Source of the DNA: Ensifer adhaerens
GTDB taxonomy: Bacteria; Pseudomonadota; Alphaproteobacteria; Rhizobiales; Rhizobiaceae
Direction of reading: 5' to 3'
Length of the DNA: 64,000 nucleotides
Assembly: GCF_013283195.1 (NCBI RefSeq)
Contig: NZ_JABEKT010000001.1
Coordinates: 470,795-534,794 of the forward strand
The notes beneath the pieces were generated by a model, which was not told where the DNA came from, did no database searches, and saw only the letters and a list, made by a program, of their open reading frames with translations. This document shows positions 1 through 64,000 of this stretch, piece after piece. Numbering within the stretch: the first letter of the stretch is position 1; each line of letters begins with the position of its first letter. A program made the translations under genes and the position numbers.

Positions 1-7
1 CGCTTGG

Positions 8-84
<77 letters not shown>

Positions 85-90
85 AATCAT

Positions 91-123
91 AAAAGCCCGT
101 CAGGTGAAAACCGGCGGGCTTTT
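91..123 (+). terminator. Rho-independent terminator after tRNA-fMet
   Basis: AAAAGCCCG pairs with CGGGCTTTT around a loop of about 14 nt, with the T run forming the tail. It sits 6 nt after the tRNA CCA end. Confidence 0.85.
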
Positions 124-221
124 CTGCGTTCTGGGACAGCGACAAAGCCAGCCGCCAAGCGAACTCGAACCGACCTTGTGGCCGCCTTCGAAAAAACTTC
201 ACGGTGACGCACAATTCCGGC

Positions 222-252
222 TTGCAGCTCTAGTCGCTAGAGGTCGTAGCCT
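222..252 (+). promoter_or_regulatory. MerR-family-type promoter and operator upstream of the metal ATPase
   Basis: A -35-like TTGCAG (222-227) and a -10-like TAGCCT (247-252) are 19 bp apart, longer than the usual 17 bp. The spacer holds the perfect dyad CTCTAG-TCG-CTAGAG (228-242). A stretched spacer filled by a dyad is the architecture of promoters activated by MerR-family metal sensors (ZntR, CadR, PbrR), and the dyad resembles CadR/PbrR operators. No merR-like gene is in the window, so the regulator must be elsewhere. What is seen is the dyad and the spacing; control by a MerR protein is inferred. Confidence 0.7.
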
Positions 253-279
253 TGCGGCAAGATATGCAAGGAGCAGGTC

Positions 280-2664
<2,385 letters not shown>

Positions 2665-2682
2665 AGCAAAGACATAAAACGG

Positions 2683-2714
2683 AACCGGCGGCATCGAATG
2701 TCGCCGGTTTTTTG
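2683..2714 (+). terminator. Rho-independent terminator of the metal ATPase gene
   Basis: ACCGGCG pairs with CGCCGGT across about 11 nt, followed by TTTTTTG, 20 nt after the ATPase stop codon. Confidence 0.85.
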
Positions 2715-2833
2715 TTGCGATGACCGTTGATCTGCCTGTGTATATTCACGCTGGACTCTCATCAGCGATCCGGTGAGAGTATAAGGAGATCTCGATTGAG
2801 GGCTTCCGTGCCGGGAAATCGATGATAAACTTA

Positions 2834-2845
2834 TACCAAATGGTA
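2834..2845. promoter_or_regulatory. Possible operator upstream of the nucleoside transporter operon
   Basis: TACCA-AA-TGGTA is a perfect short inverted repeat about 70 nt before the ABC ATPase start. The TGGT/ACCA core is of the kind bound by GntR-family repressors. The regulator is unknown and the site is short, so this is only a candidate. Confidence 0.3.
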
Positions 2846-2913
2846 AAAAAATCGCCGGCACGGTTTCTGGGAAGAAGACCGAAGCGGGCCAGTTTGGGGA
2901 TCGCAAGGCCAAT

Positions 2914-4449
2914 ATGGACAGTATTGCCATCGAACTGCGTGGGATCGACAAGAGCTTCGGTCCGGTTCACGCCAACAAGAATATCAATCTGAAAGTCCGC
3001 AAGGGTACGATCCACGGCGTCATCGGCGAAAACGGTGCGGGCAAATCGACCCTGATGTCGATCCTCTACGGCTTCTATCAAGCCGACAGCGGCGAAATCC
3101 ACGTGGATGGCAAACAGGTGACGATCCGCGACCCGAATGCGGCGATCGCCGCCGGCATCGGCATGGTGCACCAGCACTTCATGCTGGTCGAGAACTTTAC
3201 GGTTCTCGAAAACATCATGCTCGGCGCGGAAGAAAGCCAGATCCTCAACAAGGGCATCGCCAAGGCGCGGGAAGAGCTGAAGCGGCTTGAGCGCGAATAT
3301 GCGCTGGAGGTCAATCCGGATGCGGTCATCGAGGAATTGCCGGTCGGTCTGCAGCAGCGCGTCGAGATCCTGAAGGCGCTCTATCGCCGCGCCGATATCC
3401 TGATCCTGGACGAGCCTACCGGCGTGTTGACGCCGGCCGAGGCTGACCATCTCTTCCGCGTTCTCGAACAGCTGAAGAGCCAGGGCAAGACCATCATTCT
3501 CATCACCCATAAGCTCAGGGAAATCATGGCGATTACCGACGAAGTGTCGGTGATGCGGCGTGGTGAGATGGTGGCGACGCGAAAGACAGCGGAGACCTCG
3601 GTCGAGGAACTCGCCGAACTGATGGTCGGCCGCCGCGTGCTGCTGCGGGTGGAGAAGGGTGAGGCCAAGCCCGGCGACGTCAAGCTCTCCGTCAACGGTC
3701 TGACCGTCAAGGACGGCCGCGGCGTCACCATGGTCGATAATGTCTCCTTCAATCTCCGGGCTGGCGAAATCGTCGGCATTGCCGGCGTTGCCGGCAATGG
3801 CCAGTCGGAACTGCTGGAGGCGATTTCCGGTATCCGCCGCGCGGTTTCCGGCGAAGTCCACCTGAACGGCAAGCCGATCAACGTCACCGGCCATGTCGAT
3901 CCCAAGGACCTGCGCGACCGCGGTCTCGCTCACGTGCCGGAAGACCGGCATCATGTCGGGCTCGTTTTGAAATTCGAGGAATGCGAAAACGCCATCCTCG
4001 GCTATCACCACGACAAGCGTTACCTTAACGGCGTCTTTCTGAACGTCGATGCCATCCGCAAGGATGCCGAACAGCGGATCGCCGAATACGACATCCGCCC
4101 GCCGAACGCCCGGCTGAAGACCGCCAATTTCTCCGGCGGCAACCAGCAGAAGATCGTTCTCGCCCGCGAGATGGAGCGGAGCCCGGATGTGCTGATCATC
4201 GGCCAGCCGACCCGCGGTGTCGACGTCGGCGCCATCGAATTCATCCACAAACGGATCATCGAGATGCGCGACCAGGGCAAGGCTGTCCTGCTTGTCTCCG
4301 TCGAACTCGATGAAATCCGCGCCCTGTCGGACCGTATCCTGGTCATGTTTGCCGGCCGTATCGTCGGCGAGCGCGATCCCGACGCGACCGAGGGCGAGCT
4401 GGGCCTGTTGATGGCCGGCGTCGAAGGCCGCAAGGAGGCCGCAGAATGA
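2914..4449 (+). CDS. Nucleoside ABC transporter, ATP-binding protein (two cassettes)
   Basis: A 511-aa tandem ATPase of the RbsA/BmpB/NupA type that powers nucleoside uptake. The first cassette has Walker A GENGAGKS (about residue 38), a degenerate signature LPVGLQQRVE and Walker B ILILDEPTGVL. The second has a degenerate Walker A GVAGNGQS and an intact signature FSGGNQQK, the asymmetry usual in this family. ATGA overlap with the next permease (4446-4449) shows translational coupling. The five-gene + strand run continues with nucleoside catabolic enzymes, which is the main reason to assign nucleosides rather than sugars. The BMP-family binding lipoprotein often encoded beside such ATPases is absent from the 250 nt upstream. 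Confidence 0.9.
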   Translation: MDSIAIELRGIDKSFGPVHANKNINLKVRKGTIHGVIGENGAGKSTLMSILYGFYQADSGEIHVDGKQVTIRDPNAAIAAGIGMVHQHFMLVENFTVLENIMLGAEESQILNKGIAKAREELKRLEREYALEVNPDAVIEELPVGLQQRVEILKALYRRADILILDEPTGVLTPAEADHLFRVLEQLKSQGKTIILITHKLREIMAITDEVSVMRRGEMVATRKTAETSVEELAELMVGRRVLLRVEKGEAKPGDVKLSVNGLTVKDGRGVTMVDNVSFNLRAGEIVGIAGVAGNGQSELLEAISGIRRAVSGEVHLNGKPINVTGHVDPKDLRDRGLAHVPEDRHHVGLVLKFEECENAILGYHHDKRYLNGVFLNVDAIRKDAEQRIAEYDIRPPNARLKTANFSGGNQQKIVLAREMERSPDVLIIGQPTRGVDVGAIEFIHKRIIEMRDQGKAVLLVSVELDEIRALSDRILVMFAGRIVGERDPDATEGELGLLMAGVEGRKEAAE

Positions 4450-5579
4450 GCAATCCCTATGCAAAGCTTCCGGGGTGGGTCGAATACGGCCTCGTCCCGC
4501 TGGTCAATCTCGCCGTCGCGTTTCTCGTTGCCGGTCTCGTGGTTCTGCTCGTCGGCGAAAACCCGCTCGAAGCCGCCTACCATCTGATCAACGGTGCCTT
4601 CGGCCGCGGCGAATACATCGGCTTCACGCTCTATTACGCCACGACCTTCATCTTCACCGGCCTTGCGGTCGCAGTCGCCTTCCACGCCGGGCTTTTCAAC
4701 ATCGGCGGCGAAGGTCAGGCCTATGTCGGCGGTATCGGCGTCGCGCTCGCGTGCCTCTGGCTCGACCAGACGATGCCGTGGTTCGTGGTTTTCCCGCTGG
4801 CGATTATCGGTTCGGCCCTGTTCGGCGCCGCTTGGGCGTTCCTGCCGGGCTGGCTGCAGGCCAAGCGCGGCAGCCATATCGTCATCACCACCATCATGTT
4901 CAACTTCATCGCGTCGAGCCTGATGGTCTATCTCCTGACCCGGGTGTTGAAACCGCTCGGCTCGATGTCGCCACAAACCCGCACCTTTGCGGAAGGCGGC
5001 CAGCTTCCCAAGCTCGACTGGCTGCTGTCGATCTTCGGGCTCGATATCGGAACCGCGCCGTTCAACGTGTCGTTCCTGCTGGCGCTGGTCGCCGCCTTTG
5101 GCGTCTGGCTTTTGATCTGGCGCACCAAGCTCGGCTATGAGATGCGCACCATGGGCCACAGCCCGTCGGCCGCCCGTTATGCCGGTATGAGCGAGAGCCG
5201 CATCACCGTCATTACCATGATGATCTCAGGTGCGCTTGCCGGCATGATGGCGCTCAACCCGATCATGGGTGAGCAGGGCCGCATGCAGCTCGATTTCGTC
5301 CAGGGTGCAGGCTTCGTAGGCATCGCGGTTGCTCTCATGGGCCGTTCGCATCCCGCCGGCATCATCCCGGCGGCCGTTCTCTTCGGTGTGCTCTATCAGG
5401 GCGGCGCCGAGATCTCGTTCGAAATGCCGTCGATCTCGCGCGACATGATCGTCATCATTCAGGGCCTCGTCATTCTGTTTGCGGGCGCCCTTGAAAACAT
5501 GTTCCGGCCGGCGATCACCCGGTTGTTCTCCACCTCCAGCCGGCGCGCCGCGGTCGTTGCCCAGACCAAGGGAGCTTGA
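4446..5579 (+). CDS. Nucleoside ABC transporter permease 1
   Basis: A 377-aa polytopic membrane protein of the branched-chain/sugar permease superfamily (BmpC/YufP-like). Hydrophobic segments run through the whole chain, starting at residues 12-37. The stretch NIGGEGQAYVGG (about 81-92) and the coupling-helix region ending in GHSPSAARYAG (about 236-246) are typical of this family. It overlaps the ATPase gene by 4 nt and lies 3 nt before the second permease, so the three are one unit. The paired permeases would form a heterodimeric channel in the inner membrane. Confidence 0.9.
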   Translation: MSNPYAKLPGWVEYGLVPLVNLAVAFLVAGLVVLLVGENPLEAAYHLINGAFGRGEYIGFTLYYATTFIFTGLAVAVAFHAGLFNIGGEGQAYVGGIGVALACLWLDQTMPWFVVFPLAIIGSALFGAAWAFLPGWLQAKRGSHIVITTIMFNFIASSLMVYLLTRVLKPLGSMSPQTRTFAEGGQLPKLDWLLSIFGLDIGTAPFNVSFLLALVAAFGVWLLIWRTKLGYEMRTMGHSPSAARYAGMSESRITVITMMISGALAGMMALNPIMGEQGRMQLDFVQGAGFVGIAVALMGRSHPAGIIPAAVLFGVLYQGGAEISFEMPSISRDMIVIIQGLVILFAGALENMFRPAITRLFSTSSRRAAVVAQTKGA

Positions 5580-5582
5580 GCC

Positions 5583-6554
5583 ATGGATTTCTTCCACGTC
5601 ATCGTGGTGCTCCTCGAGTCCACCATCCGCGTCTCCGTTCCGCTGATCTTTGCGGCTCTCGCCGGGCTCTTCACCGAGCGTGCCGGTATCTTCGATATCG
5701 GCCTTGAGGGCAAAATGCTGGGTGCGGCCTTTGCCGCCGGCGCGGTCGCCGCCATCACCCAGTCCGTGTGGCTGGGGCTGCTTGCCGCCATCCTCATCTC
5801 GGTGGCCCTGTCGCTGGTTCATGGTTACGCATCGATCACCCAGCGCGGCAACCAGATCGTTTCGGGCGTCGCCATCAACTTCATCGTTGCCGGTTCCACC
5901 GTCATCCTCGGCGAGGCCTGGTTCCGCCAGGGCGGGCGCACGCCGGCGCTGGCGGAAGGCGCACGCTTCCAGACGATCAACTTCCCCTTCGCCGACACCA
6001 TCCGCGAAATTCCGTTCATCGGCCCGATCTATGCCGATCTGCTGTCCGGCCATTTCATCCTGACCTATCTCGCCTTCGCCATGGTGCCGATCAGCTGGTG
6101 GATTCTCTACCGCACGCGTTTCGGCCTCAGGCTCCGCGCGGTCGGCGAAAACCCTGGCGCCGTCGACACAGCCGGCATTTCGGTGATCTGGATGCGGTAT
6201 CGCGCCGTCATCTGCTGCGGCATCCTGTGCGGCTTTGCCGGCGCCTATCTGTCGCTGGCGATGACCGCCGGCTTCGTCAAGGGCATGACGGCCGGCAAGG
6301 GCTATATCGCTCTTGCAGCTCTGATCTTCGCCAAATGGCGGCCGTTCAACATCATGCTTGCCTGCCTGCTCTTCGGCTTCCTCGATGCATTTGCGATCCG
6401 TCTGCAGGGCAATCCCCTGCCGCTGATCGGCCAGGTGCCGGTGCAGCTGATGCAAGCGCTGCCCTACATTCTCACCGTCATCTTGCTTGCCGGCTTCATC
6501 GGCAAGGCCATCCCGCCGAAAGCTGGCGGTGTCCCCTATGTGAAGGAGCGGTAA
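5583..6554 (+). CDS. Nucleoside ABC transporter permease 2
   Basis: A 323-aa membrane protein, the second permease half (BmpD/YufQ-like). Near the N terminus LTERAGIFDIGLEGKM (about 27-42) matches the conserved first cytoplasmic motif of the family, and VGENPGAVDTAGIS (about 189-202) marks the coupling loop. A GGGAG-like ribosome site at the end of permease 1 serves the ATG. The gap to cytidine deaminase is only 4 nt, which ties import directly to pyrimidine nucleoside breakdown. Confidence 0.9.
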   Translation: MDFFHVIVVLLESTIRVSVPLIFAALAGLFTERAGIFDIGLEGKMLGAAFAAGAVAAITQSVWLGLLAAILISVALSLVHGYASITQRGNQIVSGVAINFIVAGSTVILGEAWFRQGGRTPALAEGARFQTINFPFADTIREIPFIGPIYADLLSGHFILTYLAFAMVPISWWILYRTRFGLRLRAVGENPGAVDTAGISVIWMRYRAVICCGILCGFAGAYLSLAMTAGFVKGMTAGKGYIALAALIFAKWRPFNIMLACLLFGFLDAFAIRLQGNPLPLIGQVPVQLMQALPYILTVILLAGFIGKAIPPKAGGVPYVKER

Positions 6555-6558
6555 GACC

Positions 6559-6951
6559 ATGGAAAACGAGCTCTTCGAGGCCGCCCGCGAGGCGATGGCC
6601 AAGGCGCATGCGCCTTATTCCAAGTTTCCTGTTGGTGCCGCGATCCGTGCTGAAGACGGCCAGATCTATACCGGCGCAAACATCGAGAACCTCTCCTTCC
6701 CGGAGGGATGGTGTGCCGAGACCACTGCCATCAGCCACATGGTCATGGCCGGCCAGCGCAAGATCATGGAAGTTGCCGTGATTGCCGAGAAGCTGGCGCT
6801 CTGCCCGCCCTGCGGCGGTTGCCGGCAGCGGCTTGCGGAATTCTCCGGCGCCAGTACCCGGATCTATCTCTGCGACGAGACGGGCGTGAAGAAGACGCTG
6901 GCTCTGTCGGATCTGCTGCCGCACAGCTTCGAGACCGAGATCCTCGGATGA
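6559..6951 (+). CDS. cdd: Cytidine deaminase
   Basis: A 130-aa cytosolic enzyme that hydrolyses cytidine and deoxycytidine to uridine and deoxyuridine. It has the zinc site of the small tetrameric family: C52-A-E54, where Glu is the proton shuttle, and P-C85-G-G-C88. N-terminal SKFPVGAAI is the usual substrate-binding strand. Length is normal for the tetrameric class. It overlaps the following phosphorylase start by 4 nt. Confidence 0.95.
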   Translation: MENELFEAAREAMAKAHAPYSKFPVGAAIRAEDGQIYTGANIENLSFPEGWCAETTAISHMVMAGQRKIMEVAVIAEKLALCPPCGGCRQRLAEFSGASTRIYLCDETGVKKTLALSDLLPHSFETEILG

Positions 6952-7754
6952 ACAGCGCTGCGGAATTTCTGCGGGACAGGCTCGGTGGCCTGTCTCCACG
7001 CTATGGCATTGTCCTCGGGTCAGGACTTGGCACACTTGTCGAAGCGGTCGGCGGCGCGATCCGCATTTCCTACGCGGATATTCCCGGTTTTCCCGTCAGC
7101 AGCGTTTCTGGCCATGCCGGCGAACTCGTCGCAGGCTTGCTTGGCGACGTTCCCGTCGTGATGCTGTCCGGCCGGGTGCATTATTACGAGAGCGGTGACG
7201 CCAACGCGATGCGCGTGCCGCTCCAAACCCTGAAGGAGCTCGGCGTCGAAAACCTGGTGCTGACCAATTCCGCGGGCTCGCTCAGGGACGATCTGCCGCC
7301 CGGATCGGTGATGCGGATTTCGGACCATATCAACTTTTCCGGCTTCAATCCGCTGATCGGCGTCGAAAGCGACGATCGCTTCGTCGGCATGACCAGTGCC
7401 TATGATGCCGCACTCGGCGACCGCATGCGGGCCGCAGCCGAGCGGTTGGCGATACCCTTGCAGGACGGCGTTTACATGTGGTTTTCCGGGCCGAGCTTCG
7501 AAACGCCGGCGGAAATTCGCATGGCGCGCGTGCTCGGAGCCGATGCCGTCGGCATGTCGACCGTGCCGGAAGTGATCCTTGCGCGCTTCATGGGCCTGAA
7601 GGTCGCGGCAGCCTCGGTGATCACCAATTTCGGCGCGGGCATGACCGGTGGCGAACTCAGCCATCATGAAACCAAGGACATGGCCCCCGTCGGCGGCAAG
7701 CGGCTCGCCGCGATTCTCAAGGAAATGATTTCCACCGAAGCGGCGGCCAACTGA
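6948..7754 (+). CDS. Purine-nucleoside phosphorylase (trimeric, PNP-II family)
   Basis: A 268-aa enzyme that splits purine (deoxy)nucleosides with phosphate into free base and (deoxy)ribose 1-phosphate. GSGLG near residue 24 forms the phosphate loop. GRVHYYE (His near 78) and LTNSAGSL are conserved in the trimeric, high-molecular-weight PNP class, as is EVILARFMGL later on. The chosen ATG overlaps the cdd stop as ATGA. Frames that start earlier would run through cdd and are not credible. It matches PunA/XapA-like enzymes, and the exact base range cannot be told from sequence. Confidence 0.92.
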   Translation: MNSAAEFLRDRLGGLSPRYGIVLGSGLGTLVEAVGGAIRISYADIPGFPVSSVSGHAGELVAGLLGDVPVVMLSGRVHYYESGDANAMRVPLQTLKELGVENLVLTNSAGSLRDDLPPGSVMRISDHINFSGFNPLIGVESDDRFVGMTSAYDAALGDRMRAAAERLAIPLQDGVYMWFSGPSFETPAEIRMARVLGADAVGMSTVPEVILARFMGLKVAAASVITNFGAGMTGGELSHHETKDMAPVGGKRLAAILKEMISTEAAAN

Positions 7755-7756
7755 CC

Positions 7757-9067
7757 ATGCTTCCCCAGGAGATCATCCGTCGCAAGCGAAATGGCGGGAG
7801 CCTCGAAGCGGCAGACATTGCACGCTTCGTCCGCGGTCTCTCCGATGGCTCGATTTCGGAGGGCCAGGTTGCGGCCTTCGCCATGGCCATCTGGTTTTCA
7901 GGCATGAGCCGCGACGAGACGGTGGCGCTGACACTGGCCATGCGCGATTCCGGTGAAACGCTCGACTGGAGCAGCATCGGCCGCCCCATCGTCGACAAGC
8001 ATTCCACCGGTGGTGTCGGCGACAACGTCTCACTGATGCTCGCCCCGATCGTTGCCGCATGCGGCCTGGCCGTTCCGATGATCTCCGGGCGGGGATTGGG
8101 TCACACCGGCGGCACGCTCGACAAGCTCGAATCCATACCCGGCTATGATATCCAGCCGTCGGCGGCACTGTTCCGCAAGACGGTCGACGAGGTCGGCTGC
8201 GCCATCATCGGCCAGACCGCCAATCTGGCGCCCGCCGACAAGCGGCTCTACGCCATCCGTGACGTCACCGCGACCGTCGATTCCGTTCCGCTGATTACGG
8301 CTTCGATCCTGTCCAAGAAGCTTGCCGCCGGCCTGCAGTCGCTGGTGCTCGACGTCAAGGTCGGCAATGGCTCGTTCATGAGCGATGCCGGCGAGGCCGA
8401 GGTGCTGGCCCGATCGCTGGTCTATGTCGCCAATGGCGCCGGCGTGCGCACGTCGGCATTGCTTACGGACATGAATGAACCTCTGGCCGATGCGGCCGGC
8501 AACGCACTCGAGATCTGGAACTGCCTTGCCTTTCTCAAGGGCGACAAGCGTGGCACTCGTCTCGAAACTGTCGTGATGGCCTTTGCCGCCGAAATGCTTG
8601 TTGCAGCCGGTGCTGCAGTCGATCCGACAGCCGGCGAGGCACTAGCCCGCGCGGCGCTTGCAAACGGTGCGGCGATCGAGCGTTTCGCTGGGATGGTGCA
8701 TGCGCTCGGCGGTCCCGCGGATTTCGTCGATCGGCCGGGACAATACCTCGTGCCGGCGCCGGTCATCTTGCCAGTGGAAGCCGAAAGCGACGGCTTTTTG
8801 CAGTCCTGCCGGACTCGCGATCTCGGGATGAGCGTTATTGCTCTGGGCGGCGGGCGGACACATCCGAGCGACCAGATCGATCATCGCGTTGGCTTCTCCG
8901 CGTTGAAGCCTCTGGGAACGCCGATCGCCAAAGGGGAGCCCTTCGCGTTCGTCCATGCTGCGGACGAGAATGCGGCGGTGCGGGCGCGCCAAGAGATCCG
9001 GTCACTCTACGTGATCGCCGACATCCAGCCGGAGACGTGTGCGCCGGTCCTTTCAAGGATCACCTGA
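7757..9067 (+). CDS. deoA: Thymidine phosphorylase
   Basis: A 436-aa enzyme that converts thymidine or deoxyuridine plus phosphate into base and deoxyribose 1-phosphate. The phosphate-binding segment KHSTGGVGD starts at residue 81, and SGRGLGHTGGTLDKLES (about 112-128) is the family signature. The C-terminal alpha/beta domain is complete. It starts 2 nt after the PNP stop and is the last gene of the + strand operon. Its 3' end overlaps the convergent protease gene by 8 nt. Confidence 0.95.
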   Translation: MLPQEIIRRKRNGGSLEAADIARFVRGLSDGSISEGQVAAFAMAIWFSGMSRDETVALTLAMRDSGETLDWSSIGRPIVDKHSTGGVGDNVSLMLAPIVAACGLAVPMISGRGLGHTGGTLDKLESIPGYDIQPSAALFRKTVDEVGCAIIGQTANLAPADKRLYAIRDVTATVDSVPLITASILSKKLAAGLQSLVLDVKVGNGSFMSDAGEAEVLARSLVYVANGAGVRTSALLTDMNEPLADAAGNALEIWNCLAFLKGDKRGTRLETVVMAFAAEMLVAAGAAVDPTAGEALARAALANGAAIERFAGMVHALGGPADFVDRPGQYLVPAPVILPVEAESDGFLQSCRTRDLGMSVIALGGGRTHPSDQIDHRVGFSALKPLGTPIAKGEPFAFVHAADENAAVRARQEIRSLYVIADIQPETCAPVLSRIT

Positions 9068-9620
9068 CCAGGTGCAGAGCGCCGTCTTCGACGCGATAGG
9101 ATGATAGCCGGCTGAGGAAGCTCATGCCCACGAGCATTCCGGAAAGCGACTTGTCCGGCAGCACGAAGGCGTCGACGTCCCGCAGGGATATGCCGCCGAT
9201 TTCTACCCTGTTCAGTTTCGCCCGTGCCGCGCCGACCTCACCATTGGCTGTTCCAACCCGAACGTCGAATGTCAGTGTCGCCGGTGAAAGGCCGAGCCTG
9301 CGCGCGGTCGAGACATTGATCGCGATCGTGCTGGCGCCGGTATCGACCATGCCGCGCTCGGTGCGGCCGTTGATGCGAAAGGCGCCGAAGAAATGGCCCG
9401 AGCGGTCGGCTTCAAGCACCACGTCTTTTCCAGCTGCATATTTTGCAGTCGTTGCCGGAACGGCGCCGCTTGCTGCGGTCCTGCCTGTATCGGCGGGTTT
9501 GGGGCTTGAGAGATAGGAACTCGCAAGGTCTGGAATGACCAGGGCCGCAACCGCGATGCCGCCGGCAAATGTCAGCAGACGTCCGAACAATGGCCTGGCC
9601 TCCCGTGCTTTGGGCCGCAC
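9060..9620 (-). CDS. Retropepsin-like clan AA aspartic protease, membrane anchored
   Basis: A 186-aa protein with one hydrophobic N-terminal segment (about 14-31) and a single pepsin-like half-domain with the active site motif D93-T-G-A-S. Its length and layout fit the TIGR02281-type family, thought to act as homodimeric proteases in the envelope; the substrate is unknown. The frame starts with GTG, preceded by a CGGGAC-like ribosome site. The gene lies downstream of upp but is separated from it by a strong terminator, so it is probably expressed alone. It overlaps the deoA 3' end by 8 nt. Confidence 0.85.
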   Translation of the reverse strand: MRPKAREARPLFGRLLTFAGGIAVAALVIPDLASSYLSSPKPADTGRTAASGAVPATTAKYAAGKDVVLEADRSGHFFGAFRINGRTERGMVDTGASTIAINVSTARRLGLSPATLTFDVRVGTANGEVGAARAKLNRVEIGGISLRDVDAFVLPDKSLSGMLVGMSFLSRLSSYRVEDGALHLVR

Positions 9621-9673
9621 ACATGCGTCCCGATCGAGCGTTCAGTAGAACAGGGGAAGGGCTAATAGGGCAC

Positions 9674-9704
9674 AAAAAAACCGCCGGTTTGCCGGCGGTT
9701 TTTG
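9674..9704 (-). terminator. Rho-independent terminator of upp
   Basis: AACCGCCGG and CCGGCGGTT pair around a short loop. Read on the - strand, the hairpin ends in seven T residues (A run at 9674-9680). It lies 33 nt after the upp stop codon. T residues on the + side make it partly bidirectional. Confidence 0.88.
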
Positions 9705-9737
9705 GTCAATTCTTCGCTCTGGTTAAGAAACGGAAAA

Positions 9738-10373
9738 TTACTTCGTTCCGTACATACGGTCGCCGGCATCGCCGAGCCCGGGCATGATGTAGCCGAGTTC
9801 GTTCAGATGGCTGTCGATCGATGCAGTGAAGATCGGCACATCCGGGTGCGCGGCCTGAAAGTTGCGGATACCTTCGGGCGCTGCGAGCAGGCAGAGGAAG
9901 CGCAGGTTCTTCGCGCCGCGTTCCTTCAGCTTGTCGATCGCCGCGATCGAGGAGTTGCCGGTCGCAAGCATCGGATCGACGACGATGATCAGCCGCTCGG
10001 ACAGGCTTTCGGGTGCCTTGAAGAAGTATTCCACCGCTTCCAATGTATCGTGGTCGCGGTAAACGCCGATATGCGAGACGCGGGCCGAAGGCACCAGTTC
10101 GAGCATACCTTCCAGCAGGCCGTTGCCAGCGCGCAGGATCGAAGCGAAGACAAGCTTCTTGCCTTCCAGCACCGGCGCGTCGATCTCCTGCATCGGCGTC
10201 TCGATGCGCTCCATCGTCAATTCCAGATCGCGCGTTACCTCGTAGCAGAGCAGCGTCGAGATTTCCCGAAGCAGTCGCCGGAAACCCGCGGTCGAGGTTT
10301 CCTTCTTGCGCATGATGGTCAGCTTGTGTTGCACAAGCGGATGATCGATCACTGTTACGCCGTCCATGGCCAC
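9738..10373 (-). CDS. upp: Uracil phosphoribosyltransferase
   Basis: A 211-aa enzyme making UMP from uracil and PRPP. The PRPP-binding signature DPMLATGNS begins at residue 133, and [12 protein letters not shown] (about 79-90) is the conserved flexible region. The C-terminal uracil site is present. GGAAGGTGG just upstream of the ATG is a strong ribosome site. Position fits its role: it reclaims the uracil released by the + strand deaminase and phosphorylase genes. Transcription ends at the adjacent terminator. Confidence 0.96.
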
Positions 10374-10496
10374 CTTCCCGGAAGTTTCTGTATCCGCCCT
10401 TTTTCCATGGATTGCTCCGCGGCCGCAAGGGCGTTGGGCGGCTCGTTGTGTTCATCCCCAGCCGCGCCATCCATCTTGGCCCGGCGCGGGCTTGGA

Positions 10497-11465
10497 TCAG
10501 ACTAACGCCAGCAATCTCTGGCGTGTCGCCTCGTCGACGAAAGCCGCCTCGATCGCCGTCCTGGTCATGCCGTTGATGTCGTCGTCTCCGAACCCCATCA
10601 CCTCCGAGGCGATGTCGTATTCCTGGGCAAGCGAGGTGTGGAAGAAGGGCGGGTCGTCGGAATTGAGCGTCACCCGAACGCCGGCCTCGTGCAGGGCTCG
10701 CAGGGGATGCGCGGCAAAATCCGGGAAGACCTGCAACGAGATGTTGGATCCGGGGCAGACTTCCAGAACGACACGCTCATCGGCGATCCTCTTGACGAGA
10801 TCCGCATCCTCGATCGCGCGCACGCCGTGGCTGATGCGCGACGGCCTGACATGGTCGAGCGCATCGCGCACGCTGAAGGCGCCGGATAGCTCCCCTGCGT
10901 GGATCGTCAGGCCAAGGCCGGCATCGCGGGCGATATCGAAGGCCCGGGCAAAATCGGCGACGCTGTGCATGCGTTCCTCGCCTGCCAGATTGAAGCCGGT
11001 GACCAGAGCGTGCTCTCTTTTGGCGGCAAACTCGACCGTTCTGACGACCGATTCCGGACCGAGATGTCGGATGCCGGTGATCAACATGCGGGATTCGATC
11101 CCGGTCTTTGCCTTCGCCGCCTCCATGCCAGCGGCCAGGCCCTCGAGATAGGCGTCGGCGCCAAGCCCGATGGTGTTGCCGTGATCCGGCGAAACGATGA
11201 TCTCGCTGTAGATCGTTCCGGCTTCCGCCAGTTCCGTAAGATAGGTTTCGGCAAGAAGCGCATAGTCCTCCTGCGTTCGAAACAGCGAGGCGACTGCGTC
11301 GTAGCATTTCACGAAGCTGGTGAAATCCGCCCAGACATAGGCGCGGTCGGCGATGATTTCACTGGTATCGAGCCCGTACTTCTCCGCCTGCAACAGCGCC
11401 AGTTCCGGCGATGTCGCGCCCTCGATGTGGCAGTGCAGTTCCGCCTTCTTCAGATGTGCGGTCAA
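10497..11465 (-). CDS. add: Adenosine deaminase
   Basis: A 322-aa zinc enzyme that turns adenosine or deoxyadenosine into inosine forms. Metal ligands are visible in H11-C-H13, in HAGE in the middle of the chain (the Glu is catalytic) and in SDDPP near residue 277. It begins with TTG, whose last two bases overlap the deoB stop codon (TTGA at 11465-11462). No nearby in-frame ATG keeps the HCH motif. The GGGAG in the end of deoB could serve as ribosome site. It forms an operon with deoB. Confidence 0.93.
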
Positions 11466-12682
11466 ATGAGGCTTCTCCCGTGTAGGCCCGGTGCGATCCC
11501 GAGATGTCTGGCGACCGTTTCGCCGATATGTGCAAAGGTGTTGGCAATCCCGAGCGAACGGCTGCGCACCGCCGGCCCGAACATCAGCACCGGCACGCGC
11601 TCGCGTGTATGGTCCGTTCCGCGCCAGGTCGGGTCGCAGCCGTGATCGGCGGTCAGGATGACGATATCGCCGGGCTTCAGCCGCCGGTCGAGATCGGGCA
11701 GCCGTGCGTCGAAGGCTTCGAGGGCTGCGGCATAACCGGCGACATCGCGGCGGTGGCCGAAAAGCATGTCGAAATCGACGAAGTTGGTGAAGACGAGGTC
11801 GCCATCCTCGGCCTCATCGATTGCGGCAAGGCTCGCATCGAACAGCGCCATGTTGCCGTCGGCCTTGGTCAGCTTCGTCACGCCCTGGTGCGCGAAGATA
11901 TCGCCGATCTTGCCGATCGCGTGCACCGTGCGGCCGGCGTGCGCCAGCCGGTCGAGAACCGTCGGCTCCGGCGGCAGAACCGAGTAGTCGCGCCGGTTGC
12001 CGGTTCGAACAAAGGTCTGTGGGCTTTGCCCGATGAAGGGGCGGGCGATGACGCGGCCGATATTGTGGTCGTCGACGAGGCGGCGAACGACTTGGCAGAA
12101 CTCCAGCAGGCGCTCCAGCCCGAAGGTGTGCTCGTGTGCGGCGATCTGAAAGACGCTGTCGGACGAGGTGTAGCAGATCGGCTTTCCCGTCTGCATATGC
12201 TCCTCGCCGAGGCGGGCGATGATATCCGTACCGGAGGCGTGGCAATTGCCGAGAATGCCGGGGATGTTGCCCTCGCGGCAGATCGCCTCGACCAGCTCGG
12301 CGGGAAACGCGTCGCCTTCGGCCGGGAAATAGCCCCAGTCGAACATGACAGGCGTACCTGCAATCTCCCAATGGCCTGAGGGCGTATCCTTGCCGCGCGA
12401 GACTTCGCTCGCAGCGCCGTAGGCGCCGTAGACCCGGCCTGGCACTGGCATGCCCACCGGCACCCGCCCCGTGGCCAATTTCGCCGCGTGCATGAGCCCG
12501 AGTGCCGACATGTTGGGAAGATTGAGCGGCCCTTCGCGCAATCCTGCGTGATCTGCCGCTCCGGTCGCGCAGAATTCGGCGATGTGGCCAAGCGTGTCCG
12601 CGCCCAGGTCGCCATAGGTTTCGGCATCCGGCGCACCGCCTATGCCGAAAGAATCGAGGACAAAGAGAAACGCGCGCGCCAT
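11462..12682 (-). CDS. deoB: Phosphopentomutase
   Basis: A 406-aa manganese enzyme of the alkaline phosphatase superfamily that interconverts (deoxy)ribose 1- and 5-phosphate. The N-terminal metal site is [12 protein letters not shown] (D10), and the C-terminal metal ligands lie in [18 protein letters not shown]. It completes the pathway: the sugar 1-phosphates made by the PNP and DeoA encoded on the other strand become substrates for central metabolism. It is translationally coupled to add. Confidence 0.96.
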
Positions 12683-12821
12683 GAACGATCCGGTAAGCCG
12701 GAGCGCGAGCGGAGCGCGCGGTCCGGTGCTGCAACGAGCGCGGAAGCAGATGCCGCCAGCGCAATCCCGAAGGAATAGCGCCGGCGAAGTCGCATTGCAA
12801 TTGGGTTCGGTTATGCTGCGA

Positions 12822-13427
12822 TCAGCAGTCGGGGCACTTTATGATTTCCGCCTGGCGCGAACGGAAATAGGCCGTCTTGGACAGGTTGATCGTCTTGAGT
12901 GTGCTGGACCCCAGGCCCTCGGCAAAGAGCAGAAGTTCGTGCGGAACGACGAGTTCGGTGCGAACGACGAAGGCTTCGGTGGTGGCGAACTGCGCCGGTA
13001 CAGTTGTCGCAGAGTTTGCGGGGTAGGGTATCGCGCCACTCTGATCACGCGACCAGATCACAGTGCCTTTGTTGGCGGCGTCGACTTTGATTCCGGTTAT
13101 CTTCAGGGTGTATCCGGAATTCTGGTAGGGTGCGAGGATGCTCTTGGCGACACTCGACATGTTGCCGAGATAGGTTTTGTTAACCTCTGACTGTTGCGCC
13201 ACCATATCCGCCACCGAGCTTGCGGCCCGTTCGACCTTGTTCTTCACCGAGAACCCTAGGGTAACTTCGAACGCCCCGATATAGGCGACGATCAACATTG
13301 GGATCACCATGGCGAATTCGATCGCGCCGAAACCGCTGCGGTCTTTTGCGAGCAACGTAATCGCGCCGCGAGTACGGGCAAACAAGGCGATTGTCTTCTT
13401 CGTAAGAGAGGTCACGGACGCCCTCAT
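12822..13427 (-). CDS. TadE-like pilus assembly protein (second of pair)
   Basis: A 201-aa pseudopilin-like protein. A short basic cytoplasmic head is followed by a hydrophobic helix starting at [15 protein letters not shown] (about 30-44), the TadE motif with a Glu five residues after the presumed cleavage Gly. The rest is periplasmic and ends with two Cys (CPDC). The frame is open further upstream, but the ATG at 13427 overlaps the preceding gene's stop (ATGA), which decides the start. TadE/F/G minor pseudopilins are needed for Flp pilus assembly. Confidence 0.85.
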
Positions 13428-14047
13428 TCGTTTTCGTTGCGGAAAGTCGCGGTCGCGACCATGAGATAGTCTCGTGGCATGCTCGCACCGGCGGGGCGCA
13501 GATTGGTCACGAAAGGACGGACAAGGTCCGTGATCACGCTCCATCGGTAGTACGCGCGCAGCACGTTGTATGTGCCCGGTCCTCCCGGTGCGAAGGAGAA
13601 GTTCCCGGTATTGATGTCGTTGGATTTGGCCATTCGCGGTATATCGACTGGCAGTTGAGCCAGGTCGGTCGTGCTCTTGACATCGATAAGCAACCTGCTC
13701 GGAATGTTCACTTCGTTGCCGGTGCACGTCAGCATCACCGAGATCTCGGCGCAGAACGCCTGACGGAACTGTTTCTCCGTCATGTCGGTGGGCTTGCCTC
13801 TGGCGAAGGTGATCTCGCCAGTGCGAACTTTGCGCGCCATCACCTCCGTCGCGTTGGCCAGGAGGCGCTCGCCCGCAAAGGCAAAGAATGTCTCGAAGCA
13901 GGCAAAAGTGACCACAAGGAACGGGATCGCCAGAATCGCGAACTCGATCGACGCCGCGCCACTTCTATTCCCAAACAGACGCCGCAGCGGACCGCGATTT
14001 GATCTCGAAGATTGCCTAGAGCCTTGAACTTCCTGTTCGGCCAACAT
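13424..14047 (-). CDS. TadE-like pilus assembly protein (first of pair)
   Basis: A 207-aa protein with the TadE signature GAASIEFAILAIPFLVV (about 30-46) behind a basic, Ser/Arg-rich head. A periplasmic domain with two Cys around residue 90-102 follows. It is coupled by a 4-nt overlap to the next TadE-like gene. Both point away from the pilin operon and probably supply minor pseudopilins for the same machine. Confidence 0.87.
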   Translation of the reverse strand: MLAEQEVQGSRQSSRSNRGPLRRLFGNRSGAASIEFAILAIPFLVVTFACFETFFAFAGERLLANATEVMARKVRTGEITFARGKPTDMTEKQFRQAFCAEISVMLTCTGNEVNIPSRLLIDVKSTTDLAQLPVDIPRMAKSNDINTGNFSFAPGGPGTYNVLRAYYRWSVITDLVRPFVTNLRPAGASMPRDYLMVATATFRNENE

Positions 14048-14160
14048 CTCGTCGTCCCATCATGTTACGTTTGATGGGTGAGAAATAAGGGGTAACTCTT
14101 GATATTTCGTTCTCGATGATCATCGGCATTTTAATGATCGCCGGCGTTTTTTACCTGATT

Positions 14161-14583
14161 CTAATTGGTGGCGCCGGTCGTTTTGCGTTCAGCATGCCGC
14201 TCACAGTTCGGGGTGCACGACAGCACGGTACGTGAAGTCTGCTTGTAGACACGCACGGTATTGCCCTCGTCGATAGAGACGAGAATGCGCTCGTCGACAA
14301 TCGCATTGCCATCCTGGTCCAGGATCACAAGGTTCGTCGTGCCGAAATTGCGGCCTGTGACGACGATGGTCTTTGCGTCGGCGACCGTTGCGTCGGCAAC
14401 ATCAGCGTTGCCGATGATCACTTTGCTTACGGGGCGATCAAGCTTGAGGACGCGCGCGTGATCCATGTAGACGCGCATGATGTCATCCTGGGCAAGGGCG
14501 GGCCGGGTTGGAGACACCGCAAAAAGCCCGACGAGCACGAGAAGAGATAAACTGGCTTGGGCGGTCGTGGAGGGCACAGACAT
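14161..14583 (-). CDS. CpaC-like secretin N-terminal domain protein, periplasmic
   Basis: A 140-aa secreted protein. A signal peptide ends at ALAQ|DD (about 31-34). The single following domain matches the pilus/flagellar secretin N-terminal domain that also opens the full CpaC of this locus: VYMDHARVLKLDRPV, then VIIGNADVADATV and GRNFGTTNLVILD. The secretin pore domain is missing. The ATG at 14583 is chosen because AAGGA lies 6 nt before it and the signal peptide then has normal length; an in-frame ATG at 14604 is less likely. It is divergent from the pilin gene and may assist secretin assembly, which is an inference. Confidence 0.82.
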   Translation of the reverse strand: MSVPSTTAQASLSLLVLVGLFAVSPTRPALAQDDIMRVYMDHARVLKLDRPVSKVIIGNADVADATVADAKTIVVTGRNFGTTNLVILDQDGNAIVDERILVSIDEGNTVRVYKQTSRTVLSCTPNCERHAERKTTGATN

Positions 14584-14836
14584 GGGGCGTCCTTGAGGTG
14601 ACATCGCCGCATCCTCGCGCGTCTTGGTGAATGAAGCGTTAAGGTACAAGCGTCTCGCCAGCGGCCTGGAAATGTTTGCCGTTCGTTTACCCAAAAATCA
14701 GCGATGCGACGTTCATCTTTTAGTAACCGCCTTCCTTAAGTCGGTAGCAATCCGGCGGGCATAGGTTGGGCTCATCCGATCAACGGCAACAGTTGGCGGA
14801 CGTGCTGAACAACAATCGCGAAGTAGGAGAATCATC

Positions 14837-15019
14837 ATGAAGAAGATTTTTGCCCGTCTGATGAAGGACGAGTCTGGCGCAACTGCAATCGAATACGGCC
14901 TCATTGCTGCCCTCATCTCCGTTGCGCTGATCGGTGGCGCGACCCAGCTGGGCAACGTTCTCGACGGCCAGTTTACGTTCCTCGCCGATCAGGTGACCGG
15001 TTCGCAGACCGCGCCGTAA
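14837..15019 (+). CDS. pilA: Flp/Fap-type pilin subunit
   Basis: A 60-aa type IVb pilin precursor. The short basic leader ends at Gly14, followed by ATAIEYGLIAALISV: Glu at +5 and Tyr at +6 of the mature protein are the Flp motif recognised by the CpaA prepilin peptidase. The mature chain of about 46 residues is essentially one hydrophobic helix and a small tail. AGGAGAATC before the ATG is a strong ribosome site. A terminator follows, so the abundant pilin has its own short transcript, with the assembly genes behind it. Confidence 0.95.
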   Translation: MKKIFARLMKDESGATAIEYGLIAALISVALIGGATQLGNVLDGQFTFLADQVTGSQTAP

Positions 15020-15050
15020 GGCAACCTTAGGGCTCACGGAATGAAAAGCA

Positions 15051-15077
15051 GAAAGCCGCCCTTGTTGGCGGCTTTTT
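15051..15077 (+). terminator. Rho-independent terminator of pilA
   Basis: AAAGCCGCC pairs with GGCGGCTTT over a 6-nt loop, then TT continues the tract. It lies about 30 nt after the pilA stop. Confidence 0.88.
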
Positions 15078-15173
15078 GTTACCTTGGCAGATATGTTCAG
15101 GAACATCCCGCCTTTAAGACGAATCGCTGAAGGCGGATAAGATGCTCAGGAATCAAAGTGCTGGAGCTCCCTG

Positions 15174-15193
15174 GTGCGTTCTTCCGAACGCAC
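15174..15193. repeat. Perfect inverted repeat upstream of cpaA
   Basis: GTGCGTTC and GAACGCAC are separated by 4 nt (TTCC), about 40 nt before the cpaA start. It could be an operator or a leader hairpin. No T run follows, so it is not a terminator. Confidence 0.45.
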
Positions 15194-15231
15194 GGCGCTC
15201 TAAGTCTCGCTCGCGGAGTGGATTTCGATAA

Positions 15232-15747
15232 ATGCTCTTGTTGGCCTTCCTTGCAATCTTTCCGCTGTGTCTGATTTGGGCCGCTGCCTCAGATCTGATG
15301 ACGATGACGATACCGAATCGTCTGTCGCTGCTTCTTGCTGTTGGCGCGGTCCTCGCGAACGTCGCCGCCGGCTCCGGTTTCGTTGACATCGGTTTCGATG
15401 TGGCTGCCGGTCTGCTGGTCTTCCTTTTGTGCTTTTGCCTTTTTGCCTCCGGTGTCATGGGGGGCGGTGACGCAAAACTATTGAGCGCCTGCGCTCTTTG
15501 GTATGGGCTGAACGGCTCTCTTCTGGCGTTCCTGCTGTATGTCTCGCTTATGGGCGGCGTCTTGACGGTGCTCATTGTGATGTTGCGGTCCAGCCAGCAT
15601 GTGTTGCTTGCCGCCGGCATTCCAATCCCTGGTCTTTTGCTGACCGCAAAGAAAATTCCCTATGCAATCGCGATTGCTGCTGGCGCCTTCCTGGCCTTTC
15701 CGGCCTCGCCCTTGTCTCGAATGGCTCTCGCGCAGTTTGGCCTTTAG
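15232..15747 (+). CDS. cpaA: Prepilin peptidase CpaA (A24 family)
   Basis: A 171-aa membrane protease that removes the leader from the Flp pilin and the TadE-like pseudopilins. Both catalytic aspartates are visible: D21 in AAASDLMTM and D80 in GGGDAK. It has about five hydrophobic helices and lacks the N-terminal methylase domain of larger PilD enzymes, as usual for the short Cpa/TadV type. GGAG lies 14 nt upstream of the ATG, a rather distant ribosome site. Confidence 0.92.
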   Translation: MLLLAFLAIFPLCLIWAAASDLMTMTIPNRLSLLLAVGAVLANVAAGSGFVDIGFDVAAGLLVFLLCFCLFASGVMGGGDAKLLSACALWYGLNGSLLAFLLYVSLMGGVLTVLIVMLRSSQHVLLAAGIPIPGLLLTAKKIPYAIAIAAGAFLAFPASPLSRMALAQFGL

Positions 15748-15783
15748 CGTTGATGGGTGCGGAAAGCTGCTCGGAAGGAGGCT

Positions 15784-15813
15784 GTTAACCATACCCGTAG
15801 ATGGGTCGTTAAC
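15784..15813. repeat. Paired GTTAAC palindromes upstream of cpaB
   Basis: Two copies of the palindrome GTTAAC (15784-15789 and 15808-15813) flank ATACCC/ATGGGT elements in the 128-nt gap between cpaA and cpaB. The 18-nt spacing does not fit the CtrA site (TTAA-N7-TTAA). The role is unknown; it could be part of the promoter region of the cpaB operon. Confidence 0.3.
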
Positions 15814-15875
15814 TATAATTACACCAATTCCTGATCAATCTGATCCCGGCATATCTGCGGGGCACAGAAACGATC

Positions 15876-16685
15876 ATGAAACCGGTTCGCATCATCATAC
15901 TGACGGTGGCCGTCGCGTCGGCGGCGATGGCCGGGTTGTTGGCGATGAAGCTGACCCGCGGTCCTGCCCGGCTAACGGCCGAGCCCGTCATTGAGCGGGC
16001 TCCGACTGTCAATGTCCTCGTAGCCAGCAAGAGCTTACCTGTCGGGTCTCGCCTCGGCGGAGACGCCGTCCATTGGATGGCCTGGCCCAAGGACGGCATC
16101 GTCGATGGCCTCATCACCGAAGAAAACCGCCCATCGGCGATTGAAGACCTGACCGGCGCCGTCGTTCGGCTGCCGATATTCAATGGTGAGCCGGTGCGCA
16201 ACGAGAAGGTTGCCGACTCCTCAAGTCGAATCATGTCGTCGCTCCTGCCTGCCGGCAAGCGCGCGGTTGCTACGGAAATTACGGTTGCGACAGGGGCCGG
16301 CGGTTTCATCCTGCCGAACGACCGGGTCGACGTCATCATGGTCCGCAAGTCGGACAACGATGTTTTCCTGACGGAGACAGTGCTCAGCAACGTCCGCGTT
16401 CTGGCGATCGACCAGCAGGTCGAGGAGAAGGACGATGGCTCCAAATCCGTGGTCGGCACCACGGCGACCCTGGAGCTGACCCCTGATCAATCAAAGGTCA
16501 TGACCGTCGCCCAGCAGATGGCCGAGCGTATCTCGCTCGCCCTTCGCAGCGTCGCGGATGCTCAGGAGCCCGATACGAACGCAGCGGATTATCTTTTGAG
16601 CGGTGATGGCCAACCCAGCATTCAGGTCATCAAGTCTGGCTCCATCGTCAAGGGCGACGGTTCAAGTCAGGGCCAGCAACAATGA
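15876..16685 (+). CDS. cpaB: Flp pilus assembly protein CpaB (RcpC)
   Basis: A 269-aa envelope protein. An N-terminal membrane helix (about 5-25) is followed by a SAF domain (from VNVLVASKSLPVGSRL, about 45-60) and the RcpC segment (GGFILPNDRVDVIMV, about 143-157). CpaB proteins stabilise or gate the secretin in the periplasm. It overlaps cpaC by 4 nt and heads the cpaBCDEF-tadBC run. Confidence 0.93.
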   Translation: MKPVRIIILTVAVASAAMAGLLAMKLTRGPARLTAEPVIERAPTVNVLVASKSLPVGSRLGGDAVHWMAWPKDGIVDGLITEENRPSAIEDLTGAVVRLPIFNGEPVRNEKVADSSSRIMSSLLPAGKRAVATEITVATGAGGFILPNDRVDVIMVRKSDNDVFLTETVLSNVRVLAIDQQVEEKDDGSKSVVGTTATLELTPDQSKVMTVAQQMAERISLALRSVADAQEPDTNAADYLLSGDGQPSIQVIKSGSIVKGDGSSQGQQQ

Positions 16686-18241
16686 GCGATCGAGTGGAGC
16701 ACAAGGTGAAGCGGATCGGAAATAAGTTTCGGGCGTCTGTTGCGGCGGGCCTGTCGTTTTGCCTGACATTTTCGGGCATCGCGCTGCCAACGCTCCCGTC
16801 CGCCCATGCGGCTGCCTCCTCGGTCGTCAGGATCGTCGAAAGCGGGCCGGGGGCGAAGAAGAAGGTCAGCCTTGGGCTGAACAAGGCCGTTGTCGTCGAT
16901 CTACCTTCCGATGCCCACGATATTCTCGTTGCTGACCCATCGCTCGCCGATGCCGTTACGCGCACATCCAGACGGATTTATCTCTTTGGTAAATCCGTGG
17001 GGCAGACCAACATTTTCGTATTCGGGCCGAACGGCGAAGAGATCGTCAGTCTTGACGTCGAGGTCGAGCGCGACATCGCCAACCTGCAGTCAAACCTGCG
17101 CCGTTTCATTCCCGATGCCGACATCAATGTCGAAATCATCTCCGACAACATCGTCCTGACAGGCACCGTGCGCACGCCGCTCGATTCGACACGCGCCGTC
17201 GACCTCGCCAAGGCCTTCCTCCAGGGCGGTGAAGCGACCACACGCAACATTACTGCGCAGGGCAACAATGGTGATGCCGATATCTTTGCTGAGGATCGGC
17301 AGGTCTCGCAGATCGTCAACCTGCTGACCATCGATGGCGATGATCAGGTCACGCTGAAAGTTACGGTTGCCGAGGTCAGCCGCCAGGTCCTCAAGCAACT
17401 CGGCTTCAACGGCAGCGTCTCCGATGGCGACAGCAGCATCGGATTCCGCAACCCCGCCAACCTCGGAGACGCCATCGGGCTCGGCGCAAACGCACTCATC
17501 AAGGGCTCGATTGGTGGAACGACGATAGCAAGCTACATCAATGCGATGGAGCAGGCAGGCGTGATGCGCACGCTCGCCGAGCCGAGCTTGACCGCGATTT
17601 CGGGCCAAGAGGCGAAATTCTACGTTGGCGGCGAGTTTCGGCTGCCCGGCATGCAAGAGGTCGAAAGGGACCCCACCACCGGCCTGAGTAAGGTCAAACG
17701 CGAGGTCAACGACGTCGAATACGGCATTCGCCTGAACTTCAAGCCTGTCGTTCTCGGTCCTGGTAGGATCAGCCTGCAGGTCGAGACCGAAGTGTCGGAG
17801 CCGACCTACGAAGGCAGTGTCGTTACCGGCAACGGCTCCAACGCCATCCCCGGCAACACCTTCCTCGGCATTCGCAAGCGCGAGGCATCGACCAGCGTCG
17901 AGCTCCCCTCAGGCGGTTCGATCGTCATCGCCGGTTTGGTGCAGGACAACATCCGTCAGGCGATGTCCGGCGTGCCGGGCGCCTCGAAGATCCCAGTCCT
18001 CGGAACGCTCTTCCGCAGCAAGGATTTCGTCCGCAACGAGACCGAACTTGTCATCATCGCGACGCCCTATCTCGTGCGGCCAGTGGCCAGAAGCGCGATC
18101 TCCAGGCCCGACGACAATTTCAATGCAGCCAATGATTGGGAGAGCTTCTTCCTTGGTCGCGTGAACCGGATCTACGGGCGCCCGGAAGCATCCGCTCCGG
18201 CTGGCCGCTACCACGGCAACGTTGGCTTCATCTACAAATAG
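16682..18241 (+). CDS. cpaC: Flp pilus secretin CpaC (RcpA)
   Basis: A 519-aa outer-membrane secretin. An N-terminal signal region ends near SAHAAAS. The N domain (VDLPSDAHDILVADPSLADAV) is shared with the short CpaC-like protein on the other strand. A BON-like region (about 115-190) precedes the C-terminal secretin domain, with VPGASKIPVLGTLFRS (about 429-444) as its signature near the end. It forms the pore through which the pilus leaves the cell. Confidence 0.95.
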   Translation: MSDRVEHKVKRIGNKFRASVAAGLSFCLTFSGIALPTLPSAHAAASSVVRIVESGPGAKKKVSLGLNKAVVVDLPSDAHDILVADPSLADAVTRTSRRIYLFGKSVGQTNIFVFGPNGEEIVSLDVEVERDIANLQSNLRRFIPDADINVEIISDNIVLTGTVRTPLDSTRAVDLAKAFLQGGEATTRNITAQGNNGDADIFAEDRQVSQIVNLLTIDGDDQVTLKVTVAEVSRQVLKQLGFNGSVSDGDSSIGFRNPANLGDAIGLGANALIKGSIGGTTIASYINAMEQAGVMRTLAEPSLTAISGQEAKFYVGGEFRLPGMQEVERDPTTGLSKVKREVNDVEYGIRLNFKPVVLGPGRISLQVETEVSEPTYEGSVVTGNGSNAIPGNTFLGIRKREASTSVELPSGGSIVIAGLVQDNIRQAMSGVPGASKIPVLGTLFRSKDFVRNETELVIIATPYLVRPVARSAISRPDDNFNAANDWESFFLGRVNRIYGRPEASAPAGRYHGNVGFIYK

Positions 18242-18297
18242 GCTGGGTCATGCAAACGCGAAGCAGCTTCCACGAGAATTCTGAAAGGCCGAGTGCC

Positions 18298-18993
18298 ATG
18301 CCCCTCAACAGATCCGGAATGCCCGCCCGTCATTTGCGGCATGTTGCAATCCTCGTCGTTGCCGCGGGGCTGCTTGCCGGCTGCGGCACCAAGGACAATC
18401 TTGCAACGGGCTCCATCCCGGATGACTACCGCACCCGCCACCCGATCGTGCTTGCCGAAGGTGAGCGTACGATCGATATCCCGATCGCCTCCGGCGATCG
18501 CCGGTTGACGCAGGGCACGCGCGACGTCATCAGCGGCTTTGCGGCCGACTATCGCAATTTGTCGACCGGTGTTGTCCAGATCATGCTGCCGCGCGGCTCG
18601 GCAAACAGCCACGCAGCCCAGGCCATGCGCAAGGAGATCCGCAGCGTTCTCGTTGCCGCCGGTGTCCCGGCCAAGCGATTGATCGAGGCGGGCTACGAGG
18701 CCGGTCCGATGGGTGACGCTGCACCTGTTCGCATTAGCTATGTGGCGATCACCGCCCAGACGTCCCCCTGTGGTGAATGGCCCGAGGACGTTGCGCTCAA
18801 CACGATCCAGAACCGCAACTACTATAATTTCGGCTGCGCATCGCAATCCAATCTGGCGGCGCAGATCGCCAATCCGACCGATCTGCTCGGCCCGCGTCAG
18901 ATGTCGCCGATCGATGCGGAGCAGCGTGGTCAGGTCATCAAGGACTGGCGCGGAACCGAAAAGAGTGACGGACCCGTCATCGTCTTCAATTGA
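18298..18993 (+). CDS. cpaD: CpaD-family pilus assembly lipoprotein
   Basis: A 231-aa lipoprotein with the lipobox LLAGC at about residue 25-29 and a CpaD domain, including GVPAKRLIEAGYEAGP and CGEWPEDVALNT. CpaD helps place or anchor the secretin. The ATG at 18298 gives a lipoprotein signal of normal length and has AAAGG upstream. An in-frame ATG at 18250 would leave only 8 nt after cpaC but makes a 45-residue leader; either is possible. Confidence 0.9.
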   Translation: MPLNRSGMPARHLRHVAILVVAAGLLAGCGTKDNLATGSIPDDYRTRHPIVLAEGERTIDIPIASGDRRLTQGTRDVISGFAADYRNLSTGVVQIMLPRGSANSHAAQAMRKEIRSVLVAAGVPAKRLIEAGYEAGPMGDAAPVRISYVAITAQTSPCGEWPEDVALNTIQNRNYYNFGCASQSNLAAQIANPTDLLGPRQMSPIDAEQRGQVIKDWRGTEKSDGPVIVFN

Positions 18994-19011
18994 TATCGTT
19001 GGGATCATCAG

Positions 19012-20301
19012 ATGAGCACCATTGAGTACAGGATCGAAACGGGCGCCGCGGCCGGCGACCTCGCCTTCGATACCGTGCAGCCGGGTGACCTCGAGCAGGT
19101 CCGCCCGCTGCCACGCATCTCGATCCACGCGTTTTGCGAAACCGAGGCGATGCAGCGACTGATGGAGCGTTGCGGCCAGGATCGCCGTATGGCGAAGGTC
19201 AGCTTGCGCATCAACAACGGCGGCATCGATGCCGCGGCCAACATGTTTGCGAGCGTGTCGACGCCGAACCTGATCATTCTGGAAACATCGGCCGATCCCC
19301 GGTTCCTGCTGAGCGAACTTGCGCCGCTGGCTGCGGTCTGCGATCCGAGCACCAAGGTGATCCTCGTCGGCAAATACAACGATATCGGGCTCTATCGCGA
19401 GCTCATCCGCAACGGTATTTCGGAATACATGGTCGCGCCCGTGGCAATGCCAGACGTTCTGTCCGCGGTCGCATCGATTTTCGTCGATCCCGACGCCGAG
19501 CCATTGGGACGCAGCCTGGCGTTTATCGGCGCCAAGGGCGGCAGCGGTTCGTCTGCCATCGCGCACAATTGCGCCTGGGGCATTTCGAATCTGTTTTCGA
19601 CGGAGACCATTCTTGCCGATCTCGACCTGCCTTATGGCACGGCCAACATCGATTTCGACCAGGACCCGCCGCAAGGCATATCGGAGGCGGTTTTCGCGCC
19701 CGAGCGGCTCGACGAGGTCTTTCTCGATCGGCTTCTAACCAAATGCTCCGACCATCTTTCGCTGCTTGCGGCGCCGTCGATGCTGGATCGTGCCTATGAC
19801 TTCGAGGGCGGTGCCTTTCATCCGATCCTTGAGATCCTGCAACGCAGCGCGCCGGTTTCGGTGCTCGACATCCCGCATATGTGGACGGATTGGACACGCT
19901 CGGTTCTGGGCGAAGCCGATGAAATCGTCATTACCGCTGTGCCGGATCTCGCAAGCCTTCGCAACACGAAGAACCTGCTCGATGCCTTGAAGAAGCTTCG
20001 GCCGAACGACAAGCAACCCCATCTCGTCTTGAACCAGGTGGGTATGCCGAAACGTCCGGAGATCGCGGTGAACGAATTCTGCGAATCGCTGGAAATCGAA
20101 GCGGCAGCCATCATTCCGTTCGATGCCGTCCTGTTTGGCAATGCATCGAACAGCGGCCGCATGATTGCGGAGATCGACAAGAAGTCGGCAGCAGCCGAAA
20201 CCTTCTCCCAGCTCGCGCATCTGCTCACCGGCCGCGCGTCGATGAAGAAGGCGCGGCGTGGCGGTCTCGGCAAGATGCTTGCGGCGCTCGGCAGAAAATA
20301 G
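19012..20301 (+). CDS. cpaE: Pilus assembly protein CpaE (MinD/ParA-like)
   Basis: A 429-aa protein with an N-terminal receiver-like domain and a C-terminal MinD/ParA-type ATPase fold. In other alphaproteobacteria CpaE guides the pilus machine to the cell pole. The deviant Walker A reads AKGGSGSS: the first Lys is kept, but the usual Lys before Ser/Thr is replaced, as in other CpaE proteins. ATADL-type Walker A' is seen as TILADLDLPYGTANIDFD. It sits between cpaD and cpaF with short gaps. Confidence 0.92.
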   Translation: MSTIEYRIETGAAAGDLAFDTVQPGDLEQVRPLPRISIHAFCETEAMQRLMERCGQDRRMAKVSLRINNGGIDAAANMFASVSTPNLIILETSADPRFLLSELAPLAAVCDPSTKVILVGKYNDIGLYRELIRNGISEYMVAPVAMPDVLSAVASIFVDPDAEPLGRSLAFIGAKGGSGSSAIAHNCAWGISNLFSTETILADLDLPYGTANIDFDQDPPQGISEAVFAPERLDEVFLDRLLTKCSDHLSLLAAPSMLDRAYDFEGGAFHPILEILQRSAPVSVLDIPHMWTDWTRSVLGEADEIVITAVPDLASLRNTKNLLDALKKLRPNDKQPHLVLNQVGMPKRPEIAVNEFCESLEIEAAAIIPFDAVLFGNASNSGRMIAEIDKKSAAAETFSQLAHLLTGRASMKKARRGGLGKMLAALGRK

Positions 20302-20330
20302 ACGGCGCACAGAACGGGCGGATCAGGAAC

Positions 20331-21797
20331 ATGTTCGGCAAACGCGGAAACGAAGGCTTCGGCAAGGGTGGCACCACAGGTGCCGCGATGCCGCCGATCG
20401 CCCCGGTCACGCAATCGGCGGTGATCGAGCGCGCCGCGGTGCCGGTGCTTGCCGACCCGCAAACGTCCGCCGCGCGCCCACAATCTCCAGCTCCGGCACA
20501 AAGAAAGCGACCCGCGCGCACCGAGGACTACTACGATACCAAATCGCAGGTCTTCTCGGCTCTGATCGATACGATCGACCTGTCGCAGCTGGCCAAGCTC
20601 GATACGGAAAGCGCTCGCGAGGAAATTCGCGATATCGTCAACGACATCATCACGATCAAGAATTTCGCGATGTCGATCTCCGAGCAGGAAGAGCTGCTCG
20701 ACGATATCTGCAACGACGTGCTTGGCTATGGACCGTTGGAACCGCTGCTCGCGCGCGACGACATTGCGGATATCATGGTCAACGGTGCCGGCCAGACCTT
20801 CATCGAAGTCGCCGGAAAGACCATCGAGTCCGAGGTCCGCTTCCGCGACAATGCCCAGCTTCTGTCGATCTGCCAGCGGATCGTCGGGCAAGTGGGGCGG
20901 CGCGTCGACGAATCCAGTCCCATCTGCGATGCGCGTCTTCCCGACGGTTCGCGTGTCAACGTCATCGCCCCGCCGCTCGCCATCGACGGCACCGCGCTGA
21001 CCATCCGCAAATTCAAGAAGGACAAGCTGAAGCTCGATCAGCTGGTGAAATTCGGCGCGATCACGCCCGAGGGGTCCGTCCTTCTTCAGATCATCGGCCG
21101 CGTCCGCTGCAACATCGTCATTTCGGGTGGTACCGGCTCGGGCAAGACGACGCTTCTGAACTGCTTGACCGGCTTCATCGATCTCGACGAACGGGTGATC
21201 ACCTGCGAAGACACGGCCGAACTGCAATTGCAGCAGCCGCATGTGGTTCGTCTCGAAACCCGGCCGCCGAATATCGAAGGCGAGGGTGAGATCACCATGC
21301 GGGATCTCATTAAGAACTGTCTGCGCATGCGACCCGAACGCATCATCGTCGGCGAAGTGCGCGGACCTGAGGTGTTCGACCTTCTGCAGGCGATGAACAC
21401 CGGCCATGACGGCTCGATGGGAACGATCCACGCCAATACGCCGCGCGAATGCCTCGCCCGCATGGAATCGATGATCGCGATGGGTGGCTTCACGCTGCCG
21501 GCCAAGACTGTCCGCGAGATCATATCCGGATCCATCGACGTCATCATCCAGGCTGCGCGCCTGCGCGATGGCTCGCGCCGTATCACCCACATCACGGAAG
21601 TGGTCGGCATGGAAGGCGACGTCATCATCACGCAGGACCTGATGCGTTACGAAATCGAAGGCGAAGATGCCAACGGCCGCATTATCGGCCGCCACGTCTC
21701 GACCGGCATCGGGCGTCCGCATTTTTGGGATCGCGCCCGCTACTTCAACGAAGACAAGCGCCTGGCGGCGACGCTCGACGCCATGGACAAGGGCTAG
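20331..21797 (+). CDS. cpaF: Flp pilus assembly ATPase CpaF (TadA)
   Basis: A 488-aa secretion-superfamily hexameric ATPase that powers pilus extension and probably retraction. Walker A GGTGSGKT is at about 266-273, the Asp box is in ITCEDTAELQL, and the Walker B region is RPERIIVGEVRGPE. TGHDGSMGTIHANTPRE is the His box. The first 60 residues are low-complexity and poorly conserved. It is followed closely by the two TadB/TadC platform genes. Confidence 0.96.
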   Translation: MFGKRGNEGFGKGGTTGAAMPPIAPVTQSAVIERAAVPVLADPQTSAARPQSPAPAQRKRPARTEDYYDTKSQVFSALIDTIDLSQLAKLDTESAREEIRDIVNDIITIKNFAMSISEQEELLDDICNDVLGYGPLEPLLARDDIADIMVNGAGQTFIEVAGKTIESEVRFRDNAQLLSICQRIVGQVGRRVDESSPICDARLPDGSRVNVIAPPLAIDGTALTIRKFKKDKLKLDQLVKFGAITPEGSVLLQIIGRVRCNIVISGGTGSGKTTLLNCLTGFIDLDERVITCEDTAELQLQQPHVVRLETRPPNIEGEGEITMRDLIKNCLRMRPERIIVGEVRGPEVFDLLQAMNTGHDGSMGTIHANTPRECLARMESMIAMGGFTLPAKTVREIISGSIDVIIQAARLRDGSRRITHITEVVGMEGDVIITQDLMRYEIEGEDANGRIIGRHVSTGIGRPHFWDRARYFNEDKRLAATLDAMDKG

Positions 21798-21805
21798 GAT
21801 CCGCG

Positions 21806-22816
21806 ATGTTCGGCATAGGCCTTCCTGTCCTCGCCTTGGCTGCCCTGGTCGCGATATCGGCGGCGGCGCTGGCCTATGGGGTGCTGTATTCGCGTATCGA
21901 AAGCGAGAAGAAGACGGAAGGTCGTGTGCGCAGAGTGAGCGCGGCCGAAACCGATCGGGTCAAGGTCAAGGCCGCCCGCGATCGCGTCAACGAGATGTCG
22001 AAGCGGCGCAAGTCGGTCCAGGATTCGCTCAAGGAGCTCGAGAAGAAGCAGCAGGAAAAGTCGGCGAGAGCCGCGCCCTCGATGAAGGCGCGGCTCTCGC
22101 AGGCAAATCTGTCTATCTCGTTGGCGAAGTTTTATGTTTTCAGCGGATTGTTCGGGCTTTTCGCAGCTTTTGTCGTGTTGATCCTGGGGGCCGGTCTGGC
22201 CATTGCTGCGGGTATAGGCCTGATTGTCGCCGCAGGCTTGCCGCGTTGGCTGGTCAACTTCCTGATCAAGCGCCGTTGCAAGAAGTTTCTTGAAGAGTTC
22301 CCGAACGCGCTCGACGTCATGGTTCGGTCGATCAAATCCGGCCTGCCTTTGAACGACGCGCTCCGCCTCATCGCCAATGACGGGCAGGAACCGGTAAAGA
22401 GCGAATTCCGCAGGGTGGTGGAATCGCAGCAGGTCGGACTGAGTGTCACCGAAGCCTGCGCCCGCATGATCAATCACATGCCGCTGTCGGAGGTCAATTT
22501 CTTTGCGATCGTGATCGGGATTCAGGCTCAGGCTGGCGGTAACCTGTCCGAAGCGCTTGGCAACCTGTCGAAGGTGCTGCGAGAGCGCAAGAAGATGAAG
22601 GCCAAGGTCAATGCTCTGTCGATGGAAGCCAAGGCCTCGGCCTGGATCATCGGTGCCCTGCCATTCATCGTGTCGACCCTCGTCTATCTGACGTCGCCTG
22701 ACTACATGATGATCCTGTTTACCGATCAGCGCGGGCATCTGATTATCGGTGCTGGTCTCGTCTGGATGAGCATCGGCATCCTGATGATGCGCAATATGAT
22801 CAACTTCGACATCTGA
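21806..22816 (+). CDS. tadB: Inner-membrane platform protein TadB (type II secretion F family)
   Basis: A 336-aa protein. An N-terminal helix (about 5-27) is followed by a highly charged coiled-coil stretch (about 28-90, many Lys/Glu/Arg), two helices, the cytoplasmic T2SSF domain (FPNALDVMVRSIKSGLPL, about 165-182) and two C-terminal helices. The ATG at 21806, 8 nt after the cpaF stop, is chosen; the longer open frame upstream lies inside cpaF. With TadC it forms the platform beneath the pilus. Confidence 0.93.
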   Translation: MFGIGLPVLALAALVAISAAALAYGVLYSRIESEKKTEGRVRRVSAAETDRVKVKAARDRVNEMSKRRKSVQDSLKELEKKQQEKSARAAPSMKARLSQANLSISLAKFYVFSGLFGLFAAFVVLILGAGLAIAAGIGLIVAAGLPRWLVNFLIKRRCKKFLEEFPNALDVMVRSIKSGLPLNDALRLIANDGQEPVKSEFRRVVESQQVGLSVTEACARMINHMPLSEVNFFAIVIGIQAQAGGNLSEALGNLSKVLRERKKMKAKVNALSMEAKASAWIIGALPFIVSTLVYLTSPDYMMILFTDQRGHLIIGAGLVWMSIGILMMRNMINFDI

Positions 22817-22825
22817 GGTACAATT

Positions 22826-23812
22826 ATGGGCGAAGGATTGGTCAAGACGTTCACGGATCCCAACATCATCCTTGCTGTTCTCGTCTCGTTTGCGGTGCTG
22901 GCGACCTTCTATTCGCTGGTGGTGCCATTCTTCGAGCGTGGAGATCTCGGCAAGCGGATGAAATCAGTGGCCACCGAGCGGGAGCAGATACGCGCGCGGG
23001 AACGCGCCCGCCTCGCCACGGAGGTCTCGAACGGCAAGGCCAGTCTGCGCGGGCAGAACAACACGTCCGTTCGCCAGGTCGTCGAGCGGTTGAACCTGCG
23101 CAAGGCCCTCGTCGACGACAATACCGTCAACCGCCTCAAGACTGCCGGCTATCGCTCGCAGAATGCGCTCAATACGTTCCTTTTCGCACGGTTCTGCCTT
23201 CCGTTCCTGTTTCTGGTCGTCGCGGTCGTCTACATCTTCGTGCTCGGCAATTTCGCCGAGAAACCTTTCATGCTGCGGTTCGCATTTGCCATCGGATTCG
23301 CCTATCTCGGCTTCTATGCGCCGAACATCTTTGTCGCCAACGCCATCGCCAAGCGACAGCACTCCATCCGTCGCGCCTGGCCGGATGCGCTCGATCTCCT
23401 CTTGATCTGCGTTGAATCCGGTGTGTCGATGGAGCTCGGCATGCGGCGCGTCGCCGACGAAATCGCCTCCCAGTCGCCGGCCCTGGCGGAAGAGCTGGTG
23501 TTGACGACGGCCGAGCTTTCGTTCCTGCCCGAACGCCGTATCGCGCTTGAGAACCTTGGACAGCGCACCGGGCTAGATGACGTCAAATCGGTGGTACAGG
23601 CGCTGATCCAGGCGGATCGCTACGGAACGCCGATCGCCCAGGCGCTGCGCGTGTTGGCACAGGAAAGCCGTGACCAGCGCATGAATGCAGCGGAAAAGAA
23701 GGCGGCCGCTTTGCCGCCGAAGCTTACCGTGCCGATGATCCTGTTCTTCCTGCCGGTTCTCGTCGCCGTCATCCTCGGTCCGGCCGGCATCCAGGTCGCC
23801 GACAAATTCTGA
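22826..23812 (+). CDS. tadC: Inner-membrane platform protein TadC (type II secretion F family)
   Basis: A 328-aa homologue of TadB with an N-terminal helix, two central helices (about 112-160), the T2SSF domain WPDALDLLLICVESGVSM (about 185-202) and a C-terminal helix ending near the last residue. It is 9 nt downstream of tadB and is the last + strand gene of the pilus operon. No strong terminator is seen in the 106 nt before the convergent TPR gene. Confidence 0.93.
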   Translation: MGEGLVKTFTDPNIILAVLVSFAVLATFYSLVVPFFERGDLGKRMKSVATEREQIRARERARLATEVSNGKASLRGQNNTSVRQVVERLNLRKALVDDNTVNRLKTAGYRSQNALNTFLFARFCLPFLFLVVAVVYIFVLGNFAEKPFMLRFAFAIGFAYLGFYAPNIFVANAIAKRQHSIRRAWPDALDLLLICVESGVSMELGMRRVADEIASQSPALAEELVLTTAELSFLPERRIALENLGQRTGLDDVKSVVQALIQADRYGTPIAQALRVLAQESRDQRMNAAEKKAAALPPKLTVPMILFFLPVLVAVILGPAGIQVADKF

Positions 23813-23918
23813 CATCCCGGGTCAAAGGTAACGCAAGGGAACGGCGGGCGGTTGCAGCGCGCCAGAGGGCGCTTTGAGTGCGTCAGCCGACAATATGGCG
23901 ATTGCCAGCTGGCAAAGC

Positions 23919-24743
23919 TCAGTTGGTGTTCGCGTCGTCCGCTTTGGCAAGCTCTTTCCATGCGCCCTGCTGTGACAGCATCGAGCGCAAATACGTCACA
24001 TTTGCCTCGGCCTGCTCGCCCGACAGTTCCTGGCGGGCGATCGTTTCGGCCTCTTGAAAGCGTCCCTGCAGGCCCACGGCGAGCGCGAGGTTCTGCCGCA
24101 CGCTGCTGTCGGCGCCCGGTTGTCCCGCTGCCGATTTCAAATAGGTTTCGGCCGTGCGCAGGTCCTTGGTCAGAAGATAGGACATGCCGAGGTTGGAAAG
24201 CACCGACGGCTCGTTCGGCTTGAGTTCCAGCGCCTCGCGGTAGCGCAGGCGTGCCTCCTGGGATCGGCCGAGCTGGTCGAGGATTGCGCCTTCTGCCGAT
24301 TTCAGCTTCCAGTCCGGCCGGTCCGGTGTCTGGGCGCGGCTGATCGTGTTCAATGCCTGTTCCAGCTGGCCCGCGGCTGCTTGCGCCTTGCCGTAGGCGC
24401 CGAGAACTTCGCGGTCCTGCGGATGGTTGATCGCGACCTGCTGCATGACGGCGAGTGCCTGTTCGTTGCGTCCGGTCATACGCAGGAGGTTGGCGTAATT
24501 CAGCCCCGCCTCGCGATCCCTCGGGTTCTTCTCATAGGCTTGGCCGATGCTTTCGGCCGCCTGCGACAGCTCCGATGCGGTCATTGATTGGACGGGCTTC
24601 GACGTACGCGAGATCGAACCGGTCGTCAGTTCCTTCTTCGGCTGGTTGGCGCAACCGGCGACAGACAGGGCGACGATCGCAATCGCGGCGCCTTGTATGA
24701 GACGGGTGACATTTCGGGATGAGATCGTGTTGTGTTTGGCCAT
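23919..24743 (-). CDS. TPR-repeat pilus lipoprotein, TadD-like
   Basis: A 274-aa lipoprotein. The signal peptide ends in the lipobox SVAGC (about 27-31). The rest is a chain of tetratricopeptide repeats (about 55-250), for example EALELKPNEPSVLSNLGMSY. TadD is the pilotin-like TPR lipoprotein of Tad systems, and the gene lies tail-to-tail with tadC. The ATG at 24743 is chosen because it gives a normal lipoprotein leader and has GGGGA upstream; in-frame ATGs at 24761 and 24806 are alternatives. Confidence 0.87.
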   Translation of the reverse strand: MAKHNTISSRNVTRLIQGAAIAIVALSVAGCANQPKKELTTGSISRTSKPVQSMTASELSQAAESIGQAYEKNPRDREAGLNYANLLRMTGRNEQALAVMQQVAINHPQDREVLGAYGKAQAAAGQLEQALNTISRAQTPDRPDWKLKSAEGAILDQLGRSQEARLRYREALELKPNEPSVLSNLGMSYLLTKDLRTAETYLKSAAGQPGADSSVRQNLALAVGLQGRFQEAETIARQELSGEQAEANVTYLRSMLSQQGAWKELAKADDANTN

Positions 24744-24877
24744 CGGCGGTGTCCCCAGCATGCATTCGCGCACCAGAACTCCAAACAACATCGGCGCAAC
24801 TTTCACTCCAGCAATAATCTGTTAACCCTAACAGAGCGTTAATTGCGCGAATCCATCTCTGTCAGCCGAGGACTTCC

Positions 24878-26269
24878 ATGGCCCCCTATCAGTTCATCGA
24901 ACGGCCGTCGCCGTTCAACACCAGCGCCGGCAAGACGCTGCCGATCTTCGCGGTCACGCCGGCGCATATCGAAACGGGAGCCATCGATCCGATCGCGCTT
25001 GATTGGGCGCGCAAGGCCGGCTTCAAGGCCGAATCGGGCGCCGTGCTGCTGACCCCGTCTTCGGATGGCCATCTCGGCGGCGCGCTCTTCGGTCTGGGCA
25101 GCAACCCGTCCGAGGCGCCGTTCTTGACCGGCAAACTCGCGCGCGCTCTGCCGGCCGGCAAATGGCATATCGAAACAGCACCGCTGACAGCCAACCGGCT
25201 GGCGCTCGGTTATGGCCTCGGCTCCTATCGTTTCGAGCGCTACAAGTCGGCAAAGGGCGAGCCGCCGACCTTGTTGATCCCAAGCGATGCCGATGCGACC
25301 GACATCAAGCGCCAGCTCGCCGGCGTCTTTCTTGCCCGCGACCTCATCAACACGCCGACCAACGACATGGGACCGGAAGCGCTGGAAGGGGCATTCCGTG
25401 CGCTTGCGACGCATTACAAGGCCGACGTCTCGGTGATCTCGGGCGAGGCGTTGCTGACGCAGAATTTCCCGCTCGTGCACACCGTCGGCCGGGCCAGCGC
25501 CGAAGCACCTCGTCTTCTCGAGCTGCGCTGGGGCAAGAAGGGCCACAAGAAGGTGACGCTGGTCGGCAAGGGGGTTTGCTTCGATACCGGCGGCCTCGAC
25601 ATCAAGCCCGCCTCCTCCATGCTCCTGATGAAGAAGGACATGGGCGGTGCCGCCAACGTCATGGGCCTCGCGCTGATGATCATGGACGCAAAGCTCAAGG
25701 TCGACCTGCGCGTCATCATTCCTGTCGTCGAGAACTCGATCTCGGCCAATGCCTTCCGCCCCGGCGATATCTATCGCAGCCGCAAGGGCCTGACGGTGCA
25801 GATCGACAACACCGACGCCGAAGGCCGGCTCATTCTTGCCGATGCGCTCGCCTATGCCGATGAGGAAAAGAACGATCTTCTCGTCGATATGGCAACGCTC
25901 ACCGGTGCCGCCCGCGTTGCGCTCGGCCCCGACCTGCCGCCGTTCTTCACCGACGACGCTGAGCTGGCGCACGACTTGACGGAAGCGAGCCTCAGCGTCG
26001 ACGATCCGATGTGGCGCATGCCCTTGCACATGGGTTACGACAAGGATGTCTCGGCGCGCATCGCCGACCTGACGAACGCGCCTTCCGGCGGCATGGCAGG
26101 CTCGATCACCGCAGCACTCTTCCTCAAGCGCTTTGTCACCAACACCAAGAGCTGGGTGCATTTCGATATCTTCGGATGGGCGCAGTCCGAACGGCCGCAT
26201 TCGCCTATTGGCGGCGAGGCCCAGGCCATTCGCGCGCTTTACCAGCATATCGGGCAGATGGCCAAGTAA
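24878..26269 (+). CDS. Leucyl aminopeptidase family protein (M17)
   Basis: A 463-aa cytosolic metallo-aminopeptidase that removes N-terminal residues from short peptides. The catalytic C-terminal domain has VGKGVCFDTGG, MKKDMGG and the family signature NTDAEGRL, which hold the two-metal site and the catalytic Lys and Arg. The N-terminal domain is shorter and less conserved than in PepA, so it is closer to the PepB-like branch. The neighbouring NlpC/P60 hydrolase and peptide importer suggest work on imported or recycled peptides; that is inferred. Confidence 0.92.
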   Translation: MAPYQFIERPSPFNTSAGKTLPIFAVTPAHIETGAIDPIALDWARKAGFKAESGAVLLTPSSDGHLGGALFGLGSNPSEAPFLTGKLARALPAGKWHIETAPLTANRLALGYGLGSYRFERYKSAKGEPPTLLIPSDADATDIKRQLAGVFLARDLINTPTNDMGPEALEGAFRALATHYKADVSVISGEALLTQNFPLVHTVGRASAEAPRLLELRWGKKGHKKVTLVGKGVCFDTGGLDIKPASSMLLMKKDMGGAANVMGLALMIMDAKLKVDLRVIIPVVENSISANAFRPGDIYRSRKGLTVQIDNTDAEGRLILADALAYADEEKNDLLVDMATLTGAARVALGPDLPPFFTDDAELAHDLTEASLSVDDPMWRMPLHMGYDKDVSARIADLTNAPSGGMAGSITAALFLKRFVTNTKSWVHFDIFGWAQSERPHSPIGGEAQAIRALYQHIGQMAK

Positions 26270-26285
26270 GGCTTAGATCAAGACG

Positions 26286-26310
26286 ACCGGCGCTGTCCCT
26301 GCGCCGGTCG
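26286..26310 (+). terminator. Terminator-like hairpin after the M17 peptidase gene
   Basis: GACCGGCGC and GCGCCGGTC form a perfect 9-bp stem around a 7-nt loop, 17 nt after the stop codon. No T run follows, so it may be a weak or Rho-assisted terminator. Confidence 0.5.
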
Positions 26311-26413
26311 CTTCAAAAGAAACGCTTGCGTAACGGTCCGTGTCTATGTTGGGGCGGGACAGCGCTGCGCTTTGCTTACAGCGCACAGGCTGCTGTCGCC
26401 GTTAATCGTCTGC

Positions 26414-26809
26414 ATGACACTTCAGCCGAAGAGGCATGCGGCTGCGCAGGAGTTGCCATTGCCGGTCGAGCTTACGCCTTCCCAGGCCCTTGGGCTCTGG
26501 CACACGGTTTCGCTGGAACAGGTGCGTGTCGACGGTCGCGATCTGACGCTGCGCCAGATGGCGATCTTGCTGCAGATCTATCTTGTGCCACCGCCCCACA
26601 CCGTTCGCGGCCTTGCCGCAACGCTCGGCGTCACCAAGCCGGTCATCACACGCGCGCTCGATACCATGGGCGCGCTCGGGCTTGTCGATCGCGTCCGTGA
26701 TGATCGCGATCGACGCAATGTCGTCATCAAAAGGACAGTTGACGGTGCTCTTTATCTTGAAAAGTTCGGCGATCTGATCATTGATCAGGGCCGCAAACAG
26801 CCTAAGTGA
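26414..26809 (+). CDS. MarR-family winged-helix regulator
   Basis: A 131-aa DNA-binding protein. The winged helix-turn-helix covers about residues 38-110 (LTLRQMAILLQIYL, then TVRGLAATLGVTKPVITRAL and the wing RDDRDRRNVVIK). It starts 6 nt before the NlpC/P60 gene, so the two are cotranscribed. The start is uncertain: ATG 26414 gives the better N terminus, ATG 26372 adds 14 residues, and neither has a strong ribosome site. The ligand is unknown. Confidence 0.82.
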   Translation: MTLQPKRHAAAQELPLPVELTPSQALGLWHTVSLEQVRVDGRDLTLRQMAILLQIYLVPPPHTVRGLAATLGVTKPVITRALDTMGALGLVDRVRDDRDRRNVVIKRTVDGALYLEKFGDLIIDQGRKQPK

Positions 26810-26815
26810 GTTGAC

Positions 26816-27670
26816 ATGTCGACACTTCCCGATCGCCGCCTGAATGCCTATCGAGCCGACCTCGCCGAAAGCCGCCTTCGCGGCGTCGTCGATGCCGAGC
26901 GCTACGTCGAGGGAAGCGTCGCGCGCGTCTCCGTGCCGGTGACGCCGCTTCGGGCGAAGCCCGATCTTGCCTGCGGGACCGATACCGAGCTGCTGCTCGG
27001 CGAATCGGTTCGCGTGCTCGACACCAACGAGAGCTGGTGCTGGGTGAAGGCCGATCTCGACGGTTATGTCGGCTACTTGCCGGAATATTGCCTGGCGCCG
27101 GTGGTCAAGAGCCCGACGCATGTCGTTTCTGCGCCGCGCACCTTCGTCTATTCCGGGCATGACCTGCGTTTTCCGACAGTCTACCCGCTGTCGATGGGGA
27201 GCCGACTGACCGTCATCGACGAGCGCGAGACCCGCGGCACCCGCTATTTCCTGCTTGATGGCGGCCAGGCCGTGGTTGCCAACCATTGCATCGAGGTCGG
27301 CAAGGTTGTCGAAGGCGACTATGTCTCAGTTGCCGCCCGTTTTGTCGAAACGCCCTATCTCTGGGGCGGCCGCTCCGGTTTCGGCATCGATTGTTCCGGT
27401 CTCGTCCAGCTGTCGATGATGATGGTCGGCAAGCTGGCGCCGCGCGATTCGGACATGCAGGCGGCCGGCCTCGGCACGCCGATCTCCCGCGAAGAGCTGA
27501 AGCGCGGCGACCTCGTCTTCTGGAAGGGACATGTCGCGTTGATGGAAGACGACGAGACGCTGATCCACGCCAATGGCCATACGATGACCGTTGCGCGCGA
27601 AGGTCTGGAAGCCTCGATCGAGCGCATCGGCTGGCTCTACGAACAGCCGACGGGCTATCGCCGTCCCTGA
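26816..27670 (+). CDS. NlpC/P60 (C40) cysteine peptidase with SH3 domains
   Basis: A 284-aa predicted gamma-D-glutamyl-meso-diaminopimelate endopeptidase. Two bacterial SH3-like domains (about 35-160) precede the catalytic domain with the nucleophile C193 in GIDCSGL and H239 in GHVALM; HANGH completes the site. No signal peptide is visible, so it probably acts in the cytosol on recycled muropeptides, like other YkfC-type enzymes. It is coupled to a MarR regulator and lies beside an aminopeptidase gene. Confidence 0.9.
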   Translation: MSTLPDRRLNAYRADLAESRLRGVVDAERYVEGSVARVSVPVTPLRAKPDLACGTDTELLLGESVRVLDTNESWCWVKADLDGYVGYLPEYCLAPVVKSPTHVVSAPRTFVYSGHDLRFPTVYPLSMGSRLTVIDERETRGTRYFLLDGGQAVVANHCIEVGKVVEGDYVSVAARFVETPYLWGGRSGFGIDCSGLVQLSMMMVGKLAPRDSDMQAAGLGTPISREELKRGDLVFWKGHVALMEDDETLIHANGHTMTVAREGLEASIERIGWLYEQPTGYRRP

Positions 27671-27682
27671 CGATTCAACGGC

Positions 27683-28642
27683 TCAGTAGCCGGCTAATTT
27701 GTCGACGACGTGCTGCAGCGGCTGCCCGCTTTCGAGGCGGGAGATCTGCTGTTCGACGTGGCGGAACAGCGCCTTGACGTCCGAGGACGCGGCGACATGC
27801 GGTGTCATATAGACGTTCGGCATTTGCCAGAAACGGCTATCGGGCGAAAGCGGCTCCTGCTCGAAGACGTCGAGGGAGGCCGCGTGGAGAATACCCGCGT
27901 CCAGTGAACTCAGGATATCGGCTTCGTTCTGGCTGCCGCCGCGGCCGCCATTGATGAAGACCGGGGCGCCAAAGGGGCCATTGCGGCTCAACTTGGCAAA
28001 AAGCCCGGCGTTGAAGATGCCTTGGGTCTCAGGCGTCAGCGGCAGCAGGCCGACCAGGAAATCGGTACGCGCCAGGAAGGCATCCAGCTCGTCGCCGCCA
28101 TAGGTCTCGATGCCGTCGACGGCCTTCTTGCCGCGCGACCAACCGACGACCTTGAAGCCCATGACGGAAAGCTTGCGGGCCGCATCCTGGCCAAGCACGC
28201 CCATTCCCATGATGCCGACGGTCACATCCGCCGCTTCCGGCTGCGATAGATCGCGCCACTCGCGCTTTGCCGCAAGCGCTTCATAGGTCCGGTGTTGGCG
28301 CAGATGCATCAGGCATTGCATCACCACCCATTCGCCCATGCGGGTCGTCAGGCTGCGATCGACGAAACGAACAAGCGGCACCTCCGGCAGCCCCGGCAAC
28401 GTCAGCACATGGTCGACGCCAGCGCCGCCGGAGAAAACCACCTTGAGATCGGGCGCCCTGTCGAAGAGGTCGGGGGCCGATTTCCAGACCACGGCGTAGT
28501 CGACACCCGAGAGGTCACGATTGTCATGGACGGCGTCGGCGCGGTTGATCACTTCCCGATCCGGAAAAGCACCTTTGAGCGCTGTTTCCACTTCTTCCGG
28601 GATGAACTTCAGATCGACGATGACAGGGCTTTTTGCGGGCAT
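27683..28642 (-). CDS. D-2-hydroxyacid dehydrogenase, GhrA-like glyoxylate/hydroxypyruvate reductase
   Basis: A 319-aa NAD(P)-dependent oxidoreductase. The Rossmann fold starts with VGIMGMGVLGQDAA (about 142-155). The catalytic Arg is in FINGGRGGSQNEAD, Glu in DVFEQEPL and His in MTPHVAA, in the arrangement of the GhrA group. It probably reduces glyoxylate or hydroxypyruvate. The gene ends 12 nt from the convergent NlpC/P60 gene and lies 10 nt downstream of yejF, so it may be read through from the yej operon. Confidence 0.88.
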   Translation of the reverse strand: MPAKSPVIVDLKFIPEEVETALKGAFPDREVINRADAVHDNRDLSGVDYAVVWKSAPDLFDRAPDLKVVFSGGAGVDHVLTLPGLPEVPLVRFVDRSLTTRMGEWVVMQCLMHLRQHRTYEALAAKREWRDLSQPEAADVTVGIMGMGVLGQDAARKLSVMGFKVVGWSRGKKAVDGIETYGGDELDAFLARTDFLVGLLPLTPETQGIFNAGLFAKLSRNGPFGAPVFINGGRGGSQNEADILSSLDAGILHAASLDVFEQEPLSPDSRFWQMPNVYMTPHVAASSDVKALFRHVEQQISRLESGQPLQHVVDKLAGY

Positions 28643-28652
28643 GGCGGGAACT

Positions 28653-30281
28653 CTACTGGCGGATGGCGGTGAGGTTGACGGCTTCGAGGTTGAAGGCGGC
28701 GGCCATCAGGGCCTTGGTGTAATCTTCCTGCGGCGCATTGAAGATGCGCTCCGCCGGACCCTGTTCGACGACCTTGCCCATGCGCATGACGATCATCTCG
28801 TTGGCCAGCGCCCGCACCACCTTGAGGTCATGGCTGATGAAGAGATAGGCGAGGTCGTGCTTGTGCTGCAGGTCGCGCAGCAGGTCGACCACCTGCGCCT
28901 GAACGCTCATGTCGAGCGCCGATGTCGGTTCGTCCAGCATCACGAATTTCGGTTTCAGCACCATCGCACGCGCAATCGCGACGCGTTGGCGCTGGCCGCC
29001 GGAGAATTCGTGCGGATAGCGCCAGCGGGTGGCGGCATCGAGACCCACTTCCTCGAGCGCCGCAGCAACGCGGGCATCGCGCTCGTCGTCCGACAATGTC
29101 CGCTCGTGGATTTTCAGTCCTTCGGCGATAATGTCGGCAACAGACATGCGCGGGCTCAGCGAACCGTAGGGGTCCTGGAACACCACCTGCATCCGGTTTC
29201 GAAGCGGCCGCATCTCGCGGAAACTATAGGCATTGATGTCCTTGCCGACGAAGGCGATGCGCCCCTTGGACGAGATCAGCCGCGTCAGCGCCAGGCCGAG
29301 CGTCGTCTTGCCCGAGCCCGATTCGCCGACGACGCCGAGCGTCTGGCCGGCGCGCAATTTGAGATCGATACCGTCGACCGCCTTCACATGATCGACGACC
29401 TTGCGCAGGAAGCCGGCCTTGATCGGAAACCACACCTTCACGTCATCCGCTTCCATGACGATCGGCTTCGAGGCGTCGGAAGGAGGCGGGTTGCCCCGCG
29501 GCTCGGAAGCGAGCAGATGGCGGGTATAGGCATGCTGCGGATTGGCGAAGATCTCGGCGGTCGGTCCGGTCTCGACGATCTTGCCCTTGGTCATCACACA
29601 GACGCGATCGGCGATCTTGCGCACGATGCCGAGGTCATGGGTGATGAACAGCATCGACATGCCGTGTTCGTCCTTGAGCTTCTTGAGAAGTTCGAGGATC
29701 TGCGCCTGCACGGTCACATCGAGCGCCGTCGTTGGCTCGTCGGCGATCAGCAGCTCCGGCCGGTTGGCAAGCGCCATGGCGATCATCACACGCTGGCGCT
29801 GGCCGCCGGACAATTCGTGCGGGTATGCTCCGAGCCGCTTCTCCGGTTCGCGAATGCCGACCTGGTTCAACAGTTCGAGAATGCGCGTACGCGCAGCAGC
29901 ACCTTCGAGCCCCTGGTGCAACTCGAGGATCTCGCCGATCTGCCGCTCGATCGGGTGCAGCGGATTGAGCGACGTCATCGGCTCCTGGAAGATCATCGTG
30001 ATGTCGTTGCCGCGCACCTGGCGCAGTTCCGCGTCGTTGGCCTTCAGAAGGTCCTTGCCGTTGAAGCGGATTTCACCGCCCGGATGGCTTGCCGAAGGGT
30101 AGGGCAAAAGCTTCAGGATTGAGTTGGCGGACACGGACTTGCCGGAGCCGGACTCGCCGACAAGCGCAACCGTTTCGCCGCGCTTGATGTCGAAGGAAAT
30201 GCTGTCGACCGCAATCGAGGTGTTGCCGCCTTGGTGGAAGGCGACCGACAGATCACGGATGGAAAGAATGGGATCGGTCAT
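28653..30281 (-). CDS. yejF: Peptide ABC transporter ATP-binding protein YejF (two cassettes)
   Basis: A 542-aa fused ATPase of the oligopeptide/microcin C importer family. Each half has Walker A GESGSGKS or GESGSGKT, the signature LSGGQRQR or FSGGQRQR, and Walker B LLIADEPT or VMLDEPT. The C-terminal oligopeptide-type extension is present in both. ATG 30281 is chosen because the cassette begins there; the longer open frame upstream overlaps yejE. In E. coli YejABEF imports microcin C, and in Agrobacterium the related YejBEF with YepA recycles muropeptides. Confidence 0.93.
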   Translation of the reverse strand: MTDPILSIRDLSVAFHQGGNTSIAVDSISFDIKRGETVALVGESGSGKSVSANSILKLLPYPSASHPGGEIRFNGKDLLKANDAELRQVRGNDITMIFQEPMTSLNPLHPIERQIGEILELHQGLEGAAARTRILELLNQVGIREPEKRLGAYPHELSGGQRQRVMIAMALANRPELLIADEPTTALDVTVQAQILELLKKLKDEHGMSMLFITHDLGIVRKIADRVCVMTKGKIVETGPTAEIFANPQHAYTRHLLASEPRGNPPPSDASKPIVMEADDVKVWFPIKAGFLRKVVDHVKAVDGIDLKLRAGQTLGVVGESGSGKTTLGLALTRLISSKGRIAFVGKDINAYSFREMRPLRNRMQVVFQDPYGSLSPRMSVADIIAEGLKIHERTLSDDERDARVAAALEEVGLDAATRWRYPHEFSGGQRQRVAIARAMVLKPKFVMLDEPTSALDMSVQAQVVDLLRDLQHKHDLAYLFISHDLKVVRALANEMIVMRMGKVVEQGPAERIFNAPQEDYTKALMAAAFNLEAVNLTAIRQ

Positions 30282-30289
30282 CGTCGCGC

Positions 30290-31432
30290 TCACCGGAATG
30301 TCTTTCTCGGATCGAAGGCATCGCGGGTCGCTTCGCCGACGAAGATCAGCAGCGACAGCATCACCGACATCACGCAGAAGGCCGTTAGCCCGAGCCAGGG
30401 AGCCTGCAGGTTGGATTTGCCCTGGGCGATCATTTCTCCAAGGGAAGGCGAGCCCGGCGGCATACCGAAGCCGAGGAAGTCGAGCGAGGTCAGCGTGGTG
30501 ATCGAGCCCGACAGAATGAACGGCAGGAAGGTGAGCGTCGCCACCATCGCATTCGGCAGCAGGTGCCGGTACATGATCGTGCCGTTGCCGACGCCAAGTG
30601 CACGCGCCGCATTCACATATTCGAAGTTGCGTGCCCGCAGGAACTCGGCGCGCACAACGCCGACGAAACCGACCCAGGAAAAGAGCAGCATGATGCCGAG
30701 CAGGATGAAGAAGCCGGGCGGCAGGATCGCGGCGATGATCAGGAGAATGTAGAGCACCGGCATCGATGACCAGATCTCGATGAAACGCTGCATCAAAAGG
30801 TCGGTCCAACCGCCGAAATAGCCCTGCACCGCACCGGCCGTCACGCCGATGATCGCCGATGCGATGGTGAGCACCAGGCCGAACAGCACCGAGATGCGGA
30901 AGCCGTAGATCATGCGCGCCGTCACGTCGCGCGCCTGGTCGTCGGTGCCGAGCCAGTTGAGATTACCGGCGATGCAGTTGCGGTCGGCCGAGCCTTCCGG
31001 ATAGGCCGAGCAGCGCTCGTCCTTGCTCATCAGCCAGAAGGGCTTTGTCGGCGCCGAATGCGGAATGTTGGAGTTGACCGTCTGGTAGGAGTAACGGATC
31101 GGCGGCCAGACCATCCAGCCGTTGGCCTCGATCTCGTCGCGGATGAAATCCGAGCGGAAGTCGGTCTCGGCGAGGAAGCCGCCGAACTTCTCCTCCGGAT
31201 AATCCACCACCGCAGGAAACAGGATCTCGCCCTTGTAGGAGGCGATGATCGGCCGGTCGTTGGCGATGAACTCGGCAAACAGGCTGAGCACGAACAGCAG
31301 AAGGAAAATCCAGAGCGACCAGTAACCGCGCCGGTTCGCCTTGAAATTCTGCCATCGCCGTTGGTTCACTGGTGAAAGGAAACCGCGTGGCGGGGCCGCA
31401 ACCTGCGTGGCAGTCGGGGTGACGGTGTTCAT
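30290..31432 (-). CDS. yejE: Peptide ABC transporter permease YejE
   Basis: A 380-aa DppC-type permease. An N-terminal helix (about 36-60) is followed by a long periplasmic loop (about 65-160, typical of YejE) and a five-helix permease core with the EAA-like segment NAARALGVGNGTIMYRHLLP. The ATG at 31432 shares its A with the yejB stop codon (TGATG), which decides the start over a GTG one codon earlier. It ends 8 nt before yejF. Confidence 0.93.
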   Translation of the reverse strand: MNTVTPTATQVAAPPRGFLSPVNQRRWQNFKANRRGYWSLWIFLLLFVLSLFAEFIANDRPIIASYKGEILFPAVVDYPEEKFGGFLAETDFRSDFIRDEIEANGWMVWPPIRYSYQTVNSNIPHSAPTKPFWLMSKDERCSAYPEGSADRNCIAGNLNWLGTDDQARDVTARMIYGFRISVLFGLVLTIASAIIGVTAGAVQGYFGGWTDLLMQRFIEIWSSMPVLYILLIIAAILPPGFFILLGIMLLFSWVGFVGVVRAEFLRARNFEYVNAARALGVGNGTIMYRHLLPNAMVATLTFLPFILSGSITTLTSLDFLGFGMPPGSPSLGEMIAQGKSNLQAPWLGLTAFCVMSVMLSLLIFVGEATRDAFDPRKTFR

Positions 31433-32514
31433 CACACGTCCCTCCGCTCGAAGTCGATACGCGGATCGACCCAGGTATAGATCAGGTCGGAGAGCAGGCT
31501 GACGACCAGTCCCATCAGCGAGAAGATGAACAGCGTCGCAAAGACGATCGGATAGTCGCGCTTGACGACGGAATCATAACCGAGCCGGCCAAGGCCATCG
31601 AGCGAGAAGATGTACTCGATCAAAAGCGAACCGGTGAAGAAGGCCGAAATGAAGGCGCTCGGGAACCCGGCGATGATGATCAGCATCGCGTTGCGGAAGA
31701 CGTGGCCATACAGCACCTGGCGGTCGTTAAGGCCCTTGGCCCGTGCTGTCGTCACATACTGTTTCTTGATCTCGTCGATGAACGAATTTTTGGTCAGCAG
31801 CGTCGTCGTTGCAAAGGCCGAAAGCAAGAGCGTGATCAGCGGCAGCGTCATGTGCCAGAAATAGTCGAGGATCTTCTGCCACCAGGGCAATTGCCAGAAA
31901 TTGTCTGAAACGATGCCGCGCAGCGGAAACCAGTCGAGGAACGATCCGCCGGCAAAGACGACGATCAGGAGGATGCCGAACAGGAAGCTCGGAACGGCGT
32001 AGCCGACGATGATGATTCCGGATGTCCACACGTCGAAGGTCGATCCATCAGACACCGCCTTCTTGATGCCGAGCGGGATCGAAATCGCGTAGGAGAACAG
32101 GAGGATCCAAACCCCGAGCGAGATCGAGACCGGCATCTTCTCCTTGATGAGGTCGATGACCGAGGTGTTGCGGAAGAAGCTCTCGCCGAAATCGAAGCGA
32201 ATATAGTTCCACATCATCGTGCCGAAGCGTTCGAGCGGCGGCTTGTCGAAGCCGAACTGCTTTTCGAGCTTGGCGATGAATTCCGGGTCGAGCCCCTGGG
32301 CACCGCGGTACTGGCTGCCCTGATCGCCACCGGCCTGCATCAGGTCGCCGCCGCTGCCGCTCAAGCGGTCGGAGCCGCCGGCGTTGGTCAGGTCGGAGAT
32401 CACCTGCTCGACCGGTCCGCCCGGCGCAAACTGGATGACGGTGAAGGAAATCGCCATGATGCCGACGATCGTCGGGATCATCAAAAGCAGGCGACGCAGG
32501 ATATAGGCACCCAT
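31432..32514 (-). CDS. yejB: Peptide ABC transporter permease YejB
   Basis: A 360-aa DppB-type permease. The N-terminal helix is followed by a periplasmic region of about 100 residues and the permease core; the coupling segment [20 protein letters not shown] is near residue 252-271. It is the first permease after the binding protein, from which it is separated by 183 nt containing a hairpin. Confidence 0.93.
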
Positions 32515-32615
32515 CAGGCCAGCCTCTCGATCGACGTGTTGCCGGTGGCCCGGACCCGCGAAGCGTTGGCGTGCGCCCTATGGTGTTTCAATCCTCACGT
32601 CTCCTTGCGGCTCTC

Positions 32616-32632
32616 AGGCCCAAGCCGGGCCT
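32616..32632 (-). other. Intercistronic hairpin between yejA and yejB
   Basis: AGGCCC and GGGCCT pair around a 5-nt loop in the 183-nt space between the binding protein gene and the permease genes. No T run follows on the - strand. In many ABC operons such a hairpin protects the upstream binding-protein mRNA, allowing an excess of binding protein. That role is inferred here. Confidence 0.4.
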
Positions 32633-32697
32633 ATATTCGTTATCAGTGATTCGTTTTTCTGCATTTGGAATCGAGACGGCTTCCGAGTGCAAGGGCT

Positions 32698-34557
32698 TCA
32701 TTTGGCCGTGGCGTTTTTCGACCACCAGGTATCCGGGAAGCCAGTCCCGTAATAGGGGAGCTCCTGTGTCCGGGCGAGGTGGTTCCAATAGGCAACGCGG
32801 ATCGCCTTTGAGTAGAACAGCGGCACGACGTAGTGGTGGGCGAGAAGGACGCGGTCGAGCGCCCGTGTCGTCGCAATCAGTTCGTCGCGGTTCGGCGCGA
32901 AGATGATTCGTCGGATTAGCTCGTCGATCGCCGGGTCGGAAATGCCGACATAGTTTCTCGACCCCGGTTGGTCGACCGAGCCCGAGCCCCAGTAGTCGAG
33001 CTGTTCGTTGCCGGGCACCAGTGTCTGCGCCCAGATTCCGTAGATCATGTCATAGTCGAAGCTTCTGACGCGATTGGTGTATTGCGAATCGTCGACGGTG
33101 CGGATGCGCGCATCGATGCCGATTTTCTTGACGCTGTTGATGAACGGCGTGACCGTGCGCTCAAAGGACGGATTGGACAGAAGCAGCTCGAAGGAGAAGG
33201 GCTCGCCGGTCTTGACGTTCACCAGCCGGTTGCCCTTGAGCTCGTAGCCCGCCTCCTTGAACAGTTCGAGCGCCTTGCGCAGGTTGCCGCGCACCTTCTG
33301 CGGGTCACCGTTCACGGGGTTCTTGTAGGGCGTGGTGAAGACTTCGGCCGGAACCTTGTCCTTCAGCTCCTCAAGGATTTCCTTTTCGCGGCCCTCGGGA
33401 AGGTTTGAGGAAGCAAGCTCGGTGCCCCAGAAATAGCTGTCAACGCGCTGATAGGCGTTGTAGGCGAGATTGCGGTTCAGATCCTCGAAGTCGAAGGCGT
33501 AGTTCAGCGCCTCCCGCACCCGCTGATCCCTGAATTTCTCACGGCGCATATTCGGCACCAAGGCCTGCATGACTCCCGTTGCACGCAACGGATTCTCGAT
33601 CTCCTCGCGGACCACACGGCCGTCCTTCATGGCCGGAAAGTCATAGGCCGTGGCCCAATGGCTTGCGCTACTGTCCTGGTAGAAGTCGACATTGCCGGCG
33701 CGAAAGGCCTCGAACTGCACGTTCCGGTCACCGAAGAACGCGTAGCTGATCGCGCCGAAATTGTGCTGCCCGACATTGACGTTCAGGTCCTTGCCCCAAT
33801 AGTCGTCCCTCAGCTCAAAACGGATCGAGCCACCCGGCTGGAACGAGGCGATCTTGTAGGGGCCGGAGCCCATGACCGGCTCCAGTGTCGTGCGGGCGAT
33901 ATCACGTTTGTTGCCCTTGGCGTCCTGGCCTTCCCACCAATGCTTCGGCACGATGGGGAACTGGCCGAGAATGTTCGGCAGTTCGTGGTTGTTCTTCTCG
34001 TCAAAGCGAAAGGTAACGTCGCGCTCGCCGGTTTTTTCCGCCGAAACCACGTGGCGGTAGTAGTTGGACAGGAGCGGATTGTGCTCTTTCACCATGTTGA
34101 AGGAGAAGATGACATCATCAGGCGTTACCGGCATGCCGTCCGCCCACTTGGCCTCTGCGCGCAGGCGAAACGTGGCCGACGAAATGTCGTCGGGATAGGA
34201 GACGCCCTCGGCAAGCAGGCCGTAAGCGGTGGTAATCTCGTCCTCGGCGGATTTCAGCAGCGTATCGAAGACGAGGGACGCAACACCGCTCGCCGCCTCG
34301 CCTTTGGCGAGGATAGGGTTGAACGTGTCGAACGTGCCGGTCTCCGAGAGCCGTAATTCTCCGCCTTTCGGGGCATCCGGATTGACATAGTCGAAGCGGG
34401 CGAAGCCGTCCTTGTGCTTGGGTTCGCCGATCGACGACGTGCCATTGCGCCAGACCGGCTGTTCTTCGGCATGCGCTGCAGGAGGAAGAAGAACAAGTGC
34501 GGCCGCCAGAAACGACGTCGCGAGGCCAAGTTTCACGGTCCTGCAGAAAATTGGCAT
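32698..34557 (-). CDS. yejA: Periplasmic oligopeptide/muropeptide-binding protein, YejA/YepA-like (SBP family 5)
   Basis: A 619-aa extracellular solute-binding protein. A signal peptide ends at AAHA|EE (about residue 30). The chain follows family 5: LRLSETGTFDTFNP-type opening, WADGMPVTPDDVIFSF (about 140-155) and a C-terminal lobe with NYVGISDPAIDELI. It heads the yejABEF operon. Since Agrobacterium has a YejA relative (YepA) next to yejBEF that binds muropeptides, the ligand may be muropeptides rather than general peptides; sequence by eye cannot separate the two. Confidence 0.9.
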   Translation of the reverse strand: MPIFCRTVKLGLATSFLAAALVLLPPAAHAEEQPVWRNGTSSIGEPKHKDGFARFDYVNPDAPKGGELRLSETGTFDTFNPILAKGEAASGVASLVFDTLLKSAEDEITTAYGLLAEGVSYPDDISSATFRLRAEAKWADGMPVTPDDVIFSFNMVKEHNPLLSNYYRHVVSAEKTGERDVTFRFDEKNNHELPNILGQFPIVPKHWWEGQDAKGNKRDIARTTLEPVMGSGPYKIASFQPGGSIRFELRDDYWGKDLNVNVGQHNFGAISYAFFGDRNVQFEAFRAGNVDFYQDSSASHWATAYDFPAMKDGRVVREEIENPLRATGVMQALVPNMRREKFRDQRVREALNYAFDFEDLNRNLAYNAYQRVDSYFWGTELASSNLPEGREKEILEELKDKVPAEVFTTPYKNPVNGDPQKVRGNLRKALELFKEAGYELKGNRLVNVKTGEPFSFELLLSNPSFERTVTPFINSVKKIGIDARIRTVDDSQYTNRVRSFDYDMIYGIWAQTLVPGNEQLDYWGSGSVDQPGSRNYVGISDPAIDELIRRIIFAPNRDELIATTRALDRVLLAHHYVVPLFYSKAIRVAYWNHLARTQELPYYGTGFPDTWWSKNATAK

Positions 34558-34779
34558 CCAGCCGGTACCCCTTATATTTCAACGTTCTTTTGCGAGAGAA
34601 TAGGCGAAATCGGGCCAAATGACAGGCGCCGCCGCAAATCAGGCGAAATTTTTGCGTCACATCCCGGTGATCCGCAAGGCTGAGGCAAAGGCGGCACCTT
34701 AGGATCAGGGGATATCGGGCATCTCGCACCCATTGCCGGTGCGGTTCGCCCTTGGGGAATGAACGGAACGGAATTGGAC

Positions 34780-35835
34780 ATGGTTGCTGCAATACGACGC
34801 TGTGGCTCGGCGCTTCTGGCGCTCTTGCTCGGAACGAGCGTCTTGATCGCCGATGCCGCCAGCGCAGACGACACGCCGGCCAAGGCGCTGTTTGGCGCCA
34901 AATCACTGCCGGCGCAGATGGCGCCCTCGTCCTACGGTTTCTATGCCAAGGGTTGCCTTGCCGGCGGCGTGGCGATCCCGACGGATGGCCCGACCTGGCA
35001 GGCCATGCGGCTGTCGCGCAACCGTCGCTGGGGCCATCCGCAGATGATCGCGCTGATCGAACAATTCTCCCATGATGCTGCCGAAAAGGTCGGCTGGCCC
35101 GGTCTGCTGCTCGGCGATATCTCGCAGCCGCGCGGCGGCCCCATGCTGTCCGGTCACGCTTCGCACCAGATCGGCCTCGATGCCGATATCTGGCTGACGC
35201 CGATGCCGCAAAGGACCCTGACGGGCCGCGAGCGCGAGGACATTTCCGCGACATCCATGCTGCAGAAGAACAAGTTTCTGACCGTCGATCCGTCGATCTG
35301 GACGCCGTCGCATGCGCGGTTGATCATGCTGGCGGCAAGCTACCCTCAGGTCGAGCGGGTTTTCGTCAATCCGGCGATCAAAAAGAAGCTCTGCGACACC
35401 TGGAACGGCGACCGCTCGGCGCTCGGCAAGGTCAGGCCGATCTATGGCCACGACTATCATTTCCACATCCGCATCAAATGCCCCGAGGGGTCGTCGACCT
35501 GCAAGGACCAGGCGGCGGTGCCGGCCGGCGATGGCTGCGACAAGTCGCTTGCCTGGTGGTTTACCGATGAGCCCTGGGCGAAGCCGAAGAAAAAGCCGGG
35601 CGAAAAGCCGGTGAAGCCCCGCCTCACGACCATGGCCGACCTGCCGAAGGCGTGCACGTTGGTGCTGAACGGCCCAGCGCCGGCCTCTGAGCAAGATGTG
35701 ACCTTTGGAATGGCCTATCGCGCCGCCTCACCGGCACCCGCAGAGCAAGGCATCGAGCAGGTGATCGGCAATGCCGCAAGCGATTTGCCGCCATCTGACG
35801 TGCCGGTGCCGCTGCCGCGTCCGACGCTGCAATAG
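34780..35835 (+). CDS. mepA: Penicillin-insensitive murein endopeptidase MepA
   Basis: A 351-aa periplasmic LAS-type metallopeptidase that cleaves D-Ala-mDAP cross-links in peptidoglycan. A signal peptide ends near ASA|DD (about 26). Zinc ligands are visible in GHASHQIGLDADIWL and in HDYHFHIRIKCP. The C-terminal tail of about 100 residues is Pro/Lys-rich and poorly conserved. ATG 34780 gives a standard signal peptide with GGA at good distance; ATG 34759 adds seven residues, with GGGGA almost touching the start codon. Confidence 0.92.
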   Translation: MVAAIRRCGSALLALLLGTSVLIADAASADDTPAKALFGAKSLPAQMAPSSYGFYAKGCLAGGVAIPTDGPTWQAMRLSRNRRWGHPQMIALIEQFSHDAAEKVGWPGLLLGDISQPRGGPMLSGHASHQIGLDADIWLTPMPQRTLTGREREDISATSMLQKNKFLTVDPSIWTPSHARLIMLAASYPQVERVFVNPAIKKKLCDTWNGDRSALGKVRPIYGHDYHFHIRIKCPEGSSTCKDQAAVPAGDGCDKSLAWWFTDEPWAKPKKKPGEKPVKPRLTTMADLPKACTLVLNGPAPASEQDVTFGMAYRAASPAPAEQGIEQVIGNAASDLPPSDVPVPLPRPTLQ

Positions 35836-35884
35836 GCGTCTTGCCTTGCGGCTTTTCAATCCTGTTACGCTCATGTATACGGCG

Positions 35885-35906
35885 ATCAAATCGATTTAAA
35901 TTTGAT
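35885..35906. promoter_or_regulatory. Nested palindromes upstream of mgsA (LacI-type operator candidate)
   Basis: AAATCGATTT (35888-35897) is a perfect 10-bp palindrome with central CG, the form common in LacI-family operators. It lies inside a wider inverted repeat, ATCAAAT (35885-35891) and ATTTGAT (35900-35906). The site is 15 nt before the mgsA start. No LacI-type gene is in the window. Confidence 0.4.
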
Positions 35907-35920
35907 GGCGGGGAGATGGC

Positions 35921-36301
35921 ATGGCGGATCGGAAATGCGTGGCCCTGATCGCGCACGATCAGAAGAAGGACGATCTTGCCGCCTTTGCCAAGGCAAACGA
36001 AGCGGTCTTTGCGCAGTGGAAGATCGTCGCCACCGGTACGACCGGCGGCCGCGTTCTCGATGTCTGCCCTGGTCTCGATGTCACGCGGCTGAAAAGTGGC
36101 CCGCTCGGCGGCGATCAGCAGATCGGCGCGATGATCGCGACCGGCGATGTCCAGCTGCTGATCTTCTTCGTCGATCCGCTGACGGCGATGCCGCATGATG
36201 TCGACGTCAAGGCGCTGATGCGACTTGCGATCGTCTATGACATCCCGATGGCGCTCAATCGCGCCACAGCCGAGCAGTTGATCGACTTCAACCACAACTG
36301 A
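35921..36301 (+). CDS. mgsA: Methylglyoxal synthase
   Basis: A 126-aa enzyme that turns dihydroxyacetone phosphate into methylglyoxal and phosphate, relieving sugar-phosphate stress. N-terminal [13 protein letters not shown] and the phosphate site VATGTTG (about 37-43) are typical. The active-site region [15 protein letters not shown] (about 61-75) is intact, followed by [14 protein letters not shown]. It lies directly before glucokinase, suggesting shared control of glucose phosphorylation and overflow of triose phosphate. Confidence 0.95.
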
Positions 36302-36349
36302 TAGAGAATTTTTCGAAACCTCACGGCGACGATCAGGATGGACAGTGCG

Positions 36350-37369
36350 ATGCCCGGTGCGAGTGACAACAGCTTTTCCTTTCCGATCCTGATCGGCGAT
36401 ATCGGCGGCACAAATGCGCGCTTTGCCTTGCTGCTCGACGCCTTTGCCGAGCCGAAGCAGCTGCAGCCGATCAAGACAGGCGATTTCGAGACGATCGAAG
36501 AAGCGCTGCAGAAGAGCATCCTCGACAAGACGTCCGTCCAGCCGCGTTCGGCAATCCTCGCGGTCGCCGGTCCGATCAAGGGCGATGAAATCCCGCTGAC
36601 CAATGCCGGCTGGGTGTTACGCCCGAAGGACATGCTCGAAAGCCTTGGCCTTGAGGACGTGCTGATCATCAACGATTTCGAGGCGCAGGCGCTGGCCGTT
36701 GCTGCTCCGGCGGCGGAAGATCTGGTGCAGATCGGCGGTGGCAGCGTCCGCCCTCTGACCTCTCGCGTCGTTCTCGGCCCAGGTACCGGGCTCGGGGTGG
36801 GCGGTCTGGTCTTTGCACAACACACCTGGTTTCCGGTTCCGGGCGAAGGCGGCCACGTCGATATCGGTCCGCGCACGGAGCGCGACTTTCAGATCTGGCC
36901 TTTCCTGGAGCCGATCGAAGGGCGCATGGCCGGCGAGCAGATCCTCTGTGGTCGCGGCATCATGAACCTCTATCGCGCTGTTTGCGCGGCCAATGGTGAA
37001 GAGCCGGTGATGAAGGATCCGGCCGAGGTCACGACAAGCGCGCTGTCCGGCAACGACGCTGCTGCCGTCGAGACCATATCGCTGTTCTCGACCTATCTCG
37101 GGCGGGTGGCCGGCGACATGGCGCTGATCTTCATGGCCCGCGGCGGCGTGTTCCTCGCCGGAGGCATTTCGCAGAAGATCTTGCCGGCGCTGCAAAAACC
37201 GGAATTCCGCGCCGCCTTCGAAGACAAGGCGCCGCACTCCGCTCTGATGAAGACAATTCCGACCTTCGCGGTCATCCATCCGATGGCGGCACTTTCCGGT
37301 TTGGCGGCTTTCGCGCGCACGCCGAGAGACTTCGGTGTTGCAACAGAGGGACGGCGCTGGAGAAGCTGA
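36350..37369 (+). CDS. glk: Glucokinase
   Basis: A 339-aa ATP-dependent glucokinase of the bacterial Glk group (hexokinase/actin fold). Phosphate 1 motif is [12 protein letters not shown] (about 13-24), the glucose-binding segment is INDFEAQA and the adenosine motif is [22 protein letters not shown] marks the C-terminal lobe. ATG 36350 has AGGATGG upstream and is preferred; ATG 36338 adds four residues but leaves no room for a ribosome site. It is the second gene after mgsA. Confidence 0.94.
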
Positions 37370-37480
37370 AGCGGCCGGATCGCGCAAAGACTCGCCAAAG
37401 CCGCATCAAACCACTATAGAGCCCGGGAAAGGTAGCGTCGGCGTCCGACGCACCGCACAGGCTCAGGGAAGACAGGCTTT

Positions 37481-39283
37481 TTGAGCGCTAAAGATAAAAA
37501 ACAGCATACGGTCGATTCCGAAACCATCACCGGAATCCTGAAGCGGGTCATTGCAGAAAACGGTCGCGATCACATCCGCGGCTATGTCTTTGCCATTGGC
37601 TGCCTGGCCGTCGTCGCTGCGACGACCGGCTTTACCGCCTCGATCATGGAGACCGTGATCAATGAGGCCTTTGCCAACAAGAACGCGAGCATCGTGCTGC
37701 TGGTCTGCGGTTCGATCTTTGGCGCTTTCGTGCTGCGCGGCTTTGCCACCTACGGCCAGGCCGTCGCGTTGTCGAAGATCGGCAACAATATCGTCGCAAG
37801 GTACCAGAAGCGGCTCTACGCGCATCTGATGGCGCTCAGCGTCGGCTATTTCAGCGAGCAACGGTCGGCACAGCTTGCGGCCCAGATCAGCCAGAACGTC
37901 AGCGGCATCCGCGACGTGCTCAATCTGACGGTAACGTCGATCGCCCGCGATCTGTTGACCCTGATCGGCCTGATCGGCGTGATGTTCGTCAAGGACTGGT
38001 TGCTGTCGATCATCGTCTTTGTGACGGCGCCGCCTTTGCTTCTGGGCCTGCGGTATGTTTCCAAGCGGCTGCGCTCTGCGACCCGCGAAGCCATCGATGT
38101 CAACAGCCGTGTCCTTGGTGCGATGCAGGAGACGATCCAGGGGATTTCCATCGTCAAGGCCTTCACGATGGAAGGCGAACTGCGCAGCAAGGTCGACGCG
38201 ATCGTCGATCGCGCTGAAAATCGCGCCAACCGGATTGCTCGCCTGAGCGAACGCACGGCGCCGATGACCGAAACTTTTGCGGGCCTCGCCATCTCCAGCG
38301 TGCTTGCATATTCCGCATTCCGGGCAATCTACAACGATGTTCCGCCAGGTGCCTTCTTCGCTTTTGTCGTCGCTCTGTTGATGGCTTATGACCCGGCGCG
38401 ACGGCTGGCCCGCCTTCAGGTGTCGCTGGAGCGCGCTGCGGTCAATGCCCGCATGGTCTACGAGATTCTCGATACCGTTCCGCATCAGCGCGACAAGCCG
38501 GGTGCAAAGCAGCTTACCTTTGATGGCGCGACCGTCGAGCTGCGCGATGTGCGTTTCCGCTACGCCAATGGTGATGAAATCCTGAAGGGTGTCAGCTTCG
38601 TCGCCGAAGGCGGCAAGACCACCGCTCTCGTCGGTCCGTCCGGGGCCGGGAAGTCGACGGTCATCAGCCTCGTTCCACGGTTCTACGATCCGGCCTCCGG
38701 CCAGATCCTGATCGACGGACAGGACATAGCCGATGTGACCAAGCAGTCGTTGCGCAACGGCATCGCCTATGTCTCGCAGCAGCCTTACCTTTTCGAAGGC
38801 TCGATCCGCGACAACATCCGTTACGGTCGTCCGGATGCGACCGATGCGGAAATCGAAGAAGCCGCGCGTCTCGCCTATGCGCATGATTTCATTCTCACCC
38901 AACCGCAGGGTTATGACACCGCGGTCGGCGAGAACGGGGTCACGATGTCCGGCGGTCAGAGGCAGCGGCTGTCGATCGCCCGCGCGCTCGTGCGCAATGC
39001 GCCGATCCTGCTGCTCGACGAGGCGACTTCGGCGCTGGATACCGAGTCTGAGGCGGCCGTACAGAAGGCGCTCGACGAGGCGATGCACGGACGCACGGTG
39101 ATCGTCATCGCCCACCGGCTTTCGACGGTCGTCAATGCCGACAAGATCATCGTCATGAAGGATGGCCTTGTCGTCGAGGAAGGCACGCACGAGGACCTGT
39201 CGCGCCGCCAGGACGGGCTGTACGCGCGCCTGCACAATCTCCAGGGCAAGGTCCCACAGGCGTCGGTCGACGCTGAAATCTAA
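37481..39283 (+). CDS. ABC-type exporter, fused membrane and ATPase domains (MsbA-like)
   Basis: A 600-aa half-transporter that would work as a homodimer in the inner membrane. Six helices span about residues 35-310, and the ATPase domain covers about 345-585 with Walker A GPSGAGKS, the signature [15 protein letters not shown], Walker [13 protein letters not shown] and H-loop IAHRLSTV. The only start keeping the first helix is TTG at 37481 with AGGGA upstream. The layout is that of lipid, glucan or drug exporters; the substrate cannot be read from sequence. Confidence 0.88.
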
Positions 39284-39308
39284 ACGTGAGCAGGAAGGAA
39301 AATCGCCG

Positions 39309-40127
39309 ATGAGCACAACGGACATGAAGCTTGTGGTCGTCGGCGCGGCCGGTCGCATGGGCCAGACGCTGATCCGTATGATCAATGGCATGGATGGCGT
39401 CCGCCTGCATGCGGCGGTGGAGCGTCCAGGCTCGCCTTTCATCGGCCGCGACGCCGGAGAGATCGCCGGTCTCGGATCGATCGGCGTCTCGGTCACCGAC
39501 AAGCCGCTCGAAGCCTTCGTCGAAGCCGAAGGCGTTCTCGATTTCACTTCGCCTGCCGGCACTGTCGAATTTGCCGGCCTGGCCGCGCAGGCACGTATCG
39601 TGCATGTCATCGGCACCACCGGCTGTGGAGCGGACGATGACGCGAAGATCCGTGCCGCCGCGCGTCATGCCCGCATCGTCAAATCGGGCAATATGAGCCT
39701 CGGCGTCAACCTTCTCGGCGTGCTCACGGAGAAGGCGGCGCGTGCCCTTGGTCCGGCTGGCTGGGACATCGAGATCCTCGAGATGCACCACAAGCACAAG
39801 GTGGACGCCCCCTCCGGTACAGCGCTGCTCCTCGGCGAAGCGGCGGCGAAGGGGCGCCGCATTGCCCTTTCGGAAAATTCCGTGCGCGTGCGCGACGGTC
39901 ACACCGGCGCCCGCCCGCAGGGCACGATCGGGTTTGCGACGCTGCGCGGTGGCTCGGTGATCGGCGAACATTCGGTCATTCTCGCCGGCGAAGGGGAGCA
40001 AGTGACCTTGTCCCACAGCGCCACCGACCGCTCGATCTTCGCACGCGGTGCGGTGACTGCAGCGCTCTGGGCGCGGGACCAGAAACCCGGCTTCTACTCC
40101 ATGCTCGATGTTCTCGGGCTCGACTGA
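39309..40127 (+). CDS. dapB: 4-hydroxy-tetrahydrodipicolinate reductase
   Basis: A 272-aa enzyme of lysine and diaminopimelate synthesis. The NAD(P)-binding motif is [12 protein letters not shown] (about 9-20). The active-site segment [15 protein letters not shown] (about 156-170) carries the catalytic His pair and Lys, and GTTG lies between. It starts 25 nt after the exporter gene, with AGGAAGGAAAA in the gap as ribosome site. A longer open frame begins inside the exporter gene but has no ribosome site. Confidence 0.96.
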
Positions 40128-40158
40128 CACCATCTCTATCATCTCAAGGGGAAATCAT

Positions 40159-40794
40159 ATGAGCGGCACCCTCGTCCTCGTCCGGCATGGCCAGAGCGAC
40201 TGGAACCTGAAGAACCTGTTCACCGGCTGGCGTGATCCTGACCTGACCGAGCTTGGCGTCGAAGAAGCCAAGGCCGGCGGCCAGGCGCTCGCCGACTACG
40301 GCATCAAGTTCGACGTCGCCTTTACATCGTCGCTGATCCGCGCTCAGCGTACCTGCCAGTTCGTGCTCGATGCCGTTGGCCAGCCATCGCTCGAAACCAT
40401 CCGCGATCAGGCTCTGAACGAGCGCGACTATGGCGACCTCTCCGGTCTCAACAAGGATGATGCTCGCGAAAAATGGGGCGAAGAGCAGGTGCATATCTGG
40501 CGCCGTTCCTACGACATTCCGCCGCCGGGCGGCGAAAGCCTGCGCGACACCGGCGCCCGCGTATGGCCCTATTACCTGACGGAAATCCTGCCGCGTGTGC
40601 TGGCCGGCGAGAAGGTTCTCGTCGCCGCGCACGGCAACTCGCTGCGTTCGCTGGTCATGGTTCTCGACCGTCTGACCAAGGAAGAAATCCTGAAGCTCAA
40701 TCTCGCGACTGGCGTGCCGATGGTCTACATGCTCAACGCCAATTCGACGGTCGCTTCCAAGGAAGTGCTGGGCGACATGTCGGCCGCGCATTGA
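40159..40794 (+). CDS. gpmA: 2,3-bisphosphoglycerate-dependent phosphoglycerate mutase
   Basis: A 211-aa glycolytic enzyme that interconverts 3- and 2-phosphoglycerate through a phospho-His. The catalytic motif is [10 protein letters not shown] (His at about residue 9), with [10 protein letters not shown] and the second His in AAHGNSLR. It is about 35 residues shorter than the E. coli enzyme, the usual rhizobial form. AAGGGGAAAT precedes the ATG and a terminator follows at once. Confidence 0.95.
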
Positions 40795-40815
40795 GCCGAG
40801 CATGCATCAACAAGC

Positions 40816-40843
40816 AAAAGGGGCGCATCGCGCCCCTTTTTCG
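40816..40843. terminator. Bidirectional terminator between gpmA and the methyltransferase gene
   Basis: AAAAGGGGCGC and GCGCCCCTTTT form a strong symmetric hairpin with flanking A and T runs. It lies between two convergent genes and can serve both. Confidence 0.9.
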
Positions 40844-40846
40844 TTT

Positions 40847-41719
40847 TCAGGCCTTGCCGGCCTCCCAGCCGAGGATGGCACGCTTGCGTGTCAGCCCCCA
40901 GTGATAGCCGGTGAGAGCGCCGCTCTTGCCGACCGCCCGGTGGCAGGGAACGACGAAGGAGATCGGGTTGGCGCCGACAGCCGCTCCGACGGCGCGCGAG
41001 GCGGTCGGCTGACCGATCTCACCGGCGATCGTCGAATAGGTCGTGGCGCGGCCAAGCGGGATCTTCAAGAGCGCCTGCCAGACCCGGATCTGGAAGTCGG
41101 TGCCGATCAGGAAGATCCGCAAGGGCTGGTCGTCGCACCAGCGTTCCGGATCGAAAATGCGAGCGGCATATTGCGCCGTCGCCGCGCTGTCCTCGACGTA
41201 AGCGGCGTTCGGCCAGCGACGCGCCATGTCCTCGAAACTCTCCTGCTCACCGCCGCCATCGGCAAAGGCAAGGCCGGCCAGGCCGCGGTCGGTGATCATC
41301 ACCAGTGCCGTGCCAAAGGGGGAAGGGTGATAGCCGTAGCGGATGACAAGGCCGGCGCCGCGGGCCTTCCACTCACCCGGCGACATTGCCTCATGGGTGA
41401 CGAACAGGTCGTGCAACCGGCTCGGGCCTGATAGTCCGACCTCGATGCTGGTCTCCAAGAGCGGCATGTCCTCCTGGCGCAACAGCCGCTTGGCATGGTC
41501 GAGCGTGACCGCCTGCAGAAAGGCCTTCGGGGAAAGCCCGGCCCAGCGCGTAAAGACCTTCTGCAACTGCGTCGGCGATTGCTTCAGCCTCTGGGCGATC
41601 GCGTCGAGCGAAGGCTGTTCGCGATACTCTTCGGTGAGCATTTCGATCACGCTTCTCACCGTGTCGTAATCGGTGCCGCCGGGCGTGATATCGGTCGGGA
41701 GGGTTGTCGCTATGTTCAT
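40847..41719 (-). CDS. Ada-type methylated-DNA-protein-cysteine methyltransferase with AraC domain
   Basis: A 290-aa protein joining an AraC-type helix-turn-helix domain (about 20-110, with LKQSPTQLQKVFTRW) to an O6-alkylguanine-DNA alkyltransferase domain. The acceptor Cys is C259 in VPCHRAVG. It removes alkyl groups from guanine in a suicide reaction. Compared with E. coli Ada it lacks the N-terminal zinc domain that senses methylphosphotriesters, so it may not act as a methylation-triggered activator in the same way. Confidence 0.9.
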   Translation of the reverse strand: MNIATTLPTDITPGGTDYDTVRSVIEMLTEEYREQPSLDAIAQRLKQSPTQLQKVFTRWAGLSPKAFLQAVTLDHAKRLLRQEDMPLLETSIEVGLSGPSRLHDLFVTHEAMSPGEWKARGAGLVIRYGYHPSPFGTALVMITDRGLAGLAFADGGGEQESFEDMARRWPNAAYVEDSAATAQYAARIFDPERWCDDQPLRIFLIGTDFQIRVWQALLKIPLGRATTYSTIAGEIGQPTASRAVGAAVGANPISFVVPCHRAVGKSGALTGYHWGLTRKRAILGWEAGKA

Positions 41720-41792
41720 CGGTCATCTCCTGTCGTGACACAGGTAATCATGGCGCCGGTGCCGTTGCCACCCGAAACTTGATCGGGTTCCG

Positions 41793-42296
41793 TCAGCGGC
41801 GGCGCACGGTTGCAAGTGCCCCGGAAAACGCGGTGGCGAAGGTTTCCCGGTCGTCGCGGTTGAGGAAGGAGCCGACATCGGTCCGGTTCCCGCCGTCGCT
41901 GACGCTCATCGAGACGATGCCGATCTCCTGGTGCCGCGCGATGTTGAAGCGCGCCCAGAACGGGTTGAAACGATGCTCTGTCATCCGGCCTGATGGCGTG
42001 AATTTGCGCACTGAAACGTCGGTTCGCGAAACGCGCACCTCTTCTCGGGCGCGTGCCGAGCGGTAGTTCAGCCAGAAGGCGCCGAACAGCAGCGCGAAAT
42101 CCAACCCGAAGAAGAACACGATCGGCCAGGCGCCGATCACCATGAATACGACTGCATGCACCAGGCTGAGCAACCCGGCGATCAGAAAAAACACCTTGAA
42201 CCCCTTGAAGCCGAGCGAGCGGTAGGGGGTCAATTCGGCGCTGAACACCGGCTCTTCGCCGGCAGCCGTCTCGTCGTTGCCATCAGTCATGACCAT
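41793..42296 (-). CDS. DUF2244 domain protein, integral membrane
   Basis: A 167-aa protein of unknown function. Two hydrophobic helices (about 33-55 and 58-78) follow the start motif TPYRSLGFKGF. The rest is a cytosolic beta-rich domain (RFNPFWARF, about 107-115) typical of DUF2244. It is divergent from nth with only 16 nt between starts, so the promoters must overlap coding or spacer DNA. ATG 42290 is an alternative start. Confidence 0.82.
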   Translation of the reverse strand: MVMTDGNDETAAGEEPVFSAELTPYRSLGFKGFKVFFLIAGLLSLVHAVVFMVIGAWPIVFFFGLDFALLFGAFWLNYRSARAREEVRVSRTDVSVRKFTPSGRMTEHRFNPFWARFNIARHQEIGIVSMSVSDGGNRTDVGSFLNRDDRETFATAFSGALATVRRR

Positions 42297-42312
42297 TGAC
42301 TATAGATGCATC

Positions 42313-43086
42313 ATGAAAAACGTGAAGCCGAAATTGCCGGGCACGCCCGCGAAAAAGAAGCCGGCGTCGAAACGCCCCGCTCCGCGAACGACGGGCGTCT
42401 ACAGTCGCGAGGAAATCGCGGAGATTTTCCGGCGCTTTTCAATCCAGCGGCCGGAGCCGAAGGGGGAGCTGGAACACGTCAATCCTTTCACCCTGGTGGT
42501 GGCCGTCGCCCTGTCGGCACAGGCGACGGACGCCGGCGTCAACCGGGCGACGCGCGCGCTCTTTGCCATTGCCGACACGCCGGAAAAGATGCTGGCGCTG
42601 GGCGAGGAGAAAGTCCGCGATTACATCAAGACCATCGGGCTTTTCCGCAACAAGGCGAGGAACGTCATCGCGCTCAGCGAAAAGCTGATCACAGATTTCG
42701 GCGGCGAGGTGCCGCGCACGCGCGAGGAACTGGTGACGTTGCCGGGCGTCGGACGCAAGACCGCCAATGTCGTGCTGTCCATGGCCTTCGGCCAGGCGAC
42801 GATCGCCGTCGACACCCATATCCTGCGTATAGCCAACCGGCTCTGTCTGGCGCCGGGCAAGACCCCGGACGAGGTTGAAGCGAAGCTCTCGCGTATCATT
42901 CCCGACGAATATCTCTACCACGCGCATCACTGGCTGATCCTGCATGGCCGTTATTGTTGCAAGGCGCGCAAGCCGGAATGCGAGCGCTGCGTCATTGCCG
43001 ATATCTGCAAGTCGCCAGAGAAGACCTGCGACATTCCGGCGCCGCTGGTCGAGTTGCCGCAGCAGGTTCTTCCGGTGGCTGGCTGA
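42313..43086 (+). CDS. nth: Endonuclease III
   Basis: A 257-aa DNA glycosylase/AP lyase for oxidised pyrimidines. The helix-hairpin-helix is LPGVGRKTANVVL with catalytic K149; D167 follows in VDTH. The [4Fe-4S] cluster Cys pattern C216-X6-C223-X2-C226-X5-C232 is complete. A basic, Pro/Lys-rich N-terminal tail of about 27 residues is added, as usual in rhizobia. ATG 42313 is chosen because earlier ATGs overlap the divergent DUF2244 gene. Confidence 0.94.
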   Translation: MKNVKPKLPGTPAKKKPASKRPAPRTTGVYSREEIAEIFRRFSIQRPEPKGELEHVNPFTLVVAVALSAQATDAGVNRATRALFAIADTPEKMLALGEEKVRDYIKTIGLFRNKARNVIALSEKLITDFGGEVPRTREELVTLPGVGRKTANVVLSMAFGQATIAVDTHILRIANRLCLAPGKTPDEVEAKLSRIIPDEYLYHAHHWLILHGRYCCKARKPECERCVIADICKSPEKTCDIPAPLVELPQQVLPVAG

Positions 43087-43104
43087 TTTCGGCCGGAGGC
43101 GGGC

Positions 43105-43698
43105 TCAGGTGGAAATCAGTCCGTCGATGAGCTGACTGATCGCTTCAACGTAGAGGTCCGTCGGAGCGCCTTCGGCAATCTCCAATGCCGCACGATCAAA
43201 AGCCGCCGACAGAAGAGTTGCTGTTGCAGCCAATGCGTCCCGGTCAATGACCTTCGGCGCCATCGCTTCCGCCAAACCGTCTTCCAGCGTCCTCTGGGCA
43301 TTGGCTGCATCGATCGCGGCCATCTCGCGCGTGCCGAGCACGGCCGGCCCGTCGAGCAGCAGGATGCGGATTCGACCGGGTTCTGCCATCGCGTCGAAGA
43401 AGGCTCTTGCGCCCGCTATCAGCGCATCGCGCGACGTCAGGTCATCGACGGTCGCTTGCTCGATCCTGGCCGCCACCGCACCGGCTTCGCGCTCGGCAAC
43501 CGCGCGAAACAGCGCCCTCTTATCTTCGAAATGGTGGTAGAGCGCCCCGCGCGTCAGGCCGGCGGCCGCCACGATGTCCGGAGTCGACGTCTCCGCATAA
43601 CCGCGCGCGACGAACAGTCCGTGGGCCGCGTCGAGGATGGCAGCGCGGGTCGTGTCGGAGCGTTCGCGGTTGGTGCGGCGCGGCGATTCTATTTGCAT
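43105..43698 (-). CDS. TetR-family transcriptional repressor
   Basis: A 197-aa regulator. The N-terminal helix-turn-helix (about 12-58) contains TSTPDIVAAAGLTRGALYHH, and the C-terminal ligand-binding domain is all-helical. Its start codon lies inside the first of two near-identical operator repeats, and the second repeat precedes the divergent VOC gene. It therefore very likely represses both itself and that gene. The start at 43698 is set by the homology of the N terminus; the frame is open further upstream across the operators. Confidence 0.9.
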   Translation of the reverse strand: MQIESPRRTNRERSDTTRAAILDAAHGLFVARGYAETSTPDIVAAAGLTRGALYHHFEDKRALFRAVAEREAGAVAARIEQATVDDLTSRDALIAGARAFFDAMAEPGRIRILLLDGPAVLGTREMAAIDAANAQRTLEDGLAEAMAPKVIDRDALAATATLLSAAFDRAALEIAEGAPTDLYVEAISQLIDGLIST

Positions 43699-43743
43699 AC
43701 ATTCAGCCTGTATGTTAATTCGATAAATACATGCAGACTGTAT
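43696..43743. promoter_or_regulatory. Twin TetR-type operators between tetR and the VOC gene
   Basis: Two 17-bp sites share the form ATACA-N7-TGTAT: 43697-43713 and 43727-43743. Their inner bases differ at only two positions (TTCAGCC and TGCAGAC). The centres are 30 bp apart, about three helical turns, so both lie on the same face of the DNA. The first covers the tetR start codon. Inverted repeats in a divergent tetR promoter are the classic place for autoregulation; binding by this TetR is inferred. Confidence 0.75.
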
Positions 43744-43768
43744 GATAATACGAACCCGAGGAAAAGCC

Positions 43769-44197
43769 ATGAAATCGACGAGCTACTATCCCGTCATCAT
43801 GACGTCAGACGTTGCGGCAACCGCGGCCTTCTACGTCGACAATTTTCGCTTCAAGGCACTGTTCACCAGCGATTGGTACGTGCATCTGCAATCTTCCGAA
43901 TCCGAGACGGTGGCGCTCGCCATCCTCGACTATCGTCATGAGACCATTCCGGAACAAGCCCGCAAGCCTGTTGGTGGATTGCTTCTCAACTTCGAGGTCG
44001 AGGACGCGGATGCCGTTTATGCCGACTGCCGCGCGGCTGGCCTGCCGATCCTGCTGGCCATCCGCGATGAGGATTTCGGTCAGCGCCATTTCATCACCAC
44101 CGATCCGAACGGCGTCCTGATCGACATCATCAAGCCGATTCCGCCGAGTGCCGAGTTTGCTTCCGCCTATGACGTCAGCGCACTTCCGGCGGAATGA
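43769..44197 (+). CDS. VOC-superfamily (glyoxalase/bleomycin-resistance-like) protein
   Basis: A 142-aa protein with the paired beta-alpha-beta-beta-beta modules of the vicinal oxygen chelate fold: [14 protein letters not shown] at the start of one and [14 protein letters not shown] in the other, ending with [14 protein letters not shown]. Members include dioxygenases, isomerases and drug-binding proteins; the substrate is unknown. GAGGAAAA precedes the ATG. Control by the divergent TetR suggests a response to a toxic or signal compound. Confidence 0.86.
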
Positions 44198-44283
44198 TCG
44201 CGGTGCGCGCGTGTTTTGTCTTCCAAATGGCTGGAAAACCGCTATTAACGAACACCGGCCATTAGGGAAACTGGACGGAGTTC

Positions 44284-45276
44284 ATGACAAAATACGACGT
44301 GCTGACGATCGGCAATGCGATCGTGGATATCATTGCGCGCTGCGATGACGGCTTTCTGAGCGAAAACGGCATCATCAAGGGCGCGATGAACCTCATCGAT
44401 GCTGACCGGGCGGAGCTGTTGTACTCGCGCATGGGCCCAGCCGTAGAAGCTTCCGGCGGCAGCGCTGGCAACACGGCGGCCGGCGTCGCCAGCCTTGGCG
44501 GCCGTGCCGCCTATTTCGGCAAGACGACCAACGACCAGCTCGGCGAGATCTTCGCGCACGACATTCGCGCCCAGGGCGTCTACTTCCAGACCAGGCCGCT
44601 CGAAACCGTGCCGCCGACGGCGCGCTCGATGATCTTCGTGACCGAGGACGGTGAGCGCTCGATGAACACCTATCTCGGCGCCTGCGTCGAGCTTGGCCCG
44701 GAAGACGTCGAAGCCGACGTCGTCGCCCAGTCCAAGGTCACTTACTTCGAAGGCTACCTCTGGGATCCGCCGCGCGCCAAGGACGCGATCCGCGAGGCTG
44801 CCAAGATCGCCCATGAAAACGGTCGCGAAACTGCAATGACCCTGTCGGACAGTTTCTGCGTTCACCGCTACCGTGACGAGTTTCTCGAGCTGATGCGCTC
44901 CGGCACCGTCGACATCGTTTTTGCCAACAAGCAGGAAGCGCTCGCACTTTACGAGACAGAGGATTTCGACCTGGCGCTGGAAAAGCTGTCGAAGGACTGC
45001 AAGCTTGCAGCCGTGACCTTGAGCGAGGAAGGCTCCGTCGTCGTGCGCGGCGCAGAACGCATCCGCGTCGGTGCGACGCCGCTTGCGCAGGTCGTTGACA
45101 CGACAGGGGCCGGCGATCTTTACGCAGCCGGCTTTCTCCACGGATATACGACCGGTCGGTCTATCGAGGATTGCAGCAAGCTCGGCAATCTCGCAGCCGG
45201 TATCGTCATCGGCCAGATCGGTCCGCGGCCGATGGTCTCGCTCGCTGCTGCCGCCAAGCAGGCCGAGCTCGCCTGA
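44284..45276 (+). CDS. PfkB-family carbohydrate kinase, adenosine kinase-like
   Basis: A 330-aa ribokinase-fold enzyme. N-terminal LTIGNAIVDIIARCDD, the substrate-lid segment GGSAGNTAAGVASLGG (about 58-73) and the catalytic anion hole DTTGAGDLYAAGF (Asp near 279) are intact. Among PfkB proteins the N-terminal GNAIVDI form is typical of the group annotated as adenosine kinases in rhizobia, which would make AMP from adenosine. Sugar kinase activity cannot be excluded. Confidence 0.88.
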   Translation: MTKYDVLTIGNAIVDIIARCDDGFLSENGIIKGAMNLIDADRAELLYSRMGPAVEASGGSAGNTAAGVASLGGRAAYFGKTTNDQLGEIFAHDIRAQGVYFQTRPLETVPPTARSMIFVTEDGERSMNTYLGACVELGPEDVEADVVAQSKVTYFEGYLWDPPRAKDAIREAAKIAHENGRETAMTLSDSFCVHRYRDEFLELMRSGTVDIVFANKQEALALYETEDFDLALEKLSKDCKLAAVTLSEEGSVVVRGAERIRVGATPLAQVVDTTGAGDLYAAGFLHGYTTGRSIEDCSKLGNLAAGIVIGQIGPRPMVSLAAAAKQAELA

Positions 45277-45301
45277 GGCGAGCCGGATTTTCTCTCTAAA
45301 C

Positions 45302-45338
45302 GAAAAGAGGGCGTAGCCTTTACTTGAAGGCTTCGCCC
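45302..45338 (-). terminator. Terminator of the SH3 protein gene, with the stop codon in its loop
   Basis: On the - strand GGGCGAAGCCTT pairs with AAGGCTACGCCC (one mismatch) around a 6-nt loop that holds the TAA stop codon. The tail is CTCTTTTCGTTT. Confidence 0.6.
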
Positions 45339-45871
45339 GGATAGGCGCCCCAGATCTCGCTCTGGACGATCCAGCCGTCGACGCCCTGGGTTTCGATGTG
45401 GCACCAGTCACCGTTGCATTCACCCACGCGGATGACCACGCCGGGCTCCATGCGGGCGACGATCGCCGCGGTGCTCTGGGGCTCGCGCCGCAGGTTGACG
45501 AACACGCCTTCGCCCTTGCCGCGCATCCATGGCGCGGTGACGGCGGTGCGGTCGCCCGACAGAAGCGCCTGATTCACCCAGCCTTCGGTGCCATCGGCGT
45601 CGCGGATGCGGCGCCAATTATCGTATTCCTGAATGATTTCCACCGGCACGCCGGGCCTGAGGTAACGGAACGCCACCGCATAGTCGACGCTCGGGCCGAT
45701 GCGCAGATTGACGCTCTTGGCCTTGAGGCTGACGAATCGCGGCAGCGGCAACCCGCTGGCTCCCTTGGCGGCCTGGGCATGGGCGCCCGAAGTCGTAATG
45801 ACCGCGCCGACGAAGGCGGCGATCAACGCGAACGAGAGTTTGGAAATGACGTGACGCATGACGAAGCTCAT
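45320..45871 (-). CDS. Secreted protein with two bacterial SH3-like domains
   Basis: A 183-aa periplasmic protein. A signal peptide ends at GAHA|QA (about 33-34 with this start). Two SH3-like repeats follow: AKSVNLRIGPSVDYAVAFRY and, in the second half, GVFVNLRREPQSTAAIV. Such domains bind peptidoglycan or partner proteins; no catalytic domain is attached. ATG 45871 has CACGGAAA as ribosome site; ATG 45859 is an alternative. The function is not known. Confidence 0.85.
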   Translation of the reverse strand: MSFVMRHVISKLSFALIAAFVGAVITTSGAHAQAAKGASGLPLPRFVSLKAKSVNLRIGPSVDYAVAFRYLRPGVPVEIIQEYDNWRRIRDADGTEGWVNQALLSGDRTAVTAPWMRGKGEGVFVNLRREPQSTAAIVARMEPGVVIRVGECNGDWCHIETQGVDGWIVQSEIWGAYPGEAFK

Positions 45872-46048
45872 TTTCCGTGGCAACTTGCAGGCGCAGTTCA
45901 CCCAGGGCGCTTGGCCGGGGCGTAAATCGCGGGGACGACGCAGCGAGTTTTGTTTGTCTTCCCGACCGGGTCTGGTAGAAATTGCGGCTACAGGGAGAAA
46001 GTATCGCCCAACTTGGTTAAGGACCCGTCAACGAGGCCCATCGCAGCA

Positions 46049-47053
46049 ATGACAAGCAAGAAGAAGCCCAAGGTCTACATCACCCGGAAACTGCCGGACA
46101 TCGTCGAAACCCGCATGCGCGAGCTGTTCGACGCCGAGCTCAACATCGACGATACGCCCCGCAGTCAGCCGGAGCTTGTCGCTGCGGTGAAGCGCGCCGA
46201 CGTGCTCGTGCCGACCGTGACCGACCGGATCGACGCGGCGCTGATCGAGCAGGCAGGCCCCCAATTGAAGCTGATCGCGAGCTTCTCCAACGGCGTCGAC
46301 AACATCGACGTCGATGCCGCCGCGCGAAAGGGCATCACGGTCACCAACACGCCGAACGTCCTGACCGAGGACACCGCCGACATGGCGATGGCGCTGATCC
46401 TGGCGGTGCCGCGCCGGCTTGCGGAAGGTGCGCAGATACTGACCGATCGCAAGGGCGAATGGGCCGGCTGGTCGCCGACCTGGATGCTTGGCCGCCGCAT
46501 TGCCGGCAAACGCATCGGTATCGTCGGAATGGGCCGCATCGGCACCGCTGTCGCCCGTCGTGCCAAGGCCTTCGGTCTGTCGATCCACTATCACAACCGT
46601 CACCGGGTCAAGACCGAGACCGAGGAGATGCTGGAGGCGACCTACTGGGACAGCCTCGATCAGATGCTAGCCCGCGTCGACATCGTCTCGGTCAATTGCC
46701 CCTCGACGCCGGCGACCTATCACCTGCTGTCGGCCCGCCGCCTGGCGCTGATGCGCCCGGAAAGCTACATCGTCAACACCGCCCGCGGCGGCATCATCGA
46801 CGAGACGGCGCTAATCAAGTGCCTGCGCGAAGGCAAGATCGCCGGGGCCGGGCTCGACGTTTTCGAGAACGAGCCTGCGGTCAATCCCAAGCTCATCAAG
46901 CTTGCCGGCGAAGGTAAGGTCGTGCTGTTGCCGCATATGAGTTCGGCGACGCTCGAGGGCCGCGTCGACATGGGCGACAAGGTGGTGATCAACATCCGCA
47001 CCTTCTTCGATGGCCACCGACCGCCGGACCGCGTGCTGCCCGGTCGCGACTGA
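46049..47053 (+). CDS. D-2-hydroxyacid dehydrogenase, glyoxylate reductase-like
   Basis: A 334-aa NAD(P)-dependent dehydrogenase. The Rossmann motif is IGIVGMGRIGTAVARR (about 152-167). Catalytic Arg is in NTARGGIIDE, Glu in DVFENEP and His in LLPHMSSAT; the Met after His is one of the usual variants. It is a different branch from the GhrA-like enzyme at 27.7 kb. ATG 46049 fits family length; the frame is open 99 nt further upstream without support. Confidence 0.87.
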   Translation: MTSKKKPKVYITRKLPDIVETRMRELFDAELNIDDTPRSQPELVAAVKRADVLVPTVTDRIDAALIEQAGPQLKLIASFSNGVDNIDVDAAARKGITVTNTPNVLTEDTADMAMALILAVPRRLAEGAQILTDRKGEWAGWSPTWMLGRRIAGKRIGIVGMGRIGTAVARRAKAFGLSIHYHNRHRVKTETEEMLEATYWDSLDQMLARVDIVSVNCPSTPATYHLLSARRLALMRPESYIVNTARGGIIDETALIKCLREGKIAGAGLDVFENEPAVNPKLIKLAGEGKVVLLPHMSSATLEGRVDMGDKVVINIRTFFDGHRPPDRVLPGRD

Positions 47054-47521
47054 TCAGAGCACCTTGCGCATTTCGATGGTGGTGGGGCGGGCAAAGCCCG
47101 GATGCGCCGTCCTGCCGGTTTCGACAAAGCCCCAGGCCGCAAACGTCCGGTGGTTTTCGGTGAGTTCGATCCGCGTCTGCAGTCTCAGGGCGGATAGGTT
47201 GCGACTGCGTGCCGTGTCTTCGGCCTTTGCCAGCAACAGCCGGCCGACGCCCTGACCCCGATATCCCTCAGCGACTGCAAGCTTGCCGACATAGAGGCAA
47301 TCGGTCTCCGGCTTGCAGAAGATGCAGCCGGCCAGTTCCGGTCCATCGAGGGCGATCAATCCGATTTCTGCCGAAGCTTTCTGCTTCAAACCTGCGACCG
47401 TCAGCGCATGGGCTGACGACGGCGGGTCGATCCGCCCATCCATGTAGGCAAAAGCTTTCAGGATCAGATCCAGCAATTCCCCGTAGCGATCGAAGGTCGC
47501 GTCGATTTCGATGATCTGCAT
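47054..47521 (-). CDS. GNAT-family N-acetyltransferase
   Basis: A 155-aa acyltransferase. The acetyl-CoA pyrophosphate loop is GYRGQGVGRLLL (about 85-96), and the C-terminal motif B includes NHRTFAAWGF. The substrate is unknown. Its ATG shares one base with the stop codon of the upstream E1-like gene (TGATG at 47523-47519), so the two are coupled. The gene abuts the convergent dehydrogenase gene without spacer. Confidence 0.88.
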   Translation of the reverse strand: MQIIEIDATFDRYGELLDLILKAFAYMDGRIDPPSSAHALTVAGLKQKASAEIGLIALDGPELAGCIFCKPETDCLYVGKLAVAEGYRGQGVGRLLLAKAEDTARSRNLSALRLQTRIELTENHRTFAAWGFVETGRTAHPGFARPTTIEMRKVL

Positions 47522-48294
47522 CAGTCCGCCTTGTCGGTCCCGCGCCTGCGATAACGGATGGTGCTGAACTGCGCCGAGAGCGCATCATACATCAACAGTC
47601 GGCCGACGAGCGGCTCGCCGATGCCGGCGATCACCTTGATGGCTTCCATAGCCTGCAATGTTCCGATGACGCCGGTCAACGCGCCGATGATGCCGGCCTC
47701 GGCGCAAGACGGTACCACGCCTGGCGGAGGCGGCTCAGGAAAGAGGTCGCGGTAGGACGGGTTGGGCACGCCATCCTTGCCGTTGCGATAGGGCATCAGC
47801 ACCGTCAGCGACCCGTCGAAGCGACCGACTGCGCCGGTGACGAGCGGAATGCCGGTGCTTGCCGCCGTATCGGCGGCGAGATAGCGCGTGTCGAAATTGT
47901 CCGAGCCGTCGATCACCAGGTCGTATTGGACAAACAGTGCCTCGGCGTTGTCGGGGGCAAGGCGAAAGGGATGCGGCTCGACCGCCACATGCGGATTGAG
48001 CGCGCCGATCGTCGCGGACGCACTGTCGACCTTCGCCTGGCCAATATCCGCAGTTTGGTGGATCACCTGCCGTTGCAGGTTCGACAAGGACACCACGTCG
48101 TCGTCGACGATGCCGAGTGTGCCGACGCCGGCGGCAGCCAGATATTGAAGAACGGGAGCGCCGAGGCCGCCGGCACCTATGACGAGAACGCGCGCGGCTT
48201 TCAGCTTCTGCTGCCCCGCACCGCCGAGTTCCGGCAGGATGATGTGGCGCGCATAGCGCGCGATTTCCGAGGGGTCGAGGCTGGTGTTGGTCAT
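47521..48294 (-). CDS. MoeB/ThiF-like adenylyltransferase (E1-like)
   Basis: A 257-aa enzyme of the E1 superfamily that adenylates the C terminus of a small sulphur-carrier protein such as MoaD or ThiS. The ATP site is VIGAGGLGAP (G40-G45), with the catalytic Arg/Asp in LSNLQRQVIH and DGSDNFDTRY. The first structural-zinc Cys pair is lost: where MoeB has P-C-Y-R-C, this protein reads P-S-Y-R-D, although LFPEPPP and PSCAEAG remain. Pathway (molybdopterin or thiamin) cannot be decided. ATG 48294 gives the family N terminus. Confidence 0.87.
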   Translation of the reverse strand: MTNTSLDPSEIARYARHIILPELGGAGQQKLKAARVLVIGAGGLGAPVLQYLAAAGVGTLGIVDDDVVSLSNLQRQVIHQTADIGQAKVDSASATIGALNPHVAVEPHPFRLAPDNAEALFVQYDLVIDGSDNFDTRYLAADTAASTGIPLVTGAVGRFDGSLTVLMPYRNGKDGVPNPSYRDLFPEPPPPGVVPSCAEAGIIGALTGVIGTLQAMEAIKVIAGIGEPLVGRLLMYDALSAQFSTIRYRRRGTDKAD

Positions 48295-48322
48295 GAGCGC
48301 ACACTTTCCATGATCGGCTCCA

Positions 48323-49447
48323 TCATCCCGAAACGTTTCCATGCTCCACGGTCAGGAACCGGCCGCGCTCGCCGAGCGCGTCGAACATCGCACGGTCCGT
48401 CCCGGTCATGAAGGCCTGGCCGCCAAGCCCGTCGACGAGATCGAAAAGGGCGGCGCGGCGGCCCATGTCGAGATGCGCGGCGATCTCGTCGAGCAGCAGG
48501 ATCGGGGCGTGGCCGGTCATGTCGCCGACAAGGCGTGCATGGGCGAGCACCAGGCCGACGAGCAGCGCCTTCTGTTCGCCGGTCGAGCAGCGCTCGGCCT
48601 CCATGTCCTTTTCGCGGTGACGGATCAACAGGTCGCTGCGATGCGGTCCGTCCAGCGTCCGGCCGGCGGCCGCATCGCGCGGCCGACCCTCGCGCAGCAT
48701 GGTCAGATATTGCTCTTCAAGGTCGAAGGCCGGCCTGTGGCTCTCATTGTCGAAGAAGCCAGAGAGCGCCAGGCGCGCGGACGGAAAGACGCTGTCGCCG
48801 GTATTTCTTTCGACCAGCGCCGTCAGCAGGCCCAGCATTTCCTGTCGGGCCAGCGCCATCGACACGCCGAGCCCGGCCATTTCTTTTTCGATGGCAGTGA
48901 GCCAGGCCGGATCAGGACGAAATTCGCTGAGGAGCCGATTGCGGCTGCGCATGGCACGGTCGAATTCGCTGGCGCGCCGGCCATGTTCGGGATCGAGCGA
49001 AAGCACCAGCCGGTCTAGGAAGCGGCGGCGATCGGCCGAGGGGCCGGTGAAGAGGCCGTCCATGGCCGGTGTCAGCCAAAGCACGCGCAAATGGTCGGTC
49101 AGTTCGTCGACCGTGTTCGCCGCCGTGCCGTTCAGCCGCAGCCGCCGCGATTGCCCCTCATTCGTACCGGCCGTTCCGGTGCCGATCTCGACCGGGCCTT
49201 CCATGCCCACCACTTCGGCGAAGACCGAGAAGCCGTCGCTGGCGCCGACGCGGGCGACATCGGCATAGGCAGCGCGCCGGAGGCCGCGGCCGGGCGACAG
49301 AAACGACACCGCTTCCATCAGATTGGTTTTGCCGGCGCCGTTCTCGCCGGTCAGCACGATATGCCGCTGGTCGAGCGTCAGCGACAGCGCCGCGTAATTG
49401 CGGAACTCGCTCAGCTTCAGACGATTGAGAAAGACCTTCTGTGGCAT
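48323..49447 (-). CDS. recF: DNA replication and repair protein RecF
   Basis: A 374-aa SMC-like ATPase that loads RecA at single-strand gaps with RecO and RecR. N-terminal LSEFRNYAALSL is the family opening, Walker A is GENGAGKT (34-41), the signature is STGEQKALLV and Walker B ILLLDEIAAHLD. It is separated from any dnaA-dnaN-gyrB cluster, as is common in rhizobia. ATG 49447 fits family length; the 20 additional codons upstream are unsupported. Confidence 0.95.
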   Translation of the reverse strand: MPQKVFLNRLKLSEFRNYAALSLTLDQRHIVLTGENGAGKTNLMEAVSFLSPGRGLRRAAYADVARVGASDGFSVFAEVVGMEGPVEIGTGTAGTNEGQSRRLRLNGTAANTVDELTDHLRVLWLTPAMDGLFTGPSADRRRFLDRLVLSLDPEHGRRASEFDRAMRSRNRLLSEFRPDPAWLTAIEKEMAGLGVSMALARQEMLGLLTALVERNTGDSVFPSARLALSGFFDNESHRPAFDLEEQYLTMLREGRPRDAAAGRTLDGPHRSDLLIRHREKDMEAERCSTGEQKALLVGLVLAHARLVGDMTGHAPILLLDEIAAHLDMGRRAALFDLVDGLGGQAFMTGTDRAMFDALGERGRFLTVEHGNVSG

Positions 49448-49697
49448 TTCGGGTCCGGATTCGACTTCGGCGCCAGTAACAGCGCGCCGGAAAGGACGCT
49501 CTAACACTTTCAGCGCACTGCATAATTCTCGACCTAAATCGGTGCCGATCTAGGAATTCATGCAGTAGGACGAAAGCGGCCGCCAAGGCAAGGCGAAAGG
49601 CAGCCTCGGCCATTTGCAGCGAAAAATGCGCGATAACGGCGGGGAAAGCCTTGCAATCCCTGTGTTTCAGCGCTTTTCTTGATGGCCTGCGTACAAT

Positions 49698-49715
49698 ATG
49701 ACAGCCGCATGACAA
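49698..49715 (-). promoter_or_regulatory. PHO box (PhoB site) upstream of orfA-pit
   Basis: On the - strand TTGTCAT-GCGG-CTGTCAT is a pair of 7-bp direct repeats with a 4-bp spacer, one mismatch from the PhoB consensus (CTGTCAT-N4-CTGTCAT). It ends 22 nt before the orfA ATG. In Sinorhizobium meliloti PhoB represses orfA-pit when phosphate is scarce, so a box overlapping the promoter start region fits repression. Confidence 0.8.
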
Positions 49716-49737
49716 TCCACGAACGGATATATGTGTG

Positions 49738-50382
49738 ATGCTGGCTTGGTTCCGCAAACTCCTTCCCCGCGAAGACCGCTTCTTTGATCTCTTCGCTCAC
49801 CATTCGCGCACCGTCGTCGGTGCCGCCGAAGCGCTCGAAAAGCTTCTGGCCGGTGGTAGCGACCTCGAAAAACATTGTGACCGCATCGTCGCGCTCGAGG
49901 ACGAGGCTGACAACATCACCCGCGACGTGCTTCTGGCCGTCCGCCGCTCCTTCATCACGCCGTTCGATCGCGGCGACATCAAGGATCTCATCCAGTCGAT
50001 GGACGATGCCATCGACATGATGCACAAGACGGTCAAGACGATCCGGCTGTTCGAACAGAAGACCTTCGATCCGGGCATGCAGGAAATGGGCGCCATCGTC
50101 GTTCAGGCGGCGCATCTGATCGCTGAGGCCATTCCGCTGCTCGATCGCATCGGCACCAACCATGGCCGGCTCATTGCCATTGCCGAAGAGATCACGCGCA
50201 TCGAAGGCCGGTCCGACGAGCTTCATGACCAGGGTCTGAAAGATCTCTTCCGCCGCCACGGCGCCAACAACGCGATGGCCTACATCATTGGCAGCGAGAT
50301 CTATGGCGAACTCGAAAAGGTCGTCGACCGCTTCGAGGATGTTGCCAACGAGGTCAGCGGCATCGTGATCGAGAACGTCTGA
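49738..50382 (+). CDS. DUF47/PhoU-like protein OrfA, partner of Pit
   Basis: A 214-aa all-helical protein resembling PhoU. Conserved segments are LALEDEADNITRDVL-like (LEDEADNITRDVL, about 53-65) and EGRSDELHDQGL (about 161-172), with paired acidic residues that bind metal in PhoU-type proteins. It overlaps the pit start by one base (TGATG). In S. meliloti the equivalent orfA is needed for Pit function. A GTG one codon upstream (49735) is an alternative start. Confidence 0.92.
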   Translation: MLAWFRKLLPREDRFFDLFAHHSRTVVGAAEALEKLLAGGSDLEKHCDRIVALEDEADNITRDVLLAVRRSFITPFDRGDIKDLIQSMDDAIDMMHKTVKTIRLFEQKTFDPGMQEMGAIVVQAAHLIAEAIPLLDRIGTNHGRLIAIAEEITRIEGRSDELHDQGLKDLFRRHGANNAMAYIIGSEIYGELEKVVDRFEDVANEVSGIVIENV

Positions 50383-51386
50383 TGGACGCGACGCTCGCCC
50401 TGCCGCTGCTTGTCGCGCTGATCGCGATTGCGCTGTTCTTCGACTTTCTCAACGGGCTGCATGACGCCGCCAACTCGATCGCGACGATCGTGTCAACCCG
50501 AGTGCTGCGGCCGCAATACGCGGTGCTTTGGGCGGCGTTCTTCAATTTCATCGCCTTCCTGTTTTTCGGCCTGCATGTGGCCGAGACGCTCGGAAAGGGC
50601 ATCATCGATCCCAGCATCGTTACGCCGCTGGTGATCTTCGCGGCGCTGATGGGCGCGATCTTCTGGAACATTGCGACCTGGATCTTCGGCATCCCGTCGA
50701 GCTCCTCGCATGCGCTGATCGGCGGTCTCGTCGGTGCCGGCCTGGCGCGCACCGGCGGTGACGCCATCGTCTGGACGGGCCTCCTCAAGACCGTTGGCGC
50801 CATCTTCATGTCGCCGATGATCGGCTTCTTCCTGGCGCTCCTGTTGATCCTCATCGTCTCATGGATATTCGTGCGCCAGACGCCGTTTGCCGTCGACCGC
50901 AAGTTCCGGGTGTTGCAGTTCATCTCGGCCTCGCTCTATTCGCTCGGCCATGGCGGCAACGACGCGCAGAAGACCATGGGCATCATCGCCGTGCTCCTGT
51001 TCTCTCAGGGCTATCTCGGTTCGGAGTTCTACGTGCCGTTCTGGGTAGTGATCACCTGCCAGGCGGCAATCGCTCTCGGCACGCTGTTCGGCGGTTGGCG
51101 CATCGTGCACACGATGGGTTCGAAGATCACCAAGCTCAATCCGATGCAAGGCTTCTGCGCGGAAACCGGCGGTGCCATCACGCTGTTTGCCGCCACCTGG
51201 CTCGGCATTCCGGTATCGACGACCCACACCATCACCGGTGCCATCATCGGCGTGGGCGCGGCCAAGCGCGTGTCTGCGGTGCGGTGGGGCCTTGCCGGCA
51301 ACATCGTCATCGCCTGGTTCGTGACCATGCCGGCCGCTGCGGCTATCTCGGCGCTCACCTACTTTGCAGTCGCCCTGTTCCTCTGA
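50382..51386 (+). CDS. pit: Low-affinity inorganic phosphate transporter Pit
   Basis: A 334-aa PiT-family membrane symporter for phosphate (often as metal phosphate). The two family signatures are GLHDAANSIATIVSTRVL (about 26-43) and the inverted copy GIPVSTTHTITGAIIGVGAAKR (second half); GHGGNDAQKTMGI lies between. About nine helices are visible. It forms a two-gene operon with orfA under a PHO box. It is the housekeeping phosphate route when phosphate is plentiful. Confidence 0.95.
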   Translation: MDATLALPLLVALIAIALFFDFLNGLHDAANSIATIVSTRVLRPQYAVLWAAFFNFIAFLFFGLHVAETLGKGIIDPSIVTPLVIFAALMGAIFWNIATWIFGIPSSSSHALIGGLVGAGLARTGGDAIVWTGLLKTVGAIFMSPMIGFFLALLLILIVSWIFVRQTPFAVDRKFRVLQFISASLYSLGHGGNDAQKTMGIIAVLLFSQGYLGSEFYVPFWVVITCQAAIALGTLFGGWRIVHTMGSKITKLNPMQGFCAETGGAITLFAATWLGIPVSTTHTITGAIIGVGAAKRVSAVRWGLAGNIVIAWFVTMPAAAAISALTYFAVALFL

Positions 51387-51392
51387 GTTCAT

Positions 51393-51419
51393 CCGCCTCC
51401 GGCACATTGCCGGGGGCGG
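51393..51419. terminator. GC-rich hairpin between pit and the serine hydrolase gene
   Basis: CCGCCTCCGGC and GCCGGGGGCGG form an 11-bp stem (one G-U pair) around a 5-nt loop between convergent genes. No T run, so it is at best a weak or Rho-assisted terminator. Confidence 0.45.
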
Positions 51420-51441
51420 CCCCCTCTGAATTCGAGACGCG

Positions 51442-52830
51442 TCAGCCCCCGACGCGCGCGGCCGGGCTATCCTGGCCATTTTGATGCAGCGTCAGGCTTG
51501 CGGCGCGCGCGCCCGCTGGGACCTCGAAGGTCATCTGCGCATCGACCGACCTTGCAAAGAAGCGATGTTCCGCCTCGGCGAAAATTTCGATCGGTCCCTG
51601 GCCCGTTGCCTGCGTAAACAACCGGTTGCCATCCCGAAAAACCGTCAGATCGAAACCGGGCGCCAGCCGATAGGTGCCGACATAGGCGTCGTAGGTTGCC
51701 GGGTCGGCGGAGATGGCGACCCGCTGAACCGGGGCGGGTGCGAGCGACCTCTCGCGATCGAGCAGATGCACGCCGATGTCATCGACGCCGACTTCCGTCG
51801 AGGTGTTCGACAGGACCACGACGCCGACGCCAGTCGACGGTCGGAAGCCGACGAACGATCGGTAGCCGCCGGTGCCGCCATTGTGCCAGACGATCTGCCT
51901 TTCGCCGGAGCCGGAGATAACCCAGCCGAGTGCCTGCTCTTCGCTGCCGTCGCCAAGCGGCTTCCGCGTCGCAATCATCGTGGCAAACGCAGGCGCAAGG
52001 GATGAGGGCTTCTTGCCCATCGCCGCCTGCAGGAAGGTCAGAAGATCGTTGGTGGTCGAGCGCAGTGCGCCTGCCCCTGGCAGCGCGCCGAGATCCCAAT
52101 CGCTTGTCGGCTCCAGGCCAGCATCGTGCCCTGTTGCGCGCCGCCCCTCCCATTCGGGACGCGCGGTGATCGCGGTATCGGCCATGCCGAGCGGAATTGC
52201 GATGCGCTCCCTGACGAGCGCCTCGTAGGACTGGCCCGACTGTAACGCGAGCACATGGCCAAGCAGGCCATAACCGAGGTTGGAATACGCGTGCTCACCG
52301 CCGGGTTGTCGGGTCGGCTGGTGACTGGAAAGGAAGGCGTAAAGCTTGGCGACGCCATAGTCGGCATAGGGATCGTTATCGTCGGCCGGCATCAGATTGT
52401 CCGGCAATCGCGGCAGGCCGGACATGTGCATCGCCAGATGTTCAAGCGTGATCGGCTTGCCATCGGCTGCTTGCCTCAGGACAACGCTTTCCGGCAGCAG
52501 CTGCGAAACCGGTGTGTCGAGCTGGACACCGCCGCGTTCGGCCATGTCGGCAAGCGCGAGTGCAGTGAAGACCTTGGTCACCGAGCCGATCTCGAACACG
52601 GTGTTGCCATCGAGCGGGCGCGGGTCGTCCTTCTCCAGTCGGCCGTGCGCGACGACCCGTTGTCCGGCCGCATCGATAATGCCGACGACGATGCCGACCG
52701 ACTGTTTCTGCTCGTCGATACGCGCGGTCAATATTTCCAGGATTTCGTCATCGGTTGCGGAGATAGGGGCTGCCTGGGCGGCTGTGCCGAGCGTCATGAT
52801 GGTGATCCAGTTGAGGAGGAGGTGCCGCAT
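51442..52830 (-). CDS. Secreted serine hydrolase, class C beta-lactamase-like
   Basis: A 462-aa periplasmic or secreted hydrolase. A signal peptide ends at AQA|AP (about 20-21). Catalytic S83-V-T-K86 and Y182-S-N184 match the class C/DD-peptidase motifs, and HNGGTGG replaces the KTG box, which favours an esterase or peptidase over a true AmpC. A C-terminal domain of about 100 residues follows the catalytic part. No ampR-like gene is adjacent; the next gene upstream is an unrelated LysR. Confidence 0.87.
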   Translation of the reverse strand: MRHLLLNWITIMTLGTAAQAAPISATDDEILEILTARIDEQKQSVGIVVGIIDAAGQRVVAHGRLEKDDPRPLDGNTVFEIGSVTKVFTALALADMAERGGVQLDTPVSQLLPESVVLRQAADGKPITLEHLAMHMSGLPRLPDNLMPADDNDPYADYGVAKLYAFLSSHQPTRQPGGEHAYSNLGYGLLGHVLALQSGQSYEALVRERIAIPLGMADTAITARPEWEGRRATGHDAGLEPTSDWDLGALPGAGALRSTTNDLLTFLQAAMGKKPSSLAPAFATMIATRKPLGDGSEEQALGWVISGSGERQIVWHNGGTGGYRSFVGFRPSTGVGVVVLSNTSTEVGVDDIGVHLLDRERSLAPAPVQRVAISADPATYDAYVGTYRLAPGFDLTVFRDGNRLFTQATGQGPIEIFAEAEHRFFARSVDAQMTFEVPAGARAASLTLHQNGQDSPAARVGG

Positions 52831-52977
52831 GGAGGGGAGATAAGCATTCCATTTTCGGTTGCAAGACGCATTCGGCGCATACCAACCCTCGATAGTCGAG
52901 ACCTGGTCAAGACTTGGTCGAGGTATCGCAGACTGTGGGGCCGGGGCCGAGCTGTTGCGCCTGAAATGCCCGGTGGC

Positions 52978-53877
52978 TTATGGATCCCAGTGCGGTGGAT
53001 CGCCAAAAGCCTTCTTCAGGTGCTCGGCGATTGCCTTTAGTTTCGCCGAGGATCGCCGACCCTCGGGGTGGGCCATGTAGATGAACTCCGGTTCGGGGCG
53101 AAACCCGATATCGATCTCGCGCAAACGGCCTTCACGCACGGCGGGACCGCAGAGGAAGGCCGGCAATAGCGCGATGCCGAGCCCGGCGACGGCGGCATCG
53201 TGGATCATGTCGCCGTTGTTGATCCGGAGCGCCATGCGGGCGCGGATGACGGTCGAGCCGCCCGGCCCCTCGAACCGCCAGTCGGAGGCGCCGCGGTTGG
53301 TGTAGAAGATGCCGCGATGGTCGTTGAGTTCGGCTAGCGAGGCCGGCGTGCCGTGGCGGCCGAGGTATTCGGGCGAGGCGACCAGCAGGCGCCGGCTCTT
53401 GGCGAGTTTCCACACGACCAGCCGTGAATCGGCGATGACCCCGTGACGAACGATCGCGTCAAAGCCCTCCGAGGCGACGTCGATCCGACGGTCGTCGAGA
53501 TCGAGCGTCAGTTCGATCTCGGGATGTGCCGCCAGAAACGGATAAAGCGCCGGTCCGAGATGCAGATGCCCGAAGCTGACGGGCGCGGCGATCCGGAGCG
53601 GTCCCGTCAGTGTTCCCCTGCGCTCGGCCAGATCGCTGGCGGCGGCCTGAACCTCGCTGACGATCCGTACGGCACGCTCGCGAAAAGCGATGCCGTCCTC
53701 GGTCAGCGTCAGCTTGCGCGTGGTGCGATGCAGGAGCGTTGCGTTCAGGCTGCGTTCCAGGTCGGAAACCCGTTCACTGATCACCGATTTCGACAACCTC
53801 AGCCGACGCGCCGCCTCGCTGATCGAGCCGGCTTCCGCAACCGCGACAAACGCGGCGATTCCTTCGATTTTCAGCAT
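52978..53877 (-). CDS. LysR-family transcriptional regulator
   Basis: A 299-aa regulator. The N-terminal winged helix has GSISEAARRLRLSKSVISERV (shortened here to its core AARRLRLSKSVISERV) at about 17-38, and the C-terminal substrate-binding domain starts near residue 90. It belongs to the common proteobacterial group that is divergent from an oxidoreductase gene. It shares a 142-nt control region with the SDR gene and probably regulates it; the inducer is unknown. Confidence 0.9.
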   Translation of the reverse strand: MLKIEGIAAFVAVAEAGSISEAARRLRLSKSVISERVSDLERSLNATLLHRTTRKLTLTEDGIAFRERAVRIVSEVQAAASDLAERRGTLTGPLRIAAPVSFGHLHLGPALYPFLAAHPEIELTLDLDDRRIDVASEGFDAIVRHGVIADSRLVVWKLAKSRRLLVASPEYLGRHGTPASLAELNDHRGIFYTNRGASDWRFEGPGGSTVIRARMALRINNGDMIHDAAVAGLGIALLPAFLCGPAVREGRLREIDIGFRPEPEFIYMAHPEGRRSSAKLKAIAEHLKKAFGDPPHWDP

Positions 53878-54019
53878 CGTTCGGCTTTCCCGAATTCGAG
53901 TTCCATCATTGGCAGACTAATCCGAACGGAAATCTTCGGCCATATCTATCGGCATCGAAGGACAGCGGTCGATGCAAAGGCGATCGGTCCGAAACCAACG
54001 CAACGAAAGGAAATCCATC

Positions 54020-54769
54020 ATGACACGCTTGCAGAACAAGACCGCGCTCATCACCGGTGGCACCAGCGGCATCGGCCTGGAGACGGCGCGGCAGTTCATC
54101 GCCGAAGGCGCACGCGTCGCCGTGACCGGCACCAACCCGAAGAACATCACCGAGGCACGCAAAGTGCTCGGCGAAGGCGCTCTTGTCATCGAGGCCGATG
54201 CCGGAAACGCTGCCAGCCAGGCCGCTGTTGCGGAGCAGGTCAAGGCCGCCTTCGGCCATCTCGACATTCTCTTCGTCAATGCCGGCATCGCCAAGCTCCA
54301 GCCGATCGAAAACTGGGACGAAGCGAGCTTCGACCGGTCGCTCGATATCAATGTCAAAGGCCCGTTCTTCCTGATCCAGGCGCTGTTGCCGATCTTTTCG
54401 AAGCCGGCCTCGATCGTGCTCAACACCTCGATCAATGCGCACATCGGCATGCCGACCTCCAGCGTCTATGCGCTCAGCAAGGCGGCCTTGCTTTCGCTTG
54501 CCAAGACCCTTTCCGGTGAACTGATCGGCCGCGGCATTCGCGTCAATGCCGTCAGCCCCGGCCCGATCAGGACGCCGTTGCATGATGGCCACGGCGCGAC
54601 GCCGGCGGAAAACAAGGAGATTGTCGCATCGATCGCCGCACAGATCCCACTCGGCCGTTTCGGCGACGCAAGCGAGATCGCCAAGGCAGTCGTCTTCCTC
54701 GCCTCCGACGAGGCCGCGTTTACCGTCGGTGCCGAGCTGATCATCGACGGTGGCATGGCCACGCTCTGA
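54020..54769 (+). CDS. Short-chain dehydrogenase/reductase (SDR)
   Basis: A 249-aa classical SDR. The cofactor motif is TGGTSGIG (12-19), NAG lies near 87-89, and the catalytic triad is S137, Y150 and K154. DAGNAAS after the second strand and the lack of a clear NADP-specific basic pair leave the cofactor open. The C terminus FTVGAELIIDGGMA is standard. ATG 54020 has GAAAGGAAATC upstream. It is divergent from the LysR gene, its likely regulator. Confidence 0.92.
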   Translation: MTRLQNKTALITGGTSGIGLETARQFIAEGARVAVTGTNPKNITEARKVLGEGALVIEADAGNAASQAAVAEQVKAAFGHLDILFVNAGIAKLQPIENWDEASFDRSLDINVKGPFFLIQALLPIFSKPASIVLNTSINAHIGMPTSSVYALSKAALLSLAKTLSGELIGRGIRVNAVSPGPIRTPLHDGHGATPAENKEIVASIAAQIPLGRFGDASEIAKAVVFLASDEAAFTVGAELIIDGGMATL

Positions 54770-54780
54770 TATTGCTTGCC

Positions 54781-54813
54781 GCCGCCGCCCGCCGTTCGGC
54801 GCCGGGCGGCGGC
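54781..54813 (+). terminator. GC-rich hairpin after the SDR gene
   Basis: GCCGCCGCCCG and CGGGCGGCGGC form a perfect 11-bp stem around an 11-nt loop, 11 nt after the stop codon. A T-rich stretch follows only about 45 nt later, so termination may need Rho. Confidence 0.55.
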
Positions 54814-54937
54814 GACCGCGCCGCCTCCGGCGTTGGCATTGGTCGCCGAGAAGAGTATATTTTTTCGTTCTAATAAATCGTCGTGCATTGGAAGAGAATG
54901 AGGCAAATCCCACACCGATCAGATCCGGGAGGAGACG

Positions 54938-55573
54938 ATGTCGAGTGTCAGATGGACCATAAAGGGCCGGGAATTCATTCACTGCAATTGCGCCTATGGC
55001 TGCCCCTGCCAGTTCAACGCGCTGCCGACCCACGGCAATTGCTGCGCCGTCGGCGGGATCGAGATCGAGACCGGCCATCACGGCGAAACGCGGCTCGACG
55101 GCTTGCGATGCGGACTGATCGCGGCCTGGCCGGGCGCAATTCACGAGGGCAAAGGAGCGGTCGTGCCGATCGTCGATATCCGCGCCACTCCGGCGCAACG
55201 GGAGTCGTTGCTGCGCATCATGAGCGGCCAGGATACCGAGCCAGGAGCGACCTTCTTCCAGGTGTTTGCCACCACATTTGAAACCTTTCACGACCCGGTC
55301 TTTGCCGAAATCGATTTCGATGTCGACGTGAGCGCCCGCACAGCACGGCTGAACGTTCCCGGCTGGATCGTCGCGCGCGGCGAGCCGATCCTGAACCCGG
55401 TGACGGGGAGCCCGCATCAGGCGCGCATCAACCTGCCGAAGGGCTTCGAATACGATATCTGCGAAGTCGGGCGCGGCTGGGCCGATACCAAAGGGCCGTT
55501 GGCGCTGTCGATCCCGGATTCGCACGCCCATTTTGCCAGCATGCATCTGACTGAAAGCGGCGTGGTGCACTGA
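54938..55573 (+). CDS. DUF1326 protein, Cys-rich, function unknown
   Basis: A 211-aa soluble protein of the DUF1326 family. The N terminus carries a dense Cys cluster, HCNCAYGCPCQF (about 16-27), then NCC near residue 35-36, which looks like a metal or redox site. The rest is beta-rich without catalytic motifs I recognise. No signal peptide. It lies 5 nt before a DUF2182 membrane protein gene, and the two are commonly neighbours, so they probably act together. GGGAGGAGACG is a strong ribosome site. Confidence 0.85.
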   Translation: MSSVRWTIKGREFIHCNCAYGCPCQFNALPTHGNCCAVGGIEIETGHHGETRLDGLRCGLIAAWPGAIHEGKGAVVPIVDIRATPAQRESLLRIMSGQDTEPGATFFQVFATTFETFHDPVFAEIDFDVDVSARTARLNVPGWIVARGEPILNPVTGSPHQARINLPKGFEYDICEVGRGWADTKGPLALSIPDSHAHFASMHLTESGVVH

Positions 55574-55578
55574 CTGTT

Positions 55579-56433
55579 ATGGCCGACACCCCGCTCGAAA
55601 CGCTTCTTAGGCGCGACCGGGTGATCGTCGCGTTCTCGCTGCTGGCCCTGACCGGGATTACTTGGCTCTATATCCTCTGGTTGGCAGTGGGAATGGATAG
55701 CATGGCCGTCATCCCCGCCTCGGGCGATGGCATGAGCACGGGCATGGCCATGGATATGGACATGACGGCGGATGCAATGGCGCCGATGGGCGATACGACC
55801 CTCCGCCCGTGGCGTGCTTCGACATTCGCCTATGCCTTCGTCATGTGGGCGGTGATGATGATCGGCATGATGACGCCTTCGGCGGCGCCGATGATCCTGC
55901 TCTATGCCCGTGTCGGGCGGCAGGCGGCGCGTGACAACAAGCCATTTGCCGCCACCGGCTTCTTTGCCGGCGGCTATCTTTCCGCCTGGACTCTGTTTGC
56001 CGCCCTCGCAACATCAGGGCAATGGCTGCTGGAGGAAGCGCTGCTGCTGACGCCGATGCTGGCGAGCGCCAGCCGCGGTCTGAGCGCTGTCATCCTGATT
56101 TCGGTCGGGCTTTTTCAATGGACGCCGCTGAAGGACGCCTGCCTGAGGCAGTGCCAGGCACCGTTCCTGTTCATCCAGAACCATGGCGGCTTTCGCCGCG
56201 ATGCCGGCGGTGCCTGCCGGCTCGGTCTGCTGCACGGTCTTTATTGTGTCGGTTGCTGCTGGGCGCTGATGGCGCTCTTGTTCATCGGCGGGGTGATGAA
56301 CGTCCTGTGGATCGCGGCGATCGCCATTTTCGTCCTTGCCGAAAAGATCGTGCCGGGCGGCCGGCTGTTGTCGCGCATCGCAGGCGCCCTGATCGTCATG
56401 GCCGGGCTGTGGCAGCTCGCGGCCATGACGTGA
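55579..56433 (+). CDS. DUF2182 predicted metal-binding membrane protein
   Basis: A 284-aa polytopic membrane protein. After the first helix (about 15-37) there is a periplasmic or loop segment with about nine Met in some 35 residues (GMSTGMAMDMDMTADAM and flanks, about 54-74). Further conserved parts are WAVMMIGMMTPSAAPM (about 93-108) and HGLYCVGCCWALM (about 219-231). Met-rich and Cys motifs suggest binding of Cu(I) or another soft metal. Six to seven helices in all. It forms a pair with the DUF1326 gene. Metal binding is inferred; no member is known to me to be characterised. Confidence 0.83.
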   Translation: MADTPLETLLRRDRVIVAFSLLALTGITWLYILWLAVGMDSMAVIPASGDGMSTGMAMDMDMTADAMAPMGDTTLRPWRASTFAYAFVMWAVMMIGMMTPSAAPMILLYARVGRQAARDNKPFAATGFFAGGYLSAWTLFAALATSGQWLLEEALLLTPMLASASRGLSAVILISVGLFQWTPLKDACLRQCQAPFLFIQNHGGFRRDAGGACRLGLLHGLYCVGCCWALMALLFIGGVMNVLWIAAIAIFVLAEKIVPGGRLLSRIAGALIVMAGLWQLAAMT

Positions 56434-56447
56434 TCTTTAGAGGCAGC

Positions 56448-56470
56448 CGCTGAGCGTCAGTCGCTCAGCG
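56448..56470. terminator. Hairpin at the dnaJ stop codon between convergent genes
   Basis: CGCTGAGCG and CGCTCAGCG form a perfect 9-bp stem with a 5-nt loop. The stem includes the end of dnaJ. There is no T run on either side, so termination strength is doubtful. Confidence 0.45.
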
Positions 56471-57593
56471 TGTCGAAGAAGTCCTTCATCCGGGCAAAGA
56501 AGCCGGCGGATTCCGGGTTGTTGTCCTTCGACGAGATCTGCTCGAATTCCTGCAGCAGCTCGCGCTGGCGCTTGGTCAGCTTCTGCGGGGTTTCGATCTG
56601 CATCTGGATGTAGAGATCGCCGGTCTGGCTGGAGCGCAGCACCGGCATGCCCTTGCCCTTCAGGCGGAACTGCTTGCCGGCCTGGGTGCCTTCCGGCACC
56701 GTCACGCGCGACTTGGTGCCGTCGAGCGTGGTGACGTCGAACTTGCCGCCGAGGGCTGCCGTCGTCATGGAGATCGGCACGCTGCAATAGAGATCGGCGC
56801 CATCGCGCTGGTAGAACTCATGCGGCTTGACCGAGAGGAAGATGTAGAGGTCACCGGCCGGCCCGCCACGCACACCTGCTTCCCCTTCGCCGGAGAGGCG
56901 AATGCGGGTGCCGTCTTCGATGCCGGCCGGGATGTTGACGGAGAGCGTGCGCTCTTCGGTGACGCGGCCATGGCCGTGGCACTTGGTGCAGGGGTCGGTG
57001 ATCGTCTGGCCGCGGCCGCCGCAGGTCGGGCAGGTGCGTTCGATCGAGAAGAAGCCTTGAGCGGCGCGCACACGGCCGGAGCCCTGACAGGTGCCGCAGG
57101 TTTTCGGGCTGGTGCCGGGCTTGGCGCCGGAGCCGGTGCAGACGTCGCAGGTGATCGAGGTCGGGACCCGGATCTGCGCGGTCTTGCCGGAATAGGCCTC
57201 TTCCAGCGAGATTTCCATGTTGTAGCGCAGATCGGCGCCGCGCTCGCGGCCACCCGATGAACGCCGCTGGCGTCCGCCACCCATCATCTCGCCAAAGATG
57301 TCTTCGAAGATGTCGGAGAACCCGCCGGCACCGCCGGCACCACCGCCGAAGCCGTTGCCCATGCCGCCCTGCTCGAAGGCTGCGTGGCCATAGCGATCAT
57401 AGGCCGCGCGCTTCTGCGGGTCCTTGAGCGTCTCGTAGGCTTCGTTGATTTCCTTGAAGGTCTTTTCCGAGGCGGCGTCGCCGGGGTTCTTGTCCGGATG
57501 ATACTTCATCGCCAGTTTGCGGAAGGCGCTCTTCAGCTCCTTCTCATCCGCGGTCTTGGCAACGCCAAGCGTTTCGTAAAGATCACGTTTCAT
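56457..57593 (-). CDS. dnaJ: Chaperone protein DnaJ
   Basis: A 378-aa type I Hsp40 co-chaperone that delivers substrates to DnaK and stimulates its ATPase. The J domain has H32-P-D34, followed by a Gly/Phe-rich linker (about 75-110) and four CxxCxGxG zinc repeats (about 149-215), then the substrate-binding beta domains. All parts are intact. It lies downstream of dnaK but 347 nt away, with a terminator in between, so at least part of its expression needs its own promoter. Confidence 0.97.
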
Positions 57594-57891
57594 TCTTCAA
57601 AGATTGTCCTGTTGACAAGGCGTGCCAGCGCGGGGGCCCGGCGGCTGCCTGGTTACCTTGCCACAGGATTTAGTAAACCTTGAAGCGCGATACCATAGCC
57701 CATCGAGCTGCAGATGCGGTTTTTTGTCGGAAAAATGACGTTTCTGCCGGTCTTGCGCCTCGCTGGCGCCGCTCGTTGCCATTCCAGCCCACGACGTTGT
57801 CCCATGGCGGCCGTCTCAGAGGCGTGGGTCCAGTGCCGCCCGCCCGTGAAAAAGCCGTTCGACGCGAGCCTGCGGGGGTATAAAGAGCAAC
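57594..57891. other. Spacer between dnaJ and the dnaK terminator, no gene found
   Basis: About 300 nt with no convincing coding frame on either strand. It should contain a dnaJ promoter on the - strand. I could not find a clear heat-shock or sigma-70 match, nor a hairpin suggesting a small RNA. Confidence 0.5.
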
Positions 57892-57921
57892 AAAAAAGCC
57901 CGGGTCACCCCGGGCTTTTTC
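57892..57921 (-). terminator. Rho-independent terminator of dnaK
   Basis: AAAAAAGCCCGGG and CCCGGGCTTTTT form a strong symmetric hairpin with a 5-nt loop, 20 nt after the dnaK stop. The A run becomes the T tail on the - strand. Confidence 0.9.
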
Positions 57922-57940
57922 GTCTCTAGCAGAGAGCGAC

Positions 57941-59863
57941 TTAGGCCGAACGCTTGCGGTCGTCTTCGTCGTTGACTTCTTCGTAGTCCGCATCGACGAC
58001 ATCGCCGTCGCGGGCGGCGTCAGCGGCGGCGTCCGCATGGGCGGCGTCCGTCTGCTGGGCCTCATAGATCGCCTGACCGAGCTTCATGGAGACTTCCATC
58101 AGCGTGTTGGTCTTGGCCTTGATGTCTTCGGCATCAGGCTCGGAAGCCTCGACGGCGGTCTTCAGCGCGGCAATCGCGTCGGAGATCGCGTTGCGGTCGG
58201 TTTCCGAAACCTTGTCGCCATAGTCCTTCAGCGACTTTTCCGAAGAATGGATCAGGCTTTCTGCCTGGTTCTTCGCTTCTACGCCTTCGCGGCGCTTCTT
58301 GTCGGTTTCGGCATTGGCTTCGGCGTCCTTGACCATCTTCTCGATGTCGGCGTCGGACAGGCCACCGGATGCCTGGATGCGGATCTGGTGTTCCTTGCCC
58401 GTACCCTTGTCCTTGGCCGAGACCTGGACGATGCCGTTGGCGTCGATGTCGAAGGTCACTTCGATCTGCGGCATGCCGCGCGGTGCCGGCGGAATGCCGA
58501 CGAGATCGAACTGGCCGAGCAGCTTGTTGTCGGCTGCCATTTCGCGCTCGCCCTGGGAGACGCGGATCGTCACGGCCGACTGGTTGTCGTCGGCGGTCGA
58601 GAAGGTCTGCGACTTCTTGGTCGGGATCGTCGTGTTGCGTTCGATCAGGCGGGTGAAGACGCCACCAAGCGTTTCGATGCCGAGCGACAGCGGGGTCACG
58701 TCGAGAAGCAGAACGTCCTTGACGTCGCCCTGCAGAACGCCGGCCTGGATCGCAGCGCCCATGGCCACGACTTCATCCGGGTTCACGCCCTTGTGCGGCT
58801 CCTTGCCGAACAGCTGCTTGACGGTTTCCTGCACCTTCGGCATGCGGCTCATGCCGCCGACGAGAACGACTTCGTCGATCTCGGCAGCCGAGACGCCGGC
58901 ATCCTTGAGGGCTGCCTTGCACGGCGCAACGGTGCGCTGGATCAGGTCGTCGACAAGCGCTTCGAACTTGGCACGGGTCAGCTTCATCGTCAGGTGCTTC
59001 GGACCGGACGCGTCGGCCGTGATGAACGGCAGGTTGATTTCGGTCTGCTGCGACGAGGACAGCTCGATCTTGGCCTTTTCGGCAGCTTCCTTCAGGCGCT
59101 GAAGAGCGAGCTTGTCGTTCTTCAGGTCGATGCCCTGTTCCTTCTTGAACTCGCCAGCGAGGTACTGGACCAGACGCATGTCGAAGTCTTCACCGCCGAG
59201 GAAGGTGTCGCCGTTGGTCGACTTCACTTCGAAGACGCCGTCGCCGATTTCGAGAACCGAGATATCGAAGGTGCCGCCGCCAAGGTCATAAACGGCGATC
59301 GTCTTGCCGTCCTTCTTGTCGAGGCCGTAGGCAAGCGCTGCAGCAGTCGGCTCGTTGATGATGCGCAGCACTTCGAGACCGGCGATCTTGCCGGCATCCT
59401 TGGTTGCCTGGCGCTGAGCGTCGTTGAAGTAGGCCGGGACGGTGATGACGGCCTTCTCGACCTTTTCACCGAGGTAGGATTCAGCCGTTTCCTTCATCTT
59501 CTGAAGGATCATGGCGGAGATCTGCGACGGCGAGTAGTTCGTGCCGTGCGCTTCGACCCAGGCGTCGCCATTGTCGGCCTTGGTGATCTTGTAAGGCACC
59601 ATGTCCTTGTCTTTTTGCGTGGTCGGATCCTGGAAGGTCCGGCCGATCAGGCGCTTGATCGCAAAAAGCGTGTTTTCCGGGTTGGTGACCGCCTGGCGCT
59701 TGGCCGGCTGACCAACGAGACGTTCGCCGTCTTCGCTGAATGCCACCATCGAGGGGGTCGTGCGCGCACCCTCGGCATTTTCAATGACCTTCGCATCTTT
59801 TCCGTCCATGACGGCGACGCAGGAGTTGGTCGTTCCCAAGTCAATACCAATAACTTTAGCCAT
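57941..59863 (-). CDS. dnaK: Chaperone protein DnaK (Hsp70)
   Basis: A 640-aa Hsp70. The ATPase domain opens with [16 protein letters not shown] and includes [13 protein letters not shown] and [12 protein letters not shown]; the linker [16 protein letters not shown] leads to the substrate-binding domain and helical lid. The C-terminal tail is Asp/Glu-rich and ends in DDRKRSA, the usual alphaproteobacterial form. A sigma-32-type promoter lies about 110 nt upstream. grpE is not adjacent, as expected in this order. Confidence 0.98.
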
Positions 59864-59972
59864 GTCGTTCTCTCCTTGCAGCGGACTGTCGGAACCCGGT
59901 CAGGCATTCGTGAGACAGCCCCTAACGGGATGGTCTTTGGATTTCTTCGCAGCGTTGGCTGCGCCGATGCGG

Positions 59973-60004
59973 CGTATATAAGGACCGGCGTTTCGGACTG
60001 CAAG
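59973..60004 (-). promoter_or_regulatory. Heat-shock (sigma-32) promoter of dnaK
   Basis: On the - strand CTTG (60004-60001) is followed after 18 nt by CTTATATACG (59982-59973). This matches the alphaproteobacterial RpoH consensus as I know it, CTTG-N17/18-CYTATNTNNG, at every defined position. Transcription would start about 100 nt before the dnaK ATG, leaving a leader that could take part in temperature control. Confidence 0.8.
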
Positions 60005-60124
60005 GCATTCTGCGGGGCGATTGGGGGCAAAAGCAAGCCTGCGATTGGCGTGCGGCGGACAATCGGCGTTTCGCCGAAGTCCGGGACGGCCCCAAAGCGG
60101 CAGCACGGCGCCGTTTGCGCCGCC

Positions 60125-62362
60125 TCAACCGCCCGTCAGGATATCGAAAAGTGTCGTGCGCTTGGTGGCGCCGGTGGTCTCGCCGACATCGGCCGGCGGT
60201 ACCATGCCGCCGTTGCCTTCGGGCAAGGGGCGGGTCTGCTGGACGGCCATCGAACCGTCGACGCCGACAGGCGGTGCTGGAAAGGCGTTCGGATCGCCGG
60301 AAAGAATGTCGCCCGTTGCTGCCGGCGGTGTACCGCCGTCGTCGAAGACCGGCTGCACCCCGGTGGTGCCGAACAGCGGCGAGGGCGAAAGCCCCTCGTG
60401 CGCGGCCAGCATGTAGTCGTGCCAGGCCTTGGCGGGCAGGCCACCGCCGGTGACCTTCTTCATCGACTTGCCGTCGTCATTGCCGAACCAGACGCCGGTG
60501 GTGAGGTTCGAGGTATAGCCGACGAAAAGCGCGTCGCGGAAGGATTGGGTGGTGCCGGTCTTGCCAGCCGCTTCCCAGCCCTTCAGCTGGGCCTTCTTGC
60601 CGGTGCCGTTGGTCAGCACCCGCACCATCATCTGGTTCATTTCGCTGACGATGGCCGGGTCGAGCACACGCGGCGGGTTGTCGTAGGTATTTTCGTAAAG
60701 CACCGTGCCGTCGGCCTTGGAAATCCGGCGGATGACATGCGGCGTCGCCTTGAAGCCGCCGTTCATGAACGGGGCATAGGCAGACGTCAGCTCGACGAGG
60801 CTGACCTCCGAGGTTCCGAGCGCGATCGAGGCATTGGCCTGCATCTCGGAATCGATGCCGAGGCGGTGCGCGACCTTCACCACATTTTGCGGACCGACTT
60901 CCATGACGAGCTGCGCGGCGATGGTGTTCAACGAATTGGCAAGTGCGTCGGCGAGCGTGACCTCGCCGCGGTATTTCTGGTCGTAATTTTCAGGCGTCCA
61001 GTTGCCGATCCGGACCGGGCCGTCGTTGCGGATCGACATCGGAGTGCGACCGATCTCGAGTGCTGCCGCGTAGACGAAGGGCTTGAAGGCGGAGCCGGGC
61101 TGGCGCTTGGCCTTGGAGGCGCGGTCGAACTGGCTTTCGGCATAATCCTTGCCGCCGACCAGCGCACGAATGGCGCCGGTGCCGTCGATCGACACGAGGG
61201 CTGCCTGCGAAGCGTCGAGCTTCTTGCCGTCGGCGTCAAGCGTGGCGCTGATCGCCTCTTCCGCCTTCTTTTCGAGGTTGAGGTCGATCGTCGTGTCGAT
61301 GACCAGGTCTTCCTTGATCTCGCCGATCATGCCGGGAAGCTGATCCATCACCATGTCGGCGACATAGTGCTCGGCGCCCGACCAGTAGCTCTTGGCCTTG
61401 GTCGGCGTCTGCGACATCGCGGTCTTGATTTCGCTTTCGGTGACGAAGCCTTCCTCGCGCATGGCGCCGAGAACGACCTGGGCGCGCTCTTCCGCAGCCT
61501 TCGGGTCGCGGGCCGGCGACAGGCGCGAAGGCGCCTTCAGCAGGCCGGCAAGCAGAGCCGCCTCGCCGAGGTTCACGTCGCGCGCCGATTTGTTGAAATA
61601 GCGTCGCGACGCCGCTTCGACGCCATAGGCGTTCGAGCCGAAGAACACCCGGTTGAGATACATCGCCAGGATCTGGTCCTTGGAATATTTCTGTTCCAGC
61701 CAGAAGGCGAGCAGTACTTCCTGCACCTTGCGTTCAAGCGTGCGCTCCGGCGACAGGAACAGGTTCTTGGCAAGCTGCTGGGTCAGCGTCGAGCCGCCCT
61801 GGACCATCCGGCCGGTGGTGACATTGGTCAGCATGGCGCGTGCCAGGCCCAGCGGATCGACGCCGAAATGCGAATAGAACCGGCGGTCCTCGATGGCGAT
61901 AACTGCCTGGGGAATGTAGGGCGACATGTTTTCGAGCGACAAAGCTTCGCCGCCGGTGGTGCCGCGATTGGCGATGATGTCGCCATTGACGGAAAGAATC
62001 TTGACGTTGGGCGGCCGCTCGGGGATCGACCAGCTTTCGGCGCTCGGCATGCGCGCGCCGTAATAGAGCACCAGGCCGCCGACGCCCATCGCACCCCAGA
62101 TCCCGAGCACGATGCACCAGTAAAACAGGGTGCGCACGAGGCCGATGAACCCGCCGCCATTGCCGGAGCCGCGTCGCGATCCGCCACGCTTGCTGCGCTT
62201 CGCCTTCTTCTTCTGCGCGGGAGCCGATTTTCCACGGGCCGGTTTGCGGCCGCCGCCGGTTACGCGATCGCTGGCCTCGATGCGAAAATCGTCATCATCG
62301 TCGTCGGTGCTTGCGCCGAACGAGGGCTCGATCCGTTGTCCTGACTTGCCGCTTGCTGCCAT
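60125..62362 (-). CDS. mrcA: Penicillin-binding protein 1A, bifunctional
   Basis: A 745-aa class A PBP that polymerises and cross-links peptidoglycan. A basic Lys/Arg/Gly-rich cytosolic head (about 30-65) precedes one membrane helix (about 72-97). The glycosyltransferase domain has AIEDRRFYSHFGVD and GGSTLTQQLAKN, and the transpeptidase domain has the nucleophile in PGSAFKPFVY, a Ser-x-Asn motif (LANSLNT) and KTGTT. The C-terminal tail is Pro-rich. It ends 120 nt before the dnaK promoter. Confidence 0.95.
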   Translation of the reverse strand: MAASGKSGQRIEPSFGASTDDDDDDFRIEASDRVTGGGRKPARGKSAPAQKKKAKRSKRGGSRRGSGNGGGFIGLVRTLFYWCIVLGIWGAMGVGGLVLYYGARMPSAESWSIPERPPNVKILSVNGDIIANRGTTGGEALSLENMSPYIPQAVIAIEDRRFYSHFGVDPLGLARAMLTNVTTGRMVQGGSTLTQQLAKNLFLSPERTLERKVQEVLLAFWLEQKYSKDQILAMYLNRVFFGSNAYGVEAASRRYFNKSARDVNLGEAALLAGLLKAPSRLSPARDPKAAEERAQVVLGAMREEGFVTESEIKTAMSQTPTKAKSYWSGAEHYVADMVMDQLPGMIGEIKEDLVIDTTIDLNLEKKAEEAISATLDADGKKLDASQAALVSIDGTGAIRALVGGKDYAESQFDRASKAKRQPGSAFKPFVYAAALEIGRTPMSIRNDGPVRIGNWTPENYDQKYRGEVTLADALANSLNTIAAQLVMEVGPQNVVKVAHRLGIDSEMQANASIALGTSEVSLVELTSAYAPFMNGGFKATPHVIRRISKADGTVLYENTYDNPPRVLDPAIVSEMNQMMVRVLTNGTGKKAQLKGWEAAGKTGTTQSFRDALFVGYTSNLTTGVWFGNDDGKSMKKVTGGGLPAKAWHDYMLAAHEGLSPSPLFGTTGVQPVFDDGGTPPAATGDILSGDPNAFPAPPVGVDGSMAVQQTRPLPEGNGGMVPPADVGETTGATKRTTLFDILTGG

Positions 62363-62509
62363 GCTGTTTGGATTTACCCCTCATGCCGCATCGCGGGCGC
62401 CCAGTCGTTTTGCCCCAGCGGCAAACGCAATCTCAAGAGCGGGGAAAGTTGATCGATCGACCCGCCACGGCGATGCGGTGAACTTTAAATGCGGCAATTT
62501 AAGGGGGGG

Positions 62510-62794
62510 TTAAAAACCTGATCGTAAAATATGCATGCTCTTCAACAGCTTGCCGGATCTGGCGTCACGGAGCGTTGCCGTTTCGTTCGCATGATGACAC
62601 TCGTCCGAGAACCGCGGACCGTTCGGGCGGGCGAGGCGCCTGGAAACAGGCATCAAAGACCAGTCGTACCACGCCCCATATAGCGGCTCCTGCGGTCCCT
62701 CGAGGCCCGCGTCTTTGCGCGGACACGAATCCATTGGACGAGCCCATTCCTTGGCGCGCGTGACATAGGCGACCGCCGACGCTGTGGCAGACAT
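62510..62794 (-). CDS. Small hypothetical protein, 94 aa
   Basis: The frame codes for a soluble, Arg- and Pro-rich protein with balanced composition (for example EPLYGAWYDWSLMPVSRRL), unlike the surrounding antisense frames. It starts 32 nt after the small secreted-protein gene, so the two may be one transcript. The ribosome site is weak (CCGGATC). ATG 62734 is a possible shorter start. No known domain recognised. Confidence 0.5.
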   Translation of the reverse strand: MSATASAVAYVTRAKEWARPMDSCPRKDAGLEGPQEPLYGAWYDWSLMPVSRRLARPNGPRFSDECHHANETATLRDARSGKLLKSMHILRSGF

Positions 62795-62826
62795 GAAGAT
62801 CCGGTACTGGGTCTGTCGATGCCGGA

Positions 62827-63036
62827 CTATTCGGCAGTCTTTTCGTCCTGCACCAGGCGATCGGTCTTTTTCAGGACTACCATTTCTTCGGATACCGGCT
62901 CGCTTTCCGTCGATATGCTCGCTGTCGTCGTTTCCGTGTCGATCGCTGCATTGGTCTTGGCGTGATAGGCGCATTCGGCAAATGCCGCGGAGGTCGACAG
63001 GCCGATGGCGGCTACGGTCACTAGAAGCGTCCTCAT
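62827..63036 (-). CDS. Small secreted protein, 69 aa
   Basis: A signal peptide MRTLLVTVAAIGLSTSAAFA (1-20) ends before ECAYH. The mature part of about 49 residues is Thr/Glu/Ser-rich and acidic, with one Cys and the tail LKKTDRLVQDEKTAE. AAGGAG lies 6 nt before the ATG, an excellent ribosome site that fixes the start over the in-frame ATG at 63057. Function unknown; probably periplasmic. Confidence 0.75.
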   Translation of the reverse strand: MRTLLVTVAAIGLSTSAAFAECAYHAKTNAAIDTETTTASISTESEPVSEEMVVLKKTDRLVQDEKTAE

Positions 63037-63290
63037 GATCTTCTCCTTCTCGCTCACCGGTCAAATCTAACGCGCAAAGCGATCTGCTCGAAATCACGAT
63101 TTTGTTCCGGCGGGAGGCCGGGCCAGGTAGTGCCATGACGTCGCCGAAGCGCGTGGGGTCGGCGGGGCGATTGCAGAATGCTTGCGGACTATCGATCAGC
63201 CGATAGCCTTCAACTTCGCTCTCTAAATCAACAGTCAGGTGTCTATCGACGCGGCTAGGGATTAAAATGGTGCGATGCAGCAAATTGCCC
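63037..63290. other. Spacer upstream of the sRNA, no gene found
   Basis: About 250 nt between the small secreted-protein gene and the sRNA promoter. It should hold the - strand promoter of the small-protein genes. No coding frame with a ribosome site and no clear palindrome is seen. Confidence 0.5.
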
Positions 63291-63319
63291 TTGAAAATAT
63301 TGCGGCGCATGATTATTAT
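63291..63319 (+). promoter_or_regulatory. Sigma-70 promoter of the alpha-r14-like sRNA
   Basis: TTGAAA (63291-63296) and TATTAT (63314-63319) are exactly 17 bp apart. Transcription would begin near 63326, just before the first hairpin. Confidence 0.7.
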
Positions 63320-63325
63320 ACGACT

Positions 63326-63440
63326 TATCGAAGCGCTGCACCTCCTCCCGCGGCGCCCGATGCGGATCGGTGGCACTCCTCCTCCCAGTCACCGGTCAAG
63401 TTTGAGAGCCCCGTGCACCTCCTCCCGCGCGGGGCTCTTT
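63326..63440 (+). ncRNA. Small RNA of the alpha-r14 / NfeR1 type, three anti-SD hairpins
   Basis: Three successive stem-loops each show a CCTCC-type, anti-Shine-Dalgarno loop. Hairpin 1: GCGCTGC/GCGGCGC with loop ACCTCCTCCC (63333-63356). Hairpin 2: CGGTGGC/GTCACCG with loop ACTCCTCCTCCCA (63368-63394). Hairpin 3: AGAGCCCCGTGC/GCGCGGGGCTCT with loop ACCTCCTCCC, followed by TT, the terminator (63405-63440). A length of about 115 nt, three hairpins and the CCUCCUCCC loops match the alpha-r14 family, whose S. meliloti member is NfeR1, a trans-acting RNA that silences many transporter mRNAs by pairing with their ribosome sites. A consensus promoter lies in front. Ends are estimated. Confidence 0.85.
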
Positions 63441-63535
63441 TCATGTCTGGGCCTCTCTCCTGCCTGACGAAGTCAACTCACCTTCGGCGCAGATTAGACT
63501 GGTCCTGCAAGGCTTGCGGGTGTATCGGCGCGGAC

Positions 63536-64000
63536 ATGGGCTCCAAGGCAAACGGCTACATCTACGCGCTACAGGCAATCGTCATCTTTGCGATCCAGGA
63601 CGGCATCTCCAAACATCTGGGCAGCCTCTATCCCCCTGTCTTTGTGGCAATGATCCGCTATTGGGCCTTTGCCCTGTTTGCAGTCGTGCTCGCCACCCGG
63701 GCAACAGGCGGGCTCAAGGTGACGGCCGCGACCAGAAGACCGCTGCTGCAGGTGCTGCGCGGGCTGCTGTTGCCGCTGCAGATCGTCATGGTGATCACCT
63801 CGTTCACGCTGGTGGGGCTGGCGCATTCGCAGGCAATCCTCGCGGCGACGCCCTTATTTGTTGCCCTCCTGTCGATGCCGCTCCTGGGTGAGCGTGTCGG
63901 CTGGCGCCGGTGGCTGGCGATCTCGGTCGGGCTTATCGGCGTTCTCCTGATCCTGAAACCGGCCGAGGGCCTGTTCGAGACGGCATTCCTGTTGCCCTTG
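63536..64000 (+). CDS. DMT/EamA-family transporter, N-terminal part (cut by window end)
   Basis: An open frame of 155 codons without stop runs off the window. It codes for about five hydrophobic helices in the EamA pattern, with IQDGISKHLGSLYPP near residue 20-34, VAMIRYWAF, and the end of the first repeat LAATPLFVALLSMPLLGERV (about 110-129). Such proteins export or import metabolites such as amino acids; full family length is about 290-300 aa, so half is missing. The ATG has no strong ribosome site, and the start is therefore moderately certain. Confidence 0.82.
   Translation, partial: MGSKANGYIYALQAIVIFAIQDGISKHLGSLYPPVFVAMIRYWAFALFAVVLATRATGGLKVTAATRRPLLQVLRGLLLPLQIVMVITSFTLVGLAHSQAILAATPLFVALLSMPLLGERVGWRRWLAISVGLIGVLLILKPAEGLFETAFLLPL

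Follow-up and report, generated by a model that had tools for sequence, protein, structure and literature searches.

The 64,000-nucleotide stretch of Ensifer adhaerens DNA analysed here (the window) holds, near its end, one of five αr14 genes that lie above the family cut-off in this genome. We read it, with a probability of roughly 85%, as the gene of a free-standing RNA, about 118 nt long and equipped with a σ70-like promoter and an intrinsic terminator, which would silence mRNAs through anti-Shine-Dalgarno loops and which is a paralogue of NfeR1 with a different address and a different control region. The family is already known, through αr14/NfeR1, the 'cuckoo' RNAs and their CcsR relatives, and the window locus is a new locus of a known kind: an αr14 paralogue is placed at a conserved address and set apart from NfeR1. 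The RNA gene, its parts and its neighbours in the window are as follows.

63265-63279, + strand: degraded LsrB/VtlR-type motif (AAATGGTGCGATGCA, 4 of 15 positions mismatched; motif as given in PMC12595884)
63271-63279, + strand: TGC-N3-GCA box near -54, conserved without mismatch in all 16 Ensifer orthologues
63291-63319, + strand: σ70-like core promoter, TTGAAA-N17-TATTAT, 10 of 12 matches, aligned in the Ensifer orthologues
63323-63442, + strand: αr14 (RF02344) small RNA gene, from cmscan, fold and covariation; predicted 5' end near 63325
63326-63362, + strand: hairpin 1, with CCUCCUCCC in its loop (63341-63349), from fold, covariation and word scan
63365-63397, + strand: hairpin 2, with CCUCCUCCC in its loop (63378-63386), from the same three sources
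63404-63441, + strand: hairpin 3 with the intrinsic terminator: stem of 13 bp, CCUCCUCCC in its loop (63418-63426), TTTT at 63438-63441
60125-62362, - strand: flanking penicillin-binding protein (PBP; Transgly and Transpeptidase), next to the RNA in all 15 other Ensifer genomes
63536-64000, + strand: flanking EamA transporter, which leaves the window; 295 aa in L053

With regard to family membership, the RNA looks like a genuine αr14 (NfeR1-type) member, as the first-pass annotation had proposed from the letters alone. The covariance model RF02344 (ar14) matched over its whole length (1-123 of 123) with 104.1 bits, where the gathering score is 58.8, and with an E-value of 3.8e-18 in the window. 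The match of the ar7 model (RF02342) reached 25.9 bits, below its gathering score of 60, and the F6 match to the RNA was rejected for the same reason. Three near-equal anti-Shine-Dalgarno loops had been described, and they were found at the positions given for them: the word CCTCCTCCC occurs on the + strand at 63341-63349, 63378-63386 and 63418-63426 and nowhere else on either strand of the 64 kb, where 0.60 occurrences were expected and at least three were obtained in 1 of 100 shuffles. Folding of 63325-63442 gave three hairpins with these words unpaired, at a minimum free energy of -57.2 kcal/mol (z -5.26), and none of 200 shuffled sequences was as stable.

The sigma-70 promoter with 17-bp spacing was likewise borne out at the level of sequence, with TTGAAA at 63291-63296 and TATTAT at 63314-63319 separated by 17 nt; 0.2 such sites would be expected in the 501 bases scanned. 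A simple terminator scan reported 0 terminators, because its limits (loop size 3-8, five of eight bases T) exclude hairpin 3, which has a 10-nt loop and a run of four T. The terminator call, which agrees with the earlier one, rests on the stem of hairpin 3, the T run and the point at which conservation stops, and would give a transcript of about 115-118 nt, matching the length first suggested.

Of 61 genomes, 37 gave an ar14 match above the cut-off and 45 a match with an E-value no higher than 0.001, among them all 16 genomes of the genus of the window; the window locus itself was retrieved from all 15 other genomes of the genus. When contigs were scanned, the exact 5' end of the window RNA was present in 10 stretches, and the NfeR1 promoter consensus combined with the loop gave 0 matches. 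The alignment shows a conserved block that extends from the TGC-N3-GCA box through the TTTT, with divergent sequence on both flanks. That the hairpins and loops are retained in close relatives was confirmed in the 16 Ensifer genomes, in which 47 of 48 loops are exact. These orthologues form 14 distinct rows with 35 pairs and 490 pair cells, and pairing is kept in 489 of the cells (99.8%), whereas versions of the alignment structure slid along the sequence pair in 33-54% of cells. Changes on both sides affect 6 of the 35 pairs (13 cells), and 0 of 500 shuffles reached the pairing and both-sided measures, although close relatives may exceed shuffles even without structure; the measure of further pair types was not above shuffles, since 120 of 500 equalled or exceeded it. 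As the rows are close relatives, this is good yet not independent evidence of selection on the structure.

The address is conserved as well. DnaK lies near the RNA of the window locus in 15 of 15 other Ensifer genomes, and EamA was found near it in 9 of the 15 stretches. In a second genus (g70), ar14 lies between PBP and EamA in 4 of 4 loci examined, and in a further genus (L057) it lies near a PBP of 68% identity. A locus made up of PBP, ar14 and often EamA thus exists outside Ensifer also.

The genome carries five ar14 copies above the cut-off, and two further matches fall below it, with 40.3 and 34.4 bits. The five were assigned by Rfam to the following places.

C1:2240189-2240598, - strand: tandem ar14 pair
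C1:534117, + strand: ar14 copy of the window
Contig C12: one single ar14 copy
Contig C15: one single ar14 copy

The copy on C12 (L056:5755-5898, + strand) has four CCTCCTCCC words, and its hairpins, judged by eye, are nearly identical to those of the C15 copy. Three- and four-hairpin αr14 relatives are described in section 2.7 of PMC3927594.

For Sinorhizobium meliloti, PMC2780559 lists C14 (SmrC14, later named NfeR1) with SMc02051 and tig as its neighbours. The sole Trigger_N (tig) match in the present genome, at C1:2243045, and the tandem pair are separated by 2.4 kb that contain a tRNA and at least two ORFs, and a DUF1127 gene stands on the other side of the pair. As the tandem pair is near tig and the window copy is far off, the NfeR1 locus most likely corresponds to the tandem pair, and the window copy, at its PBP/EamA address, is probably a sister of NfeR1 and not its orthologue. 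The identification of the window copy with NfeR1 in the first-pass annotation was accordingly not upheld: tig accompanies the tandem pair, and upstream of the window copy the LsrB site is degraded and an NtrC-type site is not conserved.

The control region was compared with that of NfeR1 in S. meliloti, at which, according to PMC10746234, LsrB activates at TGCA-N6-GCAT (-72 to -60) and NtrC represses at TGC-N11-GCA (-116 to -101). The comparison covered 16 Ensifer copies, 4 copies of g70 and 14 other copies (13 and L057), drawn from the best Rfam and BLAST matches fetched, and the positions of boxes and hexamers assume a transcript start 16 nt before loop 1. Between -74 and -66, none of the 16 Ensifer copies of this locus has an LsrB box with 2 or fewer mismatches, whereas all 4 g70 orthologues and 12 of the 14 others do. 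At this position all 16 Ensifer copies show 3-5 mismatches, the window copy itself 5; over the whole range of -95 to -35 the best value of the window copy is 4 and that of the Ensifer copies 2-4, in several cases because the match overlaps the proximal box near -54. In 9 of these 16 genomes, the second copy at the tig locus has an exact LsrB box some 91 nt ahead of its loop 1. The VtlR motif behaves in the same way: with at most 3 mismatches it is present in all 4 g70 copies, in 12 of the 14 others and in none of the 16 Ensifer copies. Of its 15 letters the window copy keeps 11, which 0 of 200 shuffles reach, so a weak site may exist there. The NtrC-type box had no exact match from about -140 to -70 in any of the 16 Ensifer copies; the best matches, with 1-2 mismatches, lie at scattered positions.

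Every one of the 16 Ensifer copies has a core promoter that scores 9-10 of 12 (in L040 through another hexamer pair), and the mean best score out of 12, measured against the E. coli and not an α-proteobacterial consensus, was 9.75 for Ensifer, 8.25 for g70 and 8.07 for the others. The decay of the LsrB-type box together with a core promoter nearer to consensus suggests altered regulation, and from it we infer a shift from activator-dependent toward more autonomous transcription. A tentative extension, which we hold to be rather less probable than its negation, is that the Ensifer paralogue has been rewired: it would have lost the LysR-type (LsrB/VtlR) box, gained a stronger core promoter and come to provide the same anti-Shine-Dalgarno loops at a basal level that needs no activator, as a floor beneath the stress-induced NfeR1 copies. 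Should the promoters differ in living cells as they do in sequence, this would be a simple natural test of how sister sRNAs with identical seeds divide labour via expression alone.

In all 16 Ensifer tig loci an exact TGCA-N6-GCAT word was also observed, 164-177 nt beyond the point where loop 2 of the second copy starts. In L054 this word precedes a DUF1127 gene of 47 aa (L054:6816-6959, - strand), which lies beyond the tandem pair. The tig-side ar14 pair and the DUF1127 gene may possibly belong to a shared LysR-type regulon.

Were the window copy the NfeR1 orthologue, it would be under LsrB and NtrC control and would act in osmoadaptation and symbiosis. Family and three loops are indeed the same as those of NfeR1, tig is not directly adjacent to the tandem pair here, and for S. 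meliloti the comparison draws on the published listing of NfeR1; we nevertheless regard this reading as very unlikely, given that this listing puts NfeR1 beside tig, that tig is also held by 12 of the 20 loci retrieved for other genera within the family, and given an LsrB box that is mismatched throughout the window-locus copies while being exact at the second tig-side copy in more than half of the genomes. Since the window copy is a paralogue, the phenotypes of NfeR1 should not be assigned to it, and the role in osmoadaptation and nodulation that had been suggested is not transferable from NfeR1 by sequence.

Somewhat less improbable, but still unlikely, is a silent or decaying duplicate that still folds but whose expression is no longer meaningful because its activator box has decayed. 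The degraded LsrB/VtlR motif fits such a history, and so does the report that only one of six S. meliloti copies was reliably detected by Northern blot under the conditions tested (PMC7143759), so that sister copies may be weakly expressed. The compensatory changes, the near-perfect retention of the loops and a core promoter kept in every Ensifer copy argue instead for continued selection. We give least credit of all to the RNA being part of a translated EamA leader. In the window, an open frame that begins at the ATG at 63275 continues in phase across the RNA into EamA, but among the 9 Ensifer loci with the EamA start pattern, the present one included, it is in frame, open and provided with an ATG start in only 2 (L052 and L053), and the RNA is kept in the 6 of 15 stretches in which EamA was not found; this ORF was rejected on both counts.

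As an NfeR1 paralogue, the window RNA would act by the mechanism of its family. Each of the three hairpins is predicted to display CCUCCUCCC in single-stranded form, and any single loop could pair with a GGAGG-rich Shine-Dalgarno region and block ribosome loading, so that the RNA can probably mask the ribosome-binding sites of mRNAs. The translation of several mRNAs would be lowered, as others showed for NfeR1 of S. meliloti, for which redundant silencing through the three loops is published (PMC10746234). The same loops combined with a different address and upstream control imply that the paralogue probably feeds the same target pool under other conditions.

With regard to targets, PMC10746234 gives many predicted transporter targets for NfeR1, of which two transporter mRNAs were tested with reporters, together with ntrB. 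We scored 60 start regions of the window, taken from a crude mechanical gene list, by an equally crude sum of duplex energy and opening cost. The local ABC genes that had been put forward as plausible targets did not stand out. Four Yej-like genes gave net values of -2.3 to +1.1 kcal/mol, and three nucleoside-ABC-like genes, which were missed by the mechanical gene list and scored apart, gave -1.8, -2.0 and -5.9 kcal/mol. The last of these values belongs to the permease (5583), which would rank about sixth beside the 60 start regions, far from the top site. 'Yej' and 'nucleoside' are the labels of the first-pass annotation; the Pfam matches are SBP_bac_5, BPD_transp_1, ABC_tran and BPD_transp_2. 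The top local site, CCGGGAGGAGA, lies before a DUF1326 gene (54938-55573) with a net -13.8 kcal/mol. Its GGAGGAG is present before the start in 15 of 15 close orthologues, that of this genome included, and 1 of 16 genomes lacked a match. We do not claim this gene as a target, as a strong conserved Shine-Dalgarno sequence is expected even without an sRNA. Over the 60 start regions of the window, the loops paired no better than shuffled loops (loop a, mean -8.46, against a shuffled mean of -8.17, sd 0.70; loop b, mean -7.24), and we therefore name the mechanism without a target claim. In the whole genome, ntrB has a weak site (-7.2 duplex, +0.9 net), and GGGAGGAGG 3-12 bases before an ATG gave 12 rows, two of which overlap at one place and one of which is the opposite strand of the extra loop of the C12 ar14 copy.

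Among known systems, the window RNA is closest to the founder of αr14 (RF02344), NfeR1/SmrC14/SmelC397 of S. meliloti. Both have three hairpins with CCUCCUCCC loops, their own σ70-like promoter, an intrinsic terminator, a length of about 120 nt and several copies per genome; they differ in the address, which is PBP/EamA and not SMc02051/tig, and in the control region, in which the window copy has a degraded LsrB-type box and no conserved NtrC-type site. The CCUCCUCCC loops are also shared with the CcsR RNAs of Rhodobacter sphaeroides (RF02791) and with the 'cuckoo' family that accompanies DUF1127 genes. The CcsR1 model matched the first two hairpins of the window RNA, but its 47.9 bits fall short of the gathering score of 65.3. 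CcsR is processed from the ccaF1 (DUF1127) transcript, according to PMC10253847, whereas the window RNA has three hairpins and a free-standing promoter. It has no adjoining DUF1127 gene, the nearest one lying about 64 kb away at C1:598056 (at least 9 matches, with 150 of 209 candidates scored). AbcR1 and AbcR2 (ar15, RF02345) are rhizobial sRNAs with similar but not identical anti-Shine-Dalgarno motifs. They belong to a separate Rfam family, and their four matches in the genome lie away from the window RNA; in S. meliloti, LsrB co-activates AbcR1 (PMC10746234, section 13). A literature search conducted on terms other than the PBP-side locus returned no title that is an sRNA survey of Ensifer adhaerens.

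Several other features were observed around αr14 genes. A 69-aa ORF at 62827-63036 (- strand) has, by eye, a signal-peptide-like start with a Shine-Dalgarno-like GAAGGAGAAG upstream, and gave no Pfam match. A full ar7 sRNA (L053:12686-12833, - strand, 136.3 bits) is situated about 5.4 kb past the window RNA; in L057, ar7 lies about 3 kb from ar14, with an ar35 match in between. In several other genera (L063, L066, L067, L069, L071, L072, L073 and L075), ar14 stands, by eye, just after the end of a DUF1127-like frame, an arrangement that resembles the ccaF1-CcsR order of Rhodobacter.
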